Part shown: piece by piece, positions 1 through 51,426 of the stretch | Numbering within the stretch: the stretch's first letter is position 1 | Layout of the letters: each line of letters begins with the position of its first letter | Assembly (NCBI GenBank): GCA_002067865.1 | Contig: MVRC01000002.1 | Coordinates: forward strand, 1 to 51,426 | From: Methanomassiliicoccales archaeon PtaU1.Bin124 | Lineage (GTDB): Archaea; Thermoplasmatota; Thermoplasmata; Methanomassiliicoccales; UBA472 | Length of the DNA: 51,426 bases | Reading direction: 5' to 3' | Translations under genes and position numbers: made by a program | The notes under the pieces: generated by a model | Told to the model about the DNA's origin: nothing | The model's database searches: none | What the model saw: the letters and a program-made list of their open reading frames with translations, nothing else

Positions 1-906
1 TTCGGCGGTTCGCTGTTCGACCCTGCCTCGAACGCCATGGTGGCCGACGTGGTGGAGCCGTCAAAGAGACTGGAGGCGTACGGTCTTTTGCGCATCGGGC
101 AGAACGTGGGATGGGCGCTGGGTCCGGTCCTGGGCGGCATCGTCAGCATCTGGCTGCCGTTCAGCTGGCTCTTCCTCATCGGCGCGGTGGCAACGGCCAC
201 AGTGTCCGTGCTCCTTTGGCTATATATCGAGGAATCGCTCCGCCAAGGCCAAGAGCGTAGCCGCTTCAAGGTGACCGATCTGGGCAAGGTCACGCACGAT
301 TCGATCTTCATGTTCTACTGCGCGGTCTCGGTGCTGCTGTTCATGAACTTCGGGCAGATGTCCTCCACCTATGCGGTCTACTCGACCGACACGCTCGGCA
401 TGACCGAGGCGGAGGTCGCCCTGCTTTGGTCCTGGAACGGCATCATGGTCATCTTCATGCAGATGCCCATCTCCCGCTGGATATCCAAGTATCGCATGAC
501 CACCATCATCTCCACCGGGTCGATGTTCTATGCGCTGGGATGGGGCATGGTCGGCCTGGCCGGGGCATTTCATCTGCTCTCCCCCTGGACCTTCACCTTC
601 CTGTTCGTCAACATGACCATCGTCACGATGGGCGAGATGTTCGTCTCCCCTGCCTCGATGAACCTCGTGGCCAGCATTTCCCCGGAGAACGAGAGGGGAC
701 GTTACATGGGGGTGTTCGGCCTGGCCTCCTCGCTTGGCTTCAGCCTTGGCCCGTTCACTGCCGGTCTCGTATTGGACAACCTCGCCGGACAGGACATCCT
801 GATGTGGGTGACGATCGGCCTGTTCGGAGTGATGGCGGCCATCGGATACCAGTTCCTCGGCCGCATATTAGGCAAAGAACGCGACAGCTCGGTTTCAAAG
901 GCGTGA
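1..906 (+). CDS. MFS transporter, 5'-truncated by window edge
   Basis: C-terminal two thirds of a 12-TM major facilitator superfamily permease. The frame is open from base 1 (FGGSLFDPASNAMVADVV...). Alignment by eye to the next gene puts base 1 near residue 119 of that protein, so about 118 residues lie outside the window. Successive hydrophobic helices and the loop PASNAMVADVVEP, matching PANNAMVADVVEP in the neighbour, support the family. The substrate cannot be told; the closest general resemblance is to multidrug/sugar efflux-type MFS proteins. The stop codon TGA (904-906) abuts the GTG of the next gene, so the two are probably co-transcribed. Family is sure; function is unknown. Confidence 0.9.
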   Translation, partial: FGGSLFDPASNAMVADVVEPSKRLEAYGLLRIGQNVGWALGPVLGGIVSIWLPFSWLFLIGAVATATVSVLLWLYIEESLRQGQERSRFKVTDLGKVTHDSIFMFYCAVSVLLFMNFGQMSSTYAVYSTDTLGMTEAEVALLWSWNGIMVIFMQMPISRWISKYRMTTIISTGSMFYALGWGMVGLAGAFHLLSPWTFTFLFVNMTIVTMGEMFVSPASMNLVASISPENERGRYMGVFGLASSLGFSLGPFTAGLVLDNLAGQDILMWVTIGLFGVMAAIGYQFLGRILGKERDSSVSKA

Positions 907-2115
907 GTGAACATGGCGCGTTTCATGTTCAAGGGCTACGACCATCGCATCTGGGTGCTGTTCTTCTCCATCCTCATAGACGGAACAGGTTACAGCATCA
1001 TCAGTCCGTTCCTTGCCATCTACATGCATGACAACCTGGGCATGAGCATGGCCGCAGTGGGCGTCGTGTTCCTGGTAGGTGGTATAGCCAGTGCCGTCGG
1101 TAACCTGGTCGGTGGTATCGCATCGGACAAGCTGGGCCGCAAGGGCGTCATGACCTATTCCATGCTGGCAAGGACATTGAGCTTCCTCGGGCTAGCGGTT
1201 CTGATAGCGGTCCAGCCGGACATGCTGTTGATCACCATCGTGCTATGCGGAACGTTCTTCTTCGGCGGAGTGTTCTCTCCGGCCAACAATGCCATGGTGG
1301 CCGACGTCGTCGAACCGGCCAGGCGCCTGGAGGCATATGGCCTGCTGAGGGTGGCATGGAACCTGGGGTTCGCCATCGGGCCTGCCATCGGCGGCGTGAT
1401 GCTGCTCTATTCGTTCTTCCTGACGTTCCTCACCTCGGCGCTCATCTCACTGGTGGCGGCATTGATGGTCGGGCTGATGCTGACCGAGTCTTGGACACCG
1501 AAACCGCAGGAGAAGAGGACCAGCTTGTTCAGGGAGATCAAGAACGTGAAGCTGGTGTTCCTCCTCTTCTGCCTGGCCTGCATCCCCATGTTCATCATGT
1601 CCGGACAGTTCGCGACCACCTATTCGGTGTATGCCAACGAGAGGGTCGGGATCGACACCTTCACCATCGGCCTGGTGTTCGGATTGAACGGACTCATGGT
1701 AGTTCTCATGCAGATGCCTCTGGCCAGGTGGTTAGAGCCATGGAACAAGTATCTTGCCATGGCCTTGGGCACGGCCATTTACACCATCGGTTACTTCATG
1801 GTCGGTTTGGTCTTCGACGGCCTTACGCTCGGTCTAAGCATGTTCGTCATCACCATCGGGGAGATGGTCGTCGTCCCGGTGTCCACCGACCTGAGCGTAT
1901 CGATGGCCACCGAGGATGAGAAGGGAAAATACCTGGGGGTCTTCGGGCTCATCACTTCGGTAGGCTGGTTCGGTTCCACCCTGATAGGGGGCGTTCTGTA
2001 CGACGTCATCAGCGTAGGCTGGTTGTTGTGGAGCGCGATCTCCTTGCTCGGGGTCGTCACCCTATTGGCCCTTCTGCCCCTGTGGCTACGGAACAGGTCC
2101 CCGACCGACATCTGA
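907..2115 (+). CDS. MFS transporter, full-length paralog of the upstream gene
   Basis: 402-residue integral membrane permease of the major facilitator superfamily. About 12 hydrophobic segments are visible. The loop 2-3 motif A appears as GGIASDKLGRKG near residues 69-80, and PANNAMVADVVEPARRLEAYGLLR follows around 125-148. It is a close paralog of the truncated gene just upstream, with identical stretches such as NAMVADVVEP and RLEAYGLLR, so this is a tandem duplication. The start is GTG at 907, directly after the upstream TGA; an in-frame ATG at 913 is equally possible. Substrate unknown. A heteromeric pair or sub-functionalised exporters are possible but not shown. Confidence 0.9.
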   Translation: MNMARFMFKGYDHRIWVLFFSILIDGTGYSIISPFLAIYMHDNLGMSMAAVGVVFLVGGIASAVGNLVGGIASDKLGRKGVMTYSMLARTLSFLGLAVLIAVQPDMLLITIVLCGTFFFGGVFSPANNAMVADVVEPARRLEAYGLLRVAWNLGFAIGPAIGGVMLLYSFFLTFLTSALISLVAALMVGLMLTESWTPKPQEKRTSLFREIKNVKLVFLLFCLACIPMFIMSGQFATTYSVYANERVGIDTFTIGLVFGLNGLMVVLMQMPLARWLEPWNKYLAMALGTAIYTIGYFMVGLVFDGLTLGLSMFVITIGEMVVVPVSTDLSVSMATEDEKGKYLGVFGLITSVGWFGSTLIGGVLYDVISVGWLLWSAISLLGVVTLLALLPLWLRNRSPTDI

Positions 2116-2155
2116 GTGGGAAAATCTTATCTAGGACGGTGCCAGCTATGCAACC

Positions 2156-2896
2156 GTGCGACTGCTGGGCGTGATGACGGAGGATTTTCACTTCTTCTAT
2201 CGGCTGGTGAGGCGTCTCAAGGAGAGGGGCGAGCCGTTCGTCTCGCTGACCTTCCACGACCCTGTGCCGTGGAACGTGACGGTCGTCATTACCACGCTGG
2301 CTGAGAAGGAGAGGGTGCCGTTCAGCCTGGTCGCCGCCCACGAGGACCCTGACATGGCGATCAACATGGCCAAGGCCATGAGGAAGGGCGGAAGCTTCGG
2401 CCAGCTGATCGTCGGCATCGACCCGGGCAGGACGATCGGGGTGGCCATCTTCGGGGATGGCAGATTGCTGCTCACCGAGGAGCTGGGATGCCCCGAAGAG
2501 ACCGCTCGCACGATCTCTCGCCTGACTGAAGGGATCGTTTACGATGAACTTCTGATCAGGATCGGGCATGGGGACCGAACGGTGCGGAACCGCATCATCA
2601 AGAACATCTGGCCATTGGCCGATCGGGTGGAGATCGTGGACGAGACGAACACCACCAGGAACACCGAGAGGCCCGACATCGATGCGGCCATCCTAATATC
2701 GAAATTGGAGGGCGAGCAGATCGACAAGGCCCCCGAGATCCGGCCCACGCCCGGCGAGGTCAGGGAGGTGCAGCGTCAGTCGCGCCTCTGCAGCGAGGGG
2801 CGAGTGACCATCTCCAAGGAGCTGGCCAGCTCTGTGGCCCGAGGAAGGCTGCGCATGGACGAGGCGCTTGAGATACAGAGTCACGTCGACGATTGA
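2156..2896 (+). CDS. RuvX/RuvC-like RNase H-fold protein
   Basis: 246-residue protein with an RNase H-like core. Around residues 86-100 it reads IVGIDPGRTIGVAIFGDG, the first strand with a candidate catalytic Asp (D89). VDETNTT near 161-167 resembles the DERLTT motif of YqgF/RuvX, and PDIDAAIL near 173-180 supplies the C-terminal acidic pair. These are the expected metal-binding acids of RuvC/YqgF nucleases. About 85 residues precede the core and have no motif I recognise. Archaea normally use Hjc for Holliday junctions, so the substrate here is open; COG2433/DUF460 proteins have a similar core but are longer. The GTG start at 2156 follows a TATA-like AATCTTATCTA (near 2123-2133) by about 25 nt, suggesting a leaderless mRNA; GTG 2171 or ATG 2174 are alternatives. 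Confidence 0.65.
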   Translation: MRLLGVMTEDFHFFYRLVRRLKERGEPFVSLTFHDPVPWNVTVVITTLAEKERVPFSLVAAHEDPDMAINMAKAMRKGGSFGQLIVGIDPGRTIGVAIFGDGRLLLTEELGCPEETARTISRLTEGIVYDELLIRIGHGDRTVRNRIIKNIWPLADRVEIVDETNTTRNTERPDIDAAILISKLEGEQIDKAPEIRPTPGEVREVQRQSRLCSEGRVTISKELASSVARGRLRMDEALEIQSHVDD

Positions 2897-4417
2897 TCAG
2901 AACGTGACTCTGCCGAATGAGGGGACCTTGGCCAGCACCATCCCTTCGATGAGCATCGGCTCCAGTTTCTGTGCCAAGGCCTTGGCGTCCGCCAGCTTCG
3001 CCTCATTGTCTGCGTAGATGGTGAACAGCACCTCGCCGGAGTCGACCTTGTTACCGACCTTTTTGTTGAACACCAACCCGGCGCCCTTGTCGTTCGGCGA
3101 ACCCGCCGCCCTGGCGATCTTCACGAAGTCCTTGTTCTTGATCTTGTTGATGTAGCCTGAGCGCTTGGCCAGTATCTCGTAGGTATGCGCCCCGACCTTT
3201 ATGTCGTCGGCCTTGATGTCCGCTTCCCCGCCCTGCGCCGCCACTATCTCGCGGAACTTGGCCAGGGCCTTGCCGCTCTCCAGCATCTCCCTCGCCTTCT
3301 CCTCTCCGCCTCGACCGTTGCCCATGTCGAACAGCATCCCGCTGAGCGTTATCGTCTTCTCTATCACGCTGTTGGGGGTCTTCGCGCCCTCCAGGATGGA
3401 TATGGCCTCCCTTGCCTCAAGCGCAGGACCAATGGCCCGGCCCACAGGCTGGCCGCCGTAGGTGATGGCGCATTCCACTTTGATCCCCAGCTTCTCTCCC
3501 AGCTCGATGAAGTCCTTGGCGTACTGCTTCGCCCCTTCCATCGTCGGCACCTTGGTGCCATCCCCCATCGGGATGTCGATGAGCAGGTAGTCGGCCCCGA
3601 CGGCCTTCTTCTTCGACATGACCGAGGCCAGCAGCTGGGGGTGAGGGTCGATGCCCAGCGGATATTCCGCCTTGATGATCACATCATCGGCCGGAGCCAG
3701 GTTCAACGAGCCGCCCCAGGCCATTACACCTCCCACGCTCTCCGTTATCTGCTTAAGCGTCCTGCTGTCCAGGTCGACGTTGGCGAACACCTCGACGATG
3801 TCCGACGTGCCAGCGGCCGAGCTGATGGCCCTGGAGGAAGTCTTTGGGATGAGGCACCCTGCCGCGGCCATGATCGGGACCACGAGCAAGGTGATCTTGT
3901 TTCCTGGGCATCCGCCAATGCTGTGGAAGTCATACACCGGTCCCTTGTCGAACTTGATCGTTTCTCCAGTCTCCACCATGGCCATGGTCAGATCGGCCGT
4001 CTCCCTGATGTTCATGCCGTTGATCTGCAATGATGTCACGTACGCAGCCAGCTCGATGTTGCTCAGGCTGCGGCTGGCTATGTCCCTTACCAGCGTGTAG
4101 ATCTCATCCTTGCTCAGTTCCAGCCCATCCATCTTCCTCTTGATGCATTCCACGCTCTCCGGCCTGGATGCGGCGAACACATCGATCGTCTCGCCCTCCT
4201 CCGGTCCGACGAACTTGAACGCCTGGCCCAAAAGCCCGATCTCGCCCCGCTTGACGAAGGTGTCGCTGGTGGTGACTATGGCCACGACCCCGCTTCCCTC
4301 GTGGACGATGCGCACCCTGTCCTTCTCCCTCACGCCCAGCCCGGCGGCGTCAGAATCATGCATCAGGGCGGTTATCTCTCCCGTGTCCACATCGATGAAC
4401 TTCGCATTCAGTTTCAT
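2897..4417 (-). CDS. deoA: AMP phosphorylase (archaeal thymidine phosphorylase family)
   Basis: 506-residue enzyme that phosphorolyses AMP (and other NMPs) to ribose-1,5-bisphosphate and free base, the first step of the archaeal AMP pathway. An N-terminal archaeal extension (about 85 residues) precedes the pyrimidine-nucleoside-phosphorylase fold. Family signatures are visible: SLSNIELAAYVTSLQ, the phosphate/substrate loop DFHSIGGCPGNK, and KTSSRAISSAAGTSDIVE. The start at 4417 (MKLNAKFID) gives an ATGA overlap (4414-4417) with the RuBisCO stop; an upstream in-frame start at 4429 is less likely. It is the last gene of the e2b2-rbcL-deoA operon, which fixes its role as AMP phosphorylase rather than thymidine phosphorylase. 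Confidence 0.95.
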   Translation of the reverse strand: MKLNAKFIDVDTGEITALMHDSDAAGLGVREKDRVRIVHEGSGVVAIVTTSDTFVKRGEIGLLGQAFKFVGPEEGETIDVFAASRPESVECIKRKMDGLELSKDEIYTLVRDIASRSLSNIELAAYVTSLQINGMNIRETADLTMAMVETGETIKFDKGPVYDFHSIGGCPGNKITLLVVPIMAAAGCLIPKTSSRAISSAAGTSDIVEVFANVDLDSRTLKQITESVGGVMAWGGSLNLAPADDVIIKAEYPLGIDPHPQLLASVMSKKKAVGADYLLIDIPMGDGTKVPTMEGAKQYAKDFIELGEKLGIKVECAITYGGQPVGRAIGPALEAREAISILEGAKTPNSVIEKTITLSGMLFDMGNGRGGEEKAREMLESGKALAKFREIVAAQGGEADIKADDIKVGAHTYEILAKRSGYINKIKNKDFVKIARAAGSPNDKGAGLVFNKKVGNKVDSGEVLFTIYADNEAKLADAKALAQKLEPMLIEGMVLAKVPSFGRVTF

Positions 4418-5673
4418 GCCGATCCCCACTTTTGCAATGCCTCGCGCAGCTCCACATGGTCCTTAGCATATTCCTCGGCGGTCATGCCCAGGTACCCGGC
4501 CTCGACGGCCTGGGACATGGCCATGGCCCCTCCACGCACCCCTCTCGGATGCCCGGACACACCTCCGCCCGCCTGGCACTGGAGGTCCTTTCCAGCGATA
4601 TGGATGAGCGCCGGGATCATCCCGGGCTGAAGTCCTCCGGAGGCGACCGGCATCACAGGCTTGTATGGCATGTCCTTGGTGAGGCAGACATCGCGATATG
4701 CAAGGTCATGGGTGGCTTCGCCCTTCATCTTACCGACGCCGAACGTACCAATGTGCAAAGCGTCCCCGCCGCACATGCGCACCAGCTTGGCGAACACCTT
4801 CATGCTGATGCCATGGTCCTTGTTGCGGGTCATGGCCGCATGCATGGTGCGGTGCACGTGGACCGGCAGTTTGATGGACGGGTCCTCCGCCAGGACCTGA
4901 ACCGCCCCGAACCCGCAGGTAAGGACGTCGACCATCAGTTGGGTCGCGCCCAGTTCCTGCGCCCTCTCTGCCACCTCCAAGATCTGGTGGCCGTTGGTCG
5001 AGACGTTGATGGCGTGTATCATGATGTGACCGGAGTCCTGCTTCACCCGATCGAGCGCATCGGCGATGGCCACGACCCTCTCCTCCAGAGGGCAGAACTT
5101 CTGGTTGCTGAGCGTCTCATCGTCCTTCCCGTTCGTTAGCCCGCCCATGCCCGCCTCATAAACGTAGGAGGCGGTCTCCTCCGGGCTCAGGCCGATCTTC
5201 GGCTTCACGATGGTACCGACCAGTGGGCGGTCCGGGCGCTTCAGGATGTTCCTGAGCCCTTCCACCCCGAACTTCGGTCCCTTGAACTCCCGCATCATGC
5301 TCTTGGGGAAGATGACGTCCTCCACGCGGACGCCCTCGATGGACTCCAATCCGAAGAGGTTGCCAGCAATGACACTTAGTATCTGCGGCACCCCGCCGAT
5401 GTCGAGGCTGAAGTCCTCCACCGGGAACGCGATCGTCGCCATGTTGTCCTTGATGTCGATGACCTTGCCGCTGCGCTTCAGGAAGTTTTCCTCCTTCAGC
5501 GTGCTGACCTCTGTCCAGGTGCCGGTCGATTGCTCGGTGGCGATGGCCGCGGCAGCCTCCTTCATGCTCATCTGCGAGCTCTTGATCTTGTAGACGCACA
5601 GGACATGGGCGTCCATATCGATCTTCTCTCCCAAATGCAGATACTTCTCGGAATAGCTCTGTGGCGTTGTCAT
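4414..5673 (-). CDS. rbcL: Ribulose-1,5-bisphosphate carboxylase, form III type
   Basis: 419-residue RuBisCO large subunit that carboxylates ribulose-1,5-bisphosphate to two 3-phosphoglycerates in AMP salvage. Active-site elements are present: STGTW near 49-54, GNLFG (N105), VKPKIG (K157, K159), the carbamylated-Lys motif GKDDE (K183, D185, E186), HVHRTMH (272-278), H307, loop 6 FGVGKMKG (K315) and PVASGGLQPG (342-351). The three residues before K183 read TNG, where plant-type enzymes have DFT. All key catalytic residues are kept, so this is not a form IV RuBisCO-like protein. No small subunit is encoded nearby, as expected for form III. It lies 4 nt downstream of e2b2 and overlaps deoA by 4 nt. 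Confidence 0.96.
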   Translation of the reverse strand: MTTPQSYSEKYLHLGEKIDMDAHVLCVYKIKSSQMSMKEAAAAIATEQSTGTWTEVSTLKEENFLKRSGKVIDIKDNMATIAFPVEDFSLDIGGVPQILSVIAGNLFGLESIEGVRVEDVIFPKSMMREFKGPKFGVEGLRNILKRPDRPLVGTIVKPKIGLSPEETASYVYEAGMGGLTNGKDDETLSNQKFCPLEERVVAIADALDRVKQDSGHIMIHAINVSTNGHQILEVAERAQELGATQLMVDVLTCGFGAVQVLAEDPSIKLPVHVHRTMHAAMTRNKDHGISMKVFAKLVRMCGGDALHIGTFGVGKMKGEATHDLAYRDVCLTKDMPYKPVMPVASGGLQPGMIPALIHIAGKDLQCQAGGGVSGHPRGVRGGAMAMSQAVEAGYLGMTAEEYAKDHVELREALQKWGSA

Positions 5674-5677
5674 CTGA

Positions 5678-6601
5678 TCACTCCGTGAAAATATATTCCT
5701 GACCGAACTCCTTCACGATGATCTCATAAGCGGCGTACGGAGGTACGACGCCGAGTTCGGTGATGATCGAATCGATGTACTCCGGAGGGGTAGCATCGAA
5801 GACCGGATTGAAAATTTTGACGCTATCTGGAATCTCGCCAGGCTTCACGATCTCGGACGATCCCCTCTCCTCGATCTTGACCAGCTCCCCGAACATGGTC
5901 TTCGGGGAGAACTTGAACGTCTCGGCGCAGACATAGAAGGGGACGCGCGATTCGTCCGCTGCCAGGGCCACCTGGGACGTGCCGATCTTGTTGATGACCG
6001 CCCCGTTGGAGGCGATGGTATCGGCTCCTACGAAGACCGCGTCCAGGTCCTTCATGATGTGGCGGACCGCCGAATCGATGATGAGCGTGGTCGGGACGCC
6101 GGCCTTGGCCAGGTCGTTCACCGTGAGGATGCCCTGCCTCCACGGCCTGGACTCGGTGGCAAAGACCTGGATGTTCTTGCCTTGCCTGTGCGCAGCGATG
6201 AGACATCCAATGGCCGCCTTGCTGTTGCAGTGGGTCAGGACCTTGGCGCCGTCCGGTATGCGATTGGCGCCGATCCGGGCGATGATGTCGAGCGCCTCCT
6301 TGGAGCGCTTCACGAACTCGTCCGCCCGCCTGACCGTGATGGTGCGCAGGAGGTCGAGGTCGGTCTCCCTGTCGTTGCCCTTCATGACGAACTGCACGCC
6401 GTTCCAGAGGGAGATCGCGGTCGGTCTCGAAGCCACAAGGGTCTGCCTCGCCTCATCCAATGCGTGGAACAGCCCGGCCGCATCCTTCCCTTGATAAGCC
6501 AGCGCCTCGTCCTTCAGCGCCAATGCGGCCTGCCTGGCTATCTCCGCCGCCCCTCTGATCTCCATGCTGCGGATCCTATCCGCCGTCTCCTTGGCCCTCA
6601 T
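5678..6601 (-). CDS. e2b2: Ribose-1,5-bisphosphate isomerase
   Basis: 307-residue eIF2B-alpha/MtnA-family protein that converts ribose-1,5-bisphosphate to ribulose-1,5-bisphosphate, the step linking AMP phosphorylase to RuBisCO. The candidate catalytic Cys is in THCNSKA (C125) and the catalytic Asp in GADTI (D194); their spacing matches the Thermococcus enzyme. ATESRPWRQG (148-157) is a further family signature. Context separates it from translation initiation factor 2B subunits and methylthioribose-1-phosphate isomerase: rbcL follows 4 nt downstream, then deoA. It is the first gene of the operon, read from a TATA-like element about 30-40 nt upstream. Confidence 0.95.
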   Translation of the reverse strand: MRAKETADRIRSMEIRGAAEIARQAALALKDEALAYQGKDAAGLFHALDEARQTLVASRPTAISLWNGVQFVMKGNDRETDLDLLRTITVRRADEFVKRSKEALDIIARIGANRIPDGAKVLTHCNSKAAIGCLIAAHRQGKNIQVFATESRPWRQGILTVNDLAKAGVPTTLIIDSAVRHIMKDLDAVFVGADTIASNGAVINKIGTSQVALAADESRVPFYVCAETFKFSPKTMFGELVKIEERGSSEIVKPGEIPDSVKIFNPVFDATPPEYIDSIITELGVVPPYAAYEIIVKEFGQEYIFTE

Positions 6602-6631
6602 CTTCTCGCGGCACTATTGATAACTCGATTT

Positions 6632-6643
6632 GATAAGTTTATC
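6632..6643 (-). promoter_or_regulatory. Putative promoter/operator of the AMP pathway operon
   Basis: GATAA-GT-TTATC is an AT-rich inverted repeat centred about 37 nt upstream of the e2b2 ATG. The distance fits an archaeal TATA/BRE region. Its dyad symmetry could also serve as an operator. The intergenic space to the convergent polX end is only about 70 nt. Confidence 0.45.
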
Positions 6644-6669
6644 CCCGTCCCTGGATGGAAAAAACGACC

Positions 6670-8382
6670 CTAGGACGAGGTCCATTCGAGGAATGCCCGC
6701 AGACCCTTGGTGTTGAGCACCTGTTCCGGGCCGACCCATCCCCTTCTAGCCATGGCCACGGCATATCTCATGTTGTTCAGGTGGTCTATGCTGTGCGAGT
6801 CGGTGTTGGTGGAGAGCATCACCCCTGCCTCCTTGGCGAAGCGGCACATGCGGTCGCCCAGGTCCATCCTGTCTGGATATGCGTTGACTTCCATGCAGAT
6901 CTTATGGTCCTTGGCAGCCTGAAAGACCTTCTCGTTGCTGAACAGGTATCCCTCCCTCCTTCCCAGTATCCTTCCGGTGGGATGGGCCAGGATGGTGACG
7001 TGCTCGTTGCTCATGGCCGTGACCAGCCGCTCGGTCATCTCCGCCTCTTCCATCTTGAAGCGCGAATGTACCGCGGCGATGACGTAGTCAAGTTCGGCCA
7101 GCAGTTCGTTCGGGTAGTCGAGTCCGCCCTTCTCATCGATCTCCACCTCGGTACCGATGAGGACGCGGAATGGTGCCAGTTGTTCCGATAATCGTTTGGC
7201 CTCGGCGATGTTCTTCCTCAGTCCGTCGGCATCCAGGCCGTTGGCCACCCGCAGGGACGATGAATGGTCGGAGATGCCCAGATACTCGTATCCTTTCGCC
7301 ATGGCCACCCTGGCCAGTTCCTCCATGGTGCTGGCGCCGTCGGTGGCATAGGTGTGGACATGGAGGTCTCCCTTGATGTCCGATAGCGATACCAGCTTCG
7401 GAAGCTGCCCTAGCTGCGAGGCCTGGATCTCTCCGTGGTTCTCCCTGATCTCCGGCGGCATGATGGTCATTCCCAGGGCCCGGTAGATGTCTTCCTCGGT
7501 GGCCGCTGCCACGACCTCTCCGGTGTCCTTCTTGATCAGGCCGTACTCATTGAGCTTCATCCCTCTGTCCAGCGCGATGGTGCGCAGGGCGATGTTATGC
7601 TCCTTTGAACCGGTGAAGTAGAGCAACGCCGCACCGTACGATGATCTGGAGACGACCCTCAGATCGACCTGGGTGCCGCTGCGCAACCTCACCGCGGACC
7701 TGGTCGGGCCCTTGGCCAGAATGGTCTCTACCTCTGGGTACGAGACGAACGAGTCCGACGCCCTTTCCGGTTCGTCCGAACCCACCAGTATGTCGATGTC
7801 ACCGATCGTCTCCCTCATCCTCCTCAGGCTGCCAGCATAATCGACCAGCTCGAACCCGCCCTTTCCCTTGAGGTAATTGACCATGCCAGCGGCGATGGGG
7901 TGCGCGTATCCCAGAAGCATCCTCCCCCGGCTCTCCTCCAGGTACCTGATCCCCTTGAGGATGTTCTCCTCGGTCTTCTCCCCGAAGCCCTTCATGTGGT
8001 GCAGCCGGTGCTGCTCGGCCGCCTGCTTCAGGTCCTGCACGTTGGTGATCTTAAGCTCCTTGTACAACCGCATGACCGTCTTCGGTCCGATCTCCGGCAC
8101 GTCCATCAGCTGCACCAGGCCGGCCGGAAGCTCGGCCTTGAGGTCTTCCAGATACCTGAGGCTACCAGTTTTCAGGATCTCCACGATCTTGCCCTCGATC
8201 GCCTCCCCCACCCCCGGGATCTCCCTCAACCTGCCATGTTCATACTCGTACTGGATGTCCTTGTCCATGGTCTCGATGCTGTGCGCTGCCCGGCGATAGG
8301 CCTGCGGCTTGAACCGTTCCTCCTTCAGCTCCAGGAGGTCGGCGATCTCGTTCAGCATCATGGCCACCTTTTGGTTCAGCAT
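6670..8382 (-). CDS. polX: Family X DNA polymerase with PHP exonuclease domain
   Basis: 570-residue PolX: gap-filling DNA polymerase plus 3'-5' exonuclease/AP endonuclease for base excision repair. Helix-hairpin-helix motifs occur near 53-63 (IPGVGEAIEGK) and 94-102 (DVPEIGPKT). The polymerase palm reads AGSLRRMRETIGDIDIL with D195 and D197, and the third acid is in QVDLRV (D240). The C-terminal PHP domain starts at DLHVHTYATDG (about 339-349) and continues with ISDHSSS, GTEVEID, AAVHSRF, ILAHPTGR and a final TDSHSIDHL, the usual metal-ligand set. Length and order match bacterial and archaeal PolX. It is transcribed divergently from the MBL hydrolase gene. Confidence 0.95.
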   Translation of the reverse strand: MLNQKVAMMLNEIADLLELKEERFKPQAYRRAAHSIETMDKDIQYEYEHGRLREIPGVGEAIEGKIVEILKTGSLRYLEDLKAELPAGLVQLMDVPEIGPKTVMRLYKELKITNVQDLKQAAEQHRLHHMKGFGEKTEENILKGIRYLEESRGRMLLGYAHPIAAGMVNYLKGKGGFELVDYAGSLRRMRETIGDIDILVGSDEPERASDSFVSYPEVETILAKGPTRSAVRLRSGTQVDLRVVSRSSYGAALLYFTGSKEHNIALRTIALDRGMKLNEYGLIKKDTGEVVAAATEEDIYRALGMTIMPPEIRENHGEIQASQLGQLPKLVSLSDIKGDLHVHTYATDGASTMEELARVAMAKGYEYLGISDHSSSLRVANGLDADGLRKNIAEAKRLSEQLAPFRVLIGTEVEIDEKGGLDYPNELLAELDYVIAAVHSRFKMEEAEMTERLVTAMSNEHVTILAHPTGRILGRREGYLFSNEKVFQAAKDHKICMEVNAYPDRMDLGDRMCRFAKEAGVMLSTNTDSHSIDHLNNMRYAVAMARRGWVGPEQVLNTKGLRAFLEWTSS

Positions 8383-8462
8383 GGCGGTTTATCATTGGCT
8401 TAACCGGTATTTCATACACACCGAGGCAAGTCATAAATGGGTCCTGCATCCAATCACCCTCG

Positions 8463-9203
8463 ATGCGCGTCACCTTCCTAGGCACGAACGGCTGGTACGA
8501 TACAGAAACGGGCAGCACCATCTGCACCCTGATCGAGACCAAGGACCGGTACATCGTCCTGGACGCGGGCAACGGCATCCACCGCCTGGACAAGGCGATG
8601 ACCCGCGGCCTGCCGGTCGACATGTTCCTGAGCCATTTTCATCTCGACCACACCCAAGGCCTGCACATCCTGGTGAAGTTCCTCTTCCTGCCGGAGCTGC
8701 ACATCTATGGACAGCCTGGGACCAAGGAGATGCTGGACCGCCTGGTCAATCTGCCCTTCACCGTGCCGATCGAGAAGCTGCCCTATCCGGCGGACGTGAC
8801 GGAACTGGCGGAGGGACGGCATGACATCGGTTACAAGGTACAATGCCTCCCGCTGGTCCACGCCTCCCCCTGCTTCGGATATCGGTTCGAGATCGAGGGC
8901 AAGGTGATCGCCTATTGCACCGATACTGGCCCATGTGATAACATCATCACGCTGGGGAAGGGGGCGGACCTGATGATCACCGAATGTGCGTTCCGGCCGG
9001 GGGAGACCAGCGCCTCATGGCCTCATCTTAACCCCGAGACGGCCATCGAACTGGCAAAGAAGGCGGGGTGTAAAAAACTGGCCTTGACCCATTTCGATGC
9101 TGCCCGTTGGACCGACCTGAAGATGAGGAAGGATGTCGAGAAGATGAAGGACCATTTCCCTGACCTCATCGTCGGGTATGACAACCATCATTTCGATATC
9201 TGA
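8463..9203 (+). CDS. MBL-fold metallohydrolase, RNase Z-like
   Basis: 246-residue single-domain metallo-beta-lactamase protein. The zinc motif is SHFHLDHTQG (HxHxDH). Further ligands are likely in LVHASPCFGYRF, CTDTGPCDN (second-site Asp) and ALTHFDAARW. The N-terminus VTFLGTNGWYDTETGS resembles RNase Z/phosphodiesterase-type MBL proteins. The RNase Z exosite arm is not evident, so tRNA 3' processing is not assured; a cyclic-phosphodiesterase-like hydrolase is an alternative. A TATA-like CATAAATG at 8432-8439 lies 27 nt before the ATG, so the mRNA may be leaderless. Confidence 0.85.
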   Translation: MRVTFLGTNGWYDTETGSTICTLIETKDRYIVLDAGNGIHRLDKAMTRGLPVDMFLSHFHLDHTQGLHILVKFLFLPELHIYGQPGTKEMLDRLVNLPFTVPIEKLPYPADVTELAEGRHDIGYKVQCLPLVHASPCFGYRFEIEGKVIAYCTDTGPCDNIITLGKGADLMITECAFRPGETSASWPHLNPETAIELAKKAGCKKLALTHFDAARWTDLKMRKDVEKMKDHFPDLIVGYDNHHFDI

Positions 9204-9207
9204 CCGA

Positions 9208-9951
9208 TCACTTCGTATCTACCACGTTCAGCATCTCGTTCTCCAACTGGACCACCTCGTTGGGCGAGAGCGAGGCCGGGTCTGCGGACACAATGAAGAC
9301 CGCCGGTATCATCGTCAGCTCGTCCTTCAACTTCTGCACCATACGCAATACGGCCAGGTAGTCGTTGTTCGAGATGAGGTAGTTGAGCCCGTCCAGCATG
9401 ATGACGATCTGAACGTCCTTGTTGATGCCGACGAACTTCTTCACGGCCGACTGCAGGATCGGCAGGTCGGTGGGCTGAATGTACCACTGCTTCGTCTGCT
9501 CATCACCCAGGTCGTACTTCGTGAGCCAGTAGACGACGCATTCCCCGTTCACCTTGGCCTTGGTGTTCTCCCTCGGGGACCTGGAGATGACCATTCCCTT
9601 GGATCCGGAGGCGATGAGCTGGTTGAAGATGCGGAACGAGGTGGTGGGGAACTTCTCCTTTATGAACAGAGAGCTGCCAGGCGCCACTCCCTTCTCCACC
9701 TCCAATCGCGGGCCGGTGATGTTGATCAGGTCGATGCCGGTCTCCTTGAGTATCTTGCGCTTCCGCATCATGACCTTCTCTGGGATGGCCACCTTCTGGT
9801 TCTTGACGACCAGCAGAAGCTCCGTGGTGGTGAAGGATTTCCTTGTAGCCAGATTGATGACCTCGTCGAACGCTTCGCGTAGGCCAGTCTCATATCCTTT
9901 GATAAACCCCTTGGCCGAAGCCTCCTCGTCCGGCAATCCCATCCTCGCCAC
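9208..9951 (-). CDS. DUF835 domain protein
   Basis: 247-residue soluble protein. Residues from about 95 to the end match the archaeal DUF835 family: GSSLFIKEKFPTTSFRIFNQL, then GMVISRSP, a long variable linker, IVIMLDGLNYLISNN and a closing IFIVSADPASL. The fold is thought to be a degenerate P-loop/RecA-like sheet, as in KaiC relatives, often attached to signalling proteins; no Walker A is visible. The N-terminal 90 residues look helical with a basic stretch (MMRKRKILKETG). The start is GTG 9951, or ATG 9942 (MGLPDEE). Function unknown. It ends 4 nt from the convergent MBL gene. Confidence 0.8.
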   Translation of the reverse strand: MARMGLPDEEASAKGFIKGYETGLREAFDEVINLATRKSFTTTELLLVVKNQKVAIPEKVMMRKRKILKETGIDLINITGPRLEVEKGVAPGSSLFIKEKFPTTSFRIFNQLIASGSKGMVISRSPRENTKAKVNGECVVYWLTKYDLGDEQTKQWYIQPTDLPILQSAVKKFVGINKDVQIVIMLDGLNYLISNNDYLAVLRMVQKLKDELTMIPAVFIVSADPASLSPNEVVQLENEMLNVVDTK

Positions 9952-10039
9952 TCATCATCGTCGCCTGAATTCATTAACTTAATGCACCCACCCTGTGGGA
10001 GTAGAAGCATTATCTACCCGGCTCGGCATCAATCAGCGG

Positions 10040-11539
10040 ATGGGCAAGTACAGGCTGAGGGGCGTGAAGAACACCCCAAAGGTTTTGGAGCGCGACCTTA
10101 TCGAGAACGCCAAGAAGCTGGCGAGGGACCCTGACATGATACTCCCCAAATGTTCGGGGGAGCAGTGCCGCAAATGCCGTTTTGCCAAGGTGGAGAGGAA
10201 GCTCCTCAAGATCAGGGACTATGCGGACAATCCCGATAAATTGATCAAGTTCGCCTCCAAGGGCGATCAGATAGTGCGTGCCTACGCCGCCACCATCTCG
10301 CTCTCGGCGGCAGGGAAGATACCTTTCCTTACATCGGCCCAACTACCGACCGGCGAGGTCTCCTTCGCCGTCCGCGGCACGGTCGACAAGGAGAAGCTCA
10401 TCGGTATGCAGCATTTCGACGACCCTGACCTGCGCCTTTTGATCTATTGGGACATGGCCAGGAAGTATGACCTTCACATCTATGCCACCCAGGACGGGGT
10501 GTTCTGCTCGGCCGACGGGCCGAAGGCGCCCAAGGAGTATGTCGACGAGATGCTCCGCGCCATCGATTTCGACAAGGCGACCCAGGGCTGCGGACATCTG
10601 GACAAGAGCCACATATCGGTAAAATGGGTATCGGCCGGCCTGGACATCAATATCTGCGAGGATTGCGTGGACGAAGAGAACGTCGTTCATGACCTCTCCT
10701 CCCGCATCGCCGCTCCAGACCACACCGATGATTTCAGATCGAACGCGGTCATCAAGTTCAACTGCAAGGCCAAGCAGTGCGGCAAGTGCGACTCGGCCGA
10801 TAGCTATGACGACCTGGGGCAAAAGCACCGCCAGGGCCAGCTTAACGACAAGCAGTTCTTGGCGGAGGCATCGGACCAGAAGCGGCAGCGGCTTCGCGGA
10901 CAGGGAGTGTACGTCCTTGGCTCCGACTGCTTCGGTCAGGAACTGGACCTGTTCCTCGCCAATGTCAAAGGCAGCGAGATCGAGATGAGGGCGCTGTCCT
11001 GCCTGCTGAAGGACAAGAAGATCGGAGTTGTCTCGGACGGCAACGTGGCCAGCAAGATCATCTCGGACCTCTGGCCCGATCATGCCGTATCTCTGCTGAG
11101 CGCCGTAGCCTCTCCCGATGTCGTGGAGAAGATGAAGGGAAGGGACGACCAGGCGGCGTGCGTCGTACTGGCCGAGGCCAGCCGCATGAATGCCGCCAAG
11201 GCGATCGAAGGCTCACTACCGACCTACCGTTCGCTCGGGGACATCGGCCGATTGGCCGATGCCATGGCCAGGGCCTATAAGACGGAAGGGAGGGAGGCGC
11301 TCCTGCGCATCGCCGACAGATCAAAGGGAAAGGACCACCGGTCCAAGTCCGTCTGCTATGCATTCTTCAAGGCAATCGGCGAGACGTCCAAGTCCTGGCA
11401 GTTCAACAAGCAGGAGGCGGACTTTGGCGAGTACCTTAGCCAGTTCGCAAGCATCATGATCCAGGCCAAGGGCAACGAATACGACGACGCGCTGAAGAAC
11501 CTGGTCACCGCATCTGGCGCGAACGAGACCGTGGCCTGA
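10040..11539 (+). CDS. Unrecognised Cys-rich protein, possible metal binder
   Basis: 499-residue soluble protein that I cannot assign. Two similar cysteine knots are visible, CSGEQCRKC near residues 38-46 and CKAKQCGKC near the middle. Between them lie CGH and INICEDC. The pattern suggests structural zinc or an Fe-S cluster, perhaps in two repeated halves. The C-terminal third has no cysteine knots and looks helical and basic. The start was set at ATG 10040 (MGKYRLRGVK), because a TATA-like ATTATCTA lies about 25-30 nt upstream near 10010; the frame remains open to GTG 9995. It converges on taw2, with the stop codons adjacent. Confidence 0.7.
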   Translation: MGKYRLRGVKNTPKVLERDLIENAKKLARDPDMILPKCSGEQCRKCRFAKVERKLLKIRDYADNPDKLIKFASKGDQIVRAYAATISLSAAGKIPFLTSAQLPTGEVSFAVRGTVDKEKLIGMQHFDDPDLRLLIYWDMARKYDLHIYATQDGVFCSADGPKAPKEYVDEMLRAIDFDKATQGCGHLDKSHISVKWVSAGLDINICEDCVDEENVVHDLSSRIAAPDHTDDFRSNAVIKFNCKAKQCGKCDSADSYDDLGQKHRQGQLNDKQFLAEASDQKRQRLRGQGVYVLGSDCFGQELDLFLANVKGSEIEMRALSCLLKDKKIGVVSDGNVASKIISDLWPDHAVSLLSAVASPDVVEKMKGRDDQAACVVLAEASRMNAAKAIEGSLPTYRSLGDIGRLADAMARAYKTEGREALLRIADRSKGKDHRSKSVCYAFFKAIGETSKSWQFNKQEADFGEYLSQFASIMIQAKGNEYDDALKNLVTASGANETVA

Positions 11540-12562
11540 TCAGTCCAGCACGCGGAAGTCGACCACCAGGTGCTCCCTGCATGGCCCATATGATTTGATG
11601 CTATGCCAGCCCACAACCTCATATTTTCTGCATGCGCAAGCGTTCCTGATAGCATCCAGTAGCTTCCCTGGGATCTCTTCGACCCCGGCAACATCGTGAT
11701 AGTGGACGATGCCTCCGGGACGGACGAGCTGGAGCGCCTTGGGCAGGAACTGTTCGGTCGTGCCAACGTAACCCATTAGGACACGGTCGGCGAAACGCTC
11801 CCCCGGCAGGTCACGATTGTCCCCCAGGACCGGTCTTATCACATCATCCAGTCCGTTCAACCTCACGTTGTCGCACAGAAAACGATGGGACACGGGATTG
11901 ATCTCGCAGGCGATTACCTCCTTGGCGTGGGCCCTCTTGGCCAATGGCAACGTGAAGTATCCTATGCCCGCGAACATGTCCACCACGGTCTCTCCCCTGC
12001 AGTCCAGTGCGGCCATGCGTCTCTTCTCTTCGAAGTTGCCGGAGGAGAACATCACCTGGGTAGGGTCTAGTTTGTAGAAGATGCCGCCTTCAGGGTGCAC
12101 CGTCACAGTGTCAGTGCCATACAGGAGCCTGGTGGCAGGCCTTCTCGTCACTCCAGATATGACGCCGACCTCTTGCACCACCGCCTTGGCGTTCAGCTCC
12201 TTCGCATATGCCTCGGCGATCGTGGGGCCATATGGTTCCAGCTCCGCCGGCAGCCTGAAAATGATCACGTTCCCGAGCATCTCCCACTTCTCCGGCAGGA
12301 TGGAGAGCAGGCTGTCGTCCAGGTCCAGCATACCCCTGATATTGCGCATGGGCTTCCGGAATGTCTCCCTGGGGGCGGGGTCCTCTTCCACCAGTTCGAA
12401 TTTGGAGAATTCCGCCGGGACCTCTCCTTCGTGGAGCGGGATCAGTATCCATTCGTCCCTATCCAGGATGCATCGTTCCTTCACGACCATGCCCTGCCGG
12501 TTCAGCTTCTCCCTGACCTGCTCGGCCATGTCCCTTGGAACCTTGATGCAGCGCATGCTCAC
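11540..12562 (-). CDS. taw2: Taw2-type tRNA(Phe) aminocarboxypropyltransferase
   Basis: 340-residue class I SAM-dependent enzyme of the Trm5/Taw2 family. It probably transfers the 3-amino-3-carboxypropyl group of SAM to 4-demethylwyosine at position 37 of tRNA-Phe. The Rossmann motif VVDMFAGIGYFTLPLAKRA, the acidic loop ACEINPVSH and DRVLMGYVGTTEQFLPKAL are visible. The GYVGTT segment distinguishes Taw2 from Trm5, which has an NLP-type motif there. An N-terminal domain of about 170 residues includes GVTRRPATRLLYG. GTG 12562 overlaps the upstream stop by 4 nt, while ATG 12556 follows GAGGTGA closely. Translational coupling to the reductase gene is likely. Confidence 0.85.
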   Translation of the reverse strand: MSMRCIKVPRDMAEQVREKLNRQGMVVKERCILDRDEWILIPLHEGEVPAEFSKFELVEEDPAPRETFRKPMRNIRGMLDLDDSLLSILPEKWEMLGNVIIFRLPAELEPYGPTIAEAYAKELNAKAVVQEVGVISGVTRRPATRLLYGTDTVTVHPEGGIFYKLDPTQVMFSSGNFEEKRRMAALDCRGETVVDMFAGIGYFTLPLAKRAHAKEVIACEINPVSHRFLCDNVRLNGLDDVIRPVLGDNRDLPGERFADRVLMGYVGTTEQFLPKALQLVRPGGIVHYHDVAGVEEIPGKLLDAIRNACACRKYEVVGWHSIKSYGPCREHLVVDFRVLD

Positions 12563-13713
12563 CTCGAGAACATCGATGCCAGTAACTGCGGGGCGAATCG
12601 CATCAGCCCTGGTGCAGCGCCCAAAAGGTCCCTGGCGATGGCCGTCGGGTGATCGATGTCACCTTTCGACAATACTCCTCTGGCCTCCTCGGTGTCCATC
12701 AGCCTTCCCGCCAGGTCCAATGCATCATCGTCCATGCGGAGGAACGCCTTTCGAACCCTGTACCCCCGGTCCAGCCCCTTGCCCAGCTCGGCCTTCCAGG
12801 CCTTCTCATAACGTCGCAGGTAGTTGGTCGAAAGGTCATCTGCTTCTAACGCATCAGATGCTACCTTTCCGGCCATCCCCGCCGCCGTAAGACCGGGATA
12901 AAGGCCTCCCCCACTGATCGGCTTGACCTGCCCGGCCGCATCCCCCACTATCATGACGTTATCGGCGACGGTCGACCTGACCATTCCGATCGGTACGATG
13001 CCCGAATAAAGCCTGACCCGCTTGTCATTCTCGTGCCCGGCCAGTTTGATCAATCGTTTGAGATATGCGCTTGGCGTCCCATCGGCCACGCACAATCCGA
13101 CCCTGGTCCTATCCCCGCAAGGGATGCGCCAGGCGAAAAACCCTGGGGCGATTTCCCGTCCCAGCCAGACATCGACGGCCTGCTGGTCCTCCATGCTCCG
13201 TTCCAGGTCCACCTGGATGCCCCTGACATATTCTCGGGGCGGACTCAGCCCGGCCTCCTGTCCCAATCGGGACCTGTAACCGTCGGCACCTATCGCCAGG
13301 CGGGCGGTCATCTCCTTACCGTCCTCCAACCGCAGGACCATGCCAGTGGCCGTGCGCCTCAGATGCAGGAACCTATGCCCGGTGAGACATTCCGCCCCGT
13401 TGGCAAGGGCCTGGTCCAGGCAGCTCTCATCGAAGCGGCGCCTGTCCACCACATATGCCTTCGTCTCCTCCCCCTTCAAGCGCATCTCCCGGCCAGATGG
13501 GAAATGGATGACCGCACCATCGATCCTGTTGATGATGGCCGCGTTGGCCTTGCCCATCTCGACCACCCTCGGGGCGATGAGACCGGCGCACTGCTCCGGG
13601 ACGCCCACCCTCTCATGCTCCTCCAGCACGACCTTATGGACGGAACGGGACATGTTGGCGGCGGTGAAGCAGCCCACTGGCCCTCCACCTACCACGGCAA
13701 CGTCGCAGCGCAT
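12559..13713 (-). CDS. Geranylgeranyl reductase family flavoprotein
   Basis: 384-residue FAD-dependent oxidoreductase of the digeranylgeranylglycerophospholipid reductase family, which saturates the isoprenoid chains of archaeal membrane lipids. The N-terminal dinucleotide-binding loop is VAVVGGGPVGCFTAA (5-19). The family Cys motif appears as GVPEQCAGLI. The second FAD motif is MIVGDAAGQVKPISGGGLYPGLTAAG. Length is close to the typical 390-400. The substrate could also be a quinone or another prenyl lipid. A TATA-like AATATAAC near 13736-13744 suits a nearly leaderless start at 13713. Taw2 follows with a 4-nt overlap; no functional link is obvious. Confidence 0.85.
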   Translation of the reverse strand: MRCDVAVVGGGPVGCFTAANMSRSVHKVVLEEHERVGVPEQCAGLIAPRVVEMGKANAAIINRIDGAVIHFPSGREMRLKGEETKAYVVDRRRFDESCLDQALANGAECLTGHRFLHLRRTATGMVLRLEDGKEMTARLAIGADGYRSRLGQEAGLSPPREYVRGIQVDLERSMEDQQAVDVWLGREIAPGFFAWRIPCGDRTRVGLCVADGTPSAYLKRLIKLAGHENDKRVRLYSGIVPIGMVRSTVADNVMIVGDAAGQVKPISGGGLYPGLTAAGMAGKVASDALEADDLSTNYLRRYEKAWKAELGKGLDRGYRVRKAFLRMDDDALDLAGRLMDTEEARGVLSKGDIDHPTAIARDLLGAAPGLMRFAPQLLASMFSR

Positions 13714-13804
13714 GGCTGAGGAATCCCCCTGGGCGTTATATTTGTTGCCACGGCCCTTCGGGCCGGGACGATGAAAAATAAGAGAACGAAAGGGGTTTGG
13801 CAGG

Positions 13805-14452
13805 TCACTTCTTGGCGACCTTCTCCCAGTCCTTCAGGAACCGCTCGATGCCGCTGTCGGTCAGCGGGTGGCGGAACATCTTCTTCAGGACGTCGAACGG
13901 GATGGTGGCGACATCTGCGCCCATGCGCGCGGCCTCGGTCACATGGATGGGGTCGCGGACGCTGGCCACGATGACCTCGGTCTCGAAGCCATAGTTCTCG
14001 AAGATGTCCATGATCTCGGCGATCAGTTCCATGCCGTTCTGCCCGACATCATCCAGCCTTCCAACGAAGGGGGAGACATAGGCCGCGCCGGCCTTGGCGG
14101 CCAGCAATGCCTGGTTGGCGGAGAAGATGAGCGTTACGTTGACGCGGATGCCTTCGGCGGCCAGCATCTTGGTGGCCTTCAGGCCCTCCTCGTTCATCGG
14201 GATCTTGACCACGATGTTCTTGTTGACAGCTGCCAGCTTCTTGGCCTCTGGCACGATGTCCACGGCCTTGGTCGATACCGCCTCGACGCTGATGGGGCCG
14301 TCCACCACGGCACAGATCTCCTTCACGATCTGGGAGAAGTCCTTGCCCTCCTTGGCCACGAGGGATGGGTTGGTGGTGACTCCATCCAGTATGCCCCAGC
14401 TGTTCACTTCCTTGATCTGCTCGATGTTTGCCGTGTCGATGAATATCTTCAT
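13805..14452 (-). CDS. tal: Small transaldolase / fructose-6-phosphate aldolase family
   Basis: 215-residue class I aldolase of the short transaldolase type (TalC/FSA). The Schiff-base Lys is K83 in NIVVKIPM. Substrate-site motifs include [14 protein letters not shown] near 23-36, [11 protein letters not shown] and SPFVGRLDD. It moves dihydroxyacetone units between sugar phosphates in the non-oxidative pentose phosphate pathway. Its ATG overlaps the stop of the transketolase C-subunit by 4 nt (14449-14452), making it the third gene of a sugar-phosphate operon. Genuine transaldolase rather than FSA activity is inferred from this context. Confidence 0.95.
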
Positions 14453-15396
14453 TTCCTGCGCCTCCGCATGGCCGACCTGGCAGCTTGAACGATGTTGTCT
14501 GCCGTCAGCCCGTACTTGATCATGAGTTCCTCGCTCTCGCCAGACTCGCCGAACACGTCCTCCATGCCGACGATCTCGATGGGCACGTCCGACCTCTCCG
14601 CCAGGAACATGGCCACCGCCGCGCCCATGCCGGTGTAGCGGTTGTGCTCCTCAGCGGTGACGATGGCACCGGTGTCCTTGGCGGCCTTGAGCAACGTCTC
14701 CTCGTCCAAGGGCTTGATGGTGGCCAGGTCGATGACCCTGGCCGAAACGCCTTCCTTCTCCAGGCTCTCTGCCGCCTCCAGGCAAGCGGCGACCATCTGG
14801 CCGCATCCGACCAGGGTGACATCGCTGCCGTCGCGCAGGGTGGTCGCCTTTCCGACCATGAACTTGGAGTTCGGGTCCGTGATGATCGGCACGTCCGATC
14901 TTCCCATGCGCATGTAGCATGGCCCTTTGATATCCGCGATCGCCATGACTGCGTTGAACGTCTCCGGCCCGTCCGCCGGCGCCAGCACCGTCATGTTCGG
15001 CAGCGTGCGCATGATGGCGATGTCCTCCATGGTCTGGTGGGAGGCGCCATCCGGTCCGACGGATATGCCCGCGTGGGTGGCGACGATCTTGACATTGAGC
15101 TTTGGATATGCAATGGACTGCCTGATCTGGTCCAGGCATCTTCCGGTGGCGAACACCGCGAAACTGGAGGCGAAGACGGTCTTGCCGCTGGCAGCCAGTC
15201 CTGCGGCCGTTCCCATCATGTTCTGTTCGGCGATGCCGCAGTTGATGAACCTGTCCGGGTAGGCCTTGGCGAAGTCCACCGTGCGGGTGCTGCCGGAAAG
15301 GTCCGCGTCCAGTACGATCACGTCGGGGCGCCTCTTGCCCAGCTCCACCAGGGCCCTACCGTACTCCTTGCGCTGCTGCGCCATCTGCCACTTCAA
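14449..15396 (-). CDS. Transketolase, C-terminal subunit
   Basis: 315-residue pyrimidine-binding plus C-terminal domain half of a split transketolase. Recognisable elements are the cofactor Glu region [60 protein letters not shown] and the C-terminal domain from about residue 190 ([18 protein letters not shown]). Archaea and some bacteria encode transketolase as two chains; this one pairs with the gene immediately upstream (4-nt overlap). The same fold is shared with the DXS and E1 beta families, but the flanking N-subunit and transaldolase support transketolase. Confidence 0.93.
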
Positions 15397-16238
15397 TCTA
15401 TCTCCCCCAGTTCGCGCAAGGCCTTCTCGGTCTCTTCTTTATTGGATGATTTTCCGTGGAAACCAACGTTGTTCTCCATGAACGAAACGCCCTTGCCCTT
15501 TACGGTCTTGGCGATGATAACGCTCGGGCCTCCCTTGTGCCTCTTGGCCTCATCCAGGCCGTCCAGCACCTGGGCCATGTCATTGCCGTTTATCTCGATG
15601 ACGTTCCATCCGAACGCCCTCCACTTGTCGGCCAGCGGCTCGATCGACATGACCTTCTCGGTCGGGCCGTCGATCTGCAGGCCGTTCCTGTCCACAATGC
15701 AGGTGATGTTGTCCAGCTTGTAGTGGGCGCCGAGCATGGCCGCCTCCCAGATCTGGCCCTCCTCCATCTCGCCATCCCCGCAGAGGCAGTACACATGGTA
15801 GTCCTTCTTGTCGATGCGGCCGGCCAGAGCCATGCCATTGGCGATGCTCAAGCCCTGTCCCAGCGAACCGGTGGACATCTCCACCCCGGGGGTCTTGGTG
15901 CGGCAGGGATGGCCTTGCAGCCTGCAGCTCACCTTGCGCAGGGTGATCAGCTCTTCCACCGGGAAGTAGCCGGACTCGGCCAGGGCCGCATAGTAAACGG
16001 GGGCGCAGTGCCCCTTGGAAAGCACAAAACGATCACGGTCAGCCCATTCCAGGTCCTCCGGGCGGTGCCGCATGACCTTGAAGAACAATGCGGTGACGAT
16101 ATCGGCGGCCGAAAGGGATCCGCCAGGATGGCCAGAACCTGCAGCGTAGGTCATTTTTATGACATGGCGCCTGAGCAGGTTGGCCTTCACCTCGAGCATC
16201 TTTATCATTTCAGGGTCATAAGAGGGCAGGAACAACAC
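15393..16238 (-). CDS. Transketolase, N-terminal (TPP-binding) subunit
   Basis: 281-residue half containing the thiamine diphosphate-binding domain. Visible are AAGSGHPGGSLS, LSKGHCAPVYYAALAE, GSLGQGLSIANGMAL and the TPP/Mg motif GDGEMEEGQIWEAAMLGAHYKLDN. It joins the next gene's product to transfer two-carbon units. The open frame starts at GTG 16238, but homologs usually begin close to MIKMLEVKANLLRR, so ATG 16208 or 16199 may be the true start. A TATA box (TTATA at 16278-16282, read on the minus strand) favours transcription beginning near 16255. First gene of the three-gene operon. Confidence 0.93.
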   Translation of the reverse strand: MLFLPSYDPEMIKMLEVKANLLRRHVIKMTYAAGSGHPGGSLSAADIVTALFFKVMRHRPEDLEWADRDRFVLSKGHCAPVYYAALAESGYFPVEELITLRKVSCRLQGHPCRTKTPGVEMSTGSLGQGLSIANGMALAGRIDKKDYHVYCLCGDGEMEEGQIWEAAMLGAHYKLDNITCIVDRNGLQIDGPTEKVMSIEPLADKWRAFGWNVIEINGNDMAQVLDGLDEAKRHKGGPSVIIAKTVKGKGVSFMENNVGFHGKSSNKEETEKALRELGEID

Positions 16239-16318
16239 CTCGGTTAGGATGGGAGTTGGACAATAATCTGGGAACGGTTATAAGGGTTTTGGAATAACAT
16301 CTGGTCCGCGGACACAGG

Positions 16319-16326
16319 TTTATAAG
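16319..16326 (+). promoter_or_regulatory. TATA box of the HD-domain gene
   Basis: TTTATAAG ends 25 nt before the ATG at 16351, the spacing expected for a leaderless archaeal transcript. The region 16239-16350 is a divergent promoter; a second TATA at 16278-16282 serves the transketolase operon on the other strand. Confidence 0.6.
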
Positions 16327-16350
16327 ATTCAGACATGCGTATCTGCCCTC

Positions 16351-17127
16351 ATGGCCATAGTCGTCGAGCCGGCCCATAAAGGCAACGAGCGATTGTGCAA
16401 GGTGGTGGACCGCCTTAATGCGGATATCGAGGTCAGGACCTACTGGAAGGCTTCAAACATCACCGCCATCGACAGGATGGGATACAATGACCATGGGCCC
16501 ACGCATGTCCGCATCGTCACCAAGACCGCCATGAAGCTGCTGGACCTCCTTGTGGAGTCGGGAATGCAGCCGGGCGTGGTCAAGGACTATGGCATGACGT
16601 TCCAGGACGCCCAAGTGGTCGTCATGCTGGGTTCGGCGCTCCATGATATCGGCCACGCCGTCCACCGGGAGAAGCACGAGGACTTCTCCGTTTCATTGGC
16701 GCCTCCCATCATCCACCGTCTCCTGGAAGGAATCTACGACGAGGAGCATACGGCCATCATGACCGCGGAGATACTGCATGCCATACTGGCGCACCGCGAG
16801 GACATCAGACCTTTGACCCTGGAAGGCTCAGTGGTGAGGGTCGCGGACGCTCTGGACATGGAAAAGGGCAGGGCCAGGATACCATTCCAATCCGGCAGCG
16901 TGAACATCCACTCCGTATCGGCCCTGGCCATCGACAAGGTCCGGGTGAAGAAGGGAACGGAGCGGCCGATCCTGATCGAGATCGAGATGAACAACTCCGC
17001 CGGCATATTCCAGATCGATGAGCTTCTAAAGGATAAGATCGAGCGTTCCGGCATACGGGACAAGCTTACGATCGTGACGCATGTCCCCAAGGAAGAGAAG
17101 AGGATCGTGGAATGCCTGCAGCTTTGA
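16351..17127 (+). CDS. HD-domain metal-dependent phosphohydrolase
   Basis: 258-residue protein with an HD-type hydrolase fold. The metal ligands are visible as NDHGPTHVR (first His), ALHDIGH (the HD pair) and VADALD (distal Asp). LAHRED supplies another possible ligand. After about residue 175 a C-terminal beta-rich region follows (VNIHSVSALAIDKVRVKKG). Related archaeal proteins are annotated as HD phosphohydrolases without a known substrate; nucleotide hydrolysis is plausible but not shown. It is a single gene with its own TATA box, and its end converges on the sensor kinase gene 15 nt away. Confidence 0.88.
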   Translation: MAIVVEPAHKGNERLCKVVDRLNADIEVRTYWKASNITAIDRMGYNDHGPTHVRIVTKTAMKLLDLLVESGMQPGVVKDYGMTFQDAQVVVMLGSALHDIGHAVHREKHEDFSVSLAPPIIHRLLEGIYDEEHTAIMTAEILHAILAHREDIRPLTLEGSVVRVADALDMEKGRARIPFQSGSVNIHSVSALAIDKVRVKKGTERPILIEIEMNNSAGIFQIDELLKDKIERSGIRDKLTIVTHVPKEEKRIVECLQL

Positions 17128-17142
17128 GCCAGTAAAAAGCGA

Positions 17143-19887
17143 TCAGTTGAAGCGATAGTGCCCGGAGGGAACGACGATCTCGAACCTGGCTCCTTTTCCT
17201 GGGGAGCCGTTCTCCTTGATCGTGATGCCGGTGAGGGCCAATATCTCACGTGAAAGGAACAGGCCAAGGCCAGTCCCCTTCCCGAAGCCCTTGACGAATA
17301 TCGCCTCCTTCTCGTTCTCGGGGATACCTTGACCGTCATCTTCGATGATCAGCTTCAGGTCGTTCTCACCGGTCTCGCATCTCATGGTTATGGTCACGGG
17401 GATGCCAGCATACCGGATGCTGTTCTCCACCACGTTGTAGATGACCTTGTCGAACATAGGGTCTGCCAGCACCCATAGGTTCTGAGCATCGCATTCCATC
17501 TTGATCTCCTTGGCATATTTCCTGTTCGCAAGGTTCTGCACGATGCTATTGATGCTGTTCCACTTCGGCGCCATCGTACCCATCTGCTCGTAGTCCCTGG
17601 TGAACTCGATCTGCCTCTGCACGGTCTTGATGGATTCCTCCAGGCGGGTCAACTTCTCCGTCATCCCCGCGCCAGTGGCATCCTCCTTCACGAGGTTCAG
17701 ATATCCCCTCTGCAACATGAGCTGGTTCGAGATATCATGCCTGGTGATGCTGGTGAGCAGATTGAGGCTCTCGTTCGCCTTCTTGAGCGACCTTTCGATA
17801 CGTTTCAGCTCTGTGATGTCCTGGTTGACCCCGAAGACCTTCTGCCTGTCCCCATCGTCCTCCTCGACCCTGCAGGGATAGACCGTGATGTTGCGCACCT
17901 CGCCGTCTGCCCGGATGATGCGATGCTCGAAGTGGAAGTCCTCCGGAGTGCTGCCTCTGGCAAGTATCTCCATCGACCTGACGAAATCCAGGTCGTCCGG
18001 GTGGATGAACCTACGATAATAGTGCTGTCGGGAAATGACATATCCTCCCTCCTTCTCGGCATTCGTTCCGTAGAGGTCGTAGAATCTGTCGTTGAAGGTA
18101 TACTCGTCCTTCTCGATGTTGAACTCCCAATAGACAAGTTTGGCCATCTCCATGGCCATGGTGAGCTTGAACCGGTTCTCCTTCAGTTCCTGTTCGGCCC
18201 TGGTCTGGGCGGTGACGTCCCTTGTGAATATCCCGATCCTCCAGCCTTTTTCGGACTTGATGGGGAACATCATCATCTCGACGTTCCTCCTCTCGCCGTT
18301 GGGCAGTTGAAAATCCATCGCCCTGGGATGGTCGAACATAGGGCTCTTGCCTGTCTGCAAGGCCTCCATCATTATCCCCGTGAACATACCGACATTGACC
18401 TTTTGTTTGGCGTCGGTGCTCATGATCAGGCTGGCCAAGTCCCAGGCGGACATCGAGAGGATCATTTGCTTGGACAAGTTCAGCGTCTTGCAGGCCTGAG
18501 GATTGCATTCCAAGATCCTGCCGTCCTCCCCGATAAGGTAGTGGTCCAGGGGGGACATGTCGATGTAGGTGCGGTATCTCTCCTCGCTCTGCCTCATGGC
18601 CTCCTCGGCCTCGATCTTCCGCACCATGCGCCACATCCCGTCCATAAGGAGCGAGATGTTGATCGCATCCTCCTCCGTATAATCGGTCTTTTTATTCCCG
18701 ACTCCGGCGATGGCAACGATCCTATCTCCGTCCAGCACTGGCACGCACATGTGCCGGGCGATCTTGATATGTCCCTCTGGCAGCCCTTTCTTCATCGGGT
18801 TTGGCGCATCGTAATCGTTGGTGATGACCGCCTTCCTGGTTCGCATGGCCTCTGCCCACAGGCCTTTATCACCGATATTGAACACCACTGACCCGTCTGG
18901 CATCTTCGGTCTTTCCATGTCAGCGGCATGAGAGAAGTGCTGCATGGTGAAGGCCGTCTGCTCCTCATTTACGAAAGCGATGTAACCGACCTCGCTCTGG
19001 GTCAGCTCGATGAAATAATCCATGGCCCGCTTGGCGATGTCCTTGGGGGTGAGCCCTGACATCTGGGCCAGCTTGAACAGGTCCTGATTACGGAGCTGGT
19101 CCCGCATGATCGCCTCCTGGGCCTTGACCTGATCTGTGATGTCCTTCAGGAGGCCGAGGACCTTTACGGGATTGCCATTGGCATCTTGCTCCAGTTCCGC
19201 GATCGAGTTGATGATCCTGGGAGGGCTTCCGTCTGCTGGATGGATCGTATAGACCAGGTCGTATTTCTCGCCCTTGTGGATCAGGTTATGGAGTTTCTGC
19301 CGCGCCCATATCCTTTCCGGAATGCAGTTTTCAATGTCTTCCAGGGGGACCTCACCGGTAAGGTGACCCAGGCCGAACATGGTGAGCCCCTCCTTGGACC
19401 CCCAGATCATCTGCGGGGAGTTGATCCAGTCATATTCCCAGCACCCAGTGTTACCGAGCGCGTGGGCCTTTGCCAGGCGCTGCTCGTTGTTCTGAAGCGC
19501 CTTCTCTGCCCTATATCGCCTCACCGCCTCGCGGACCTTGTGTTCCAGCTCTTTGAACTGGGCGACCGGATTTCCGCCCTTCTGGACATAGAAGTCGGCA
19601 CCCGAATTGAGCGCCTCGATGACGACCTCCTCCCGACCCTTGCCGGTAAAGAGGATGAACGGCAGATACGTCCCCCTGCCCCTCAGGTCCTTAAGAAAAT
19701 CGATGCCGTTGGTGCACGGCATCTGGTAATCGGAGATGATGGCATCGTAGTTCGCGCGCCCCATCATCTCCTTGGCGACCGACGCTGAGATTGCCACATC
19801 GACCTTGAGGTCGATCGCTCTCTCCAAGAACATCTTGCTGAGGTCCAGCAGATCTTCCTCGTCGTCGACATAAAGTACACGGATCAT
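17143..19887 (-). CDS. Hybrid sensor kinase: REC-PAS-GAF-PAS-PAS-HisKA-HATPase
   Basis: 914-residue soluble signalling protein with no predicted transmembrane helix. An N-terminal receiver domain (1-125) has the acidic pocket VDDEED, phospho-acceptor D53 in SDYQMP and the conserved Lys in VQKGG. A PAS-like domain (about 140-255), GAF domain (about 280-425) and two further PAS domains (about 435-560 and 570-695) follow. The dimerisation/phospho-acceptor region is SITRHDISNQL (candidate H717). The HATPase has N box NVVENSIRYA, G1 EDDGQGIPENE and G2 GTGLGLFLS. With the receiver first, the protein probably takes a phosphate from another kinase or self-regulates. No partner regulator gene is adjacent. 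The GAF Cys (ARHMCVPVL) might bind a ligand; this is speculative. Confidence 0.93.
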   Translation of the reverse strand: MIRVLYVDDEEDLLDLSKMFLERAIDLKVDVAISASVAKEMMGRANYDAIISDYQMPCTNGIDFLKDLRGRGTYLPFILFTGKGREEVVIEALNSGADFYVQKGGNPVAQFKELEHKVREAVRRYRAEKALQNNEQRLAKAHALGNTGCWEYDWINSPQMIWGSKEGLTMFGLGHLTGEVPLEDIENCIPERIWARQKLHNLIHKGEKYDLVYTIHPADGSPPRIINSIAELEQDANGNPVKVLGLLKDITDQVKAQEAIMRDQLRNQDLFKLAQMSGLTPKDIAKRAMDYFIELTQSEVGYIAFVNEEQTAFTMQHFSHAADMERPKMPDGSVVFNIGDKGLWAEAMRTRKAVITNDYDAPNPMKKGLPEGHIKIARHMCVPVLDGDRIVAIAGVGNKKTDYTEEDAINISLLMDGMWRMVRKIEAEEAMRQSEERYRTYIDMSPLDHYLIGEDGRILECNPQACKTLNLSKQMILSMSAWDLASLIMSTDAKQKVNVGMFTGIMMEALQTGKSPMFDHPRAMDFQLPNGERRNVEMMMFPIKSEKGWRIGIFTRDVTAQTRAEQELKENRFKLTMAMEMAKLVYWEFNIEKDEYTFNDRFYDLYGTNAEKEGGYVISRQHYYRRFIHPDDLDFVRSMEILARGSTPEDFHFEHRIIRADGEVRNITVYPCRVEEDDGDRQKVFGVNQDITELKRIERSLKKANESLNLLTSITRHDISNQLMLQRGYLNLVKEDATGAGMTEKLTRLEESIKTVQRQIEFTRDYEQMGTMAPKWNSINSIVQNLANRKYAKEIKMECDAQNLWVLADPMFDKVIYNVVENSIRYAGIPVTITMRCETGENDLKLIIEDDGQGIPENEKEAIFVKGFGKGTGLGLFLSREILALTGITIKENGSPGKGARFEIVVPSGHYRFN

Positions 19888-20010
19888 TTCGTTTCCCTAT
19901 ACCATCGGGCTCGCCCGATTAAAAAGTGTTCGGCATCGTTGCCCGTTTTGATTTTTTGGAAAAATTGGGTTTCACCCCGGGCTCAGAGCCCAGGGTCATA
20001 TGGTCCTGCC

Positions 20011-20748
20011 TCAATCGTTCTCGATCCTGGGGGCCAGCAGGTACTTTACCTTGCCCTTGCCTCCGGCGATCTCGAAGTCCAGCCTGACTGGCAGGTCGTT
20101 GCCCAGGTTGATGACCAGGACAGTGCCGATCGGGATGGCGCGGATCATGTTGGAGAAGTAGTCCATGGGGAACAGGCTGCGGATGGCATCCTTGCAGTCC
20201 AATGAGACCAGGAGGTCTTTGGGCAGTTTGAGGCTCACCATATCGGTGTCACCCTCGGAGATCATCTCGAAGCCCTCTGGGTTGGCGTTGAGAGAGATGT
20301 GATCTGAGATGGACTCCGCCGCCTTTATGCCCCTCTGCAGCTCCTCGATGGCCACACTAATCTTGGCGGCCAGGGTGAGGTTCGGGACCTTGGGGTCCGC
20401 CATACCATCGGTGGAGACCAGGTTCATCCTGCGGGTGACGTTTCCGACGGTGATGACCAGACGGTTGCGCTCCTCGTCCTGGCGCATCTCGATGATGTCT
20501 CCGGACTTGGACAGGCGCAGCACGTCCCTGAGCTTGTCCAGGTCAAGCCCCAGCTCTGTATCGTTGGCGGAGAACTGCTCGAATGCTGCCTTGTCGATAT
20601 GGAGGTCGATCATGGCCACATGAGCCGGGTCGACGGCCTTGAGAGATAGTCCGTTCGCGTCGATCTTGAACTTCGCCTCATCGATCAATGTCGAGACGAC
20701 GTCTACCACACTCTTCAGCGTCTCGGATTTGAGCTTAGCTTGAAACAT
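20011..20748 (-). CDS. pcn: DNA polymerase sliding clamp PCNA
   Basis: 245-residue PCNA, the homotrimeric ring that tethers DNA polymerase, FEN1, ligase and RFC. Family features are the N-terminal MFQAKLKSETLKSVVDVVSTLIDEAKF, VDPAHVAMIDLHI, the interdomain connector region around LVSTDGMADPKVPNL, and the C-terminal GKGKVKYLLAPRI. Length is typical (about 245-250). A strong Shine-Dalgarno GGGGGAG (20752-20758, minus strand) precedes the ATG by 3 nt, and TTTAATAA near 20782 is TATA-like. Most archaea with one PCNA form a homotrimer; no second copy lies in this window. Confidence 0.97.
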   Translation of the reverse strand: MFQAKLKSETLKSVVDVVSTLIDEAKFKIDANGLSLKAVDPAHVAMIDLHIDKAAFEQFSANDTELGLDLDKLRDVLRLSKSGDIIEMRQDEERNRLVITVGNVTRRMNLVSTDGMADPKVPNLTLAAKISVAIEELQRGIKAAESISDHISLNANPEGFEMISEGDTDMVSLKLPKDLLVSLDCKDAIRSLFPMDYFSNMIRAIPIGTVLVINLGNDLPVRLDFEIAGGKGKVKYLLAPRIEND

Positions 20749-20891
20749 TGGCTCCCCCTTTCCATTCTGTAAACAGATGTGGTTTAATAATCTTTTGTAA
20801 AACGGGGCCAGTACATAAAAACGATGATTGGATCCACGTTAATTGCATGTCCCATCGACGGGTCTGATCAAGGGTGACCAGTAAAGAGCGC

Positions 20892-20907
20892 GACTCCGTT
20901 AGGAGTC
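20892..20907. repeat. Inverted repeat between pcn and tfs
   Basis: GACTCC-GTTA-GGAGTC, a perfect 6-bp stem with a tetraloop in the 193-nt gap between tfs (whose transcript runs toward it) and the pcn promoter. It could be a transcript-end structure for tfs or a regulatory site upstream of pcn. The sequence alone does not decide. Confidence 0.4.
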
Positions 20908-20920
20908 TCGTTCACGTTTT

Positions 20921-20940
20921 CTCAAAAGAATGGTTTTGAG
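20921..20940 (-). terminator. Hairpin directly after the tfs stop codon
   Basis: CTCAAAA-6 nt-TTTTGAG is a perfect 7-bp stem beginning one nucleotide beyond the tfs stop codon, in the minus-strand reading direction. Archaeal termination relies mainly on T-rich tracts, and the stem carries only TTTT here, so this may be a 3'-end stabiliser rather than a true terminator. Confidence 0.4.
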
Positions 20941-20941
20941 A

Positions 20942-21256
20942 TCAATATTCGCGCCATGAGTGCTGGCACTTGACGCACCGGTAGATCTTGGTCTCCGGTT
21001 CATCCGCAGCACGGGTCTGGCGCAGCACCCAGAAGGCCTCGTTGTGGCCGCATTTCGGGCACTCGACCTTCGTCTTCGGCAGGGTGGCGGTGTTGCTGTC
21101 GATGACGGTCATTTCCTTGTTGGTCCTGGAGATCGTCACGCATTCCCGTCTCTTCTCGTCGCACTCAATTTCGTGGTTGCATTTCTTGCAAGCCAACATC
21201 CTTTTTCCATCAACGGTCTTGGGGAACATCAGAGATTTGCACTCAGGACAGAACAT
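20942..21256 (-). CDS. tfs: Transcription factor S (TFIIS-like)
   Basis: 104-residue RNA polymerase cleavage factor that rescues backtracked complexes. The N-terminal zinc ribbon is CPEC...CKKC (3-6 and about 23-26), and the C-terminal ribbon is CPKC...CVKC. The catalytic hairpin is RAADEPET with the Asp-Glu pair inserted into the polymerase secondary channel, so cleavage activity is expected. This separates it from RPB9-like paralogs that lack the acidic pair. A TATA-like GTATAAATAA near 21285-21294 (minus strand) lies about 30 nt upstream of the ATG. Confidence 0.96.
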   Translation of the reverse strand: MFCPECKSLMFPKTVDGKRMLACKKCNHEIECDEKRRECVTISRTNKEMTVIDSNTATLPKTKVECPKCGHNEAFWVLRQTRAADEPETKIYRCVKCQHSWREY

Positions 21257-21330
21257 TGATACGCCTTACCCGCTAGTAAATAGACCCGTTATTTATACTC
21301 TTCCTACTAAAGCGGAAAAATGACATAATT

Positions 21331-22260
21331 TCAGATGAACCGCCAGTCGGAGGAATCCATCTGCTTTGCTTCATCGATGTTCGATCTCAGGCTCTTCCCT
21401 TTGGACCTTTGAAAGCTAGGCTCCTTGGAACCTTTCTTCAGGGCGGCAACGTTCTTCTTCGCCGCGCTCTTGGAGGTCAGTTTGTTGAGCTGTGCCCTTT
21501 CCACACCGCGCTCGACCGGGCTGCGGATCTCGTCGTCATCGCTGACCGACTCCAGCTCTTGGAAGGTCCTTACCGGCTTGTGGTGGGCCTTGACCGGAGG
21601 GACCTGGCGCCTATCCCTGAAGATGCCCTCCCCCCTCTTCTTGTTGTTGCCATTGTGGAAGTTGACCGTCATCTTGCTTCCGCCATTCCTGGCAACATAG
21701 CCCATCTCCATGTAGTTCTGCAATGCCATCGCTCCGCCGAGATAGGCGAACGCGAGCGTCAGGATGTAGATGTCAAGGTGCACCCCGGTACCGAACTGGA
21801 CGGAACCAAGGTAGTATGTGAGATATTGGTCACCGAACTGGAAGTATGGGCCGAACACAGGCGCCGCCGTAATGAGCCAGGCCTTGAGGTTATCCGTGGA
21901 GGTCTGCAGTCCGAGGGTTCCAGAATCAAGTATCAGGCCGACGAACGCGGCCGCGAACAGGGCGATACCCGCGGCCAATATGCCGATCCAGGGTTTCCCC
22001 GCCCTTCTTCCAGTCACATATCCCGTGATCATAGGGCCCACGATGGGCAGCCACCAGAGCATGAACGTGAGAACGAAGGCGTATTTGGTCGCCCCTATGA
22101 AGCTGTAGGGAGAGGGTTCGTCAGACTTTCCTTTGCCCCGCTGATGCGATTCGGAGACCTGGAACACTCCGTTGTCGATGAGCGAGCTGGTCACCTCATC
22201 ATCGGCAGCCTTTCGTCTAAAACGCAATCCCATCCCTCGAGTCGGACGATTGTCCGACAC
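21331..22260 (-). CDS. Unrecognised membrane protein with long basic tail
   Basis: 309-residue protein of unknown function. Residues 1-55 are polar; then come hydrophobic segments at about 60-82 (AFVLTFMLWWLPIVGPMITGY), 92-112 (IGILAAGIALFAAAFVGLIL), and 162-182 (LDIYILTLAFAYLGGAMAL). GYVTGRRAGKPWIGILAAGIA recalls small archaeal membrane proteins of the DUF5518 kind, but only loosely. The last 120 residues are hydrophilic and very rich in Lys/Arg (SKSAAKKNVAALKKGSK), likely cytoplasmic and possibly nucleic-acid or surface binding. GTG 22260 is the start; a TATA-like GGATAAATACG (22276-22286) fits leaderless transcription. Confidence 0.7.
   Translation of the reverse strand: MSDNRPTRGMGLRFRRKAADDEVTSSLIDNGVFQVSESHQRGKGKSDEPSPYSFIGATKYAFVLTFMLWWLPIVGPMITGYVTGRRAGKPWIGILAAGIALFAAAFVGLILDSGTLGLQTSTDNLKAWLITAAPVFGPYFQFGDQYLTYYLGSVQFGTGVHLDIYILTLAFAYLGGAMALQNYMEMGYVARNGGSKMTVNFHNGNNKKRGEGIFRDRRQVPPVKAHHKPVRTFQELESVSDDDEIRSPVERGVERAQLNKLTSKSAAKKNVAALKKGSKEPSFQRSKGKSLRSNIDEAKQMDSSDWRFI
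22241..22258. repeat. Perfect dyad at the start of the membrane-protein gene
   Basis: GTCGGAC-GATT-GTCCGAC, a 7-bp perfect stem overlapping codons 1-7 of the gene starting at 22260. If the mRNA is leaderless, the hairpin would form at its extreme 5' end. It could also be an operator just downstream of the promoter. Confidence 0.55.
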
Positions 22261-22303
22261 CTAATTCCCTTAGAACGTATTTATCCTTTCGGCTGGTACG
22301 CCA

Positions 22304-22669
22304 TCATTTCGGCAGGTAGCACCACAGGTTGTACTTTATCAATGCATCCCTGGTGTTCTCCGGGGTTATCTTCTTCGGCAGCGTCTGGTGCTGGAGCACC
22401 TCTTCATAAGGGTGGCCTAGATACTCGGCCAGCCTGCGGAGACGGTCTGCCGGGAAAGCCTGCCGTCCCAATAGTATCTGGAGCACGCTCCATCCAGGAT
22501 GTACCCTGGAACGATACCCCAATTCCCTTCCGAGGCCGTTGAGGCTGCCCGCTTTGTCCAAACCCTTCTTGATTAGCTCGACCCTATATGTCGAGGTAAG
22601 CCAGACCTTCGCAGATTCCTCTGAGCGCCTGCGCCAATCCGGATTCGCGTAAGTACCCACGAGGTGCAA
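22304..22669 (-). CDS. Small helix-turn-helix-like protein
   Basis: 121-residue (or shorter) protein. The central part SLNGLGRELGYRSRVHPGWSVLQILLGRQAFPADRLRRLAEYLG reads like a Cro/C1-type HTH: helix, turn at GYRS, a recognition-helix-like segment, then a closing helix. I infer DNA binding; there is no further domain. The open frame starts with TTG 22669, but GTG 22660 (VGTYANPD) sits about 25 nt below a TATA-like GAATAAATAATC (22682-22693, minus strand) and is the better start for a leaderless mRNA. Target unknown; the neighbouring membrane protein gene lies 43 nt downstream and could be co-transcribed. Confidence 0.6.
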   Translation of the reverse strand: MHLVGTYANPDWRRRSEESAKVWLTSTYRVELIKKGLDKAGSLNGLGRELGYRSRVHPGWSVLQILLGRQAFPADRLRRLAEYLGHPYEEVLQHQTLPKKITPENTRDALIKYNLWCYLPK

Positions 22670-22850
22670 AACCTACGCATCGATTATTTATTCACTTCGT
22701 TGGAGTTGACATATTCGTCTAAACATCGTGAAGAACGCAAGACAAGGTTCTTTTCAACACACCAAATGACCTCGCGGTGCCGAAGCCACTAATAATTACG
22801 TCATTACCACAAAAACAATATAGGTACCTCAAGGTAGCCTGAAATATCAT

Positions 22851-23270
22851 ATGGCCGTCCACAGGGCTTTGAGAACGATCCACACCAAGGGAGAGGGCGA
22901 CATGACCGACCTCACCGACTGGGTGGCAGAAGAGATACGCCGCTCAGGTATCGTTCAAGGCGTGGCATGCATAATGGCAAGGCACACCACCGTGGCGGTC
23001 GTGATCATGGAGAACGAGGCAGGTCTGCAAACGGACCTGCGAGATTCCTTCGAACGGGTGTATCCCAAGGGGATCGAATATCAGCACAACACGAAATGGG
23101 GCGATGGGAACGGTCATTCGCATGTCCGCGCCACCTCGCTAGGCCAAACCCTTTCGCTAACGTTCGACAATGGAGCCCCCGACCTGGGCACCTGGCAGCA
23201 GATCGTGCTCATCGAGATGGATGGGCACGGCAGGGACCGCCAGATCGTCCTGCAGTTGGTCGGGGATTGA
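22851..23270 (+). CDS. yjbQ: YjbQ/UPF0047 family protein
   Basis: 139-residue beta-barrel-like protein of the YjbQ family. Signatures include ARHTTVAVVIMENE (44-57), the His cluster HNTKWGDGNGHSHVRATSLG and the closing LGTWQQIVLIEMDGHGRDRQI. Some members show weak secondary thiamine phosphate synthase activity in vivo; the physiological role is unsettled. A TATA-like CAATATAGG (22816-22824) lies about 27 nt upstream of the ATG. It is followed by the beta-CASP nuclease gene after 45 nt. Confidence 0.92.
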   Translation: MAVHRALRTIHTKGEGDMTDLTDWVAEEIRRSGIVQGVACIMARHTTVAVVIMENEAGLQTDLRDSFERVYPKGIEYQHNTKWGDGNGHSHVRATSLGQTLSLTFDNGAPDLGTWQQIVLIEMDGHGRDRQIVLQLVGD

Positions 23271-23315
23271 ACATCACATTCGCACAAACACCAACAAGAA
23301 AGAGGTAGAGAACAG

Positions 23316-24590
23316 ATGAAGATACAGTTCCTAGGCGGCGCCGAGGAAGTGGGGAGATTGGGCATGCTCCTCAAGAACAAGGGCGCCAGCATGTTGATCG
23401 AGTACGGTTTTAAGATCATGTCAAAGGACCCGGCCAACCCTGGCCTGAAAAAGGCTCCGGAATATCCCATGGCCAGTCCTCCGGTGGACTATGCCCTCTT
23501 GACGCATTCGCACATCGACCACAGCGGCATGCTGCCGTGGCTGTGCGGCAAGTATGGCACCAAAGTGTTCGCCACTCCGCTCACCATAAACGTGTCCGAG
23601 CTGCTCTGGTATGACAGCTTGAAGGTGGCCGATGCAGAAGGCTATGACCGCCCGTACCACGAGGACGATATCGAAGAGGCCGTGCGATGCTTCGAACCGA
23701 TCGCCTTCGGCCAGACGATAGACATCGCTGGTTACGAGGTGGAGGCCCACAGCGCCGGGCATATCCCGGGCGCTACGATGTACGAGCTCCGCGGCGAGGA
23801 GACAACTCTCTTCACCGGCGACCTGAACACCTATAATTCCAGGCTCGTCTACGGCGCCCACCCGGTAAAGTGTGACAATCTCATCATCGAGTCCACCTAT
23901 GCCGGCAGGCCCCAGAGGGACCGCCTCAAGGAAGAGCAGCGCTTCGTGGAGAAGGTGAAGGAGGTCGTGGAGCGCGGTGGAAAGGCGATCGTTCCATGCT
24001 TCGCCGTCGGCCGTACCCAGGAGGTCATGCTCCTGTTGAAGAACCTGAAATACGACATGTGGGTGGACGGCATGGGAAAGACCGTCAACCGCATGTACAT
24101 GGACATGCCGGAGTACCTCCGCAACGAGAAGGACCTGCGCCAGGCCCGAAAGGTCTTCGGCGAGGTCCGCACCCCGAGCTCCCGCGAGAAGTCCATGAAC
24201 GCGGACGTCATCGTCACCACCAGCGGAATGCTGGACGGCGGCCCAGTCCTCCGCTACCTGATGCAGGAGAAGGAGAACAAGAAGAGCGCCGTGCTCATTC
24301 CCGGATATCAGGCCGAAGGATCCAACGGACGATTGCTCCTGGACAAGCGCCAGGTCACCGTGGAGACTGAGGTCATCGGGGAGCGCGATTATGTCGATGT
24401 GCGCTGCGAGGTGGACCGTTTCGACCTTTCCGCCCATGCCGACCACAACGAGCTGATCCGCTTCATCAAGGGATGCAAACCCGAGAACGTGATCTTCATG
24501 CACGGTGACCACCGCGACCTGCTTGCCAAGGAACTGGAGGGCCAGTGTAAGGTGTTCACCCCCATGAACGGCCAGGAGATCGAGCTGTAG
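23316..24590 (+). CDS. Beta-CASP ribonuclease, aCPSF2-type
   Basis: 424-residue metallo-beta-lactamase/beta-CASP nuclease that processes or degrades RNA. Motif 1-2 is LLTHSHIDHSGMLPWL; motif 3 is SAGHIPGATMYEL; motif 4 is FTGDLNTYNSRL. The beta-CASP motifs are present as the PCFAVGRTQEVMLLL helix, VTTSGMLDGGPVLRYL and the C-terminal SAHADHNELIRFI. The N-terminal KH domains of aCPSF1 are absent, hence aCPSF2 or an RNase J-like paralog. A Shine-Dalgarno AAGAGGTAG lies about 10 nt before the ATG. nadC begins 3 nt downstream, so the two are co-transcribed. Confidence 0.93.
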   Translation: MKIQFLGGAEEVGRLGMLLKNKGASMLIEYGFKIMSKDPANPGLKKAPEYPMASPPVDYALLTHSHIDHSGMLPWLCGKYGTKVFATPLTINVSELLWYDSLKVADAEGYDRPYHEDDIEEAVRCFEPIAFGQTIDIAGYEVEAHSAGHIPGATMYELRGEETTLFTGDLNTYNSRLVYGAHPVKCDNLIIESTYAGRPQRDRLKEEQRFVEKVKEVVERGGKAIVPCFAVGRTQEVMLLLKNLKYDMWVDGMGKTVNRMYMDMPEYLRNEKDLRQARKVFGEVRTPSSREKSMNADVIVTTSGMLDGGPVLRYLMQEKENKKSAVLIPGYQAEGSNGRLLLDKRQVTVETEVIGERDYVDVRCEVDRFDLSAHADHNELIRFIKGCKPENVIFMHGDHRDLLAKELEGQCKVFTPMNGQEIEL

Positions 24591-24592
24591 GC

Positions 24593-25405
24593 ATGAACCG
24601 GATCAGGGAGTTCCTGGCAGAGGACGTGGGCGACGGGGACATCACCTCCGACATCCTCATCGGAAGGCAGAATGGAAAGGCGCACATCACTGCCGGCGTT
24701 GACTGCACCCTGGCCGGGCTGGAAGAGGCTGCAGAGGTGTTCGGCTTCCTAGGCCTCGAGGTGATCTTGAAGGCCGCTGATGGCCAAAAGGTGACCGAAG
24801 GCGCCGAGGTCATGGTCATATCCGGAGAGCTAAAGAAGATCCTCATGGGGGAGAGGCTGGCCCTTAATTTCCTCATGCACATGAGCGGGATCGCAACGGC
24901 AACCCGGGCAGTGATGGACGAATGCCGATTGGTGAACGGGGCCATACACATCGCCGCCACCAGAAAGACCACTCCAGGGTTCCGTGTTTATGAGAAGAAG
25001 GCCGTCCGTTTGGGCGGCGGGGACCCGCACAGGGCTCGGCTGGATGACGGCATCCTGATCAAGGACAATCATCTGGCCGTGGTCGGTTCTATCACCGAGG
25101 CGGTCACCAGGGCCAAATCCTACTCGTTCGCAAAGAAGGTCGAAGTGGAGGTGGAGAGCCTGAACGGTGCACAAGAGGCGGCCAAGGCAGGGGCCGACAT
25201 CATCATGCTGGACAACATGACCCCCTCCCAGGCCAAGGCGGCCTACACGCTCATCAAAGGCATCGACAAGAGGATTGTGGTGGAGGTGTCCGGAGGAATA
25301 ACTCCTTCTAACGCTCCGGAGTACGCAGCGTTCGCCGACATCATATCGATGGGCTGGATCACCCATTCCGCACCGGCCGTTCAGTTCAGCCTGCACATCG
25401 TTTGA
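24593..25405 (+). CDS. nadC: Nicotinate-nucleotide pyrophosphorylase (quinolinate PRTase)
   Basis: 270-residue type II phosphoribosyltransferase that makes nicotinate mononucleotide from quinolinate and PRPP in de novo NAD synthesis. Signatures are DVGDGDITSDIL (11-22), the substrate-binding ATRKTTPGFRVYEKKAV, GGGDPHRARLDDGILIKDNH and the C-terminal VEVSGGITPSNAPEYA. Length is typical. It is coupled to the beta-CASP gene (3-nt gap). Neither nadA nor nadB is in the window. It converges on the hdrB gene with adjacent stops. Confidence 0.96.
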   Translation: MNRIREFLAEDVGDGDITSDILIGRQNGKAHITAGVDCTLAGLEEAAEVFGFLGLEVILKAADGQKVTEGAEVMVISGELKKILMGERLALNFLMHMSGIATATRAVMDECRLVNGAIHIAATRKTTPGFRVYEKKAVRLGGGDPHRARLDDGILIKDNHLAVVGSITEAVTRAKSYSFAKKVEVEVESLNGAQEAAKAGADIIMLDNMTPSQAKAAYTLIKGIDKRIVVEVSGGITPSNAPEYAAFADIISMGWITHSAPAVQFSLHIV

Positions 25406-26236
25406 TCATTGCCAGGTGACCTTGGTCCTGTGGTATTTCCATCCCAGGACCTCCGGACCGGCCCCGAATGCATGGGCAAGCAGTTGAGAGAGGTGCATCA
25501 CGGGGATGCCCTCCCTCTGCCTCATATCGAACTGGCTAAAGCAGAAAGGACAGGGAGTGAGGATGCAGTTCGCCCCGCTGTTTCGATACGATGACGTGAC
25601 ATCCTCCAAAATGCCGGATGACACTTTCTCGTCGATCGCAGCGATCCCCCCGCCGCAACAGGCGGGCCAATCCTCCAGATGGACCACATCCGCCCCCAGC
25701 GAGGAAGCGATGTTGGCCAGCATGCGAGGAGCGAACGAACGCTCGGCCAGGTCGGCATGGGAAGGACGGACCGCATGGCAACCGGTATGTGGCGCGATCT
25801 TCAAATTGCTCAGGTCCCTTGACCTTAGAGCAGAAATCGTATCCAGATGTTTTCCAACCACTTCCAATAGATGCGCAACTCTGCCTCTCCCATGATATTC
25901 TCGGCCGATCTGAGAGAGCACCTGGTTGACCGCACCCCTCTTCTTACTGTCATTCAGGGCGTTCCTGGCCTCGACGAAAGAGAGGTAGCAACCGTTGCAC
26001 AGGGTCAAGATCTCCCGACCATCGGACTCGGCGATCGCCAGCATGCGGGCTGCTGTCAGCAACCAAGTGTCTTCGGCCAGGCACTGCAATCCGATCGGTT
26101 CCACGCAGCAAGTGGCCCCAGGCAGGTCGGGGGCATCGATCCCCATCTTATCCAGTGCGAACCGGGCGGAACTCTCCAGCTGTGGCAGCCTGGTGGGTAT
26201 GAGGCATCCTCTGAAAAGATAGAACCGTTCATTCAA
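25406..26236 (-). CDS. hdrB: Heterodisulfide reductase subunit B-like
   Basis: 276-residue protein with two CCG domains, which in HdrB ligate the non-cubane [4Fe-4S] clusters that reduce the CoM-S-S-CoB disulfide. The N-terminal half shows GCLIPTRLPQLE, TCCVEP and LCNGCYLSF. The C-terminal half has PHTGCHAVRP, WPACCGGGIAAID and TPCPFCFSQFD. Length is slightly below typical HdrB. It overlaps hdrC by 8 nt (26229-26236). HdrA is not in the window, so the partner flavoprotein is encoded elsewhere. A heterodisulfide substrate is inferred; HdrB-like proteins also serve in other thiol/disulfide complexes. Confidence 0.9.
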   Translation of the reverse strand: MNERFYLFRGCLIPTRLPQLESSARFALDKMGIDAPDLPGATCCVEPIGLQCLAEDTWLLTAARMLAIAESDGREILTLCNGCYLSFVEARNALNDSKKRGAVNQVLSQIGREYHGRGRVAHLLEVVGKHLDTISALRSRDLSNLKIAPHTGCHAVRPSHADLAERSFAPRMLANIASSLGADVVHLEDWPACCGGGIAAIDEKVSSGILEDVTSSYRNSGANCILTPCPFCFSQFDMRQREGIPVMHLSQLLAHAFGAGPEVLGWKYHRTKVTWQ

Positions 26237-26708
26237 GATGGAGACCTCCCAAACGGCTTTGCTTCACGATCTTGCTCAACTCATCGAGAGTGCCAGCATC
26301 AACAACAAGATCGGACAGTCCCAGCTCCTTCCTCATCTTCTTGGTCAGACCAGAATTGGGAAATGAGAGACCGGTCCGCATGAACAACTTCGCCTCCTCG
26401 GCAAAGGCCTTCGGGCAACCACCAATATCAGCAGAATTGGAGCGCAGTTCTCTGATCAAAATCGCGGGAGCAGCATCAAGATGGCACCGCTCTTCACAGG
26501 AATGGCACATCGTGCAAAGCCATAATACTGGGTCTGATGGATCGTCCAGACCTTCAGCATGCCTGAGCATTATCTCGCGGGGATTGATCCCATCGTGAGC
26601 CCGACTGGGGCATATTCCAGAGCACTGACTGCATTGGTGGCACATCAGCGCCGCTTTGCCGACCTCGTCTGGTTCCTTAGGGCCAGCGTCCAATCTTACC
26701 GTGCGCAC
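26229..26708 (-). CDS. hdrC: Heterodisulfide reductase subunit C-like ferredoxin
   Basis: 159-residue iron-sulfur protein that passes electrons from HdrA to HdrB. Two [4Fe-4S] motifs are visible: C23-x2-C26-x2-C29-x3-C33 (CHQCSQCSGICPS) and C65-x2-C68-x2-C71-x3-C75 (CTMCHSCEERC). NPREIMLRHAEGL between them is typical of HdrC. Read first in the two-gene hdrCB operon. Translation starts at GTG 26708; a TATA-like GTTTATGG near 26733 places the transcript start about at the GTG, so the mRNA is probably leaderless. Confidence 0.92.
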   Translation of the reverse strand: MRTVRLDAGPKEPDEVGKAALMCHQCSQCSGICPSRAHDGINPREIMLRHAEGLDDPSDPVLWLCTMCHSCEERCHLDAAPAILIRELRSNSADIGGCPKAFAEEAKLFMRTGLSFPNSGLTKKMRKELGLSDLVVDAGTLDELSKIVKQSRLGGLHLE

Positions 26709-26761
26709 ATTTGGTGGAACAAGCTGCGGCCATAAACCATTTTTGCATTCTTCTTCCGTTT

Positions 26762-27124
26762 TTAATCAATCCCATCCAAGCCAATGCTCTCATTATATGA
26801 TTCGGCCGAACGATATGCGTCCAGCAATTGAATGGAATATGGAAATCCGATCAAGGCCAAGAAAAATATCGGCATGGTCATGATGTCTTCCAGACTGACC
26901 GCAGGCCAGACGAGGCATGTGTACAAAGTAATCATGAATGACACGGCGGTTAGGCCTATCAGAATTACAACCCCGCGTTTTTTTCTGCCAGAATAGATCT
27001 GCCCTGAGCCTGGGATGATCGCCGACAGGAGCAAGGCCAGCACCTTGTCCTTTTTACCATTGTTCATTTTCCGACGCTCGGGCTGACCATATTCCATCAT
27101 TACTCCAACTCCCCTCGAATTCAT
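26762..27124 (-). CDS. Small TM2-like membrane protein
   Basis: Up to 120 residues. ALLLSAIIPGSGQIYSGRKKRGVVILIGLTAVSF resembles the TM2-type motif (helix, PGxGxxYxG turn, helix). Another hydrophobic segment is MPIFFLALIGFPYSIQLL, followed by a short polar tail, giving about three membrane helices. Function unknown. The TATA-like CAATATAATC (27139-27148, minus strand) lies only about 20 nt above the first ATG, so a downstream start (27097 or 27067, MNNGKKDK) may be used. It is in a divergent arrangement with the small Cys-rich gene. Confidence 0.7.
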   Translation of the reverse strand: MNSRGVGVMMEYGQPERRKMNNGKKDKVLALLLSAIIPGSGQIYSGRKKRGVVILIGLTAVSFMITLYTCLVWPAVSLEDIMTMPIFFLALIGFPYSIQLLDAYRSAESYNESIGLDGID

Positions 27125-27202
27125 TTTTCTGTATGATTATATTGGTTACGCCTGGATTTTCTAACCAAAGGCTGATAAGCCCGTGCTTCCGTTGGCGGTA
27201 TC

Positions 27203-27391
27203 ATGAACATCGAGGACTACGACTGCCAGTTCTGCGGGAAGAAGGCGAAGCAGTACTGCTTTGCGGCGTTCTGCTGCGAGAGCGAGGAGTGCGTGGACAA
27301 GGCAAGAGAGGAAAGGGGAGGTCCAGGCGGTCACATGAAGAAGAAAGCCCACCCGGACGTCATCCAGGTCTCAGATGACCAGCAGAAGTAG
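27203..27391 (+). CDS. Small Cys-rich protein, probable zinc binder
   Basis: 62 residues with CQFCGKK, KQYC and CCESEEC in the first 35; the spacing suits one zinc ribbon-like site. The C-terminus is Lys-rich and polar. The ATG lies about 25-30 nt below a TATA-like CTGATAAG (27171-27178), consistent with a leaderless transcript, and the cysteine pattern supports this frame over an overlapping one at 27133-27378. It sits between two Hdr loci and ends at 27391, one base before the minus-strand HdrD-like gene ends at 27393. Function unknown. Confidence 0.65.
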   Translation: MNIEDYDCQFCGKKAKQYCFAAFCCESEECVDKAREERGGPGGHMKKKAHPDVIQVSDDQQK

Positions 27392-27392
27392 T

Positions 27393-28511
27393 TCAACCTT
27401 TCCAACCGAGCATTCTAGCCAACAGGACGGTTTCGTCCTCGAGCCTGATCTTCGGCCGATCCTTATGGGTACCGAAGTCCTTCTGAGCGCATCCAAGATG
27501 GATGAGGCATTTGGGACAGGCGGTGGCCAAGGCATCTGCTCCGGTGTTTCTCGCTTCCGTCAGCCTATCCACCTGCCATCTCTTGACCACCTTATCGCAC
27601 TGCATGAAACAGGTGCTGCCGCAGCAAGCTGCCATCTCCCTGCTGCGAGGCATATCCACCAAACTGCCGATGGAACCGATGACGATCCTCGGTTCATCGA
27701 ATACTCTGGACATGCGTCCCAGGCGGCAGGGGTCCTGGTATGTGATCCTCTCAGCCCCTCCAGGCGCCATCAGCTTTCCCTCCCTAAGGCCCTCTGCCAG
27801 AACCTGGCTGATATGTCTTACCCTTGGCATATGCTCGCCCAACACATCCAGATAGACGGTTCCCAACGTGTGGGAGCATTCGGGGCAGACGGTGATCACT
27901 TCCTCGACGCCTTCCTCTCTCAGCATCTTGGAATTATGGGATGCCAGTAGTTTGAAGGAGTTCATTTCGCCCAGCCAGTATGCGTCATGCCCGCAGCATC
28001 TCTCCAATGGTAAGAGGCGGGGATTTATCCCCATCATATTGAGCAGGAATATCGCGGCGTTCGGGATGTCGAGAAGTCTTGGCGCCACATCCTTGAAGAT
28101 GATGTCCAGCATCGGAAGGCAACCCACGAACAGCGCCACCGGCGAATCTTGGGCGATCTCCAACCCCGGTGACAGCCAATCATACTTCCTTGGGCCTCCC
28201 TTTCCAGTTGCTTGGAGGTTCCTCATCGATTCCAGTATGCCAGCATGGGTACGGACCGGTATCTCATCCTTCTCCCTACTGGCCCTCGCTTGTTTCATGA
28301 ACCTGGGGAAATCCACATTCTCAGGGCAGACCTCGATGCATGCGTGGCAGGTCAGGCAGGACCAAAGATCGATGCCTTCTCGGCCATGCAGCAGGAACGA
28401 TTCTGCGGTACCTCTGGCTGTGAAATTTCGTTCATAATGCGATGCAGGGCAGACGTAGGTGCAATGGCCGCAGGCCACGCATGACCTGATATCGCTGCGA
28501 CGTTCGCTCAT
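27393..28511 (-). CDS. HdrD-like (HdrC-HdrB fused) Fe-S protein
   Basis: 372-residue protein. N-terminal ferredoxin domain: C11/C14/C17/C21 (CVACGHCTYVC) and C52/C55/C58/C62 (CLTCHACIEVC). A C-terminal pair of CCG domains follows: VGCLPM, ERCCGHDAYW, CPECSHTLG, then DPCRLGRMS, MAACCGSTCFMQ and CPKCLIHLG. This is the layout of HdrD-type proteins and of related CoB-CoM-reductase-like subunits. The start ATG 28511 gives an ATGA overlap with mvhD; an in-frame extension to 28568 would run inside mvhD. With MvhD upstream it probably forms an electron-bifurcating or electron-transfer module; the substrate is inferred, not shown. Confidence 0.88.
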   Translation of the reverse strand: MSERRSDIRSCVACGHCTYVCPASHYERNFTARGTAESFLLHGREGIDLWSCLTCHACIEVCPENVDFPRFMKQARASREKDEIPVRTHAGILESMRNLQATGKGGPRKYDWLSPGLEIAQDSPVALFVGCLPMLDIIFKDVAPRLLDIPNAAIFLLNMMGINPRLLPLERCCGHDAYWLGEMNSFKLLASHNSKMLREEGVEEVITVCPECSHTLGTVYLDVLGEHMPRVRHISQVLAEGLREGKLMAPGGAERITYQDPCRLGRMSRVFDEPRIVIGSIGSLVDMPRSREMAACCGSTCFMQCDKVVKRWQVDRLTEARNTGADALATACPKCLIHLGCAQKDFGTHKDRPKIRLEDETVLLARMLGWKG

Positions 28512-28948
28512 CGCCCGCCTGCCTCCAGCGGCCCCAGTCTCCTTACCTTCTCGGTAAAGTCCCGGCACGTCTGGGCGAAGAGCGCGCCTTCAGCGGCCGA
28601 TATCCAGCGCAATAGGAGGCGATCGGGCGAGATGCCCATCCTCTCTACCAACATCTGGGTATCCTGGAACCTCTTCTCCGCGTTCCTATTGCCGATCTGG
28701 TAATGGCAATCCCCTATGTGGCAGCCAAGTACCATCACGCCATCCGCCCCGTTCTGGAAGCAGCGCAGGACCATGCTCGGTTCGACCCTTCCGGAGCACA
28801 TGACCCGGACGATCTTCACATTGCTGGGATATTGCATCCTGGTGACACCTGCCAGGTCGGCACCGGCGTATGCGCACCAGTTGCAGCAGAATGCCACGAT
28901 GTTCGGCCCCCAGTCCAAAAGTTCGTCCTCCGGTCCTGCCTCCCCCAC
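28508..28948 (-). CDS. mvhD: MvhD/FlpD-like electron-transfer [2Fe-2S] subunit
   Basis: 146-residue protein of the MvhD family, which links a hydrogenase or formate dehydrogenase to HdrA. Cysteines appear as AFCCNWCAYAGADLAG, VRVMCSGRVEPSMVL and LGCHIGDCHYQIGN, the typical three clusters for this family. Here no hydrogenase or HdrA gene is adjacent; the gene overlaps the HdrD-like gene. This suggests that the HdrD-like protein, perhaps with a remote HdrA, receives electrons through MvhD. The open frame starts with GTG 28948. A promoter is unclear: an A/T-rich run (TTTTTTAAA, minus strand) is too close. Confidence 0.9.
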   Translation of the reverse strand: MGEAGPEDELLDWGPNIVAFCCNWCAYAGADLAGVTRMQYPSNVKIVRVMCSGRVEPSMVLRCFQNGADGVMVLGCHIGDCHYQIGNRNAEKRFQDTQMLVERMGISPDRLLLRWISAAEGALFAQTCRDFTEKVRRLGPLEAGGR

Positions 28949-29019
28949 GCCTCATTTAAAAAAGAACTTTTCCACTGTTCCATCGACCCTTCCGATGTTC
29001 GCCTGACCCTTGTGAAATC

Positions 29020-29026
29020 TTTAATA
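29020..29026 (+). promoter_or_regulatory. TATA box of nrdG
   Basis: TTTAATA ends 24 nt before the ATG at 29051, with a purine-rich preceding stretch that may be the BRE. The spacing indicates a leaderless mRNA. Confidence 0.5.
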
Positions 29027-29050
29027 CCGACCGCTCCGTGTTCGACCACT

Positions 29051-29758
29051 ATGCCCATCAAGATCGTCGGTTTCGCCCGCACCTCACTTTTGGATTGGGA
29101 CGGAAAGGTGGCCTCGACCATATACCTGCAGGGGTGCAATCTGCGTTGCGGTTTCTGCCACAACCCGGACCTTGTTCCCATGTCCTCGGCATTGGAGGAA
29201 GTGCCGTTCGAAGTGATCGAGGAGTACCTCCATGAAAACCAAGAGTTTCTGGACGGTGTGGTCATCACCGGAGGGGAACCGACGGTGCATAAAGAGCTTC
29301 CAGAGCTGATAACCAAGTTCCGGGACATGGGCATGAAGGTGAAGCTTGACAGCAATGGTACCAATCCCGTCATGCTGGAAGACCTGATCTGTTCGGGCAT
29401 GCTGGACTATATCGCCATGGACATCAAAGCGCCTTTGAACCAGAAATACGAAGAGATCGTCCGCACAAAGGTGGAGCTGGGCGATCTCAAGCGGTCCATC
29501 TCATTGATCATGGACCACATGCCAGATTATGAGTTCCGCACCACCGTGGTCCCGTTCTATCTGGACGATAAGGAGATCGAGGCGATCGCTGCATACATCG
29601 GCGGAGCGAGGAAATATGCCATCCACCAGTTCGGGAACGTCAACACCCTGGACCCCAGGCTGGCCTCCATGAAGCCCTATCCAGACGAGAAGCTGCATGC
29701 CATGGCGGACAAGGCCAGAATGTATGTCAAGAAGGTCGTCCTGCGCGGCACTAACTGA
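29051..29758 (+). CDS. nrdG: Anaerobic ribonucleotide reductase activating radical SAM enzyme
   Basis: 235-residue radical SAM activase that generates the glycyl radical in class III ribonucleotide reductase. The cluster motif CxxxCxxC is CNLRCGFCHNPDL, preceded by STIYLQGC. TGGEPTVHKELPELI (GGE motif) and KLDSNGTNP follow, as in NrdG/PflA-type enzymes of archaea. The frame is open to 28703, but that region is antisense to mvhD; the ATG at 29051, 24 nt below a TATA box, is the true start. No nrdD is adjacent. Related activases for pyruvate formate-lyase are possible, but the lack of a partner here leaves this open. Confidence 0.88.
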   Translation: MPIKIVGFARTSLLDWDGKVASTIYLQGCNLRCGFCHNPDLVPMSSALEEVPFEVIEEYLHENQEFLDGVVITGGEPTVHKELPELITKFRDMGMKVKLDSNGTNPVMLEDLICSGMLDYIAMDIKAPLNQKYEEIVRTKVELGDLKRSISLIMDHMPDYEFRTTVVPFYLDDKEIEAIAAYIGGARKYAIHQFGNVNTLDPRLASMKPYPDEKLHAMADKARMYVKKVVLRGTN

Positions 29759-29854
29759 ACTCATTTTTTATAAAAAGAGCGTCAATATTTAATATTCCTC
29801 CCCTCCATTTTCCTCTCAATAACCGATAGGTTTCATCGGCTGGGTGAGCTCTAC

Positions 29855-30571
29855 ATGAACGACACGGGAGGAAGGTTAAAGACTTACATCGAAGGGTTTG
29901 ACAGGATCATGGAGGGTGGGATTCCCGAGGGGCACTTGGTGCTCGTCGCTGGCACTCCAGGCACGATGAAGTCGTCGCTTAGCTATTATCTCCTGTACAA
30001 TCACGCGGTGGAGAACGGAATCACCTCTGTCTATGTCACCCTGGAACAGTCCAGGGAGAGCTTGCTGAAGCAGATGGAGAAGATGGGGATGAAGTCCGAT
30101 CTGGTCAAGGACAAGGTACATGTCTTGGACCTGGGCATCATCAGAAAGAAGCTGAAAGAGGTTCAGGGTGGCAGCAGCTGGCTGCATGTGTTCAAATCGT
30201 ACATGACCAATCTCAAGGAGAACCTGGATTACAAGATCCTCGTCATCGACTCCTTAGAGGTGCTGGAGACCATGGCCGAGGTGACCAATCGCCGCACGGA
30301 GCTGTTCTACCTGTTCGAGTGGCTCAGAGACCTGGAATCTACGGTTCTGCTCATTTCGGAATCATCGACGGACCGGATCATGGAAGGTAAGTTCGATGAG
30401 GGATACCTCTCTGATGGCATCATCACACTGAAGATGCAGGTCATCAGGGATGTCGAGTCCCAGAGGCGCATCCGATGCGTGAAGATGCGTGAGACGAACC
30501 ACGACCCATCATACTATTCACTCCTGTTCAACAACGGTAAGTTCCAGGTCACCAGAGTCATCAGCGAATGA
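29855..30571 (+). CDS. Rad55/KaiC-like ATPase (copy 1)
   Basis: 238-residue RecA-superfamily ATPase of COG0467. Walker A is GTPGTMKSS (33-41), with Met where the canonical motif has Gly before Lys. Walker B is ILVIDSLEVLE. The Gln/Glu switch region is VYVTLEQSRESLLKQM. It is the first of three paralogs (29855-32857). A Shine-Dalgarno GGTGAG lies 7-8 nt before the ATG, unlike many neighbours. A TATA-like ATATTTAATATT lies near 29787-29798. Such ATPases act in archaeal signalling or DNA repair; the role here is unknown. The end is 13 nt from the next gene. Confidence 0.88.
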   Translation: MNDTGGRLKTYIEGFDRIMEGGIPEGHLVLVAGTPGTMKSSLSYYLLYNHAVENGITSVYVTLEQSRESLLKQMEKMGMKSDLVKDKVHVLDLGIIRKKLKEVQGGSSWLHVFKSYMTNLKENLDYKILVIDSLEVLETMAEVTNRRTELFYLFEWLRDLESTVLLISESSTDRIMEGKFDEGYLSDGIITLKMQVIRDVESQRRIRCVKMRETNHDPSYYSLLFNNGKFQVTRVISE

Positions 30572-30584
30572 TCTGGGTGACTGA

Positions 30585-32069
30585 ATGGCCAACAAGTTCG
30601 AGTGCCCTAGATGTGGCAGTGGTATCAAGCCTAACGACATCCAGTGCGATCGTTGCGGGGAGATGCTGAGGAAGACCGATGTTAAACCGAAACCACTACC
30701 ACAGATAGCCTCGCCCATCAAGGAGGATAGATCGAAGATCCAGCCGATCGTCTCCCCCATCGATGACAAGACTCGCAAGGTGCTTGAACAGAAAGAGAAA
30801 GAGCTGGCACTGCGCGAGAAGGCCTTGGTGGAGAAGGAGCAGAAGATCGAGGCCTTGACCAACTCGCTGGAATCAGATTCGTCCAGTCTGGAAGAATCAC
30901 TTCGTCTTTTTGAGCAGGAGAAGAACGTCCTGCATGACAAGGAGAATTCCCTCATCGAGAAGGAAGAGCTATTGCTTGAGCTGACCCACAAGGTCGAGGG
31001 AGAGCTGGATGAGCTGGCCGATTATATCGAAAAGGCCAAGGGTGGAAGCCTTACGCAAGAGCAGGCGGAAGAGGCATCGAAGCTGAGGGAAAGGCTCGAG
31101 AACGTCTATGAGGCAGAGAGGAAGAAGCTGCGCAGGGCCATCGAACAGAGCCATAGATATGATCTGGACAGGATCATTGAACTGGAAGCAAGGTTGAGAT
31201 CGGCCGAGCATCAGGTGAACCAGTGCCGCAACGAGAGGGAAAAGCTGCTGGAGGCCAGAGTGCTCCCCCCACTCAGCTTCTCACCCGATCCCAAGCTGAT
31301 CCGGGACATCGAAAAGGACCTGGACGAACAGATCGGCGCTGGATATCAGCCCACTCCCCAAGGGATGCCGCTCCCCACGCATATCGAAAAGCTCGACGCG
31401 GTCCTAAATGGCGGGATACCATCGGGCCACCTCATCCTGGTATCGGGAAGCCCTGGCAGCATGAAATCGACGCTCACGTTCAATATTCTCTACAACGCCG
31501 TGAAGCACGACGGGACCAGCTGCATGTACTTCTCGATGGAGCAGAGCAGGAAATCCCTCCTCCGCCAGATGGTCCGGATGAACATGCCGATGGAAGGCCT
31601 GGAGGACAGGCTCATGGTGGTGGACATGGTGGACCTGCGCAAGTCCATGGCAGAGGAGTCAGGCGACTGGCGCACCATCCTGCTGCGTTATGTGAAGAAC
31701 ATCCACTCGGAACGTAAGTTCCAGATGTTCGTGCTGGACTCCCTGGAGTCTTTTAAATCGGTCTGCTCGTACGATTTCACCCGCACGGACCTTAAGGACC
31801 TCTTCGATTGGTTCAAGGAGCTGAACATCACCGTTTTCCTCATAGAGGAGCTCGCGGCGCTGGCCCCTTCGAACGGAACACAGGAGGCGTTCATGGCCGA
31901 CGGTATCTTCGAGATCACGATGAAGGAGATCGACGAATCGAAGGTACAGCGGTGGCTCAGGGTGCCTAAGATGAGGGGCATGAACATAGACACCAGATTC
32001 TATTCCATGTTCTACGATGGTCATGGCCTGGTGCTCACCATGCCCATGGTCGACGTGGAGAAGCACTGA
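30585..32069 (+). CDS. Zinc-ribbon/coiled-coil/KaiC-like ATPase fusion (copy 2)
   Basis: 494-residue modular protein. N-terminal zinc ribbon: CPRCGSGIKPNDIQCDRCG (residues about 5-23). Residues about 60-230 are a long charged coiled coil (LEQKEKELALREKALVEKEQK). The C-terminal RecA-like ATPase has Walker A GSPGSMKST near 287-296 (again M-K-S) and Walker B MFVLDSLESFKS. A shared family feature is YFSMEQSRKSLLRQM. A Shine-Dalgarno GGGTGA lies 4 nt upstream of the ATG. The coiled coil suggests oligomerisation or docking with a partner. It is the middle gene of the three-paralog set. Confidence 0.88.
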   Translation: MANKFECPRCGSGIKPNDIQCDRCGEMLRKTDVKPKPLPQIASPIKEDRSKIQPIVSPIDDKTRKVLEQKEKELALREKALVEKEQKIEALTNSLESDSSSLEESLRLFEQEKNVLHDKENSLIEKEELLLELTHKVEGELDELADYIEKAKGGSLTQEQAEEASKLRERLENVYEAERKKLRRAIEQSHRYDLDRIIELEARLRSAEHQVNQCRNEREKLLEARVLPPLSFSPDPKLIRDIEKDLDEQIGAGYQPTPQGMPLPTHIEKLDAVLNGGIPSGHLILVSGSPGSMKSTLTFNILYNAVKHDGTSCMYFSMEQSRKSLLRQMVRMNMPMEGLEDRLMVVDMVDLRKSMAEESGDWRTILLRYVKNIHSERKFQMFVLDSLESFKSVCSYDFTRTDLKDLFDWFKELNITVFLIEELAALAPSNGTQEAFMADGIFEITMKEIDESKVQRWLRVPKMRGMNIDTRFYSMFYDGHGLVLTMPMVDVEKH

Positions 32070-32137
32070 GCTGTCCTCGGATGATAAAAGCTAAAAAAGT
32101 TTTATTAAGCCATAGGCGGCTCTAAGCTTGATTTCGG

Positions 32138-32857
32138 ATGCCTTTGCAGATCGAGCGGATCAAGACCTACGTGCAGAATTTTGATGACAACATCCAGGGG
32201 GGCATACCTAAGGGGCAGGTCGTCTTGATCACCGGGACTCCGGGCACGATGAAATCATCGCTCACCTACAGCATCCTCTATCACAACGCGATTTACAACC
32301 AGACCCGCAGCGTCTACATGACCCTGGAGCAGTCCAAGGGCAATCTCATGGAACAGATGGTCCTGATGGGCATGGAGGACCCCCGGGTAAACGAGTACGT
32401 GCAGATCATCGACCTCGGCCTTATCCGCAAATCCCTCACCGAGCTGAGCTCCAAGGGTTCCTGGATTCAGGTCTTCAAGATGTACACGGAGAACCTGAAG
32501 CGCAACATCGGGTTCGACATCCTCGTCCTCGATTCCCTGGACGTGCTGGAGATGGCGGCGCAGATGCGCGACGACAGGCGCACCGAGCTGTTCTACATGT
32601 TCGAGTGGTTGCGCAATATGGGCGTGACCTCTTTCCTCATCTCTGAGCGTGCCCCGGACGAGATATTCAAGGGGACCTATGACGAAGGATATCTGGCGGA
32701 CGGCATCATCAGCCTGAAGCAGCAGGAGATCGGCGAGACCGACGTGCAGAGGCGCATTCGGGCCGTCAAGCTGCGTTCTACCAATCACAAAACGGGATAT
32801 TTCTCGCTCCTGTTCAGTGACGGTATGTTCCGCGCCACGCAGGTCATCAGCGAGTGA
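32138..32857 (+). CDS. Rad55/KaiC-like ATPase (copy 3)
   Basis: 239-residue RecA-family ATPase, very close in length and sequence to the first copy: GGIPKGQVVLITGTPGTMKSSLTYS (Walker A near 33-41), VYMTLEQSKGNLMEQM, Walker B FDILVLDSLDVLE and a conserved C-terminus (FSLLFSDGMFRATQVISE against SLLFNNGKFQVTRVISE). It has its own A/T-rich promoter at about 32096-32106 (AGTTTTATTAAG) and is not simply an operon partner, because 68 nt separate it from copy 2. Function unknown; autokinase or ATPase signalling by analogy with KaiC only. Confidence 0.88.
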   Translation: MPLQIERIKTYVQNFDDNIQGGIPKGQVVLITGTPGTMKSSLTYSILYHNAIYNQTRSVYMTLEQSKGNLMEQMVLMGMEDPRVNEYVQIIDLGLIRKSLTELSSKGSWIQVFKMYTENLKRNIGFDILVLDSLDVLEMAAQMRDDRRTELFYMFEWLRNMGVTSFLISERAPDEIFKGTYDEGYLADGIISLKQQEIGETDVQRRIRAVKLRSTNHKTGYFSLLFSDGMFRATQVISE

Positions 32858-32899
32858 AGCCAGCATAGCATATCGTTCTGGCCGTCATTACCGTTAGGA

Positions 32900-32906
32900 T
32901 TTAATA
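32900..32906 (+). promoter_or_regulatory. TATA box of tRNA-Val
   Basis: TTTAATA about 28-34 nt before the mature tRNA 5' end, the standard placement for archaeal tRNA promoters. Confidence 0.55.
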
Positions 32907-32933
32907 CGAACAATGGATTTGGTGGTTTCACTC

Positions 32934-33006
32934 GGGCTCATGGTCTAGCGGTTATGACGTTTGCCTCACACGCAGAAGGTCGCCGGTTCGAATCCGGCTG
33001 AGCCCA
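32934..33006 (+). tRNA. tRNA-Val (anticodon CAC)
   Basis: A 73-nt cloverleaf. Acceptor stem GGGCTCA pairs with TGAGCCC and leaves discriminator A at 33006. The D arm holds TAGCGGTTA. The anticodon stem TTTGC/GCAGA encloses the loop CTCACAC, giving anticodon CAC, which reads GUG valine codons. The T arm is CCGGTTCGAATCCGG. CCA is not encoded. No intron is visible. Confidence 0.97.
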
Positions 33007-33154
33007 CTTCCATTCATATCCATTTTTATAGATTGTAACCCGAGCCCAATCAATTTATTACATTCCATAGAATCGGGTTTAAGGTCAAATGGATCAGAGA
33101 CGGCCATTTACCCTCTTTTTTTATCTCGATTGATAATCAGCGTACTCATTAACT
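33007..33154. other. Intergenic region after tRNA-Val
   Basis: It holds an imperfectly explained inverted repeat (AACCCGA at 33037-33043, TCGGGTT at 33073-33079, 29-nt spacer) and a T-run CTTTTTTTAT near 33115-33124, a candidate T-rich archaeal terminator for the tRNA transcript. No ORF with support is seen here. Confidence 0.4.
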
Positions 33155-33811
33155 TTAGTAGGTATAACCTGCCAACATCACATCCATCAAGCGTATCTCC
33201 GACTTTCTAAGATGTTCCACGACCGTGGATGTGGAAAGACCCACGACCATGGCCACATCTTCCGCGTTCGCTTCACGCGGATACTGGTAATAGCCCAATC
33301 TCTTTGCCGTGATGACGAGCTCTTTTTGCCTTTCTGTGAGCACAGAGAGAAGGTCAGAATTTTCGAACGCGGCCCTATGGATTCCGATCTTATACACAGC
33401 CCCCATTGTTTTTAGGACATCCATCATTTTCGCTATCTGGTCCTCATCACCAATAAAGCTGAAAGTAATTCCATCCCTGGTCATTCTCATCGGTGGAACC
33501 ATCTTCAGGTCGAGGTCTGCCTTCTGACGGAGATCATCGAACCCCGGAGGGGCGGTCGCTTTTATCAGGCAGACCTTTTCCCGCCCGCGGTCCTCTATCA
33601 TCTCAATGACCTTAAAATAGCCAATCTCCAAAATATCCTCGAAAGTGCTTCCTTCTGCTAGCTTAAACCTCACCACGCCGACTTTGATTCCGTTCATTAG
33701 ATCGAGTCGGAGGATATCGACCATTTCAACCTCCTCGACATGTCTCATGAACGGCTCAATGAACCTTCTCAGCTCCCCATTGATCTCGATCTCTAGAGTT
33801 ACCCGGCGCAT
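33155..33811 (-). CDS. HTH_10 (Bat-type) transcriptional regulator
   Basis: 218-residue archaeal regulator. The C-terminal HTH_10 domain is visible as LTERQKELVITAKRLGYYQYPREANAEDVAMVVGLSTSTVVEHLRKSE, the signature of bacterio-opsin-activator-like proteins. The N-terminal 150 residues contain two repeated alpha/beta units (VEEVEMVDILRLDLMNGIKVGVVRFKL and MRMTRDGITFSFIGDEDQ), probably a ligand or partner domain. It is divergent from the ABC transporter genes, 92 nt away, and so may control them; this is inferred. A similar regulator is at 47166. Confidence 0.88.
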   Translation of the reverse strand: MRRVTLEIEINGELRRFIEPFMRHVEEVEMVDILRLDLMNGIKVGVVRFKLAEGSTFEDILEIGYFKVIEMIEDRGREKVCLIKATAPPGFDDLRQKADLDLKMVPPMRMTRDGITFSFIGDEDQIAKMMDVLKTMGAVYKIGIHRAAFENSDLLSVLTERQKELVITAKRLGYYQYPREANAEDVAMVVGLSTSTVVEHLRKSEIRLMDVMLAGYTY

Positions 33812-33903
33812 ATCACCTCATTGCCATCGATAGTATTAGAATTGCCGTAAATCAACGGCACAAATTACTTTGATTCCCATTTCAATCATTATCCGGCGAT
33901 AGA

Positions 33904-34578
33904 ATGAGCTACCTCTCCGTTGAGACTGTCACCAAATCATTCAAGAATGGTGATGAGACGACAACCGTCCTGGCCGGGTTGAACCTGTCGATGGGAAGAG
34001 GTGAGATCATCATGGTAATGGGGCCATCTGGGTCTGGGAAGACCACTCTTATCAACGTTATCGGTGGCATAGAGAGGCCTGACAGTGGTCGGATAGTTCT
34101 TGACGGGACCGAAGTGACGGCAATGGATAACAGAATGCTGAACGATTATCGCCGCAACGATATCGGATTCGTCTTTCAATTCTATAACCTGATACCGAAC
34201 CTGACGGCCCAGGAGAACGTCATGCTGGCATTGGAGGGGCACGATCTGGATTGGACAGAGAAGAGTGGGAGAGCCATACGACAACTTGAGCTTGTGAATA
34301 TTCTGGATAAAAAGGACCGGTTTCCCCAGGAACTATCGGCTGGCCAACAACAGAGGGTTGCATTGGCGAGAGCATTGGTAAAACAACCCAAATTGATCCT
34401 GGCAGACGAACCGACTGGAAATCTCGACGAGGCCACCGAAACCAAGGTCATTGGCATACTGGCTCAGGTCAGGGAGGAGCTGGGGACGAGCTTCATCATC
34501 GTCTCCCATAACTCGCGGCTCAGGGCCCATGTGGACAGATGTTACGAACTGCGTAAGGGCGTCTTGGTGGAAAATTGA
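33904..34578 (+). CDS. ABC transporter ATPase, LolD/MacB type
   Basis: 224-residue ATP-binding subunit. Walker A is GPSGSGKTTL (about 37-46), Q-loop FQFYNLIPNLTAQENV, signature LSAGQQQRVALARAL, Walker B LILADEPTGNLDE and H-loop IIVSHNSRL. The LolD/MacB subfamily works with FtsX-type permeases to export or handle lipoproteins and small peptides; the exact substrate is unknown. The permease gene follows after 9 nt. Divergent to the Bat-type regulator. The ATG follows CCGGCGATAGA without a strong Shine-Dalgarno. Confidence 0.95.
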   Translation: MSYLSVETVTKSFKNGDETTTVLAGLNLSMGRGEIIMVMGPSGSGKTTLINVIGGIERPDSGRIVLDGTEVTAMDNRMLNDYRRNDIGFVFQFYNLIPNLTAQENVMLALEGHDLDWTEKSGRAIRQLELVNILDKKDRFPQELSAGQQQRVALARALVKQPKLILADEPTGNLDEATETKVIGILAQVREELGTSFIIVSHNSRLRAHVDRCYELRKGVLVEN

Positions 34579-34587
34579 GGTTTAACC

Positions 34588-36876
34588 ATGAACCTGACAG
34601 TTCGAATGATGCTCAGAAAGATCCAGAAGAGAAAATTTAGCATCATTCTCTCCGCCTTCATCATCGCATGGGCCATGGCCATGATGGTAACTGGCATTTA
34701 CAGTTCCGGGGTAATAAGGACAAGTGCAAATGCCTATCTTGATGAGACAGGGCTGCCAGACATCTCCATATCGCTTTTCGAAGGGGTGGACCCGCAACAA
34801 GTCCAGACGCTGATGACTGACCCTGCGATCAAGACATACGAATTTCGATTGAGGATGGATGGCCACGCGATCGTTGATGGGAAGGAAATATCCGTACAAT
34901 TGATCGGTCTGAAGGACCCATTCCGGACAGATATCAATCGATTGTTATTGCTCGATGGAAGAATGTTCTCTGAAAAAATGGAGGCGGTGGCTGTCAGCGG
35001 AGGCCAGGTTCTGGGGGATCACGCCAAGGTCCTCATAAACAGCGTGGCTCTCAATCTGAACATAACTGGAACGGTAAGGTCTCCCGAATTCCTGATCAAT
35101 GACCTGCCGACCAGTTCATTCATACCTGGATCTGGTGGGTTGACCATCCTATATCTGCCATTGGAAACGCTCCAGTCATCAATCGGCCCGGTCATCAATG
35201 ACATCCTGATAATGTCCGATAACAACGCATCGAAGTCCGAAGTGATCTCTGGTCTGTCCTCACTTCCCATCAGCTCAACGATCCTACGTGAGGACCAACA
35301 GACGTCGGTGATCGTGCAGATGGGTGCAGATAAGATGATGGTGATGCTGCCATCGATCAGCCTGGTCTTCATTTTTATAGGACTGGTGTCCACCTTCATG
35401 ACCATATACAGGCTGGTACTGAGCGACTCCAGATCCATAGGGGTTCTGATGTCGCTCGGCATCACAAGAAAGCATATCGCTACATCCTATCTGATGTTCG
35501 GGGTTGTCACACTATCTCTGGGCGCAATCCTGGGCTGCATATTGGGATATGCGTTCACTTACACCATCTCGAACATGGCATTGGGCATGATGGGTGCCAT
35601 ACCGATCGTAATGGGATTCGACTTATTGCCTTTCCTCATAGGCCTATCCTTGGCCACGCTGGTCGTGGTCGTGGCCGTCATAATCCCCATCACCATCGTA
35701 CTCCGCCATGACGTCCACGATGCGCTATCATTCGTGCCACGTAATCGTATCTGGGCATGGCGTACAAATCTGCGTTCGTTGTCGTTAGCACTGGGGCTCC
35801 GTAATCTTTTCCGAGAGCCCTCCCGGACCATCATCTTCCTTGTCATTATTGCTTTATCCATCGGGGCTGCCGGGTCCTGGATGTTCATGGTCGATTCGGC
35901 CCAGGGGTATCTCGAAGAACAATCATCAGCAAATAAGTGGGATGTCAAAATATCGTTCAATGGCCCGATGTCCGATATCCAGGCGATCTCACATTTCGCG
36001 AGCGATCCTGTGAAAAGTGCAATCCCTTTTTCCACCCTGGTGGGCCAGGCATCCCTGGGTGACAATTCACAAGGGGTCTTCCTGTTGGCCGCTTCGGATA
36101 TCGTGGGCATCAGGTCGTTTCTGCTCCGCCAGGGAGAATTAGATTTTCAAGGGGCGGTCCTTGCTAAAAAAATGGCAGATAATCTGGGAGCGAGACCGGG
36201 CGAGTCGATTACGTTCGCCGTCGGAAATCGTTCCTTGCCAATCGAGGTCACTGGCATTGTAGATGATATTCAGGGGAACGCGATCTACACAAGCAACGAC
36301 CAGGTCCTCGATATCATCGGAGAGGGATCGTGCACCGGAGTATTCATCGTTCTGGACTCATCCGAACAGGCCCGCTCGTATTCGAGTTCCCTCTCGGGTG
36401 ACCCACTGGTTGGGAGCATTGTGCTGAAAGACGATACAGTGACCACGTTACGGGGTATGTTCGACAGCTCAATGTCACTGCTTTATGCCTTCTTCGCATT
36501 GAATCTGATGATCGCTCTGGCGGTCGCGATATCGGCCACGATAATCTCAACATCTGAAAGGGATATGGAGTATACGACAGTGATATCCTTGGGGCTGCCT
36601 CGATCGTTCCAAGTAAAGGCTTTGGTATACGAGGTGGGGGCACAAGCAATGATATCCGCCCTATTAGCGGTTCCCTTCGCCTTCCTTCTCGCTCAAGTGT
36701 TCACTTCATTATTGGAGGATGCGGTCTTCTATATTCCCGTTGTCCTCTCATTGGCAACCGTCATAACGGTGTTAGTGATCGGATTCCTTTTCATTTCGAT
36801 CTCCATCATATGGCCCTTGAGGCGCATAAAAAGGATCGATTTTGTAAAGGTGCTGAGGGAAAGGATTAGCAGTTGA
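34588..36876 (+). CDS. ABC transporter permease with two FtsX domains
   Basis: 762-residue membrane protein. One N-terminal helix (SIILSAFIIAWAMAMMVTGIY) is followed by an extracytoplasmic domain to about residue 245. The first FtsX unit is SLVFIFIGLVSTFMTIYRL...IGVLMSLGITRKHIATSYLMFGVVTLSLGAILG. A second half starts near residue 400 (RNLFREPSRTIIFLVIIALSIGAAGS) with another extracytoplasmic part and a terminal FtsX unit ending in LRRIKRIDFVKVLRERI. The 8-TM duplication is found in LolE/MacB-related permeases of archaea. It pairs with the preceding ATPase. Base composition is somewhat more AT-rich than the enzyme operons. Confidence 0.92.
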   Translation: MNLTVRMMLRKIQKRKFSIILSAFIIAWAMAMMVTGIYSSGVIRTSANAYLDETGLPDISISLFEGVDPQQVQTLMTDPAIKTYEFRLRMDGHAIVDGKEISVQLIGLKDPFRTDINRLLLLDGRMFSEKMEAVAVSGGQVLGDHAKVLINSVALNLNITGTVRSPEFLINDLPTSSFIPGSGGLTILYLPLETLQSSIGPVINDILIMSDNNASKSEVISGLSSLPISSTILREDQQTSVIVQMGADKMMVMLPSISLVFIFIGLVSTFMTIYRLVLSDSRSIGVLMSLGITRKHIATSYLMFGVVTLSLGAILGCILGYAFTYTISNMALGMMGAIPIVMGFDLLPFLIGLSLATLVVVVAVIIPITIVLRHDVHDALSFVPRNRIWAWRTNLRSLSLALGLRNLFREPSRTIIFLVIIALSIGAAGSWMFMVDSAQGYLEEQSSANKWDVKISFNGPMSDIQAISHFASDPVKSAIPFSTLVGQASLGDNSQGVFLLAASDIVGIRSFLLRQGELDFQGAVLAKKMADNLGARPGESITFAVGNRSLPIEVTGIVDDIQGNAIYTSNDQVLDIIGEGSCTGVFIVLDSSEQARSYSSSLSGDPLVGSIVLKDDTVTTLRGMFDSSMSLLYAFFALNLMIALAVAISATIISTSERDMEYTTVISLGLPRSFQVKALVYEVGAQAMISALLAVPFAFLLAQVFTSLLEDAVFYIPVVLSLATVITVLVIGFLFISISIIWPLRRIKRIDFVKVLRERISS

Positions 36877-37336
36877 ACTGTCCATCCTTAGAAAGTCATG
36901 TCACATTCTCAATGGTAATCATGCAGAATTCAAAGGATTCTTGAGCATCACAGGTCGGATTTGCTCGAAAACAGGGTTAAAACACAATTTTATAATTAAT
37001 ACAATATATTTTTTACTAACCTTCGGAACTCCCCTTTTTCATCGTTTTTGTAGCCCCAATGCCATTCAAATAAGCAGCCCGAATTTTTCCCAACATTTAG
37101 CTAGAAAGATATTCTATTAACTTCAATAAACCGCTACAATATCTAACAAAATTTTAATATCATAGATAAATACACTACTAGTAAAGAAATATCTATTAAT
37201 TTATTGATTTTTATATTGATTATAACAATTATACAAAATCCATGAAATGATAGACAATTATCTATTAAATCCGGATTTATGGGGTATCAAAACAACAATT
37301 GAATAATAAAATCAAAATTTCAAGACAAATGAATAT

Positions 37337-37344
37337 TTTATATC
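37337..37344 (+). promoter_or_regulatory. TATA box of the FAD oxidase/glutamate-synthase-like operon
   Basis: TTTATATC about 56-63 nt before the TTG start at 37400. It implies transcription from around 37366-37370 with a short leader of about 30 nt. Confidence 0.5.
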
Positions 37345-37381
37345 ATTGATTGACTGTAGGCGTTATCTCGTAAGCCCTGCT

Positions 37382-37393
37382 ATGCTCTAGCAT
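37382..37393. repeat. Short inverted repeat before the first ORF of the operon
   Basis: ATGCT-CT-AGCAT lies 7-18 nt upstream of the TTG start. It may be an operator or an RNA hairpin covering the translation start; a 5-bp stem could also be chance. Confidence 0.3.
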
Positions 37394-37399
37394 GGACAA

Positions 37400-39397
37400 T
37401 TGCCTCTTCTGGCAGGGATCGTCGCCGATCCCTCATCAGATGAGGACCAAGAACTTGAACGAGGAGGCGAACGGGATTTGTATCAGACGAGCATCGAAAC
37501 AGAAAGCAACCGGATCTCGAGGGATCTCAATGCCCAAGGCATATCTGACATCACATTGTGGGCGAACCGAGGGGCAAAGGAGGTCTTTTGCCGGGATCAG
37601 GCAGACCTACCCCCACTGATCAAATCGATGATGTTCAAGGCAGAGCCAGCGGTCATCGTCCAGCCTCATTCTGCGACGGCCGTGAGCGCCATCCTCTCCT
37701 ACGCCTCCAAGAAAAAGATCCCGATCACTCCGCGCGGAGCCGGCTCCTCCCCGTTCGGTGGGGCTGTCCCAGTAAAGGGCGGGATCGTCATAGATATGAG
37801 CGTTATGGACCAGGTCATTTCCATCGATGAACAGAAGAAGGAGGCCAAGGTCCAGGCGGGTACCAGGTGGGGGGATCTGGATTGGCAGCTCGAGCCCAAA
37901 GGTCTCGCTATACGTTCCTGTCCTTCCTCTCGCTTTTCCACAGTGGGTGGATGGCTGGCCACCGGCGGAGTGGGGGTGGAGAGCTTCTCCGGAGGTCCTT
38001 TCTCCGACTCAGTGGTCGAAGCCGAGATCGTTCTTCCCAGTGGTGAGATCAAGACCATCACTCCAAGCGACTGTTTGTTCAAGTCCCTGGCCGGGAGTGA
38101 AGGCAGGGTCGCGGTCATCACCTCGATAACCTTGAAACTGAAGGAAAGACGGAAGGTCACCCCTCATCTCTTCGTTTTCAGTACGACCGATCAGGCCATC
38201 GATTTCGCCGAAGAGGTTGCCTCTACCGAAATCTATCCAGACGACATCGTTTACTACCATGAGGCGAAATTCGGTCATCTCAACAAGATCTTAGGAAAGA
38301 AGGTCTTTGTAGAATCCCCGGGCATCGTCATGACCGGCTGGAACCTGCCTCAAGGGAATGCCCTTCGGTCCCTGGCACGAAAATTTGGCGGCAGGGAAGA
38401 GGAGGACTACAAGGCATCGCTAGCATGGAATGAGCGTTTCTTCCCGATGAAGTTCCGATTGCTGGGTCCAGGTATGCTCGGTTCAGAGGCGATCGTGCCG
38501 AAGGATCATTTCAAAGCGGCCGTGAAGGCTGCCGAGACGACCGCCAGGCTGTATGGCCTCGAACCGATCATGGAATCGCACTTCGTCAAGGGCGGAGAGC
38601 GGCTTGTCCTCTGTTATTACATAACCGACCAGACCCGGTTGGCCAGCTACATGATGGATGCGGTCCGCTCCTTGCTCATCATGACGGCCATGGTGGACGA
38701 AGGTGCCAAGGCCTACTCCACTGGCCTATGGTACCATGTGTTCCTGGACAAGAAGGAACCAACGCACTCAGAGCGCGAGGCGCTGAAGAAAGAGATCGAC
38801 CCCTCCGCTTCCCTGAACCCTGGCAAGGGTAAGGTGCTGGCAGGAAGCATGGGCGGGATCCCGGCCAAGCTGCTCAGCCCTTCTATGGCCCCCGTCCTCA
38901 GATTGCTGAACAACGCCATGCCATTGACCAGTCGCGCCCTCGCCCTGGTCCAGAACGTCGAGGGCGTGGTCCTCGGCGCACAGGACCTGAGCGAACTGAC
39001 CCATGCGGCCAACGCCTGTGCCATGTGCGGCGCTTGCGTAAATGTATGTCCAGCATATCAGGCCACAAAGGATGACAGGGTCACAGCACGGGGTAAGCTG
39101 CTCACAGCCCGTATGATGGACCAAGGACGCGGGATATCCAAGGAGCATGCCCAGCGTACCTTCCTATGCATGAGATGCAAGGCCTGCGAGCAGGTGTGCC
39201 AATCGAAGCTGCACCTTCTGCCCCTCTATGATGAGCTGGAAGCCAAGCTCGAGGCGAAGTATGGAAGGGACCTGGATGAGATAACCAAGTTCGTCCAGTA
39301 CGTGGAGTCATCGCCGGAGTACGATGTCCTTCTGAAGAAGGGGCTGGTCATCGGTGCTCCGCGCAACGGTATGGACGGGAGGGATGGCAGTGTATAA
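37400..39397 (+). CDS. FAD-linked oxidase fused to two [4Fe-4S] ferredoxin motifs (GlcD-HdrC-like)
   Basis: 665-residue redox protein. The FAD-binding PCMH domain begins near residue 85 (VQPHSATAVSAILSYASKKKIPITPRGAGSSPFGGAVPVKGGIVIDMS), with the C-terminal FAD-oxidase domain to about 475 (PSASLNPGKGK). Ferredoxin motifs CAMCGACVNVC and CMRCKACEQVC follow near 540-600. The CCG domains of true HdrD/GlpC-type proteins are absent. GlcD-like enzymes oxidise 2-hydroxyacids such as glycolate or lactate; the substrate here is unknown. The start is TTG 37400 by elimination: TAG at 37388-37390 lies upstream in frame and the first in-frame ATG is near 37629. It overlaps the next gene by 14 nt. Confidence 0.88.
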   Translation: MPLLAGIVADPSSDEDQELERGGERDLYQTSIETESNRISRDLNAQGISDITLWANRGAKEVFCRDQADLPPLIKSMMFKAEPAVIVQPHSATAVSAILSYASKKKIPITPRGAGSSPFGGAVPVKGGIVIDMSVMDQVISIDEQKKEAKVQAGTRWGDLDWQLEPKGLAIRSCPSSRFSTVGGWLATGGVGVESFSGGPFSDSVVEAEIVLPSGEIKTITPSDCLFKSLAGSEGRVAVITSITLKLKERRKVTPHLFVFSTTDQAIDFAEEVASTEIYPDDIVYYHEAKFGHLNKILGKKVFVESPGIVMTGWNLPQGNALRSLARKFGGREEEDYKASLAWNERFFPMKFRLLGPGMLGSEAIVPKDHFKAAVKAAETTARLYGLEPIMESHFVKGGERLVLCYYITDQTRLASYMMDAVRSLLIMTAMVDEGAKAYSTGLWYHVFLDKKEPTHSEREALKKEIDPSASLNPGKGKVLAGSMGGIPAKLLSPSMAPVLRLLNNAMPLTSRALALVQNVEGVVLGAQDLSELTHAANACAMCGACVNVCPAYQATKDDRVTARGKLLTARMMDQGRGISKEHAQRTFLCMRCKACEQVCQSKLHLLPLYDELEAKLEAKYGRDLDEITKFVQYVESSPEYDVLLKKGLVIGAPRNGMDGRDGSV

Positions 39398-40760
39398 GCG
39401 CTACCACATCCACACCGAAGAGGCCCTTCCCAGGGTCGCGCCGGTGGGCAAGTTCGACATCGTGCGGGCGGAGAACTGCGTCAACTGCGGGACCTGCATC
39501 CGTTCCTGCGTCTACGGGGTCCATAAGCGGGACGAGAAGGACGGCCGCTCTATGGCCGAGCCCCTCAGCCATCTGTGCAAGAACTGCTTCCGCTGTCTGA
39601 TGGAATGCCCTCAGCGGGCATTGTCCATGTCGCCTGGGAAGGTGTACAATTCCCTCGGCATCGGCGTCTGGTCGCCGCAGAGGGTTTTCACCATGTGGAA
39701 CGAGGCGCAATCGGGCAAGATACCAGTGTTCGGGGCCGGATACCGGGGACGATTCTCCGGGCCTGGATTCGATGGAATGTGGACTGACATGTCCGAGATC
39801 GTCCGCCCTACCAGGGATGGCATCCACGGCAGGGAGTACATCTCGACCAGCATGAGCCTGGGCCGCAAGCTGCGCTATCTGGAGTTCGATCAGCAGGGAA
39901 GGCTCCAGACGGCAGTGCCACATGTCATCGAGCTGCCATTGCCCATGGTCCTGGACGCCACCCGCTTGGGCCTGACTGACGAATCGCTCAAGGGGATGGT
40001 GTCGGCCGCCGCGCACATCGGGACCTTCATTCTGGTACCGGTGGAAAAGACTGGGCTGTTCCGCGGTGAAGAACAGCAGTTCATCGTTCCAGTGCTTCTG
40101 GGCGGGACTCTTGAGCTCTCTCTTCCAGAGAGCACCAGGATGGTCGAGATCCGCCGATCGCCTGGCTGGGAATCATTGATGAGGCACGTGAAGAGCGCTC
40201 GGCCAGACGTCCTGGTCTCTGTCAGGTTGAACGCTGGCAAGGACGTTGAATCAGAGGTCCTGCAGATCGCCAAGGCCGGGGCGGACATCGTGCATTTGGA
40301 CTTCGGTGAGGACGGGAAGGAGGCAGGTAACGATGGCCGATGGGCTAGGGACGCCCTGCGCTCCATCCATACCAATCTCGTCAGGAACGGACACAGGGAC
40401 CAGATCACAATTCTGGCCGGAGGGGGCATCGCCGCTGCAGAACACGTTCCAAAGAGCATCATATGCGGGGCCGATTGCATCGTACTGGAGAAGGCGCTGA
40501 AGGTGGCCTTGGGCTGCCATGCCTGCCCCGACTGCAAGATGACCTGTCCGGCCGATCTCAAGACCGCACCGTCCGACTGGGTGGAGAAACGCGTCACGAA
40601 CATGGTGGGCGCCTGGAGGGACCAGCTCCTTGAGGTCATGGGAGCGATGGGCATCAGGGAGGTCCGCCGCCTGCGTGGAGAGCAGGGCCGGGCCATCTTC
40701 TACGAGGATGCAGAGAGGGACGCATTTGCTGGAATAACCGCAGCTGAAAGGAGTGGTTGA
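39384..40760 (+). CDS. Degenerate glutamate synthase GltB2-like protein with ferredoxin domain
   Basis: 458-residue paralog of the next gene. N-terminal ferredoxin: C32/C35/C38/C42 (CVNCGTCIRSC) and C65/C68/C71/C75 (CKNCFRCLMEC). A TIM-barrel-like segment follows with KAGADIVHLDF and LAGGGIAAAEHV, then CHACPDCKMTC in the place of the GltS Fe-S cysteines. The active-site loops of GltB2 seen in the neighbour (GGMSYGS, EGGYPDAL, AQGAKPGLGGHL) are not recognisable, so it may lack FMN chemistry and act as a structural or electron-relay partner. The start is ATG 39384 or GTG 39390; the latter is better spaced from GGGAGG. Overlaps the FAD oxidase gene. Confidence 0.82.
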   Translation: MAVYKRYHIHTEEALPRVAPVGKFDIVRAENCVNCGTCIRSCVYGVHKRDEKDGRSMAEPLSHLCKNCFRCLMECPQRALSMSPGKVYNSLGIGVWSPQRVFTMWNEAQSGKIPVFGAGYRGRFSGPGFDGMWTDMSEIVRPTRDGIHGREYISTSMSLGRKLRYLEFDQQGRLQTAVPHVIELPLPMVLDATRLGLTDESLKGMVSAAAHIGTFILVPVEKTGLFRGEEQQFIVPVLLGGTLELSLPESTRMVEIRRSPGWESLMRHVKSARPDVLVSVRLNAGKDVESEVLQIAKAGADIVHLDFGEDGKEAGNDGRWARDALRSIHTNLVRNGHRDQITILAGGGIAAAEHVPKSIICGADCIVLEKALKVALGCHACPDCKMTCPADLKTAPSDWVEKRVTNMVGAWRDQLLEVMGAMGIREVRRLRGEQGRAIFYEDAERDAFAGITAAERSG

Positions 40761-40761
40761 A

Positions 40762-42255
40762 ATGAACGATGATCTGTGCGATACCGAACCGAACCCCCAT
40801 GTCCCGTCCCAGCGCCTCAAGGCCGTCAGCCGTAACGCCGTCATCAGGAACGAGGCAAGCTGCATATCTTGCGGGCTGTGCGAATCGCTCTGCCCATACG
40901 GTGTGCACCGCCGCATCGAAGGCCATGTGCACCTCCTACCTCCCTATGAAGGTAAGTGCATCGGTCCAGAATGCGCCAAGAACGACTTCTATTGTGTGAA
41001 CCGCTGCCCCACCCGCTCGCTCAGCGTGAAACCCAATGTCACCTTCACCAGCCTGGGTGATTTCCGCTGGACCTCGGAGATGATCCTTTCCACGTGGAAG
41101 ATCGCCGAGACCGGACAGCCATTACCGCTCGACCATCCGGCCAACATGGGTCGCTCGGGCGGAGGGTTCGATACTCTCGCGTTCAAGATACCTGCGGCCA
41201 AGGGGAACCCAGACCCGGACAGGTTCTCCACCTCCATCGAGCTGAACCGCAGGAAGGAAGGCCCGCGCCTGAAGATCGGCATCCCGGTCTATGGGGGAGG
41301 CATGTCTTATGGCTCGGTCAGCTTGAAGGTCATGACCGCCAGGGCCATCGTGGCCAAGCAATGGAACACCCTTACCTGCACTGGCGAGGGTGGTTATCCA
41401 GACGCGCTGGTGCCTTACAGCGACCACGTGGTGACTCAGGTCGCCACAGGTCTGTTCGGGGTCAAGGAGGAGACCATCCAGAGGGCCCCGATGGTGGAGT
41501 TCAAGTACGCCCAAGGCGCAAAGCCAGGCCTGGGCGGTCATCTGCTGTACGAGAAGAACACCCCGATGGTGGCCAAGATGCGCCAGGCCGTGCCGTACAC
41601 CAGCCTGTTCTCTCCGTTCCCGTTCCACAGCGTGTACTCCGTGGAGGATCACAAGAAGCATCTGGACTGGATCCATTCGATAAATCCCAGGGCCCTTTTG
41701 TCCGTCAAGGTCTCGACCCCCAACGACGTGGAGATGGTGGCGGTCGGTTCCTACTATGCCGGCGCCAACATCGTCCACCTGGATGGCGGATATGGAGGCA
41801 CAGGAGCCGCGCCGGAGATCGCCAAGAAGAACATCGCCCAGCCCATCGAATATGCCATCTCCAAGGTGCACAAGTTCCTGGAGAAGGAAGGCATCCGCGG
41901 CGATGTCACGCTGATCGCATCGGGTGGCATCCGCAATGCCATGGACGTGGCCAAGGCCATCGCCCTTGGTGCAGACGGCGTGGTCATCGGAACCGCTGAG
42001 CTGGTCGCCATCGGCTGCGTTCGCTGCGCCAACTGCGAGAGCGGCCGGGGCTGCCCCAGGGGCATCGCCACCACCGACCCGCAGCTGGAGGTCCAGAACG
42101 AGACCGAGGTCATGGTGCGCCGGGTGAGCAATCTGTACAATGCCTGGAGGCTGCAGTGGTGCGACCTGCTGAACCGTTTCGGCATGGACGACATCACCCA
42201 ACTGCGCGGAAGAACGGACCTTCTCAGACGCGTTCCCGAGGGGGTGGCCCAATGA
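40762..42255 (+). CDS. gltB: Glutamate synthase FMN/Fe-S domain protein (GltB2) with N-terminal ferredoxin domain
   Basis: 497-residue protein. Ferredoxin motifs are C34/C37/C40/C44 and C66/C71/C78/C82 (spacing of the second cluster is unusual). The FMN-binding glutamate synthase core then shows YGGGMSYGSVSLKVM, TCTGEGGYPDALVPYSD, YAQGAKPGLGGHL, LLSVKVSTPNDVEMVAVGSYYAGANIVHLDGGYGGTGAAPEIA, ASGGIRNAMDVAKAIALGADGVVIG and CVRCANCESGRGCPRGIAT (3Fe-4S-type site). It reduces 2-iminoglutarate to glutamate in GltS. ATG 40762 is preceded by an excellent Shine-Dalgarno AAAGGAG (40747-40753), just after the upstream stop. It overlaps the next gene by ATGA (42252-42255). Confidence 0.93.
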   Translation: MNDDLCDTEPNPHVPSQRLKAVSRNAVIRNEASCISCGLCESLCPYGVHRRIEGHVHLLPPYEGKCIGPECAKNDFYCVNRCPTRSLSVKPNVTFTSLGDFRWTSEMILSTWKIAETGQPLPLDHPANMGRSGGGFDTLAFKIPAAKGNPDPDRFSTSIELNRRKEGPRLKIGIPVYGGGMSYGSVSLKVMTARAIVAKQWNTLTCTGEGGYPDALVPYSDHVVTQVATGLFGVKEETIQRAPMVEFKYAQGAKPGLGGHLLYEKNTPMVAKMRQAVPYTSLFSPFPFHSVYSVEDHKKHLDWIHSINPRALLSVKVSTPNDVEMVAVGSYYAGANIVHLDGGYGGTGAAPEIAKKNIAQPIEYAISKVHKFLEKEGIRGDVTLIASGGIRNAMDVAKAIALGADGVVIGTAELVAIGCVRCANCESGRGCPRGIATTDPQLEVQNETEVMVRRVSNLYNAWRLQWCDLLNRFGMDDITQLRGRTDLLRRVPEGVAQ

Positions 42256-44876
42256 TCGGATACACCAAAGAACTGATCGGATCCAGGGAATGGATGATGG
42301 ACTGCGCCCTGCCGAAATGGCTGAAGTCGGAGGAGGCCGAGGGCGGATGCGGCGTGGTCGGACTGACCAGCACCGTGCCGGTGGAAGGGAAGCATTTCTT
42401 CGAGGCGCTGGCCCAGATGCACAACAGAGGCAACGGGAAGGGAGGCGGCATCGCCGCCGTCGGCCTGATGCCCGAGCAGATGGGCGTATCACGCGAGGTG
42501 CTCGACAGCCATTACCTGATCCAGGTGGCCTACATCCGGCCAGAGGTAAGGGAGGAACTGGAGAACGAGCACATCAAGAGCAACTTCCTCATCCACAAGT
42601 CCATCCAGGTGGATGAATCGAAGGACCCAGGGCTATTAGCCAGGCTGGAAGTAAGGCCACCCACGGTGGTGCGTTACTTCTGCCGTGCCAGACCTGAGGT
42701 GCTGGAGGCGTTCATCAAGGAGAAGGGGCTGCAAGGTCTGGAGAGGGCCAGGGCGGAGGACGAGTTCGTCAACCAGTCCAGCTTCCGCATCAATCACAAA
42801 TATTACGCCACATCGAACATGGCAGCGTTCGTGATGTCCCAGGGGCGGAACATGCTCATCATGAAGATCGTCGGTTACGCCGAGGACGTCATCCGGTATT
42901 ATCGCATGGAGGAGTTCAGGGCGAACATATGGATCGGCCACCAGCGCTATCCTACCAAGGGAAAGGTATGGCATCCCGGCGGGGCGCATCCCTTCATGGG
43001 GCTGGACGAGGCACTGGTCCACAACGGCGACTTTGCCAACTACTATGCGGTCTCGGAATACCTGGCCCAGAGGAACGTCACTCCCTTGTTCTTGACCGAC
43101 ACAGAAGTCTCTGTGCTCCTGTTCGATCTATTGAACCGCACCTACCGATATCCGCTGGAGTACATACTTGAGGCGCTGGCCCCGACGACGGAGAGGGACT
43201 TCCATCAACTATCGCCGGAGAAGCAGGCGCTGTATCACGCCATCCAGAGCACTCACATGCATGCATCACCGGACGGCCCTTGGTTCTTCATCATCGCACG
43301 CAATTGCCATTATGATGGAGAGATGCAGCTGATCGGGATCACTGACACATCCATGCTCCGGCCCCAGGTGTTCGCGGTGGTCGAGGGCGATATGAGGGTC
43401 GCACTGGTGGCATCTGAGAAGCAGGCCATCGACGCCACGCTGACCTCACTTTCGCAGCAATATCCCTCGGTGCCGAAGAGGGCGGATGTCTATTGGAATG
43501 CCAGGGGCGGAAGCCATACCGATGGCGGGGCCTTCATATTCAACCTGCGTCCAGACGGTAAAGGTCTCAAGCTGACCGTGACAAACAAGTTCGGGGCGGA
43601 GGTCAGCACGAACGTATCCCAGTGGGACCAGAAGGCAGACCTGGAGCTGGCCACCCCCACCCCGAACATGACCCCGGGGGCATGGGCCAGAAGATTGGCG
43701 ATCACAGATGCCGAGCCGGTCTTCCAGGAGATCGTGGCCACGATCCCCAAGATGTCCGTTAACGATGTCCAAGGACTGCTTTCCGATATTGCGTCCTCGG
43801 CATCACTGGGACCATCCGAAATGAAGCGTTCCATCGACCTGTTGACGCTCCTGATCGACCGGCGCTATCCCACTGGCCCGTACCGGCGGAGCAGGTTGGT
43901 GACCCTTTACGAGGAGACCTTGAACCGTATCCTCAGGTCCATCCCAGTTGTCCAGGAAAGGAAGGGCGGCAGATATGCCAGGGTCGATGTCAGGCACCGT
44001 GCCGGCATCGTCGTCCCAGCGGATGGGCAGGAGGTACTGGCCATCGATTGCCGCGACTTCCCCATGGAAGGTGACGAAGGTCCATCGTTCGCCATAGTGG
44101 AAGGGGTGAGGAACGGGTGGAAGAACTTCATCATGTTCGATGCGCATGGCCAGAGGTTCTTCGGTTGCGGCATAGGTTCGAACTCCAAGGGCGTTCGGAT
44201 CGACGCATATGGCACACCTGGCGATTATCTGGCATCGGGTCTGGATGGAGCCGAGATCGTGATCCATGGCAACGGGCAGGACCAACTTGGGCAGATCCTC
44301 GGATCAGGGAAGCTGGTCGTGCACGGCGATGTGGGCCAGACATTCATGTACGGTGCCAAGGGCGGCGAGGTGTTCATCATGGGCAATGCCGCGGGCCGCC
44401 CCCTCATCAACGCAGTGGGAAGGCCGAGGGTCCTCATCAACGGGACATGCCTCGACTATCTGGCCGAATCGTTCATGGCCGGTGATCCGTTGAACGGCGG
44501 AGGGTTCGTGATCTTGAATGGGATGAAGATCGATGCCGCAGGTGTCCCTGTGGAACTTCCCGCCCCATACCCGGGCGGCAACCTCTTCTCCCTTGCTTCC
44601 GGCGGGGCCATATACATACGCGACCCGCACCAGATGGTGGGTGAGGATCAGCTGAACGGAGGAAGGATATCCAAGCTTACGGCGTCCGATTGGGACCTTA
44701 TTCTGCCGTATCTGCAGGAGAACGAACGGCTGTTCAGCCTAAAGGTCGGCGATCTGTTGACAGTTGAAGGTCAGGTGAAGGAACCAGACCAGGTCTACCG
44801 TAAGGTGGAAGCGGTCCCCGTGGCCACTGCTGCCAATAAGGTCGCTCTCAATGACGACGAGTCTGCTGGCGATTAA
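42252..44876 (+). CDS. Glutamate synthase class II amidotransferase (GltB1) fused to GXGXG domain (GltB3)
   Basis: 874-residue protein. The N-terminal glutamine amidotransferase has the nucleophile candidate C33 in GGCGVVGLTS, behind a 32-residue leader instead of the bare N-terminal Cys of processed GltB. Glutaminase residues appear as IGHQRYPTKGKVWHPGGAHPF and LVHNGDFANYYAV. The middle and the C-terminal beta-helix (GXGXG) domain from about residue 635 show GCGIGSNSKGVRIDAYGTPG, IHGNGQDQLGQ, GKLVVHGDVGQTFMYGAKGGEVFIMGNAAGRPL and LNGGGFVILNG. It releases ammonia from glutamine for the GltB2 site. In other archaea these domains are often separate proteins. ATGA overlap with gltB2 indicates translational coupling. 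Confidence 0.93.
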   Translation: MIGYTKELIGSREWMMDCALPKWLKSEEAEGGCGVVGLTSTVPVEGKHFFEALAQMHNRGNGKGGGIAAVGLMPEQMGVSREVLDSHYLIQVAYIRPEVREELENEHIKSNFLIHKSIQVDESKDPGLLARLEVRPPTVVRYFCRARPEVLEAFIKEKGLQGLERARAEDEFVNQSSFRINHKYYATSNMAAFVMSQGRNMLIMKIVGYAEDVIRYYRMEEFRANIWIGHQRYPTKGKVWHPGGAHPFMGLDEALVHNGDFANYYAVSEYLAQRNVTPLFLTDTEVSVLLFDLLNRTYRYPLEYILEALAPTTERDFHQLSPEKQALYHAIQSTHMHASPDGPWFFIIARNCHYDGEMQLIGITDTSMLRPQVFAVVEGDMRVALVASEKQAIDATLTSLSQQYPSVPKRADVYWNARGGSHTDGGAFIFNLRPDGKGLKLTVTNKFGAEVSTNVSQWDQKADLELATPTPNMTPGAWARRLAITDAEPVFQEIVATIPKMSVNDVQGLLSDIASSASLGPSEMKRSIDLLTLLIDRRYPTGPYRRSRLVTLYEETLNRILRSIPVVQERKGGRYARVDVRHRAGIVVPADGQEVLAIDCRDFPMEGDEGPSFAIVEGVRNGWKNFIMFDAHGQRFFGCGIGSNSKGVRIDAYGTPGDYLASGLDGAEIVIHGNGQDQLGQILGSGKLVVHGDVGQTFMYGAKGGEVFIMGNAAGRPLINAVGRPRVLINGTCLDYLAESFMAGDPLNGGGFVILNGMKIDAAGVPVELPAPYPGGNLFSLASGGAIYIRDPHQMVGEDQLNGGRISKLTASDWDLILPYLQENERLFSLKVGDLLTVEGQVKEPDQVYRKVEAVPVATAANKVALNDDESAGD

Positions 44877-44967
44877 CCCCCCAACAACGCCCCTAAACCC
44901 TTTCAAACCTCTTACTGTTCTTTCACCCGCGTCAGACTCCCGGGCCTGAAGTATTTACTTTCCCTAC

Positions 44968-45804
44968 ATGCTTACGATGCCTGTGGCGGACAACGGCGAA
45001 CTGATGACGATCGGCGCGTTCTCCATGATGACCAGGTTGACCCAGAGGGCACTCCGCCTCTACGAGGAGAAGGGACTTCTGTTGCCGGTCAGGAAGGAGA
45101 TCACCGGATATCGCTGGTATGCCTATAGCCAGATCAACAAAGGGATACGGCTTAAGATCCTGGCCGATCTGGGGTTCGGGCTCCATTCCATGAGGGAGGC
45201 GATGGATGCCTTCGACCGTGGCGATGCGGATAGACTGGTCGAACTGGAGAACGAACGAAGGGCGGAGATCGATCGGAATGTCGATGGCCTGCTGACCGTC
45301 AGAAGGCAGCTGGAGGGGAACGCCCTCCTAGAGGTGTTGAACATGAAGGAACAGGAACCAGTAGAGAAGATGCTGCCGGAGATGAGAGTGGTCAGCATAA
45401 GGACCAAAGGAAAGTACAGCGAGGTCATACCTCAAAGCATCGGAAGGATATGCCAGTCATTGATAAAGCAGTCCCAGGTGCGCATGTGCGGATCGCCACT
45501 AGTGATCTATCATGATGAAGAGTACAAGGAGAACGACGCCGACGTCGAGATAGCCGTCCCGGTCACCGGAAAGGTGACGGTGGAAGCAGAAATGGAGGTC
45601 AAGACGCTCCCTGCCACCAAGGTGCTCTCGATAGTGCACAAAGGGCCATATCATCTGGTCACCCATGCCTGGGGCAAGGCAGGACAGTATGCCAAGCAGC
45701 ATGGATATAAAGTGCTGGGCCAGTGCCGTGAGGTGTACCTCAACGACCCGTCCGAGGTCGGACCCGCCGAATATCTGACCGAGGTCCAACTAAGGGTCGA
45801 ATGA
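44968..45804 (+). CDS. MerR-family regulator with GyrI-like effector domain
   Basis: Up to 278 residues. N-terminal MerR HTH: MTIGAFSMMTRLTQRALRLYEEKGLLLPVRKEITGYRWYAYSQI, a coiled-coil linker (NERRAEIDRNVDGLLTVRRQL), then a GyrI-like small-molecule-binding domain from about residue 130 (MRVVSIRTKGKYSEVIPQSIG...VLSIVHKGPYHLV...EVYLNDPSEVGPAEYLTEVQLRV). The layout matches BmrR/TipA-type activators. The ORF opens at ATG 44968, but ATG 45004 (MTIGAFS) is where MerR proteins normally begin, and the TATA-like GTATTTACT (44952-44960) also favours it. It follows the glutamate-synthase-like operon by 91 nt; a regulatory link is possible but not shown. Confidence 0.88.
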   Translation: MLTMPVADNGELMTIGAFSMMTRLTQRALRLYEEKGLLLPVRKEITGYRWYAYSQINKGIRLKILADLGFGLHSMREAMDAFDRGDADRLVELENERRAEIDRNVDGLLTVRRQLEGNALLEVLNMKEQEPVEKMLPEMRVVSIRTKGKYSEVIPQSIGRICQSLIKQSQVRMCGSPLVIYHDEEYKENDADVEIAVPVTGKVTVEAEMEVKTLPATKVLSIVHKGPYHLVTHAWGKAGQYAKQHGYKVLGQCREVYLNDPSEVGPAEYLTEVQLRVE

Positions 45805-45924
45805 CCCATTTTTTCATCATTTTAATATCATGGAGCGGTATTTCCCAGGCAGAAGGGTGGTACCATCGAGGAAAAGATCGCAGCCATCAATAAGAATCTG
45901 AGGTCAAAGGACAAGGCGGCGGTA

Positions 45925-46410
45925 TTGAGCGCCCTCGAATTGCTCTCCGATATGGTCAAGGACGGAACGACCCCGGAGTCATCATTGGACCCCCTGGACG
46001 ACCTCATGATGAACGAGGACCTGGAGATACGCAAGGCAGCCCTTTTTCTGCTGGGCAAGTTCGCCTTGAAGAAGTCGGGCCACATGGAGTCCGTTCCGAT
46101 GCTTAACGACATGCTGAGAGACCAGGACCCGGAGATTAGAGAGAACGCCGCCTGGGCATTGGGGGAGTTGGCCGGGATCGATGTGGGCGAGCTATGCACC
46201 CCATACTACCTCAACTATCCATTGAAGGACGACGTGGCCGAGGTGCGGGCCATGGCCGCATGGGCCGAAGGCAGGTATGCCGAAAAGATGGGGGTCGGCA
46301 GGAACGATACCGTCCGCCTGCTGAAGGAGCTGTTGGAGGACGAGAGCGGACAGGTGAGGAAGGGCGCTGAATGGTCTCTTCAGCGATTCAAGGAGATCGG
46401 CCTCGAGTGA
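45925..46410 (+). CDS. HEAT-repeat protein
   Basis: 161 residues from TTG 45925, with HEAT/armadillo-like repeats visible: EDLEIRKAALFLLGKFAL, DQDPEIRENAAWALGEL, DDVAEVRAMAAWAEGRYAE and DESGQVRKGAEWSLQRF. Such repeats bind proteins or act in phycobilin-lyase-like adapters; the role here is unknown. The reading frame is open upstream to a TAA at 45823-45825, with plausible HEAT-like sequence (TIEEKIAAINKNLRSKDKAAVLSALELL) but no ATG, GTG or TTG in frame before 45925. A GGTGG precedes an ATC codon at 45865, so a longer protein with an unusual start or a sequence error is possible. TATA-like TTTAATATC at 45821. Confidence 0.8.
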   Translation: MSALELLSDMVKDGTTPESSLDPLDDLMMNEDLEIRKAALFLLGKFALKKSGHMESVPMLNDMLRDQDPEIRENAAWALGELAGIDVGELCTPYYLNYPLKDDVAEVRAMAAWAEGRYAEKMGVGRNDTVRLLKELLEDESGQVRKGAEWSLQRFKEIGLE

Positions 46411-46434
46411 ACGAGTGGTTTTTATCGTGAGGGA

Positions 46435-47049
46435 TCACTGGTTCATGTTCTTGACCAATTCCCATCTCTCCTTGATGATGTCCAGTGAACCAGTAGTCTC
46501 CTCGTGATGAAGATCGAGGACCTTGGCAAAATTACAGGAGCATTTGCGGGCATGGGCCACGTCGCCTTTCCCAGTGTCAATGAACAGGCAGCGGGAGAAG
46601 CCTTCGAAGATCATCTTCAGCACCTCGTCCTCCTTGTAACCCTGGTCGGCTACGCAATCCATGTGGAACAACTTGTTGAGCCCATCCATTCCGTAGGTCG
46701 CCCATCCGCTCGGATAGAACCAGGTTATCCCTCCATTCTTCTTCTGACGGTGGTATTCCTCCGTTCCAAGAAGGGAAGCGATGCAGTCCTCATCCTCCAA
46801 CATGACCGTGGGCAAGCTCAGCTCGAGCGGTAGACCTTTCAGCGCCTGGCAATGAGCGTATCCCAGGAAAACGACATCCGCCTTGCCCTTCAGCGATTCT
46901 ACCTTTTTCTTCAATTCCTGCTTCATGGTCTCCGGCTCAAGGTGGAGTCCAAAGTCCAGATACTCTTTGGAGACGATCTCCTCATCTCCCGCCACTACAG
47001 ACTCGATCTCTTCACGGATTGCATCGCAGGCCACTATCGCGATTCGCAT
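46435..47049 (-). CDS. DUF1638 family protein
   Basis: 204-residue protein of the DUF1638 family, common in methanogens and often near corrinoid methyltransferase genes. Motifs: IVACDAIREEIESVV at the N-terminus, VVFLGYAHCQALKGL, LEDEDCIASLLGTEEYHRQ and YPSGWATYGMDGL. Several conserved cysteines could bind a metal or cofactor. The function has not been established to my knowledge. No methyltransferase genes lie near it here. It begins 116 nt from the divergent Bat-type regulator at 47166. Confidence 0.85.
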   Translation of the reverse strand: MRIAIVACDAIREEIESVVAGDEEIVSKEYLDFGLHLEPETMKQELKKKVESLKGKADVVFLGYAHCQALKGLPLELSLPTVMLEDEDCIASLLGTEEYHRQKKNGGITWFYPSGWATYGMDGLNKLFHMDCVADQGYKEDEVLKMIFEGFSRCLFIDTGKGDVAHARKCSCNFAKVLDLHHEETTGSLDIIKERWELVKNMNQ

Positions 47050-47165
47050 CTGATCGGACCTGGTGAATGAAATGCGGGATATTCATTTTGGGCCCGTTTT
47101 TCAATGTCCGATCTCAGACACATTTTGCTCAGGATTATTTACTGTCCTAGAGATATGGGTATCAC

Positions 47166-47798
47166 ATGATGGAGGTCGAGTTCGACATACTGAACATGGA
47201 TGGGTGGATATCCTCCGTGGCATCGAACAACCTATGTTCCATCAAGATCTTGGATTGCATACCATGGCAAGGGATCGGAGGACAGGCCCGATTTTCCCTC
47301 ACCAGCAACAATGGGAGCAAGGTCCTGAAGGAGATCTCCCAGCATCCGGATATCAGCAGTATCGAGGCGGAAGAGCTGAACGATGGCACCATTCATGGTT
47401 CGGTAGGCATGAGGAACTGTGGTCTCATCCGCACCATACTCTCCTCAGGCTGCTTCCTTGAACTGGCATCCTCCGAAGGCGACGGGATCGTGAGGATGAA
47501 GATCACCTCTGGTAGCGAAGGATCGATCCCCGCCCTGATCAAAAAATTGGATGAGATGGGGCTGATCGTGGAGATCCGCCGGCTCTCGCGGATGAGGGCC
47601 GAACCTCGCTTGAACAGGCACCAGGAGGAACTGGTGAAAAGGGCGCTGGATGAAGGGTATTACGATATCCCACGCAGGATCACAGCCAAGCAGCTAGCTG
47701 AAAAATGTGATGTTGCCACCTCGACCCTTCGAGAATCGTTAGTCCGCGCAGAGCGGGCGGCCCTGAAAAAATATCTTGAGATCAACGACGAACACTGA
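47166..47798 (+). CDS. HTH_10 (Bat-type) transcriptional regulator
   Basis: 210 residues. C-terminal HTH_10: LNRHQEELVKRALDEGYYDIPRRITAKQLAEKCDVATSTLRESLVRAER, the pattern seen in the regulator at 33155. The N-terminal 145 residues are an alpha/beta domain with repeated halves (ARFSLTSNNGSKVLKEI and GIVRMKITSGSEGSIPALIKKL), probably effector binding. TATA-like GATTATTTACTG (47132-47143) lies about 25 nt upstream of the ATG. A nearby regulatory target could be the divergent DUF1638 gene or the flavodoxin gene; nothing in the sequence decides. Confidence 0.88.
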   Translation: MMEVEFDILNMDGWISSVASNNLCSIKILDCIPWQGIGGQARFSLTSNNGSKVLKEISQHPDISSIEAEELNDGTIHGSVGMRNCGLIRTILSSGCFLELASSEGDGIVRMKITSGSEGSIPALIKKLDEMGLIVEIRRLSRMRAEPRLNRHQEELVKRALDEGYYDIPRRITAKQLAEKCDVATSTLRESLVRAERAALKKYLEINDEH

Positions 47799-47866
47799 TC
47801 CTTGTTAATGGCGGGGCTGAACCGACATTGATATGAAGCTGCCAGCCCCTTCATCGATCTGGGGAA

Positions 47867-48331
47867 GTGATGAGGGCCATCGTTGCGTTCGATAGCATAT
47901 ATGGCAATACCCGAAAGGTCGCGGAGACCATTGTGGTCGAGCTGATAGCCAACAGGCACAAGGCCACGCTCGTGTCCGTCCGAGAAAGACAAGACGTGCC
48001 AGATGCCGATATATTATTTATCGGTTCTCCCACGCGCCTGGGCAGGATGACAGGTCGGACCAGGCGTTTTATCACAAGAATGGATGAAGAAGCGTGGAAA
48101 GGAACGACCGTCGTGCCTTTCGACACTTTCATCCGGTCACCGGACCAACTTGCCATGATTCCATTGATGGGAATGAACACGAAAGGGGCCGCGCCGAGAT
48201 TGGCCGAGATGCTTCGGTCCAAGGGTATGGATGTCAAGGAGCCGTTGAGGGTCGGCGTGGAAGGGAGAAAAGGCCCGCTGGCTACCGATTATAAAAAGAT
48301 CGTCAAGACATATCTGAACTCCATTCTGTGA
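47867..48331 (+). CDS. Flavodoxin-like protein
   Basis: 154-residue flavodoxin-fold protein. The FMN phosphate-binding loop is SIYGNTRKVAE (10-20), with the later loops IGSPTRLGRMTGRTRRF (53-69) and VPFDTFIRSPDQ. Length (about 150) fits a stand-alone flavodoxin, and it may supply electrons to radical SAM or other anaerobic enzymes, such as the NrdG in this window. The start is GTG 47867 or ATG 47870, with a Shine-Dalgarno-like GGGGAAG upstream. The lack of acidic stretches typical of low-potential flavodoxins leaves the partner uncertain. Confidence 0.88.
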   Translation: MMRAIVAFDSIYGNTRKVAETIVVELIANRHKATLVSVRERQDVPDADILFIGSPTRLGRMTGRTRRFITRMDEEAWKGTTVVPFDTFIRSPDQLAMIPLMGMNTKGAAPRLAEMLRSKGMDVKEPLRVGVEGRKGPLATDYKKIVKTYLNSIL

Positions 48332-48402
48332 CGAGTCAAATATTTTAGTTCAAAATCACATATATCTACCCCGTCGTCGTTCTACCCCCGGGTGCAGTTG
48401 AT

Positions 48403-49473
48403 ATGACCACCAGGATAGCGATCATAGGGGGATTCCTCGGAGCGGGCAAGACCACCATAATCAACAAGCTGGCCAAATCATTGAAGGAGAAGGGGAACAA
48501 TGTGGCCATCATCACCAATGACCAGGGCGAGGCATTGGTCGACACCAAATATTGTGCCGACAACGGCATCGAGGTGGCAGAGGTGCTCCGCGGTTGCTTC
48601 TGTTGCAAGTTCCCTGATTTCATGCATTCCGCTCGCGGACTGGTGGGCAGCAAGGGGCCCGAGGTCATCCTGGCTGAACCGGTCGGTTCATGCACCGACC
48701 TTCTCGCCACTGTCGTGGCACCGTTGAAGGTCATGTATCCCAAGGAGTTCACCGTCGCCCCGCTCGTGATCCTGGTGGACTCGGAGCGAGTGCTGGAGCA
48801 AGGCTTCGACCCTGAGAAGATCGGCGATTACCTGCGGAAGCACCAGATCATGGAGGCTGAGCACGTTGTGTTGTCGAAGACCGACAAGGTCACGGCGGAA
48901 GAGCTCGACGAGATAAAAGAGGTCATCACGACCCTGAACCCCCATGCCCACATCATATCCTATTCCGCCATCACGAACAAAGGGCTCGACAAGATACTGG
49001 CGATCATCCTTTCCAACGATGTCAGCGCCAGGACCCCGGTGGACATCGACTACGACATCTATGCCAAGGCCGAGGCCGAGCTGGGTTGGTATAATGGAAC
49101 CTTCCGCTTCCATGCGAAGGACAAGGTCGATGGCTATGACATCGCCACCAAGGTGTTGCGTTCCATCGCCGCGCAGTATGGCGCCGATGATATCGCCCAT
49201 GCCAAGATCATGCTGCAATCGGAAAGATCGAGCATGAAGATCAGCTCGGTCATGCAGAACATCACCGTGGACAACGTTTCTGGCTCACGTTATGCCGATG
49301 GGAATGTGACCCTCACGGTGAATGCCAGGATCGTCTCATCACCTGAAATGCTCAGGCAGACCGTGAGGATGGCCGTGCAGAAGACCATGGAACAGGCCAA
49401 CATAGCCATGAGCGGGTTCGAGGACGACTGCTTCTCGCCGTCACGGCCGAACCCCACCCATCGGATGAAGTGA
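48403..49473 (+). CDS. CobW/G3E-family GTPase (CxCC)
   Basis: 356-residue P-loop GTPase of the COG0523/G3E type. Walker A GGFLGAGKTT (9-18), the metal motif GCFCCKF (C65, C67, C68) and the guanine-specificity SKTD in VVLSKTDKV are visible. The C-terminal domain (ELGWYNGTFRFHAKDK...) differs from the usual CobW_C, but is shared with the paralog at 50189. G3E GTPases load metals (Zn, Co, Ni) into target enzymes; the metal here is unknown. A TATA-like ACATATATCTA (about 48358-48367) precedes the ATG by 35 nt. The set with the Cys-rich regulator and second copy spans 48403-51307. Confidence 0.88.
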   Translation: MTTRIAIIGGFLGAGKTTIINKLAKSLKEKGNNVAIITNDQGEALVDTKYCADNGIEVAEVLRGCFCCKFPDFMHSARGLVGSKGPEVILAEPVGSCTDLLATVVAPLKVMYPKEFTVAPLVILVDSERVLEQGFDPEKIGDYLRKHQIMEAEHVVLSKTDKVTAEELDEIKEVITTLNPHAHIISYSAITNKGLDKILAIILSNDVSARTPVDIDYDIYAKAEAELGWYNGTFRFHAKDKVDGYDIATKVLRSIAAQYGADDIAHAKIMLQSERSSMKISSVMQNITVDNVSGSRYADGNVTLTVNARIVSSPEMLRQTVRMAVQKTMEQANIAMSGFEDDCFSPSRPNPTHRMK

Positions 49474-49535
49474 ACGATGGAACGATTTAAAAAAACAGTT
49501 AAAACTCAAATAATAGAGGGAGGGTATTAATCCCC

Positions 49536-50153
49536 GTGAAGTCCAACTGCAGGATCGAGATAGCACACATCGACCCCGAGACATACACCTCGCTGGTCAA
49601 TCATGATCTGCGGAAGCAGATCCTGCGCACTCTCTATTCCATGGCAAAGGGAGGCCCGATCACGAAACAGCAGTTGGCCGACCGGGTCGGGGCAGGCTAT
49701 CATCAACTCGTCTATCAGCTGAACAATCATCTGCAGGACTTCTGGACCGTCAAGGAGGAACAGAAGGTCAGAGGCACCCGGATGGAGCTGATCGCTCCAG
49801 CGTATCCAGACACCATCTTCATCTCGATCGGGAAGGACAACGGCATCTTCATCGTCGACCCGATAGCCAATCTGTTCGGTGCGCTGCACAAGGTCGGCAC
49901 TCGTTGTGACCAGTGCAGCCCCCACGAATCCCGCAGATGCGTCAACCATGCCATGCAGGGAGGATGTTGCTCGCGCGAGCCATCCGAGACGGAGATGGCA
50001 CTTCTCATGGCCAACGGCCGAAAGCTTCCGTTCCGGGTCGTCGACCAGGCCATTCTCTGTGCGCTTCGCGGGATACCTGAAGGAAGCACCTGCGCCATCG
50101 AGATCCCCTGCGATGGCTGTGCCTTCATGAAGAAGTTCATCGCGGTCCATTAA
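49536..50153 (+). CDS. Winged-helix protein with Cys-rich sensor region
   Basis: 205 residues. The N-terminal HTH (SLVNHDLRKQILRTLYSMAKGGPITKQQLADRVGAGYHQLVYQLNNHL) resembles ArsR/MarR winged helices. The C-terminal half holds CDQCSPHESRRCVNH, GGCC and CAIEIPCDGCAF, at least nine cysteines with two His, apt for a metal or Fe-S sensor. Family unknown. GTG 49536 is preceded by GGGAGGG (about 49518-49524). It lies between two CobW-like GTPase genes and so may regulate metal insertion; this is an inference. The TATA-like GATTTAAAA near 49483 suggests its own promoter. Confidence 0.75.
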   Translation: MKSNCRIEIAHIDPETYTSLVNHDLRKQILRTLYSMAKGGPITKQQLADRVGAGYHQLVYQLNNHLQDFWTVKEEQKVRGTRMELIAPAYPDTIFISIGKDNGIFIVDPIANLFGALHKVGTRCDQCSPHESRRCVNHAMQGGCCSREPSETEMALLMANGRKLPFRVVDQAILCALRGIPEGSTCAIEIPCDGCAFMKKFIAVH

Positions 50154-50188
50154 TTGAGTTCCGGGGAAAGCATTTAACGGCCTAAAAC

Positions 50189-51307
50189 ATGCCCTGCGGC
50201 ATGACCCCCGCTACCAGCAAAAGAACGAGATTTGTGATTCTGGGCGGTTACCTCGGTGCAGGCAAGACCACGTTGGCGGCAGCATTGGCGAAGCAGCTGC
50301 GGGACGTGCATGGACGTTCGGTCGCGGTCATAACGAACGATCAGGGGGACGCTCTCGTCGACACGGCCTACATGAAGAATGCCGGGGTGGACGTGCGTGA
50401 GGTGCTGGGGGGTTGTTTCTGCTCGCACTTCGATGAGTTCGTCAAGAGCGCCCGAAGCCTTGTCAACATGGTCCGTCCGGACATCATCATCGCCGAGCCG
50501 ATCGGCACATCTACCAATGTGCTGGCATCGGTCGTCGCCCCGCTCCGGGAAATGTATCCGGACGAGTTCGAGGTCGCTCCGCTGTTCGTCGTCCTGGACC
50601 TATCCAGGGTGGACGAGACCCTTAAAAAGGCATCGTCCTTCGGATTGGGAGGGGGCAGGATCATACCATCTCACCAGGTGCATGAGGCGGAGATGGTGCT
50701 GCTGACCAAGGCGGACCTGGTGAACGAGGCCGCGATCCAAGGTGCGGTGGCCCGATTGGCCCAGGAAGTGCCGGATGCGAAGGTACTGCCAGTGAGCGCC
50801 AGGACCGGAACTAACATCGAGGCGCTGGCACAGTTCGTCTCTTCAGGTGCGACATCATCCAAGGCGGCCTTGGGGGTCGATAACCGCATGTTCGCCACTG
50901 AGAAGGCGACCATGGGGTGGTATTCGGGAACGGCGGAGGTGGAGTGCGGCGATAGAGGCGATGCCTATGCTATCTGCCGTAACATCCTGGATAAGGTCGG
51001 AACCGCCTATGGAGGGGACAACATCGGCCACGTCAAGCTAGTGTTCGAATCGGAGGCGGCCTCCCTTAAGATGTCCCTGGTGGCCGATTCCGCCCAGGTG
51101 GACGGGATCAAAGGCGGGCGTTACGCCAAGGGGAAGGGCAAGATGGTCATGAACGCACGAATCATGGCCCCGCCCACGGAGATCCGCAAGACGATGGAAA
51201 AGGCGTTGCGCAACGTCTGTGATGGTATGGGAATGACCATAACCAGTTACCGGGACAGCGTCCTCAGGCCGGTCCCGGAGGTCCCCGATCATTTCAGAAC
51301 CAAGTGA
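50189..51307 (+). CDS. CobW/G3E-family GTPase paralog (CxCS)
   Basis: 372 residues. Walker A GGYLGAGKTTLAAALAKQL (from residue 19), DQGDALVDTAYMKNAGVDVREVLGGCFCSHF (C76, C78, then Ser79) and TKAD in VLLTKADLV. Its C-terminus (MFATEKATMGWYSGTAEVECGDRGDAY) is the same kind as in the 48403 paralog. The third Cys of the G3E metal site is Ser here, so metal affinity or role may differ. ATG 50189 or 50201. The TATA-like CATTTAACG (50171-50179) is too close to ATG 50189 for a leaderless start. It is the last complete gene in the window. Confidence 0.88.
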   Translation: MPCGMTPATSKRTRFVILGGYLGAGKTTLAAALAKQLRDVHGRSVAVITNDQGDALVDTAYMKNAGVDVREVLGGCFCSHFDEFVKSARSLVNMVRPDIIIAEPIGTSTNVLASVVAPLREMYPDEFEVAPLFVVLDLSRVDETLKKASSFGLGGGRIIPSHQVHEAEMVLLTKADLVNEAAIQGAVARLAQEVPDAKVLPVSARTGTNIEALAQFVSSGATSSKAALGVDNRMFATEKATMGWYSGTAEVECGDRGDAYAICRNILDKVGTAYGGDNIGHVKLVFESEAASLKMSLVADSAQVDGIKGGRYAKGKGKMVMNARIMAPPTEIRKTMEKALRNVCDGMGMTITSYRDSVLRPVPEVPDHFRTK

Positions 51308-51426
51308 AGTGACCCCATCCTAGGCCAGCCTGAAAAACATGTACTGCTTTCCGTGCATTTCCGCAATTTTATATAGAGAATCCGCCAATTTTGCGTATAC
51401 AGGCGTGTTCGGTTACCGGGGAGGGG
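51308..51426 (+). promoter_or_regulatory. Intergenic region with a TATA box at the window end
   Basis: TTTTATATAG (51367-51376) is a good TATA-like element. No start codon of a following gene is convincing before the end; the promoter probably serves a gene beyond the window. Confidence 0.5.

Follow-up and report, generated by a model that had tools for sequence, protein, structure and literature searches.

Four consecutive genes from a methanogenic archaeon encode what we consider, on balance, to be one archaeal split-type, multi-subunit glutamate synthase (GltS), in which a protein with FAD and two [4Fe-4S] clusters would replace GltD as the electron entry. The genes lie in a 51,426-nucleotide stretch of DNA from Methanomassiliicoccales archaeon PtaU1.Bin124, here called the window. 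The organism is taken to be a methanogen because its genome (G000; 2.2 Mb, 99.8% complete) encodes methyl-coenzyme M reductase and its named relatives belong to the Methanomassiliicoccaceae or to other Thermoplasmatota. Glutamate synthases whose donor is known are supplied by NAD(P)H through GltD or by ferredoxin without an intermediary. A FAD/[4Fe-4S] subunit of different fold, fixed in the operon and co-evolving with it, would provide a third electron entry. The operon points to a new route for electrons into this central enzyme of nitrogen metabolism, in anaerobic archaea, a setting where ammonia assimilation is little studied.

Table 1. Positions in the window of the four genes and of selected sequence features
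Feature	Position	Strand	Description or basis
FAD subunit gene	37478..39397	+	639 aa; FAD-linked oxidase fold, FAD_binding_4 and weak FAD-oxidase_C, C-terminal 2x[4Fe-4S] dicluster
FMNd	39384..40760	+	458 aa; ferredoxin domain (2 CxxCxxCxxxC), truncated GltB2-like barrel and C-terminal Cys motif (Pfam)
GltB2	40762..42255	+	497 aa; catalytic subunit; ferredoxin-like Cys set and FMN-binding synthase domain, CxxCxxCx5C motif
GAT	42252..44876	+	874 aa; class II glutamine amidotransferase fused to GXGXG beta-helix domain (PF13522, PF01493)
Two CxxCxxCxxxC motifs of the FAD subunit	39017..39199	+	C514 to C574; family-invariant
Presumed catalytic Cys33 codon of GAT	42348..42350	+	Sequence, alignment
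GltB2 Shine-Dalgarno AAAGGAG	40747..40753	+	Sequence

The genes overlap or nearly touch (Table 1). The FAD gene, with its stop at 39397, overlaps the FMNd ATG at 39384 by 14 nt; the FMNd stop at 40760 is separated by 1 nt from the GltB2 ATG at 40762, with AAAGGAG just before it; and the GltB2 stop at 42255 and the GAT ATG at 42252 form an ATGA overlap. This layout agrees with the preliminary description of the locus, and Pfam likewise bore out its reading of the domains: the first gene carries FAD_binding_4 and a [4Fe-4S] dicluster, as expected of a FAD-linked oxidase with two ferredoxin clusters, and the GATase, ferredoxin-GltB2 and GXGXG domains of GltS are all in the operon. Gene 2 combines a ferredoxin domain with only the second half of Glu_synthase, gene 3 a ferredoxin domain with most of Glu_synthase, and gene 4 GATase_6 with GXGXG. 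The gene content as first described stands in its domains but not in its count of barrels, as there are two GltB2-like genes, the first of which (39384-40760) is a truncated paralogue. For the FAD gene, the TTG at 37478 is a more likely start than the TTG at 37400 (a 665-aa alternative), because GAGGAGG (37461-37467) lies ten bases ahead of it; the downstream conclusions are independent of this choice.

The catalytic motifs of the core are intact. GltB2 matches PF01645 with E 4e-87 and GltS structures in the PDB with E 1e-46, or E 4e-56 with a 16-member profile, and aligns to the solved glutamate synthases across the whole synthase domain. Its Lys248, Gln251, Lys254, Arg274, Ser293 and Glu295 are kept at the 2-oxoglutarate/FMN positions of cyanobacterial GltS. 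Four of these (Q251, K254, R274 and S293), invariant in 16 members, align with Synechocystis Gln969, Lys972, Arg992 and Ser1011, which we take to have roles in the 2-oxoglutarate/FMN site. The Fe-S ligands that follow the barrel (CVRCxNCESGRGCPRG) are invariant in the FAD-bearing loci. In GAT, the motifs EAEGGCG (C33), HQRxPT, HNGDFANY and TDTE are invariant in 15 aligned members, and the GXGXG domain matches PF01493 with E 6e-10. A 32-aa leader precedes Cys33, the presumed N-terminal nucleophile once the leader is removed. Since the glutaminase, FMN and 2-oxoglutarate sites show no variation in their catalytic residues, the operon likely has glutamate synthase activity.

FMNd is a homologue of GltB2 over its full length (hhalign E 2e-48), and the top Foldseek matches of its predicted fold (a modest model, pTM 0.75) are glutamate synthases. 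It lacks the ~65 residues that hold the GEGG and QGAKPGLGG motifs, the FMN/substrate segment, and its barrel is probably non-catalytic. The central domain of bacterial GltS is a truncated barrel and possibly a duplicate of the FMN barrel (PMC8097209). FMNd looks like an independent instance of this kind of duplication, here standing as its own gene, and bears on the question raised in that work of whether the bacterial central domain came from FMN-barrel duplication. Direct homology between FMNd and that central domain is no more than weakly indicated: profile comparison strongly favours the FMN barrel (hhalign E 5e-12 versus 1e-3 for the central domain, a weak second match with P 0.001 and prob 22), and we claim only a functional analogy; PF04898 was detected in one of 19 FMNd members.

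Gene order and sequence divergence show that the FAD gene and the GltS-like genes have long been inherited together by vertical descent. Among 293 genomes of the phylum, five more FAD proteins were found at 42-46% identity, all five in the identical four-gene order; the next-best matches cover shorter stretches, at no more than roughly one-third identity. GTDB genomes contributed 21 further loci (one a duplicate). To the extent that contigs reach, the order FAD-FMNd-GltB2-GAT is kept in 26 distinct archaeal loci: FAD-FMNd is present in 26 of 26, the run continues to GltB2 in 24 and to the GATase-GXGXG gene in 21, and every locus short of the full operon is at a contig end. FAD-family proteins above 40% identity were seen only with the four-gene operon (six of the 293 genomes and the 21 loci). 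The order is kept while the FAD subunits diverge to 41% identity, pairwise distances of the FAD and GltB2 proteins correlate with r=0.93, and the main clades of the two trees agree. The co-occurrence of the four genes, proposed earlier as a check, was borne out, with the FAD gene linked in every locus found; the 26 distinct loci also rule out chance adjacency or an assembly artefact. Plasmid collections searched with FAD and FMNd gave distant matches only. In one metagenome-assembled genome FMNd is in two frames (L101, 8375-9711), by sequencing error or decay.

A second tie links the FAD gene to the ferredoxin clusters that FMNd and GltB2 carry. In FAD-bearing loci, CxxCxxCxxxC motifs occur in both FMNd and GltB2 wherever the contig covers them, except at L101, where FMNd is broken and the GltB2 call is without its start. 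FAD-less units, with a core of FMNd, GltB2 and GAT, occur in genomes of families f32, f13 and f33 (FMNd and GltB2 being fused in f33). No CxxCxxCxxxC was found in FMNd or GltB2 at the nine FAD-less loci with neighbourhoods or at further ones with GltB2 only, and among the loci examined the FAD gene is never absent where GltB2/FMNd carry clusters. Because relatives without the FAD gene are also without the clusters of both GltB2-like subunits, the pattern supports reading the gene and the clusters as one electron-input module, with the co-loss amounting to only about two evolutionary events (the presence/absence label changes on two branches of the barrel tree). Conserved, co-inherited and tracking these clusters, the FAD gene has held up as a partner of the GltS-like genes.

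The three-gene relatives of f32 and f13 (L073-L077, L079-L081) share the FMNd-GltB2-GAT order and the GATase motifs, with GltB2 62-65% identical, but the FAD gene is missing and their FMNd/GltB2 are free of ferredoxin clusters. The f32/f13 genomes tested contain no GltD/GltA of any kind; their core appears to function in the absence of both FAD subunit and GltD and so can take electrons by another way. The f33 locus L078 (G042:C107, 1128-10094) encodes an 840-aa FMNd-GltB2 fusion followed by GATase-GXGXG, then EtfB, ferredoxin-EtfA and a CCG-domain protein, and may hold a third electron-input module for this core.

PF01565 (FAD_binding_4) was found in 19 of 19 aligned FAD-subunit members, and both dicluster motifs are invariant across the family. 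An AlphaFold2 model of the subunit (pTM 0.80) has as its best PDB match a D-lactate dehydrogenase (TMt up to ~0.8 over ~470 columns), with other structure matches to AGPS and LctD; its neighbours in sequence are GlcD/LctD/D-2-hydroxyglutarate dehydrogenase kin. The active site is another matter. In all members the EHGxG motif is replaced by an invariant YSxGxW and, of the GHxxDGNxH site, the first His is kept (H368) but the second metal-site His is lost; canonical GlcD paralogues of the same phylum (L123-L126) have both EHGVG and the GHxxDGNxH site. In the alignment an invariant Arg, R320, lies close to the canonical substrate-side W..RK motif. The lost EHGxG and second His rule out an ordinary GlcD-type 2-hydroxyacid dehydrogenase, and weaken the earlier suggestion that the subunit, for all its D-lactate-dehydrogenase-like fold, oxidises 2-hydroxyacids.

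The preliminary description had also noted the absence of GltD/GltA. As ferredoxin-type GltS has no need of GltD, such an absence alone does not remove the operon from the GltS group. This is so for the operon, and no GltD was found within the window, but it does not extend to the genome: contig C16 of G000 carries its sole Fer4_20 protein, of GltA/NfnB type (610 bits against the NCBI gltA cut-off of 472), in a FlpD-NfnA-NfnB-hydrogenase-small-subunit cluster (MvhG-like). Proteins of the GltA/NfnB family occur in sister genomes both with and without the operon. A sole partnership with such a gene was the outcome that would have counted against the FAD gene; the gene exists, but in G266 (99% complete) the operon is present and no GltD/GltA was found, which rules out GltA/NfnB as an obligate partner. 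Directly 3' of the operon, nfnA is found in five non-methanogen relatives (G251 (L036/L145), L093, L095, L097 and L106); L097 apart, nfnB adjoins it in each. This proximity leaves room for an NAD(P)H link, with NfnAB or ferredoxin as a plausible supplier, and the electron donor may be ferredoxin, an NfnAB-linked route or an organic substrate.

PF01645 scans found conventional archaeal GltB as the sole real GltB in G168, G087, G224 and G292, all without the operon, and the operon without conventional GltB in G083, G266, G251 and, as assembled, G000, whose contig ends near CobW where G168 keeps its conventional GltS, so that an unassembled copy in G000 is possible. G062 and G192 have both. This pattern across sister genomes is what interchangeable enzymes would give, and favours the same reaction for the two systems. 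Every genome tested also encodes glutamate dehydrogenase, so glutamate has a source other than the operon. Downstream of the operon lies proA in five loci, in most of them with proB as well (proline from glutamate).

Several further observations concern neighbouring genes. In the window, a HEAT-repeat gene (45925-46410) and two CobW-type genes (48403-49473 and 50189-51307) are 66-72% identical to G168 genes that border the conventional archaeal glutamate synthase of that genome. The conventional enzyme there adjoins CobW-1; in the window the four-gene operon adjoins the HEAT gene, at the opposite end of the HEAT/CobW block, and the contig stops 119 bp past CobW-1. Three glutamine-synthetase-family genes of G000 are on contigs C11 and C15. 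An MttB-family (trimethylamine-type methyltransferase) gene lies upstream of the operon on the opposite strand in L036, L089, L090, L092, L093, L095, L099 and L106, in most cases with an MFS transporter, and among the loci examined both genes occur only outside the Methanomassiliicoccaceae group. Family f2 (L112-L117, L119, L120) has a bacterial-type full-length GltB of ~1460 aa, mostly directly after a ~728-aa glnA-like gene, and no GltD was seen in those loci.

We infer a single complex whose overall reaction would be glutamine + 2-oxoglutarate + 2 e- -> 2 glutamate. Ammonia would be freed from glutamine at Cys33 of GAT-GXGXG, and GltB2 would bind FMN and 2-oxoglutarate and reduce 2-iminoglutarate. 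Electrons would pass from FAD through the dicluster of the FAD subunit to the ferredoxin clusters of FMNd and GltB2 and on to FMN. FMNd, a duplicated GltB2, would most likely have a structural, tunnel-lining role like that of the bacterial central domain, and would contribute extra ferredoxin clusters.

The strongest competitor, which we nevertheless think rather unlikely, is that ferredoxin feeds FMNd/GltB2 directly, with or without supply from NfnAB, and that the FAD protein is accessory, regulatory or an electron drain. The conventional archaeal GltS loci of sister genomes, with a ferredoxin-type GltB2 and no adjacent GltD or FAD gene, are of just this kind, and the nfnA genes beside the operon and the nfnAB of C16 would provide the supply. 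The lack of GltD/GltA in G266 speaks against this reading, and a FAD gene that always accompanies cluster-bearing GltB2/FMNd, with an invariant dicluster, is hard to fit to a dispensable part. Another alternative is that the enzyme does something else with GltS parts, in another amidotransferase-coupled reductive amination. N-methylglutamate synthase is a GltS-like three-part enzyme of other function; the addition of FMNd and the FAD subunit is unusual, and the MttB-like gene upstream in eight non-methanogen relatives could be read in the same direction, whether the product is N-methylglutamate or derives from another 2-oxoacid. The conserved 2-oxoglutarate/FMN and glutaminase residues, the tendency of the operon to replace conventional GltS and the proA/proB neighbours make this improbable; no GMAS or NMG dehydrogenase neighbours are annotated in the window.

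Equally improbable is a GltS that draws its electrons from an organic substrate oxidised by the FAD subunit, for example the 2-hydroxyacids D-lactate or D-2-hydroxyglutarate. The lactate/pyruvate couple (~-190 mV) could reduce 2-iminoglutarate, and the fold, the kin in sequence and R320 all fit such a substrate, but the motif losses in all members do not, and no substrate-linked neighbour is kept across the whole group. Were D-2-hydroxyglutarate the donor, one complex would make two glutamates from 2-hydroxyglutarate and glutamine. Slightly less remote, though still quite unlikely, is the broader combination of a GltS wired by its VAO-fold FAD subunit to the oxidation of an organic substrate or other non-pyridine donor with a free-standing, dead-barrel counterpart of the central domain. 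A glutamate synthase with the FAD subunit as electron entry remains the reading we prefer.

Archaea are already known to have split and rearranged glutamate synthases (PMC2614490, PMC8097209), including a rearranged split enzyme in Ignicoccus hospitalis (PMC2614490). We found no literature on a FAD-linked oxidase with glutamate synthase, nor on GlcD with glutamate synthase in Thermoplasmatota, and no description of a fixed FAD/dicluster subunit, a truncated paralogue and a GATase-GXGXG fusion as one set; the search covered openly accessible papers and is weak evidence of novelty. The conventional archaeal split GltS (GATase, ferredoxin-GltB2 and GXGXG genes, as at L083 in G168) has the same catalytic parts on separate genes and shares the ferredoxin domain on GltB2 and the lack of an adjacent GltD. 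The GltB2 barrels of the two nevertheless fall in separate, strongly supported clades, and the operon differs in its GATase-GXGXG fusion, truncated second GltB2 and fixed FAD/dicluster gene. With bacterial NADPH-glutamate synthase GltBD (PDB 1ea0, 6s6s, 7mfm) it shares the class II GATase, the FMN barrel and GXGXG; the central domain of GltBD is a truncated barrel and a possible FMN-barrel duplicate, as FMNd appears to be. Unlike GltBD it consists of four polypeptides without GltD, and has a VAO/PCMH-fold FAD protein instead of the Fer4_20/Pyr_redox_2 protein. The VAO/PCMH flavoproteins GlcD, D-lactate dehydrogenase and LctD (PDB 8jdv, 9qit, 7qh2) have the FAD-binding domain and overall fold in common with the FAD subunit, which is set apart from them by the loss of the canonical metal and catalytic motifs, a C-terminal dicluster without CCG domains, and its GltS-like companion genes.

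Follow-up and report, generated by a model that had tools for sequence, protein, structure and literature searches.

A catalytically silent GltB2 paralog as probable partner subunit of a heteromeric glutamate synthase

The window, a stretch of 51,426 nucleotides from Methanomassiliicoccales archaeon PtaU1.Bin124 (contig MVRC01000002.1), contains four adjacent genes (37400-44876) that, judging from alignments and structure models, probably encode one heteromeric glutamate synthase, in which a silent GltB2 paralog (B2') would be an obligatory partner with two jobs (Table 1). In this enzyme B1/3 would hydrolyse glutamine, and B2 would bind FMN and 2-oxoglutarate and form glutamate, the presumed product. 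The pre-barrel segment and the barrel of B2' are predicted to adjoin the B2 barrel at the position of the GltB central domain, where they would help to complete the FMN/3Fe-4S/ammonia-tunnel region (the part played in the tunnel is putative). The ferredoxin domain of B2' would usually receive the electrons of the donor and hand them to B2, along a path that is likewise putative. The donor would be interchangeable: an FAD/Fe-S protein at this locus, and MvhD, often together with MetV-MetF, elsewhere. Sequence comparison established the conservation, the loss of the loops, the complementarity of the motifs, the order of the genes and the exchange of donors, and we infer that the four gene products form a complex. 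Glutamate synthase is one of the main nitrogen entries into metabolism, and these genes point to a widespread heteromeric form of it, in which an inactive version of the catalytic subunit is a conserved partner and the electron donors are exchangeable.

Table 1. Position of the four genes, and of the domains of B2', in the window
Feature	Position	Strand	Basis or remark
FAD_binding_4 + two [4Fe-4S] protein, proposed electron-input subunit	37400..39397	+	TTG start by ORF call, uncertain
B2', catalytically silent GltB2 paralog	39384..40760	+	Pfam, pairwise and profile alignment
B2' ferredoxin domain	39477..39608	+	Cys 32, 35, 38, 42, 65, 68, 71, 75
B2' pre-barrel segment, signature WTDMSEIVRPTRDGIHGRE	39723..39848	+	residues 114-155, aligned to the VTNPxIDPxRE segment of single GltB2
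B2' (beta/alpha)8 barrel without substrate loops	39924..40508	+	residues 181-375, AlphaFold2 model
B2' C-terminal Cys cluster, counterpart of the GltS 3Fe-4S site	40515..40547	+	Cys 378, 381, 384, 388
B2, GltB2 catalytic subunit	40762..42255	+	PF01645 293 bits; GEGG, AQGAKPG, YSVED and 3Fe-4S-type Cys intact
B1/3, class II glutaminase domain fused to GXGXG domain	42252..44876	+	GATase_6 E 2.9e-6, GXGXG E 5.5e-10

The ORF call placed B2' where the initial annotation had located it, with 458 residues and a start that lies 14 bases inside the upstream gene. B2' shares 27% identity with its neighbour B2 across 485 columns (E 2e-39) and matches single GltB2 proteins end to end and motif on motif in a profile alignment (E 5.8e-54); on these values a chance resemblance to GltB2 was rejected. 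By sequence, this GltB2 paralog is full-length, has two predicted [4Fe-4S] sites and is predicted to form a complete barrel. Both ferredoxin clusters noted earlier were confirmed, with all eight cysteines present and invariant in the 65 rows of the family alignment, and the closest solved relative of this domain (residues 26-83) is the C-terminal ferredoxin domain of HdrA (5odc, E 1e-9). The barrel segments were also recovered: Pfam Glu_synthase (PF01645) scored 58.5 bits (cut-off 20.4) over profile positions 181-368 only, compared with positions 54-368 and 293 bits for B2. An AlphaFold2 model of isolated B2' showed a complete barrel (pLDDT 88, pTM 0.88) that superposes on the GltS synthase domain (2vdc_A, 782-1179; VIA Z 25.7). 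The C-terminal cysteines listed by the initial annotation are present in this B2' but are not a rule of the family, as all four occur in 49 of the 65 rows, three in 2 and none in 14.

The catalytic loops had been described as unrecognisable, which the family bears out. GEGG, QGAKPG and YSxED were all absent from B2' in a motif search; these motifs and GGMS were found in 56/56 cassette B2, and among 79 B2' in just one, the L128 fusion, which includes B2, apart from one incidental GEGG. In the profile alignment the IGQGAKPGxGGHLPGEKV loop of single GltB2 is deleted in B2'. Intact FMN and substrate sites, previously named as contrary evidence, were thus not seen, although the FMN phosphate-site glycines G347 and G348 remain and are, together with G362 and K357, invariant in 65/65 rows. 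Since these glycines are kept, B2' may itself still bind FMN. The term "degenerate" undersells B2', whose residues 130-153 form a strictly conserved stretch without counterpart in B2.

The derived pre-barrel motif of B2' is IVRPTRDGIHGRE, and in the 79 B2' examined IVRP[TS]RDGIHGRE replaces VTNPxIDPxRE. The longest run of invariant residues in B2' lies in this segment and not in the ferredoxin domain, a result that stems partly from the selection of loci. VTNPxIDPxRE itself stands in front of the active barrel in each of the 25 distinct single GltB2 of the alignment and is found in 11/11 GltB central domains, 0/11 GltB synthase domains, 0/56 cassette B2 (the B2 of this locus lacks it likewise) and 0/79 B2'. 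By these motifs, B2' and B2 are degenerate in a complementary manner, the derived motif being in B2' and the active barrel in B2. Single GltB2 combines the pre-barrel motif and the active barrel in one protein, whereas bacterial GltB splits them between its central and synthase domains. One further single GltB2 of a divergent subfamily (L166) lacks VTNPxIDPxRE.

Among the neighbouring genes, B2 matches the GltS synthase domain (E 1.1e-46). GGCGVVG is internal in the B1/3 sequence, which we take to be the pattern expected of a processed N-terminal cysteine nucleophile. Class II glutaminase, active GltB2 and GXGXG occur together in the four-gene cassette (Pfam, motif search), and the parts predicted in B2 and B1/3 make up a complete glutamate synthase. 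The FAD/Fe-S protein matched PF01565 (E 3.5e-38) and Fer4_8 (E 2.4e-10), no CCG domain was listed by the Pfam search, and its eight cluster cysteines (positions 540-600 in the window protein) are present in 31/31 aligned homologs. The H..G.GN.H-type motif is the substrate/metal motif of 2-hydroxyacid dehydrogenases (GlcD); it was matched in 0/31 of these homologs, leaving an assignment as glycolate/lactate-type dehydrogenase unsupported.

The B2' family was found in Methanomassiliicoccales, ANME-1, Methanocellales, deltaproteobacterial groups, Chloroflexota and Aminicenantes. B2 follows B2' in 74/80 loci, followed in turn by the fused glutaminase/GXGXG protein, and two natural B2'-B2 fusions were identified (L128, L140); with a family that extends over several phyla, these results give good support to the earlier view that a non-catalytic paralog is maintained beside the active copy. 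At one locus (L090), B2' has no B2 within about 8 kb downstream. Upstream of B2', the proposed donor is the FAD/Fe-S protein at 51 of the 80 loci and MvhD and/or MetV-MetF at 28 (an MvhD gene at 25, MetV-MetF without a listed MvhD at the other three), one locus being unreadable. The cluster-I spacing CxxCxxCx3C was present in 50/50 FAD-type rows read (L069 has no row) and in 0/28 MvhD-type rows, an association that amounts to about three changes on the tree, one of them on well-supported branches, and is too small for a p-value (independent-pair test). Many relatives of the window also retain a separate split GltB2. The persistence of B2' in many anaerobic archaea and bacteria is apparently due to its supplying the enzyme with electrons and making it complete.

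The closest parallel to this arrangement is the alpha subunit (GltB) of bacterial NADPH-GltS, composed of a central domain (423-780) and a synthase domain (781-1202). Like B2' and B2, it pairs a silent, truncated barrel carrying AQVTNPPIDPxRE with an active FMN barrel that lacks this motif. However, the GltB central domain lacks ferredoxin clusters and is covalently linked, whereas B2' forms a subunit of its own, its barrel is predicted to be complete and its motif is a different one. In sequence, B2' comes out at E 8e-14 against the synthase domain and, more distantly, at E 4e-5 against the central domain (hhalign), for which it scores 18.3 bits, below the Pfam (PF04898) cut-off of 22.8. A template-free AlphaFold2 model of the L128 fusion, of modest confidence (21 rows, pLDDT 70, pTM 0.62), matched the GltS central and synthase domains together (2vdc_A, Z 32.3, 618 residues, 4.5 A, 448..1180), a match in which the program may be recalling GltS itself; single-domain FMN barrels reached Z 24.6 at most among the matches listed. 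The B2' signature segment fell under pLDDT 50 in this model, i.e. it is not ordered, and residues 111-150 (pre-barrel) of the isolated B2' model form a block of pLDDT 54-70. From these comparisons we take B2' to be a central-domain-like protein that forms its own subunit and would usually also accept electrons.

It is unlikely that B2' is an electron-relay subunit only, with a ferredoxin domain that counts and a silent barrel left over as scaffold. The invariant cluster cysteines, the adjoining donor genes and the likeness to HdrA, which takes electrons from MvhD (available portion of PMC9012536), are in agreement with a relay. However, the cluster-I ligands are gone in 21/22 B2' loci examined from more distant genomes and all ferredoxin cluster ligands are lost in the remaining one, the L140 fusion, yet pre-barrel motif and barrel are retained throughout; moreover, five of the cluster-I-less regions read more widely, and the surroundings of L140, yielded neither an FAD nor an MvhD gene. 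Because B2' persists where one or both clusters have been lost, we take it to be more than a relay, to which the position of its longest invariant run also points, with the selection caveat given above. The initial interpretation is supported in part, the electron-relay and structural roles that it proposed not being exclusive alternatives. An FMN-binding B2', acting as second flavin centre or metabolite-sensing regulator and not as structural partner, is quite unlikely: it would account for the invariant G347, G348, G362 and K357 and for the complete modelled barrel, but the substrate loops are deleted and glycines at a phosphate site could be invariant for structural reasons.

N-methylglutamate synthase provides a precedent for the amination of a different oxo acid or amine, and B2' might tune such a substrate choice. 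In the GAKPGEGGQ loop, two residues of B2 differ from bacterial GltB (L for E, H for Q), and many relatives of the window have a separate GltB2 as well. We consider this very improbable, as the same loop H is invariant in the 25 aligned single GltB2 (GGHLPG), the glutaminase is intact, glnA, amtB or glnK lies in the stretch examined around 22/80 B2' loci, and a count by eye gave no other strong PF01645 copy in 42 of 50 named genomes. The loss of active-site loops would also suit a decaying, pseudogene-like paralog, a reading with next to no credibility that was rejected on family conservation: open frames, a signature strictly kept in several phyla, a conserved gene order and natural fusions.

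The silent partner subunit favoured here also resembles parts of other systems. The split archaeal-type GltB2 subunit likewise consists of two [4Fe-4S] sites, pre-barrel segment and barrel, but is catalytic and has VTNPxIDPxRE in cis, whereas in B2' the substrate loops are gone and the motif is altered. The ferredoxin domain of B2' resembles the C-terminal one of HdrA (5odc), and MvhD, the partner of HdrA, is also encoded at the 25 B2' loci given above; unlike HdrA, B2' has neither the HdrA flavin nor the thioredoxin-reductase domain and stands outside heterodisulfide reductase. MvhD is described as feeding electrons onto HdrA (PMC9012536, in part), and a MetVF-HdrABC-MvhD complex is described for Moorella (PMC5736913, PMC9012536, both in part). 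This complex and some B2' loci have the MvhD-MetV-MetF gene trio in common, although in the loci examined the trio accompanies B2'-B2-B1/3 and not hdrABC. A literature search by titles and abstracts, with subscription papers outside its range, returned no recognisable description of the B2'-B2 module.

More tentatively, and with doubt prevailing, B2'/B2 may be the separate-gene counterpart of the GltB central/synthase split, by descent or repetition, with the MvhD-MetV-MetF loci coupling one-carbon chemistry via B2'. If so, these loci would join methyl/methylene-tetrahydrofolate chemistry directly to glutamate synthesis. The B2'/B2 split also bears on the origin of the GltB central domain, for which duplication of the FMN barrel or an independent origin is stated to be an open question (PMC8097209, in the part available). 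Our alignments favour duplication, because single GltB2 proteins have the central-domain motif before an active barrel. A shared duplication of B2 and the GltB synthase domain was compared with separate ones in a barrel tree, from which the GltB central domains were left out as too divergent; the alternative to the best tree was not rejected (AU p 0.171), although single GltB2 grouped with GltB synthase domains (99/96).

The catalytically silent GltB2 paralog B2' is a real, conserved and unusual subunit, and its cassette (genes for an FAD/Fe-S protein proposed as electron input, B2', the catalytic GltB2 called B2, and the glutaminase and GXGXG protein B1/3) is a putative glutamate synthase variant, new as a variant and not as a kind of system. 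The initial annotation had described a degenerate GltB2 paralog beside an active copy and lacking its catalytic loops, and both statements were borne out. B2' is 27% identical to B2 (E 2e-39), and among 79 B2' sequences GEGG, QGAKPG, GGMS or YSxED occurred only in the L128 fusion, which includes B2, and as one stray GEGG; all four are present in 56 of 56 cassette B2. In the alignment to 25 single GltB2 the IGQGAKPGxGGHLPGEKV loop is missing and GEGG is replaced, and the profile of these proteins matches B2' from the ferredoxin domain through the C terminus (407 columns, E 5.8e-54). The Pfam Glu_synthase match is limited to the second half of the model. The four cassette genes of the window look translationally coupled.

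Coordinates of the B2' cassette and nearby genes in the window
Feature	Position	Strand	Remark
FAD/Fe-S protein gene	37400-39397		overlaps B2' by 14 bases
B2'	39384-40760	+	encodes 458 aa
B2 (GltB2)	40762-42255		one base after B2'
B1/3, glutaminase + GXGXG	42252-44876		shares four bases with B2
DUF1638 protein gene	46435-47049	-	PF07796, E 1.5e-29; close to the cassette
Contig end	48403-51426		

Matches at E<=1e-10, B2 and single GltB2 included, were found in 38 of 61 genomes (the window's own and 60 relatives). Fourteen near-complete B2' were aligned (A1), the 13 others being 51-57% identical to that of the window. A GTDB genome scan with the motifs MWTDMSE and PTRDGIHG gave 549 confirmed stretches, of which the best 80 (L052-L131) were retained; these span Thermoplasmatota, ANME-1, Methanocellales, deltaproteobacterial groups, Chloroflexota, Aminicenantes and others. 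Motif invariance in these 80 loci is partly due to selection, because the same motifs served as search patterns. Independently of the scan, the motifs are conserved in 14/14 proteins of A1, which came from a whole-protein search, and DMSEIVRP[TS]RDGIHGRE was present in all 30 matches, from 29 genomes, of a profile search in 389 genomes (E<=1e-60).

Among the best 80 of 549 loci, 74 have B2 after B2' in the same orientation. Four of the remaining six (L066, L084, L096 and L122) stop at a contig edge, L128 is a fusion, and in L090 (ANME-1, FAD-B2') B2 was not found in about 8 kb downstream; a gene resembling the YcaO type stands there in its place. A second natural B2'-B2 fusion, L140, came from the profile search. 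Upstream of B2' an FAD protein is encoded in 51/80 loci and MvhD and/or MetV-MetF in 28/80 (MetF in 22, MvhD in 25; L111 has MetV-MetF downstream), while L103 has too little upstream sequence for its donor type to be assigned. In deltaproteobacterial loci, e.g. L131, L121 and L119, MvhD-MetV-MetF genes immediately precede B2'-B2-B1/3, a possible methylene-tetrahydrofolate-linked glutamate synthase. The fetched stretches contain glnA, amtB or glnK in 22/80 loci, and in 11 the end of glnA lies roughly 1.7-2 kb ahead of B2', adjoining the FAD gene.

An electron-relay or structural role had been proposed for B2', together with two ferredoxin clusters and C-terminal cysteines. The eight ferredoxin cysteines are indeed invariant across the 65 rows of A2; the C-terminal four are complete in 49/65, reduced to three in 2/65 and absent from 14/65. 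The clusters are usually present, but all 22 of the more distant loci examined from the profile search have lost some or all of these cysteines. In 21 of these 22 (L140-L161; 20 in one GTDB family, one in another) the counterparts of Cys 42, 65, 68 and 71 are kept, which from ferredoxin topology we take to be the cluster II ligands, Cys 32, 35 and 38 are lost and position 75 is His; L140 has lost every ferredoxin-domain ligand. Motif and barrel are retained in all loci with reduced or lost clusters, so relay alone does not explain B2'. Four B2 inspected from cluster-I-less loci have also lost their N-terminal ferredoxin cysteines (0 or 1 left). Wider regions were read for five loci of the one-cluster kind (L213, L214, L215, L217 and L218, with L214 truncated) and for the surroundings of L140 (L216); B1/3 comes next in these six, and a search of them for FAD or MvhD homologs found none. 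Where cluster I is present, its form follows the donor: CxxCxxCx3C occurs in 50/50 FAD-type B2' read and 0/28 of the MvhD type, which have Cx4C in 26/28 and another form in 2/28. This sequence pattern suggests that the donor may dock at cluster I, although the barrel-only tree requires three changes of donor type (starred branches force one of them), a number too small to be tested statistically. The best PDB match of the ferredoxin domain is the C-terminal ferredoxin domain of HdrA, which is fed by MvhD according to PMC9012536.

The B2' barrel can be compared with bacterial glutamate synthase (GltS), whose alpha subunit GltB carries a central and a synthase domain. Single GltB2 have a pre-barrel segment such as GTD..FDDLLLDAAQVTNPSIDPLRE, and VTNPxIDPxRE is present in 29/31 collected sequences, including all 25 rows of A8, from which L166 as a divergent protein, two long GltB and three gene duplicates had been dropped. 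It occurs in 11/11 bacterial GltB central domains, 0/11 GltB synthase domains and 0/56 cassette B2, and IVRP[TS]RDGIHGRE of B2' sits at its aligned place. In cassette and GltB alike, therefore, the segment-bearing copy loses catalysis and the catalytic copy loses the segment. The central domain matches the single GltB2 profile in its C-terminal part (E 4.5e-16). According to the review PMC8097209, this domain is a truncated barrel, possibly by duplication or of independent origin, the central and synthase domains form the walls of the ammonia tunnel, and Met479 of A. brasilense may control 3Fe-4S/FMN transfer. By alignment offset, Met479 would lie in GSMGDDTP, right ahead of VTNPxIDPxRE; B2' has Ala118 at about this position in 61/65 rows. 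L166 is, by its sequence, a separate GltB2 subfamily: this divergent GltB2-like barrel starts with a rubredoxin-like pair of CxxC motifs and has GEGG and QSAKPG, whereas VTNPxIDPxRE is absent.

The AlphaFold2 model of B2' (A2, 65 rows) is a full barrel (pLDDT 88, pTM 0.88), with the GltS synthase domain as best structural match (Z 25.7) and GltS also first by Foldseek. Residues 111-150 have the lowest confidence of any internal stretch (mean pLDDT per block 54-70) yet are among the most conserved, as if the modelled segment needed a partner. The L128 fusion model (1063 aa, 21 rows; pLDDT 70, pTM 0.62, signature still under 50) superposes on GltS as a single unit that spans its central and synthase domains, chain positions 448..1180 (618 residues, 4.5 A, Z 32.3); among the matches listed, no entry with a single barrel exceeds Z 24.6. 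The model supports a placement of B2' in the position of the central domain, although the superposition may reflect the presence of GltS among the structures on which AlphaFold2 was trained. In the barrel tree a branch with 100% bootstrap separates each of B2', B2, single GltB2 and GltB synthase from all the rest, and single GltB2 joins GltB synthase (99/96). Forcing B2 together with GltB synthase is 5.9 log units worse with p-AU 0.171, so the tree is compatible with one or two duplications.

A further strong PF01645 copy (E<1e-30) was counted by eye in 8 of 50 named cassette genomes, many of them incomplete MAGs, and 42 were without one. In L086 (a Desulfobacteraceae MAG) a long canonical GltB open frame directly follows B2'-B2-B1/3. 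Canonical split gltB1-B2-B3 in the relatives L047 and L050 adjoins the counterpart of the contig's last gene; in the window's genome it may be hidden by an assembly gap, because the contig ends just past this neighbour. PF01645 matches revealed no further GltB2 above the weak range there. A weak third match (L003, G000:C12:305919-306113), covering positions 242-305 only, is probably another FMN-type barrel. The same genome has three matches to PF00120, the glutamine synthetase family.
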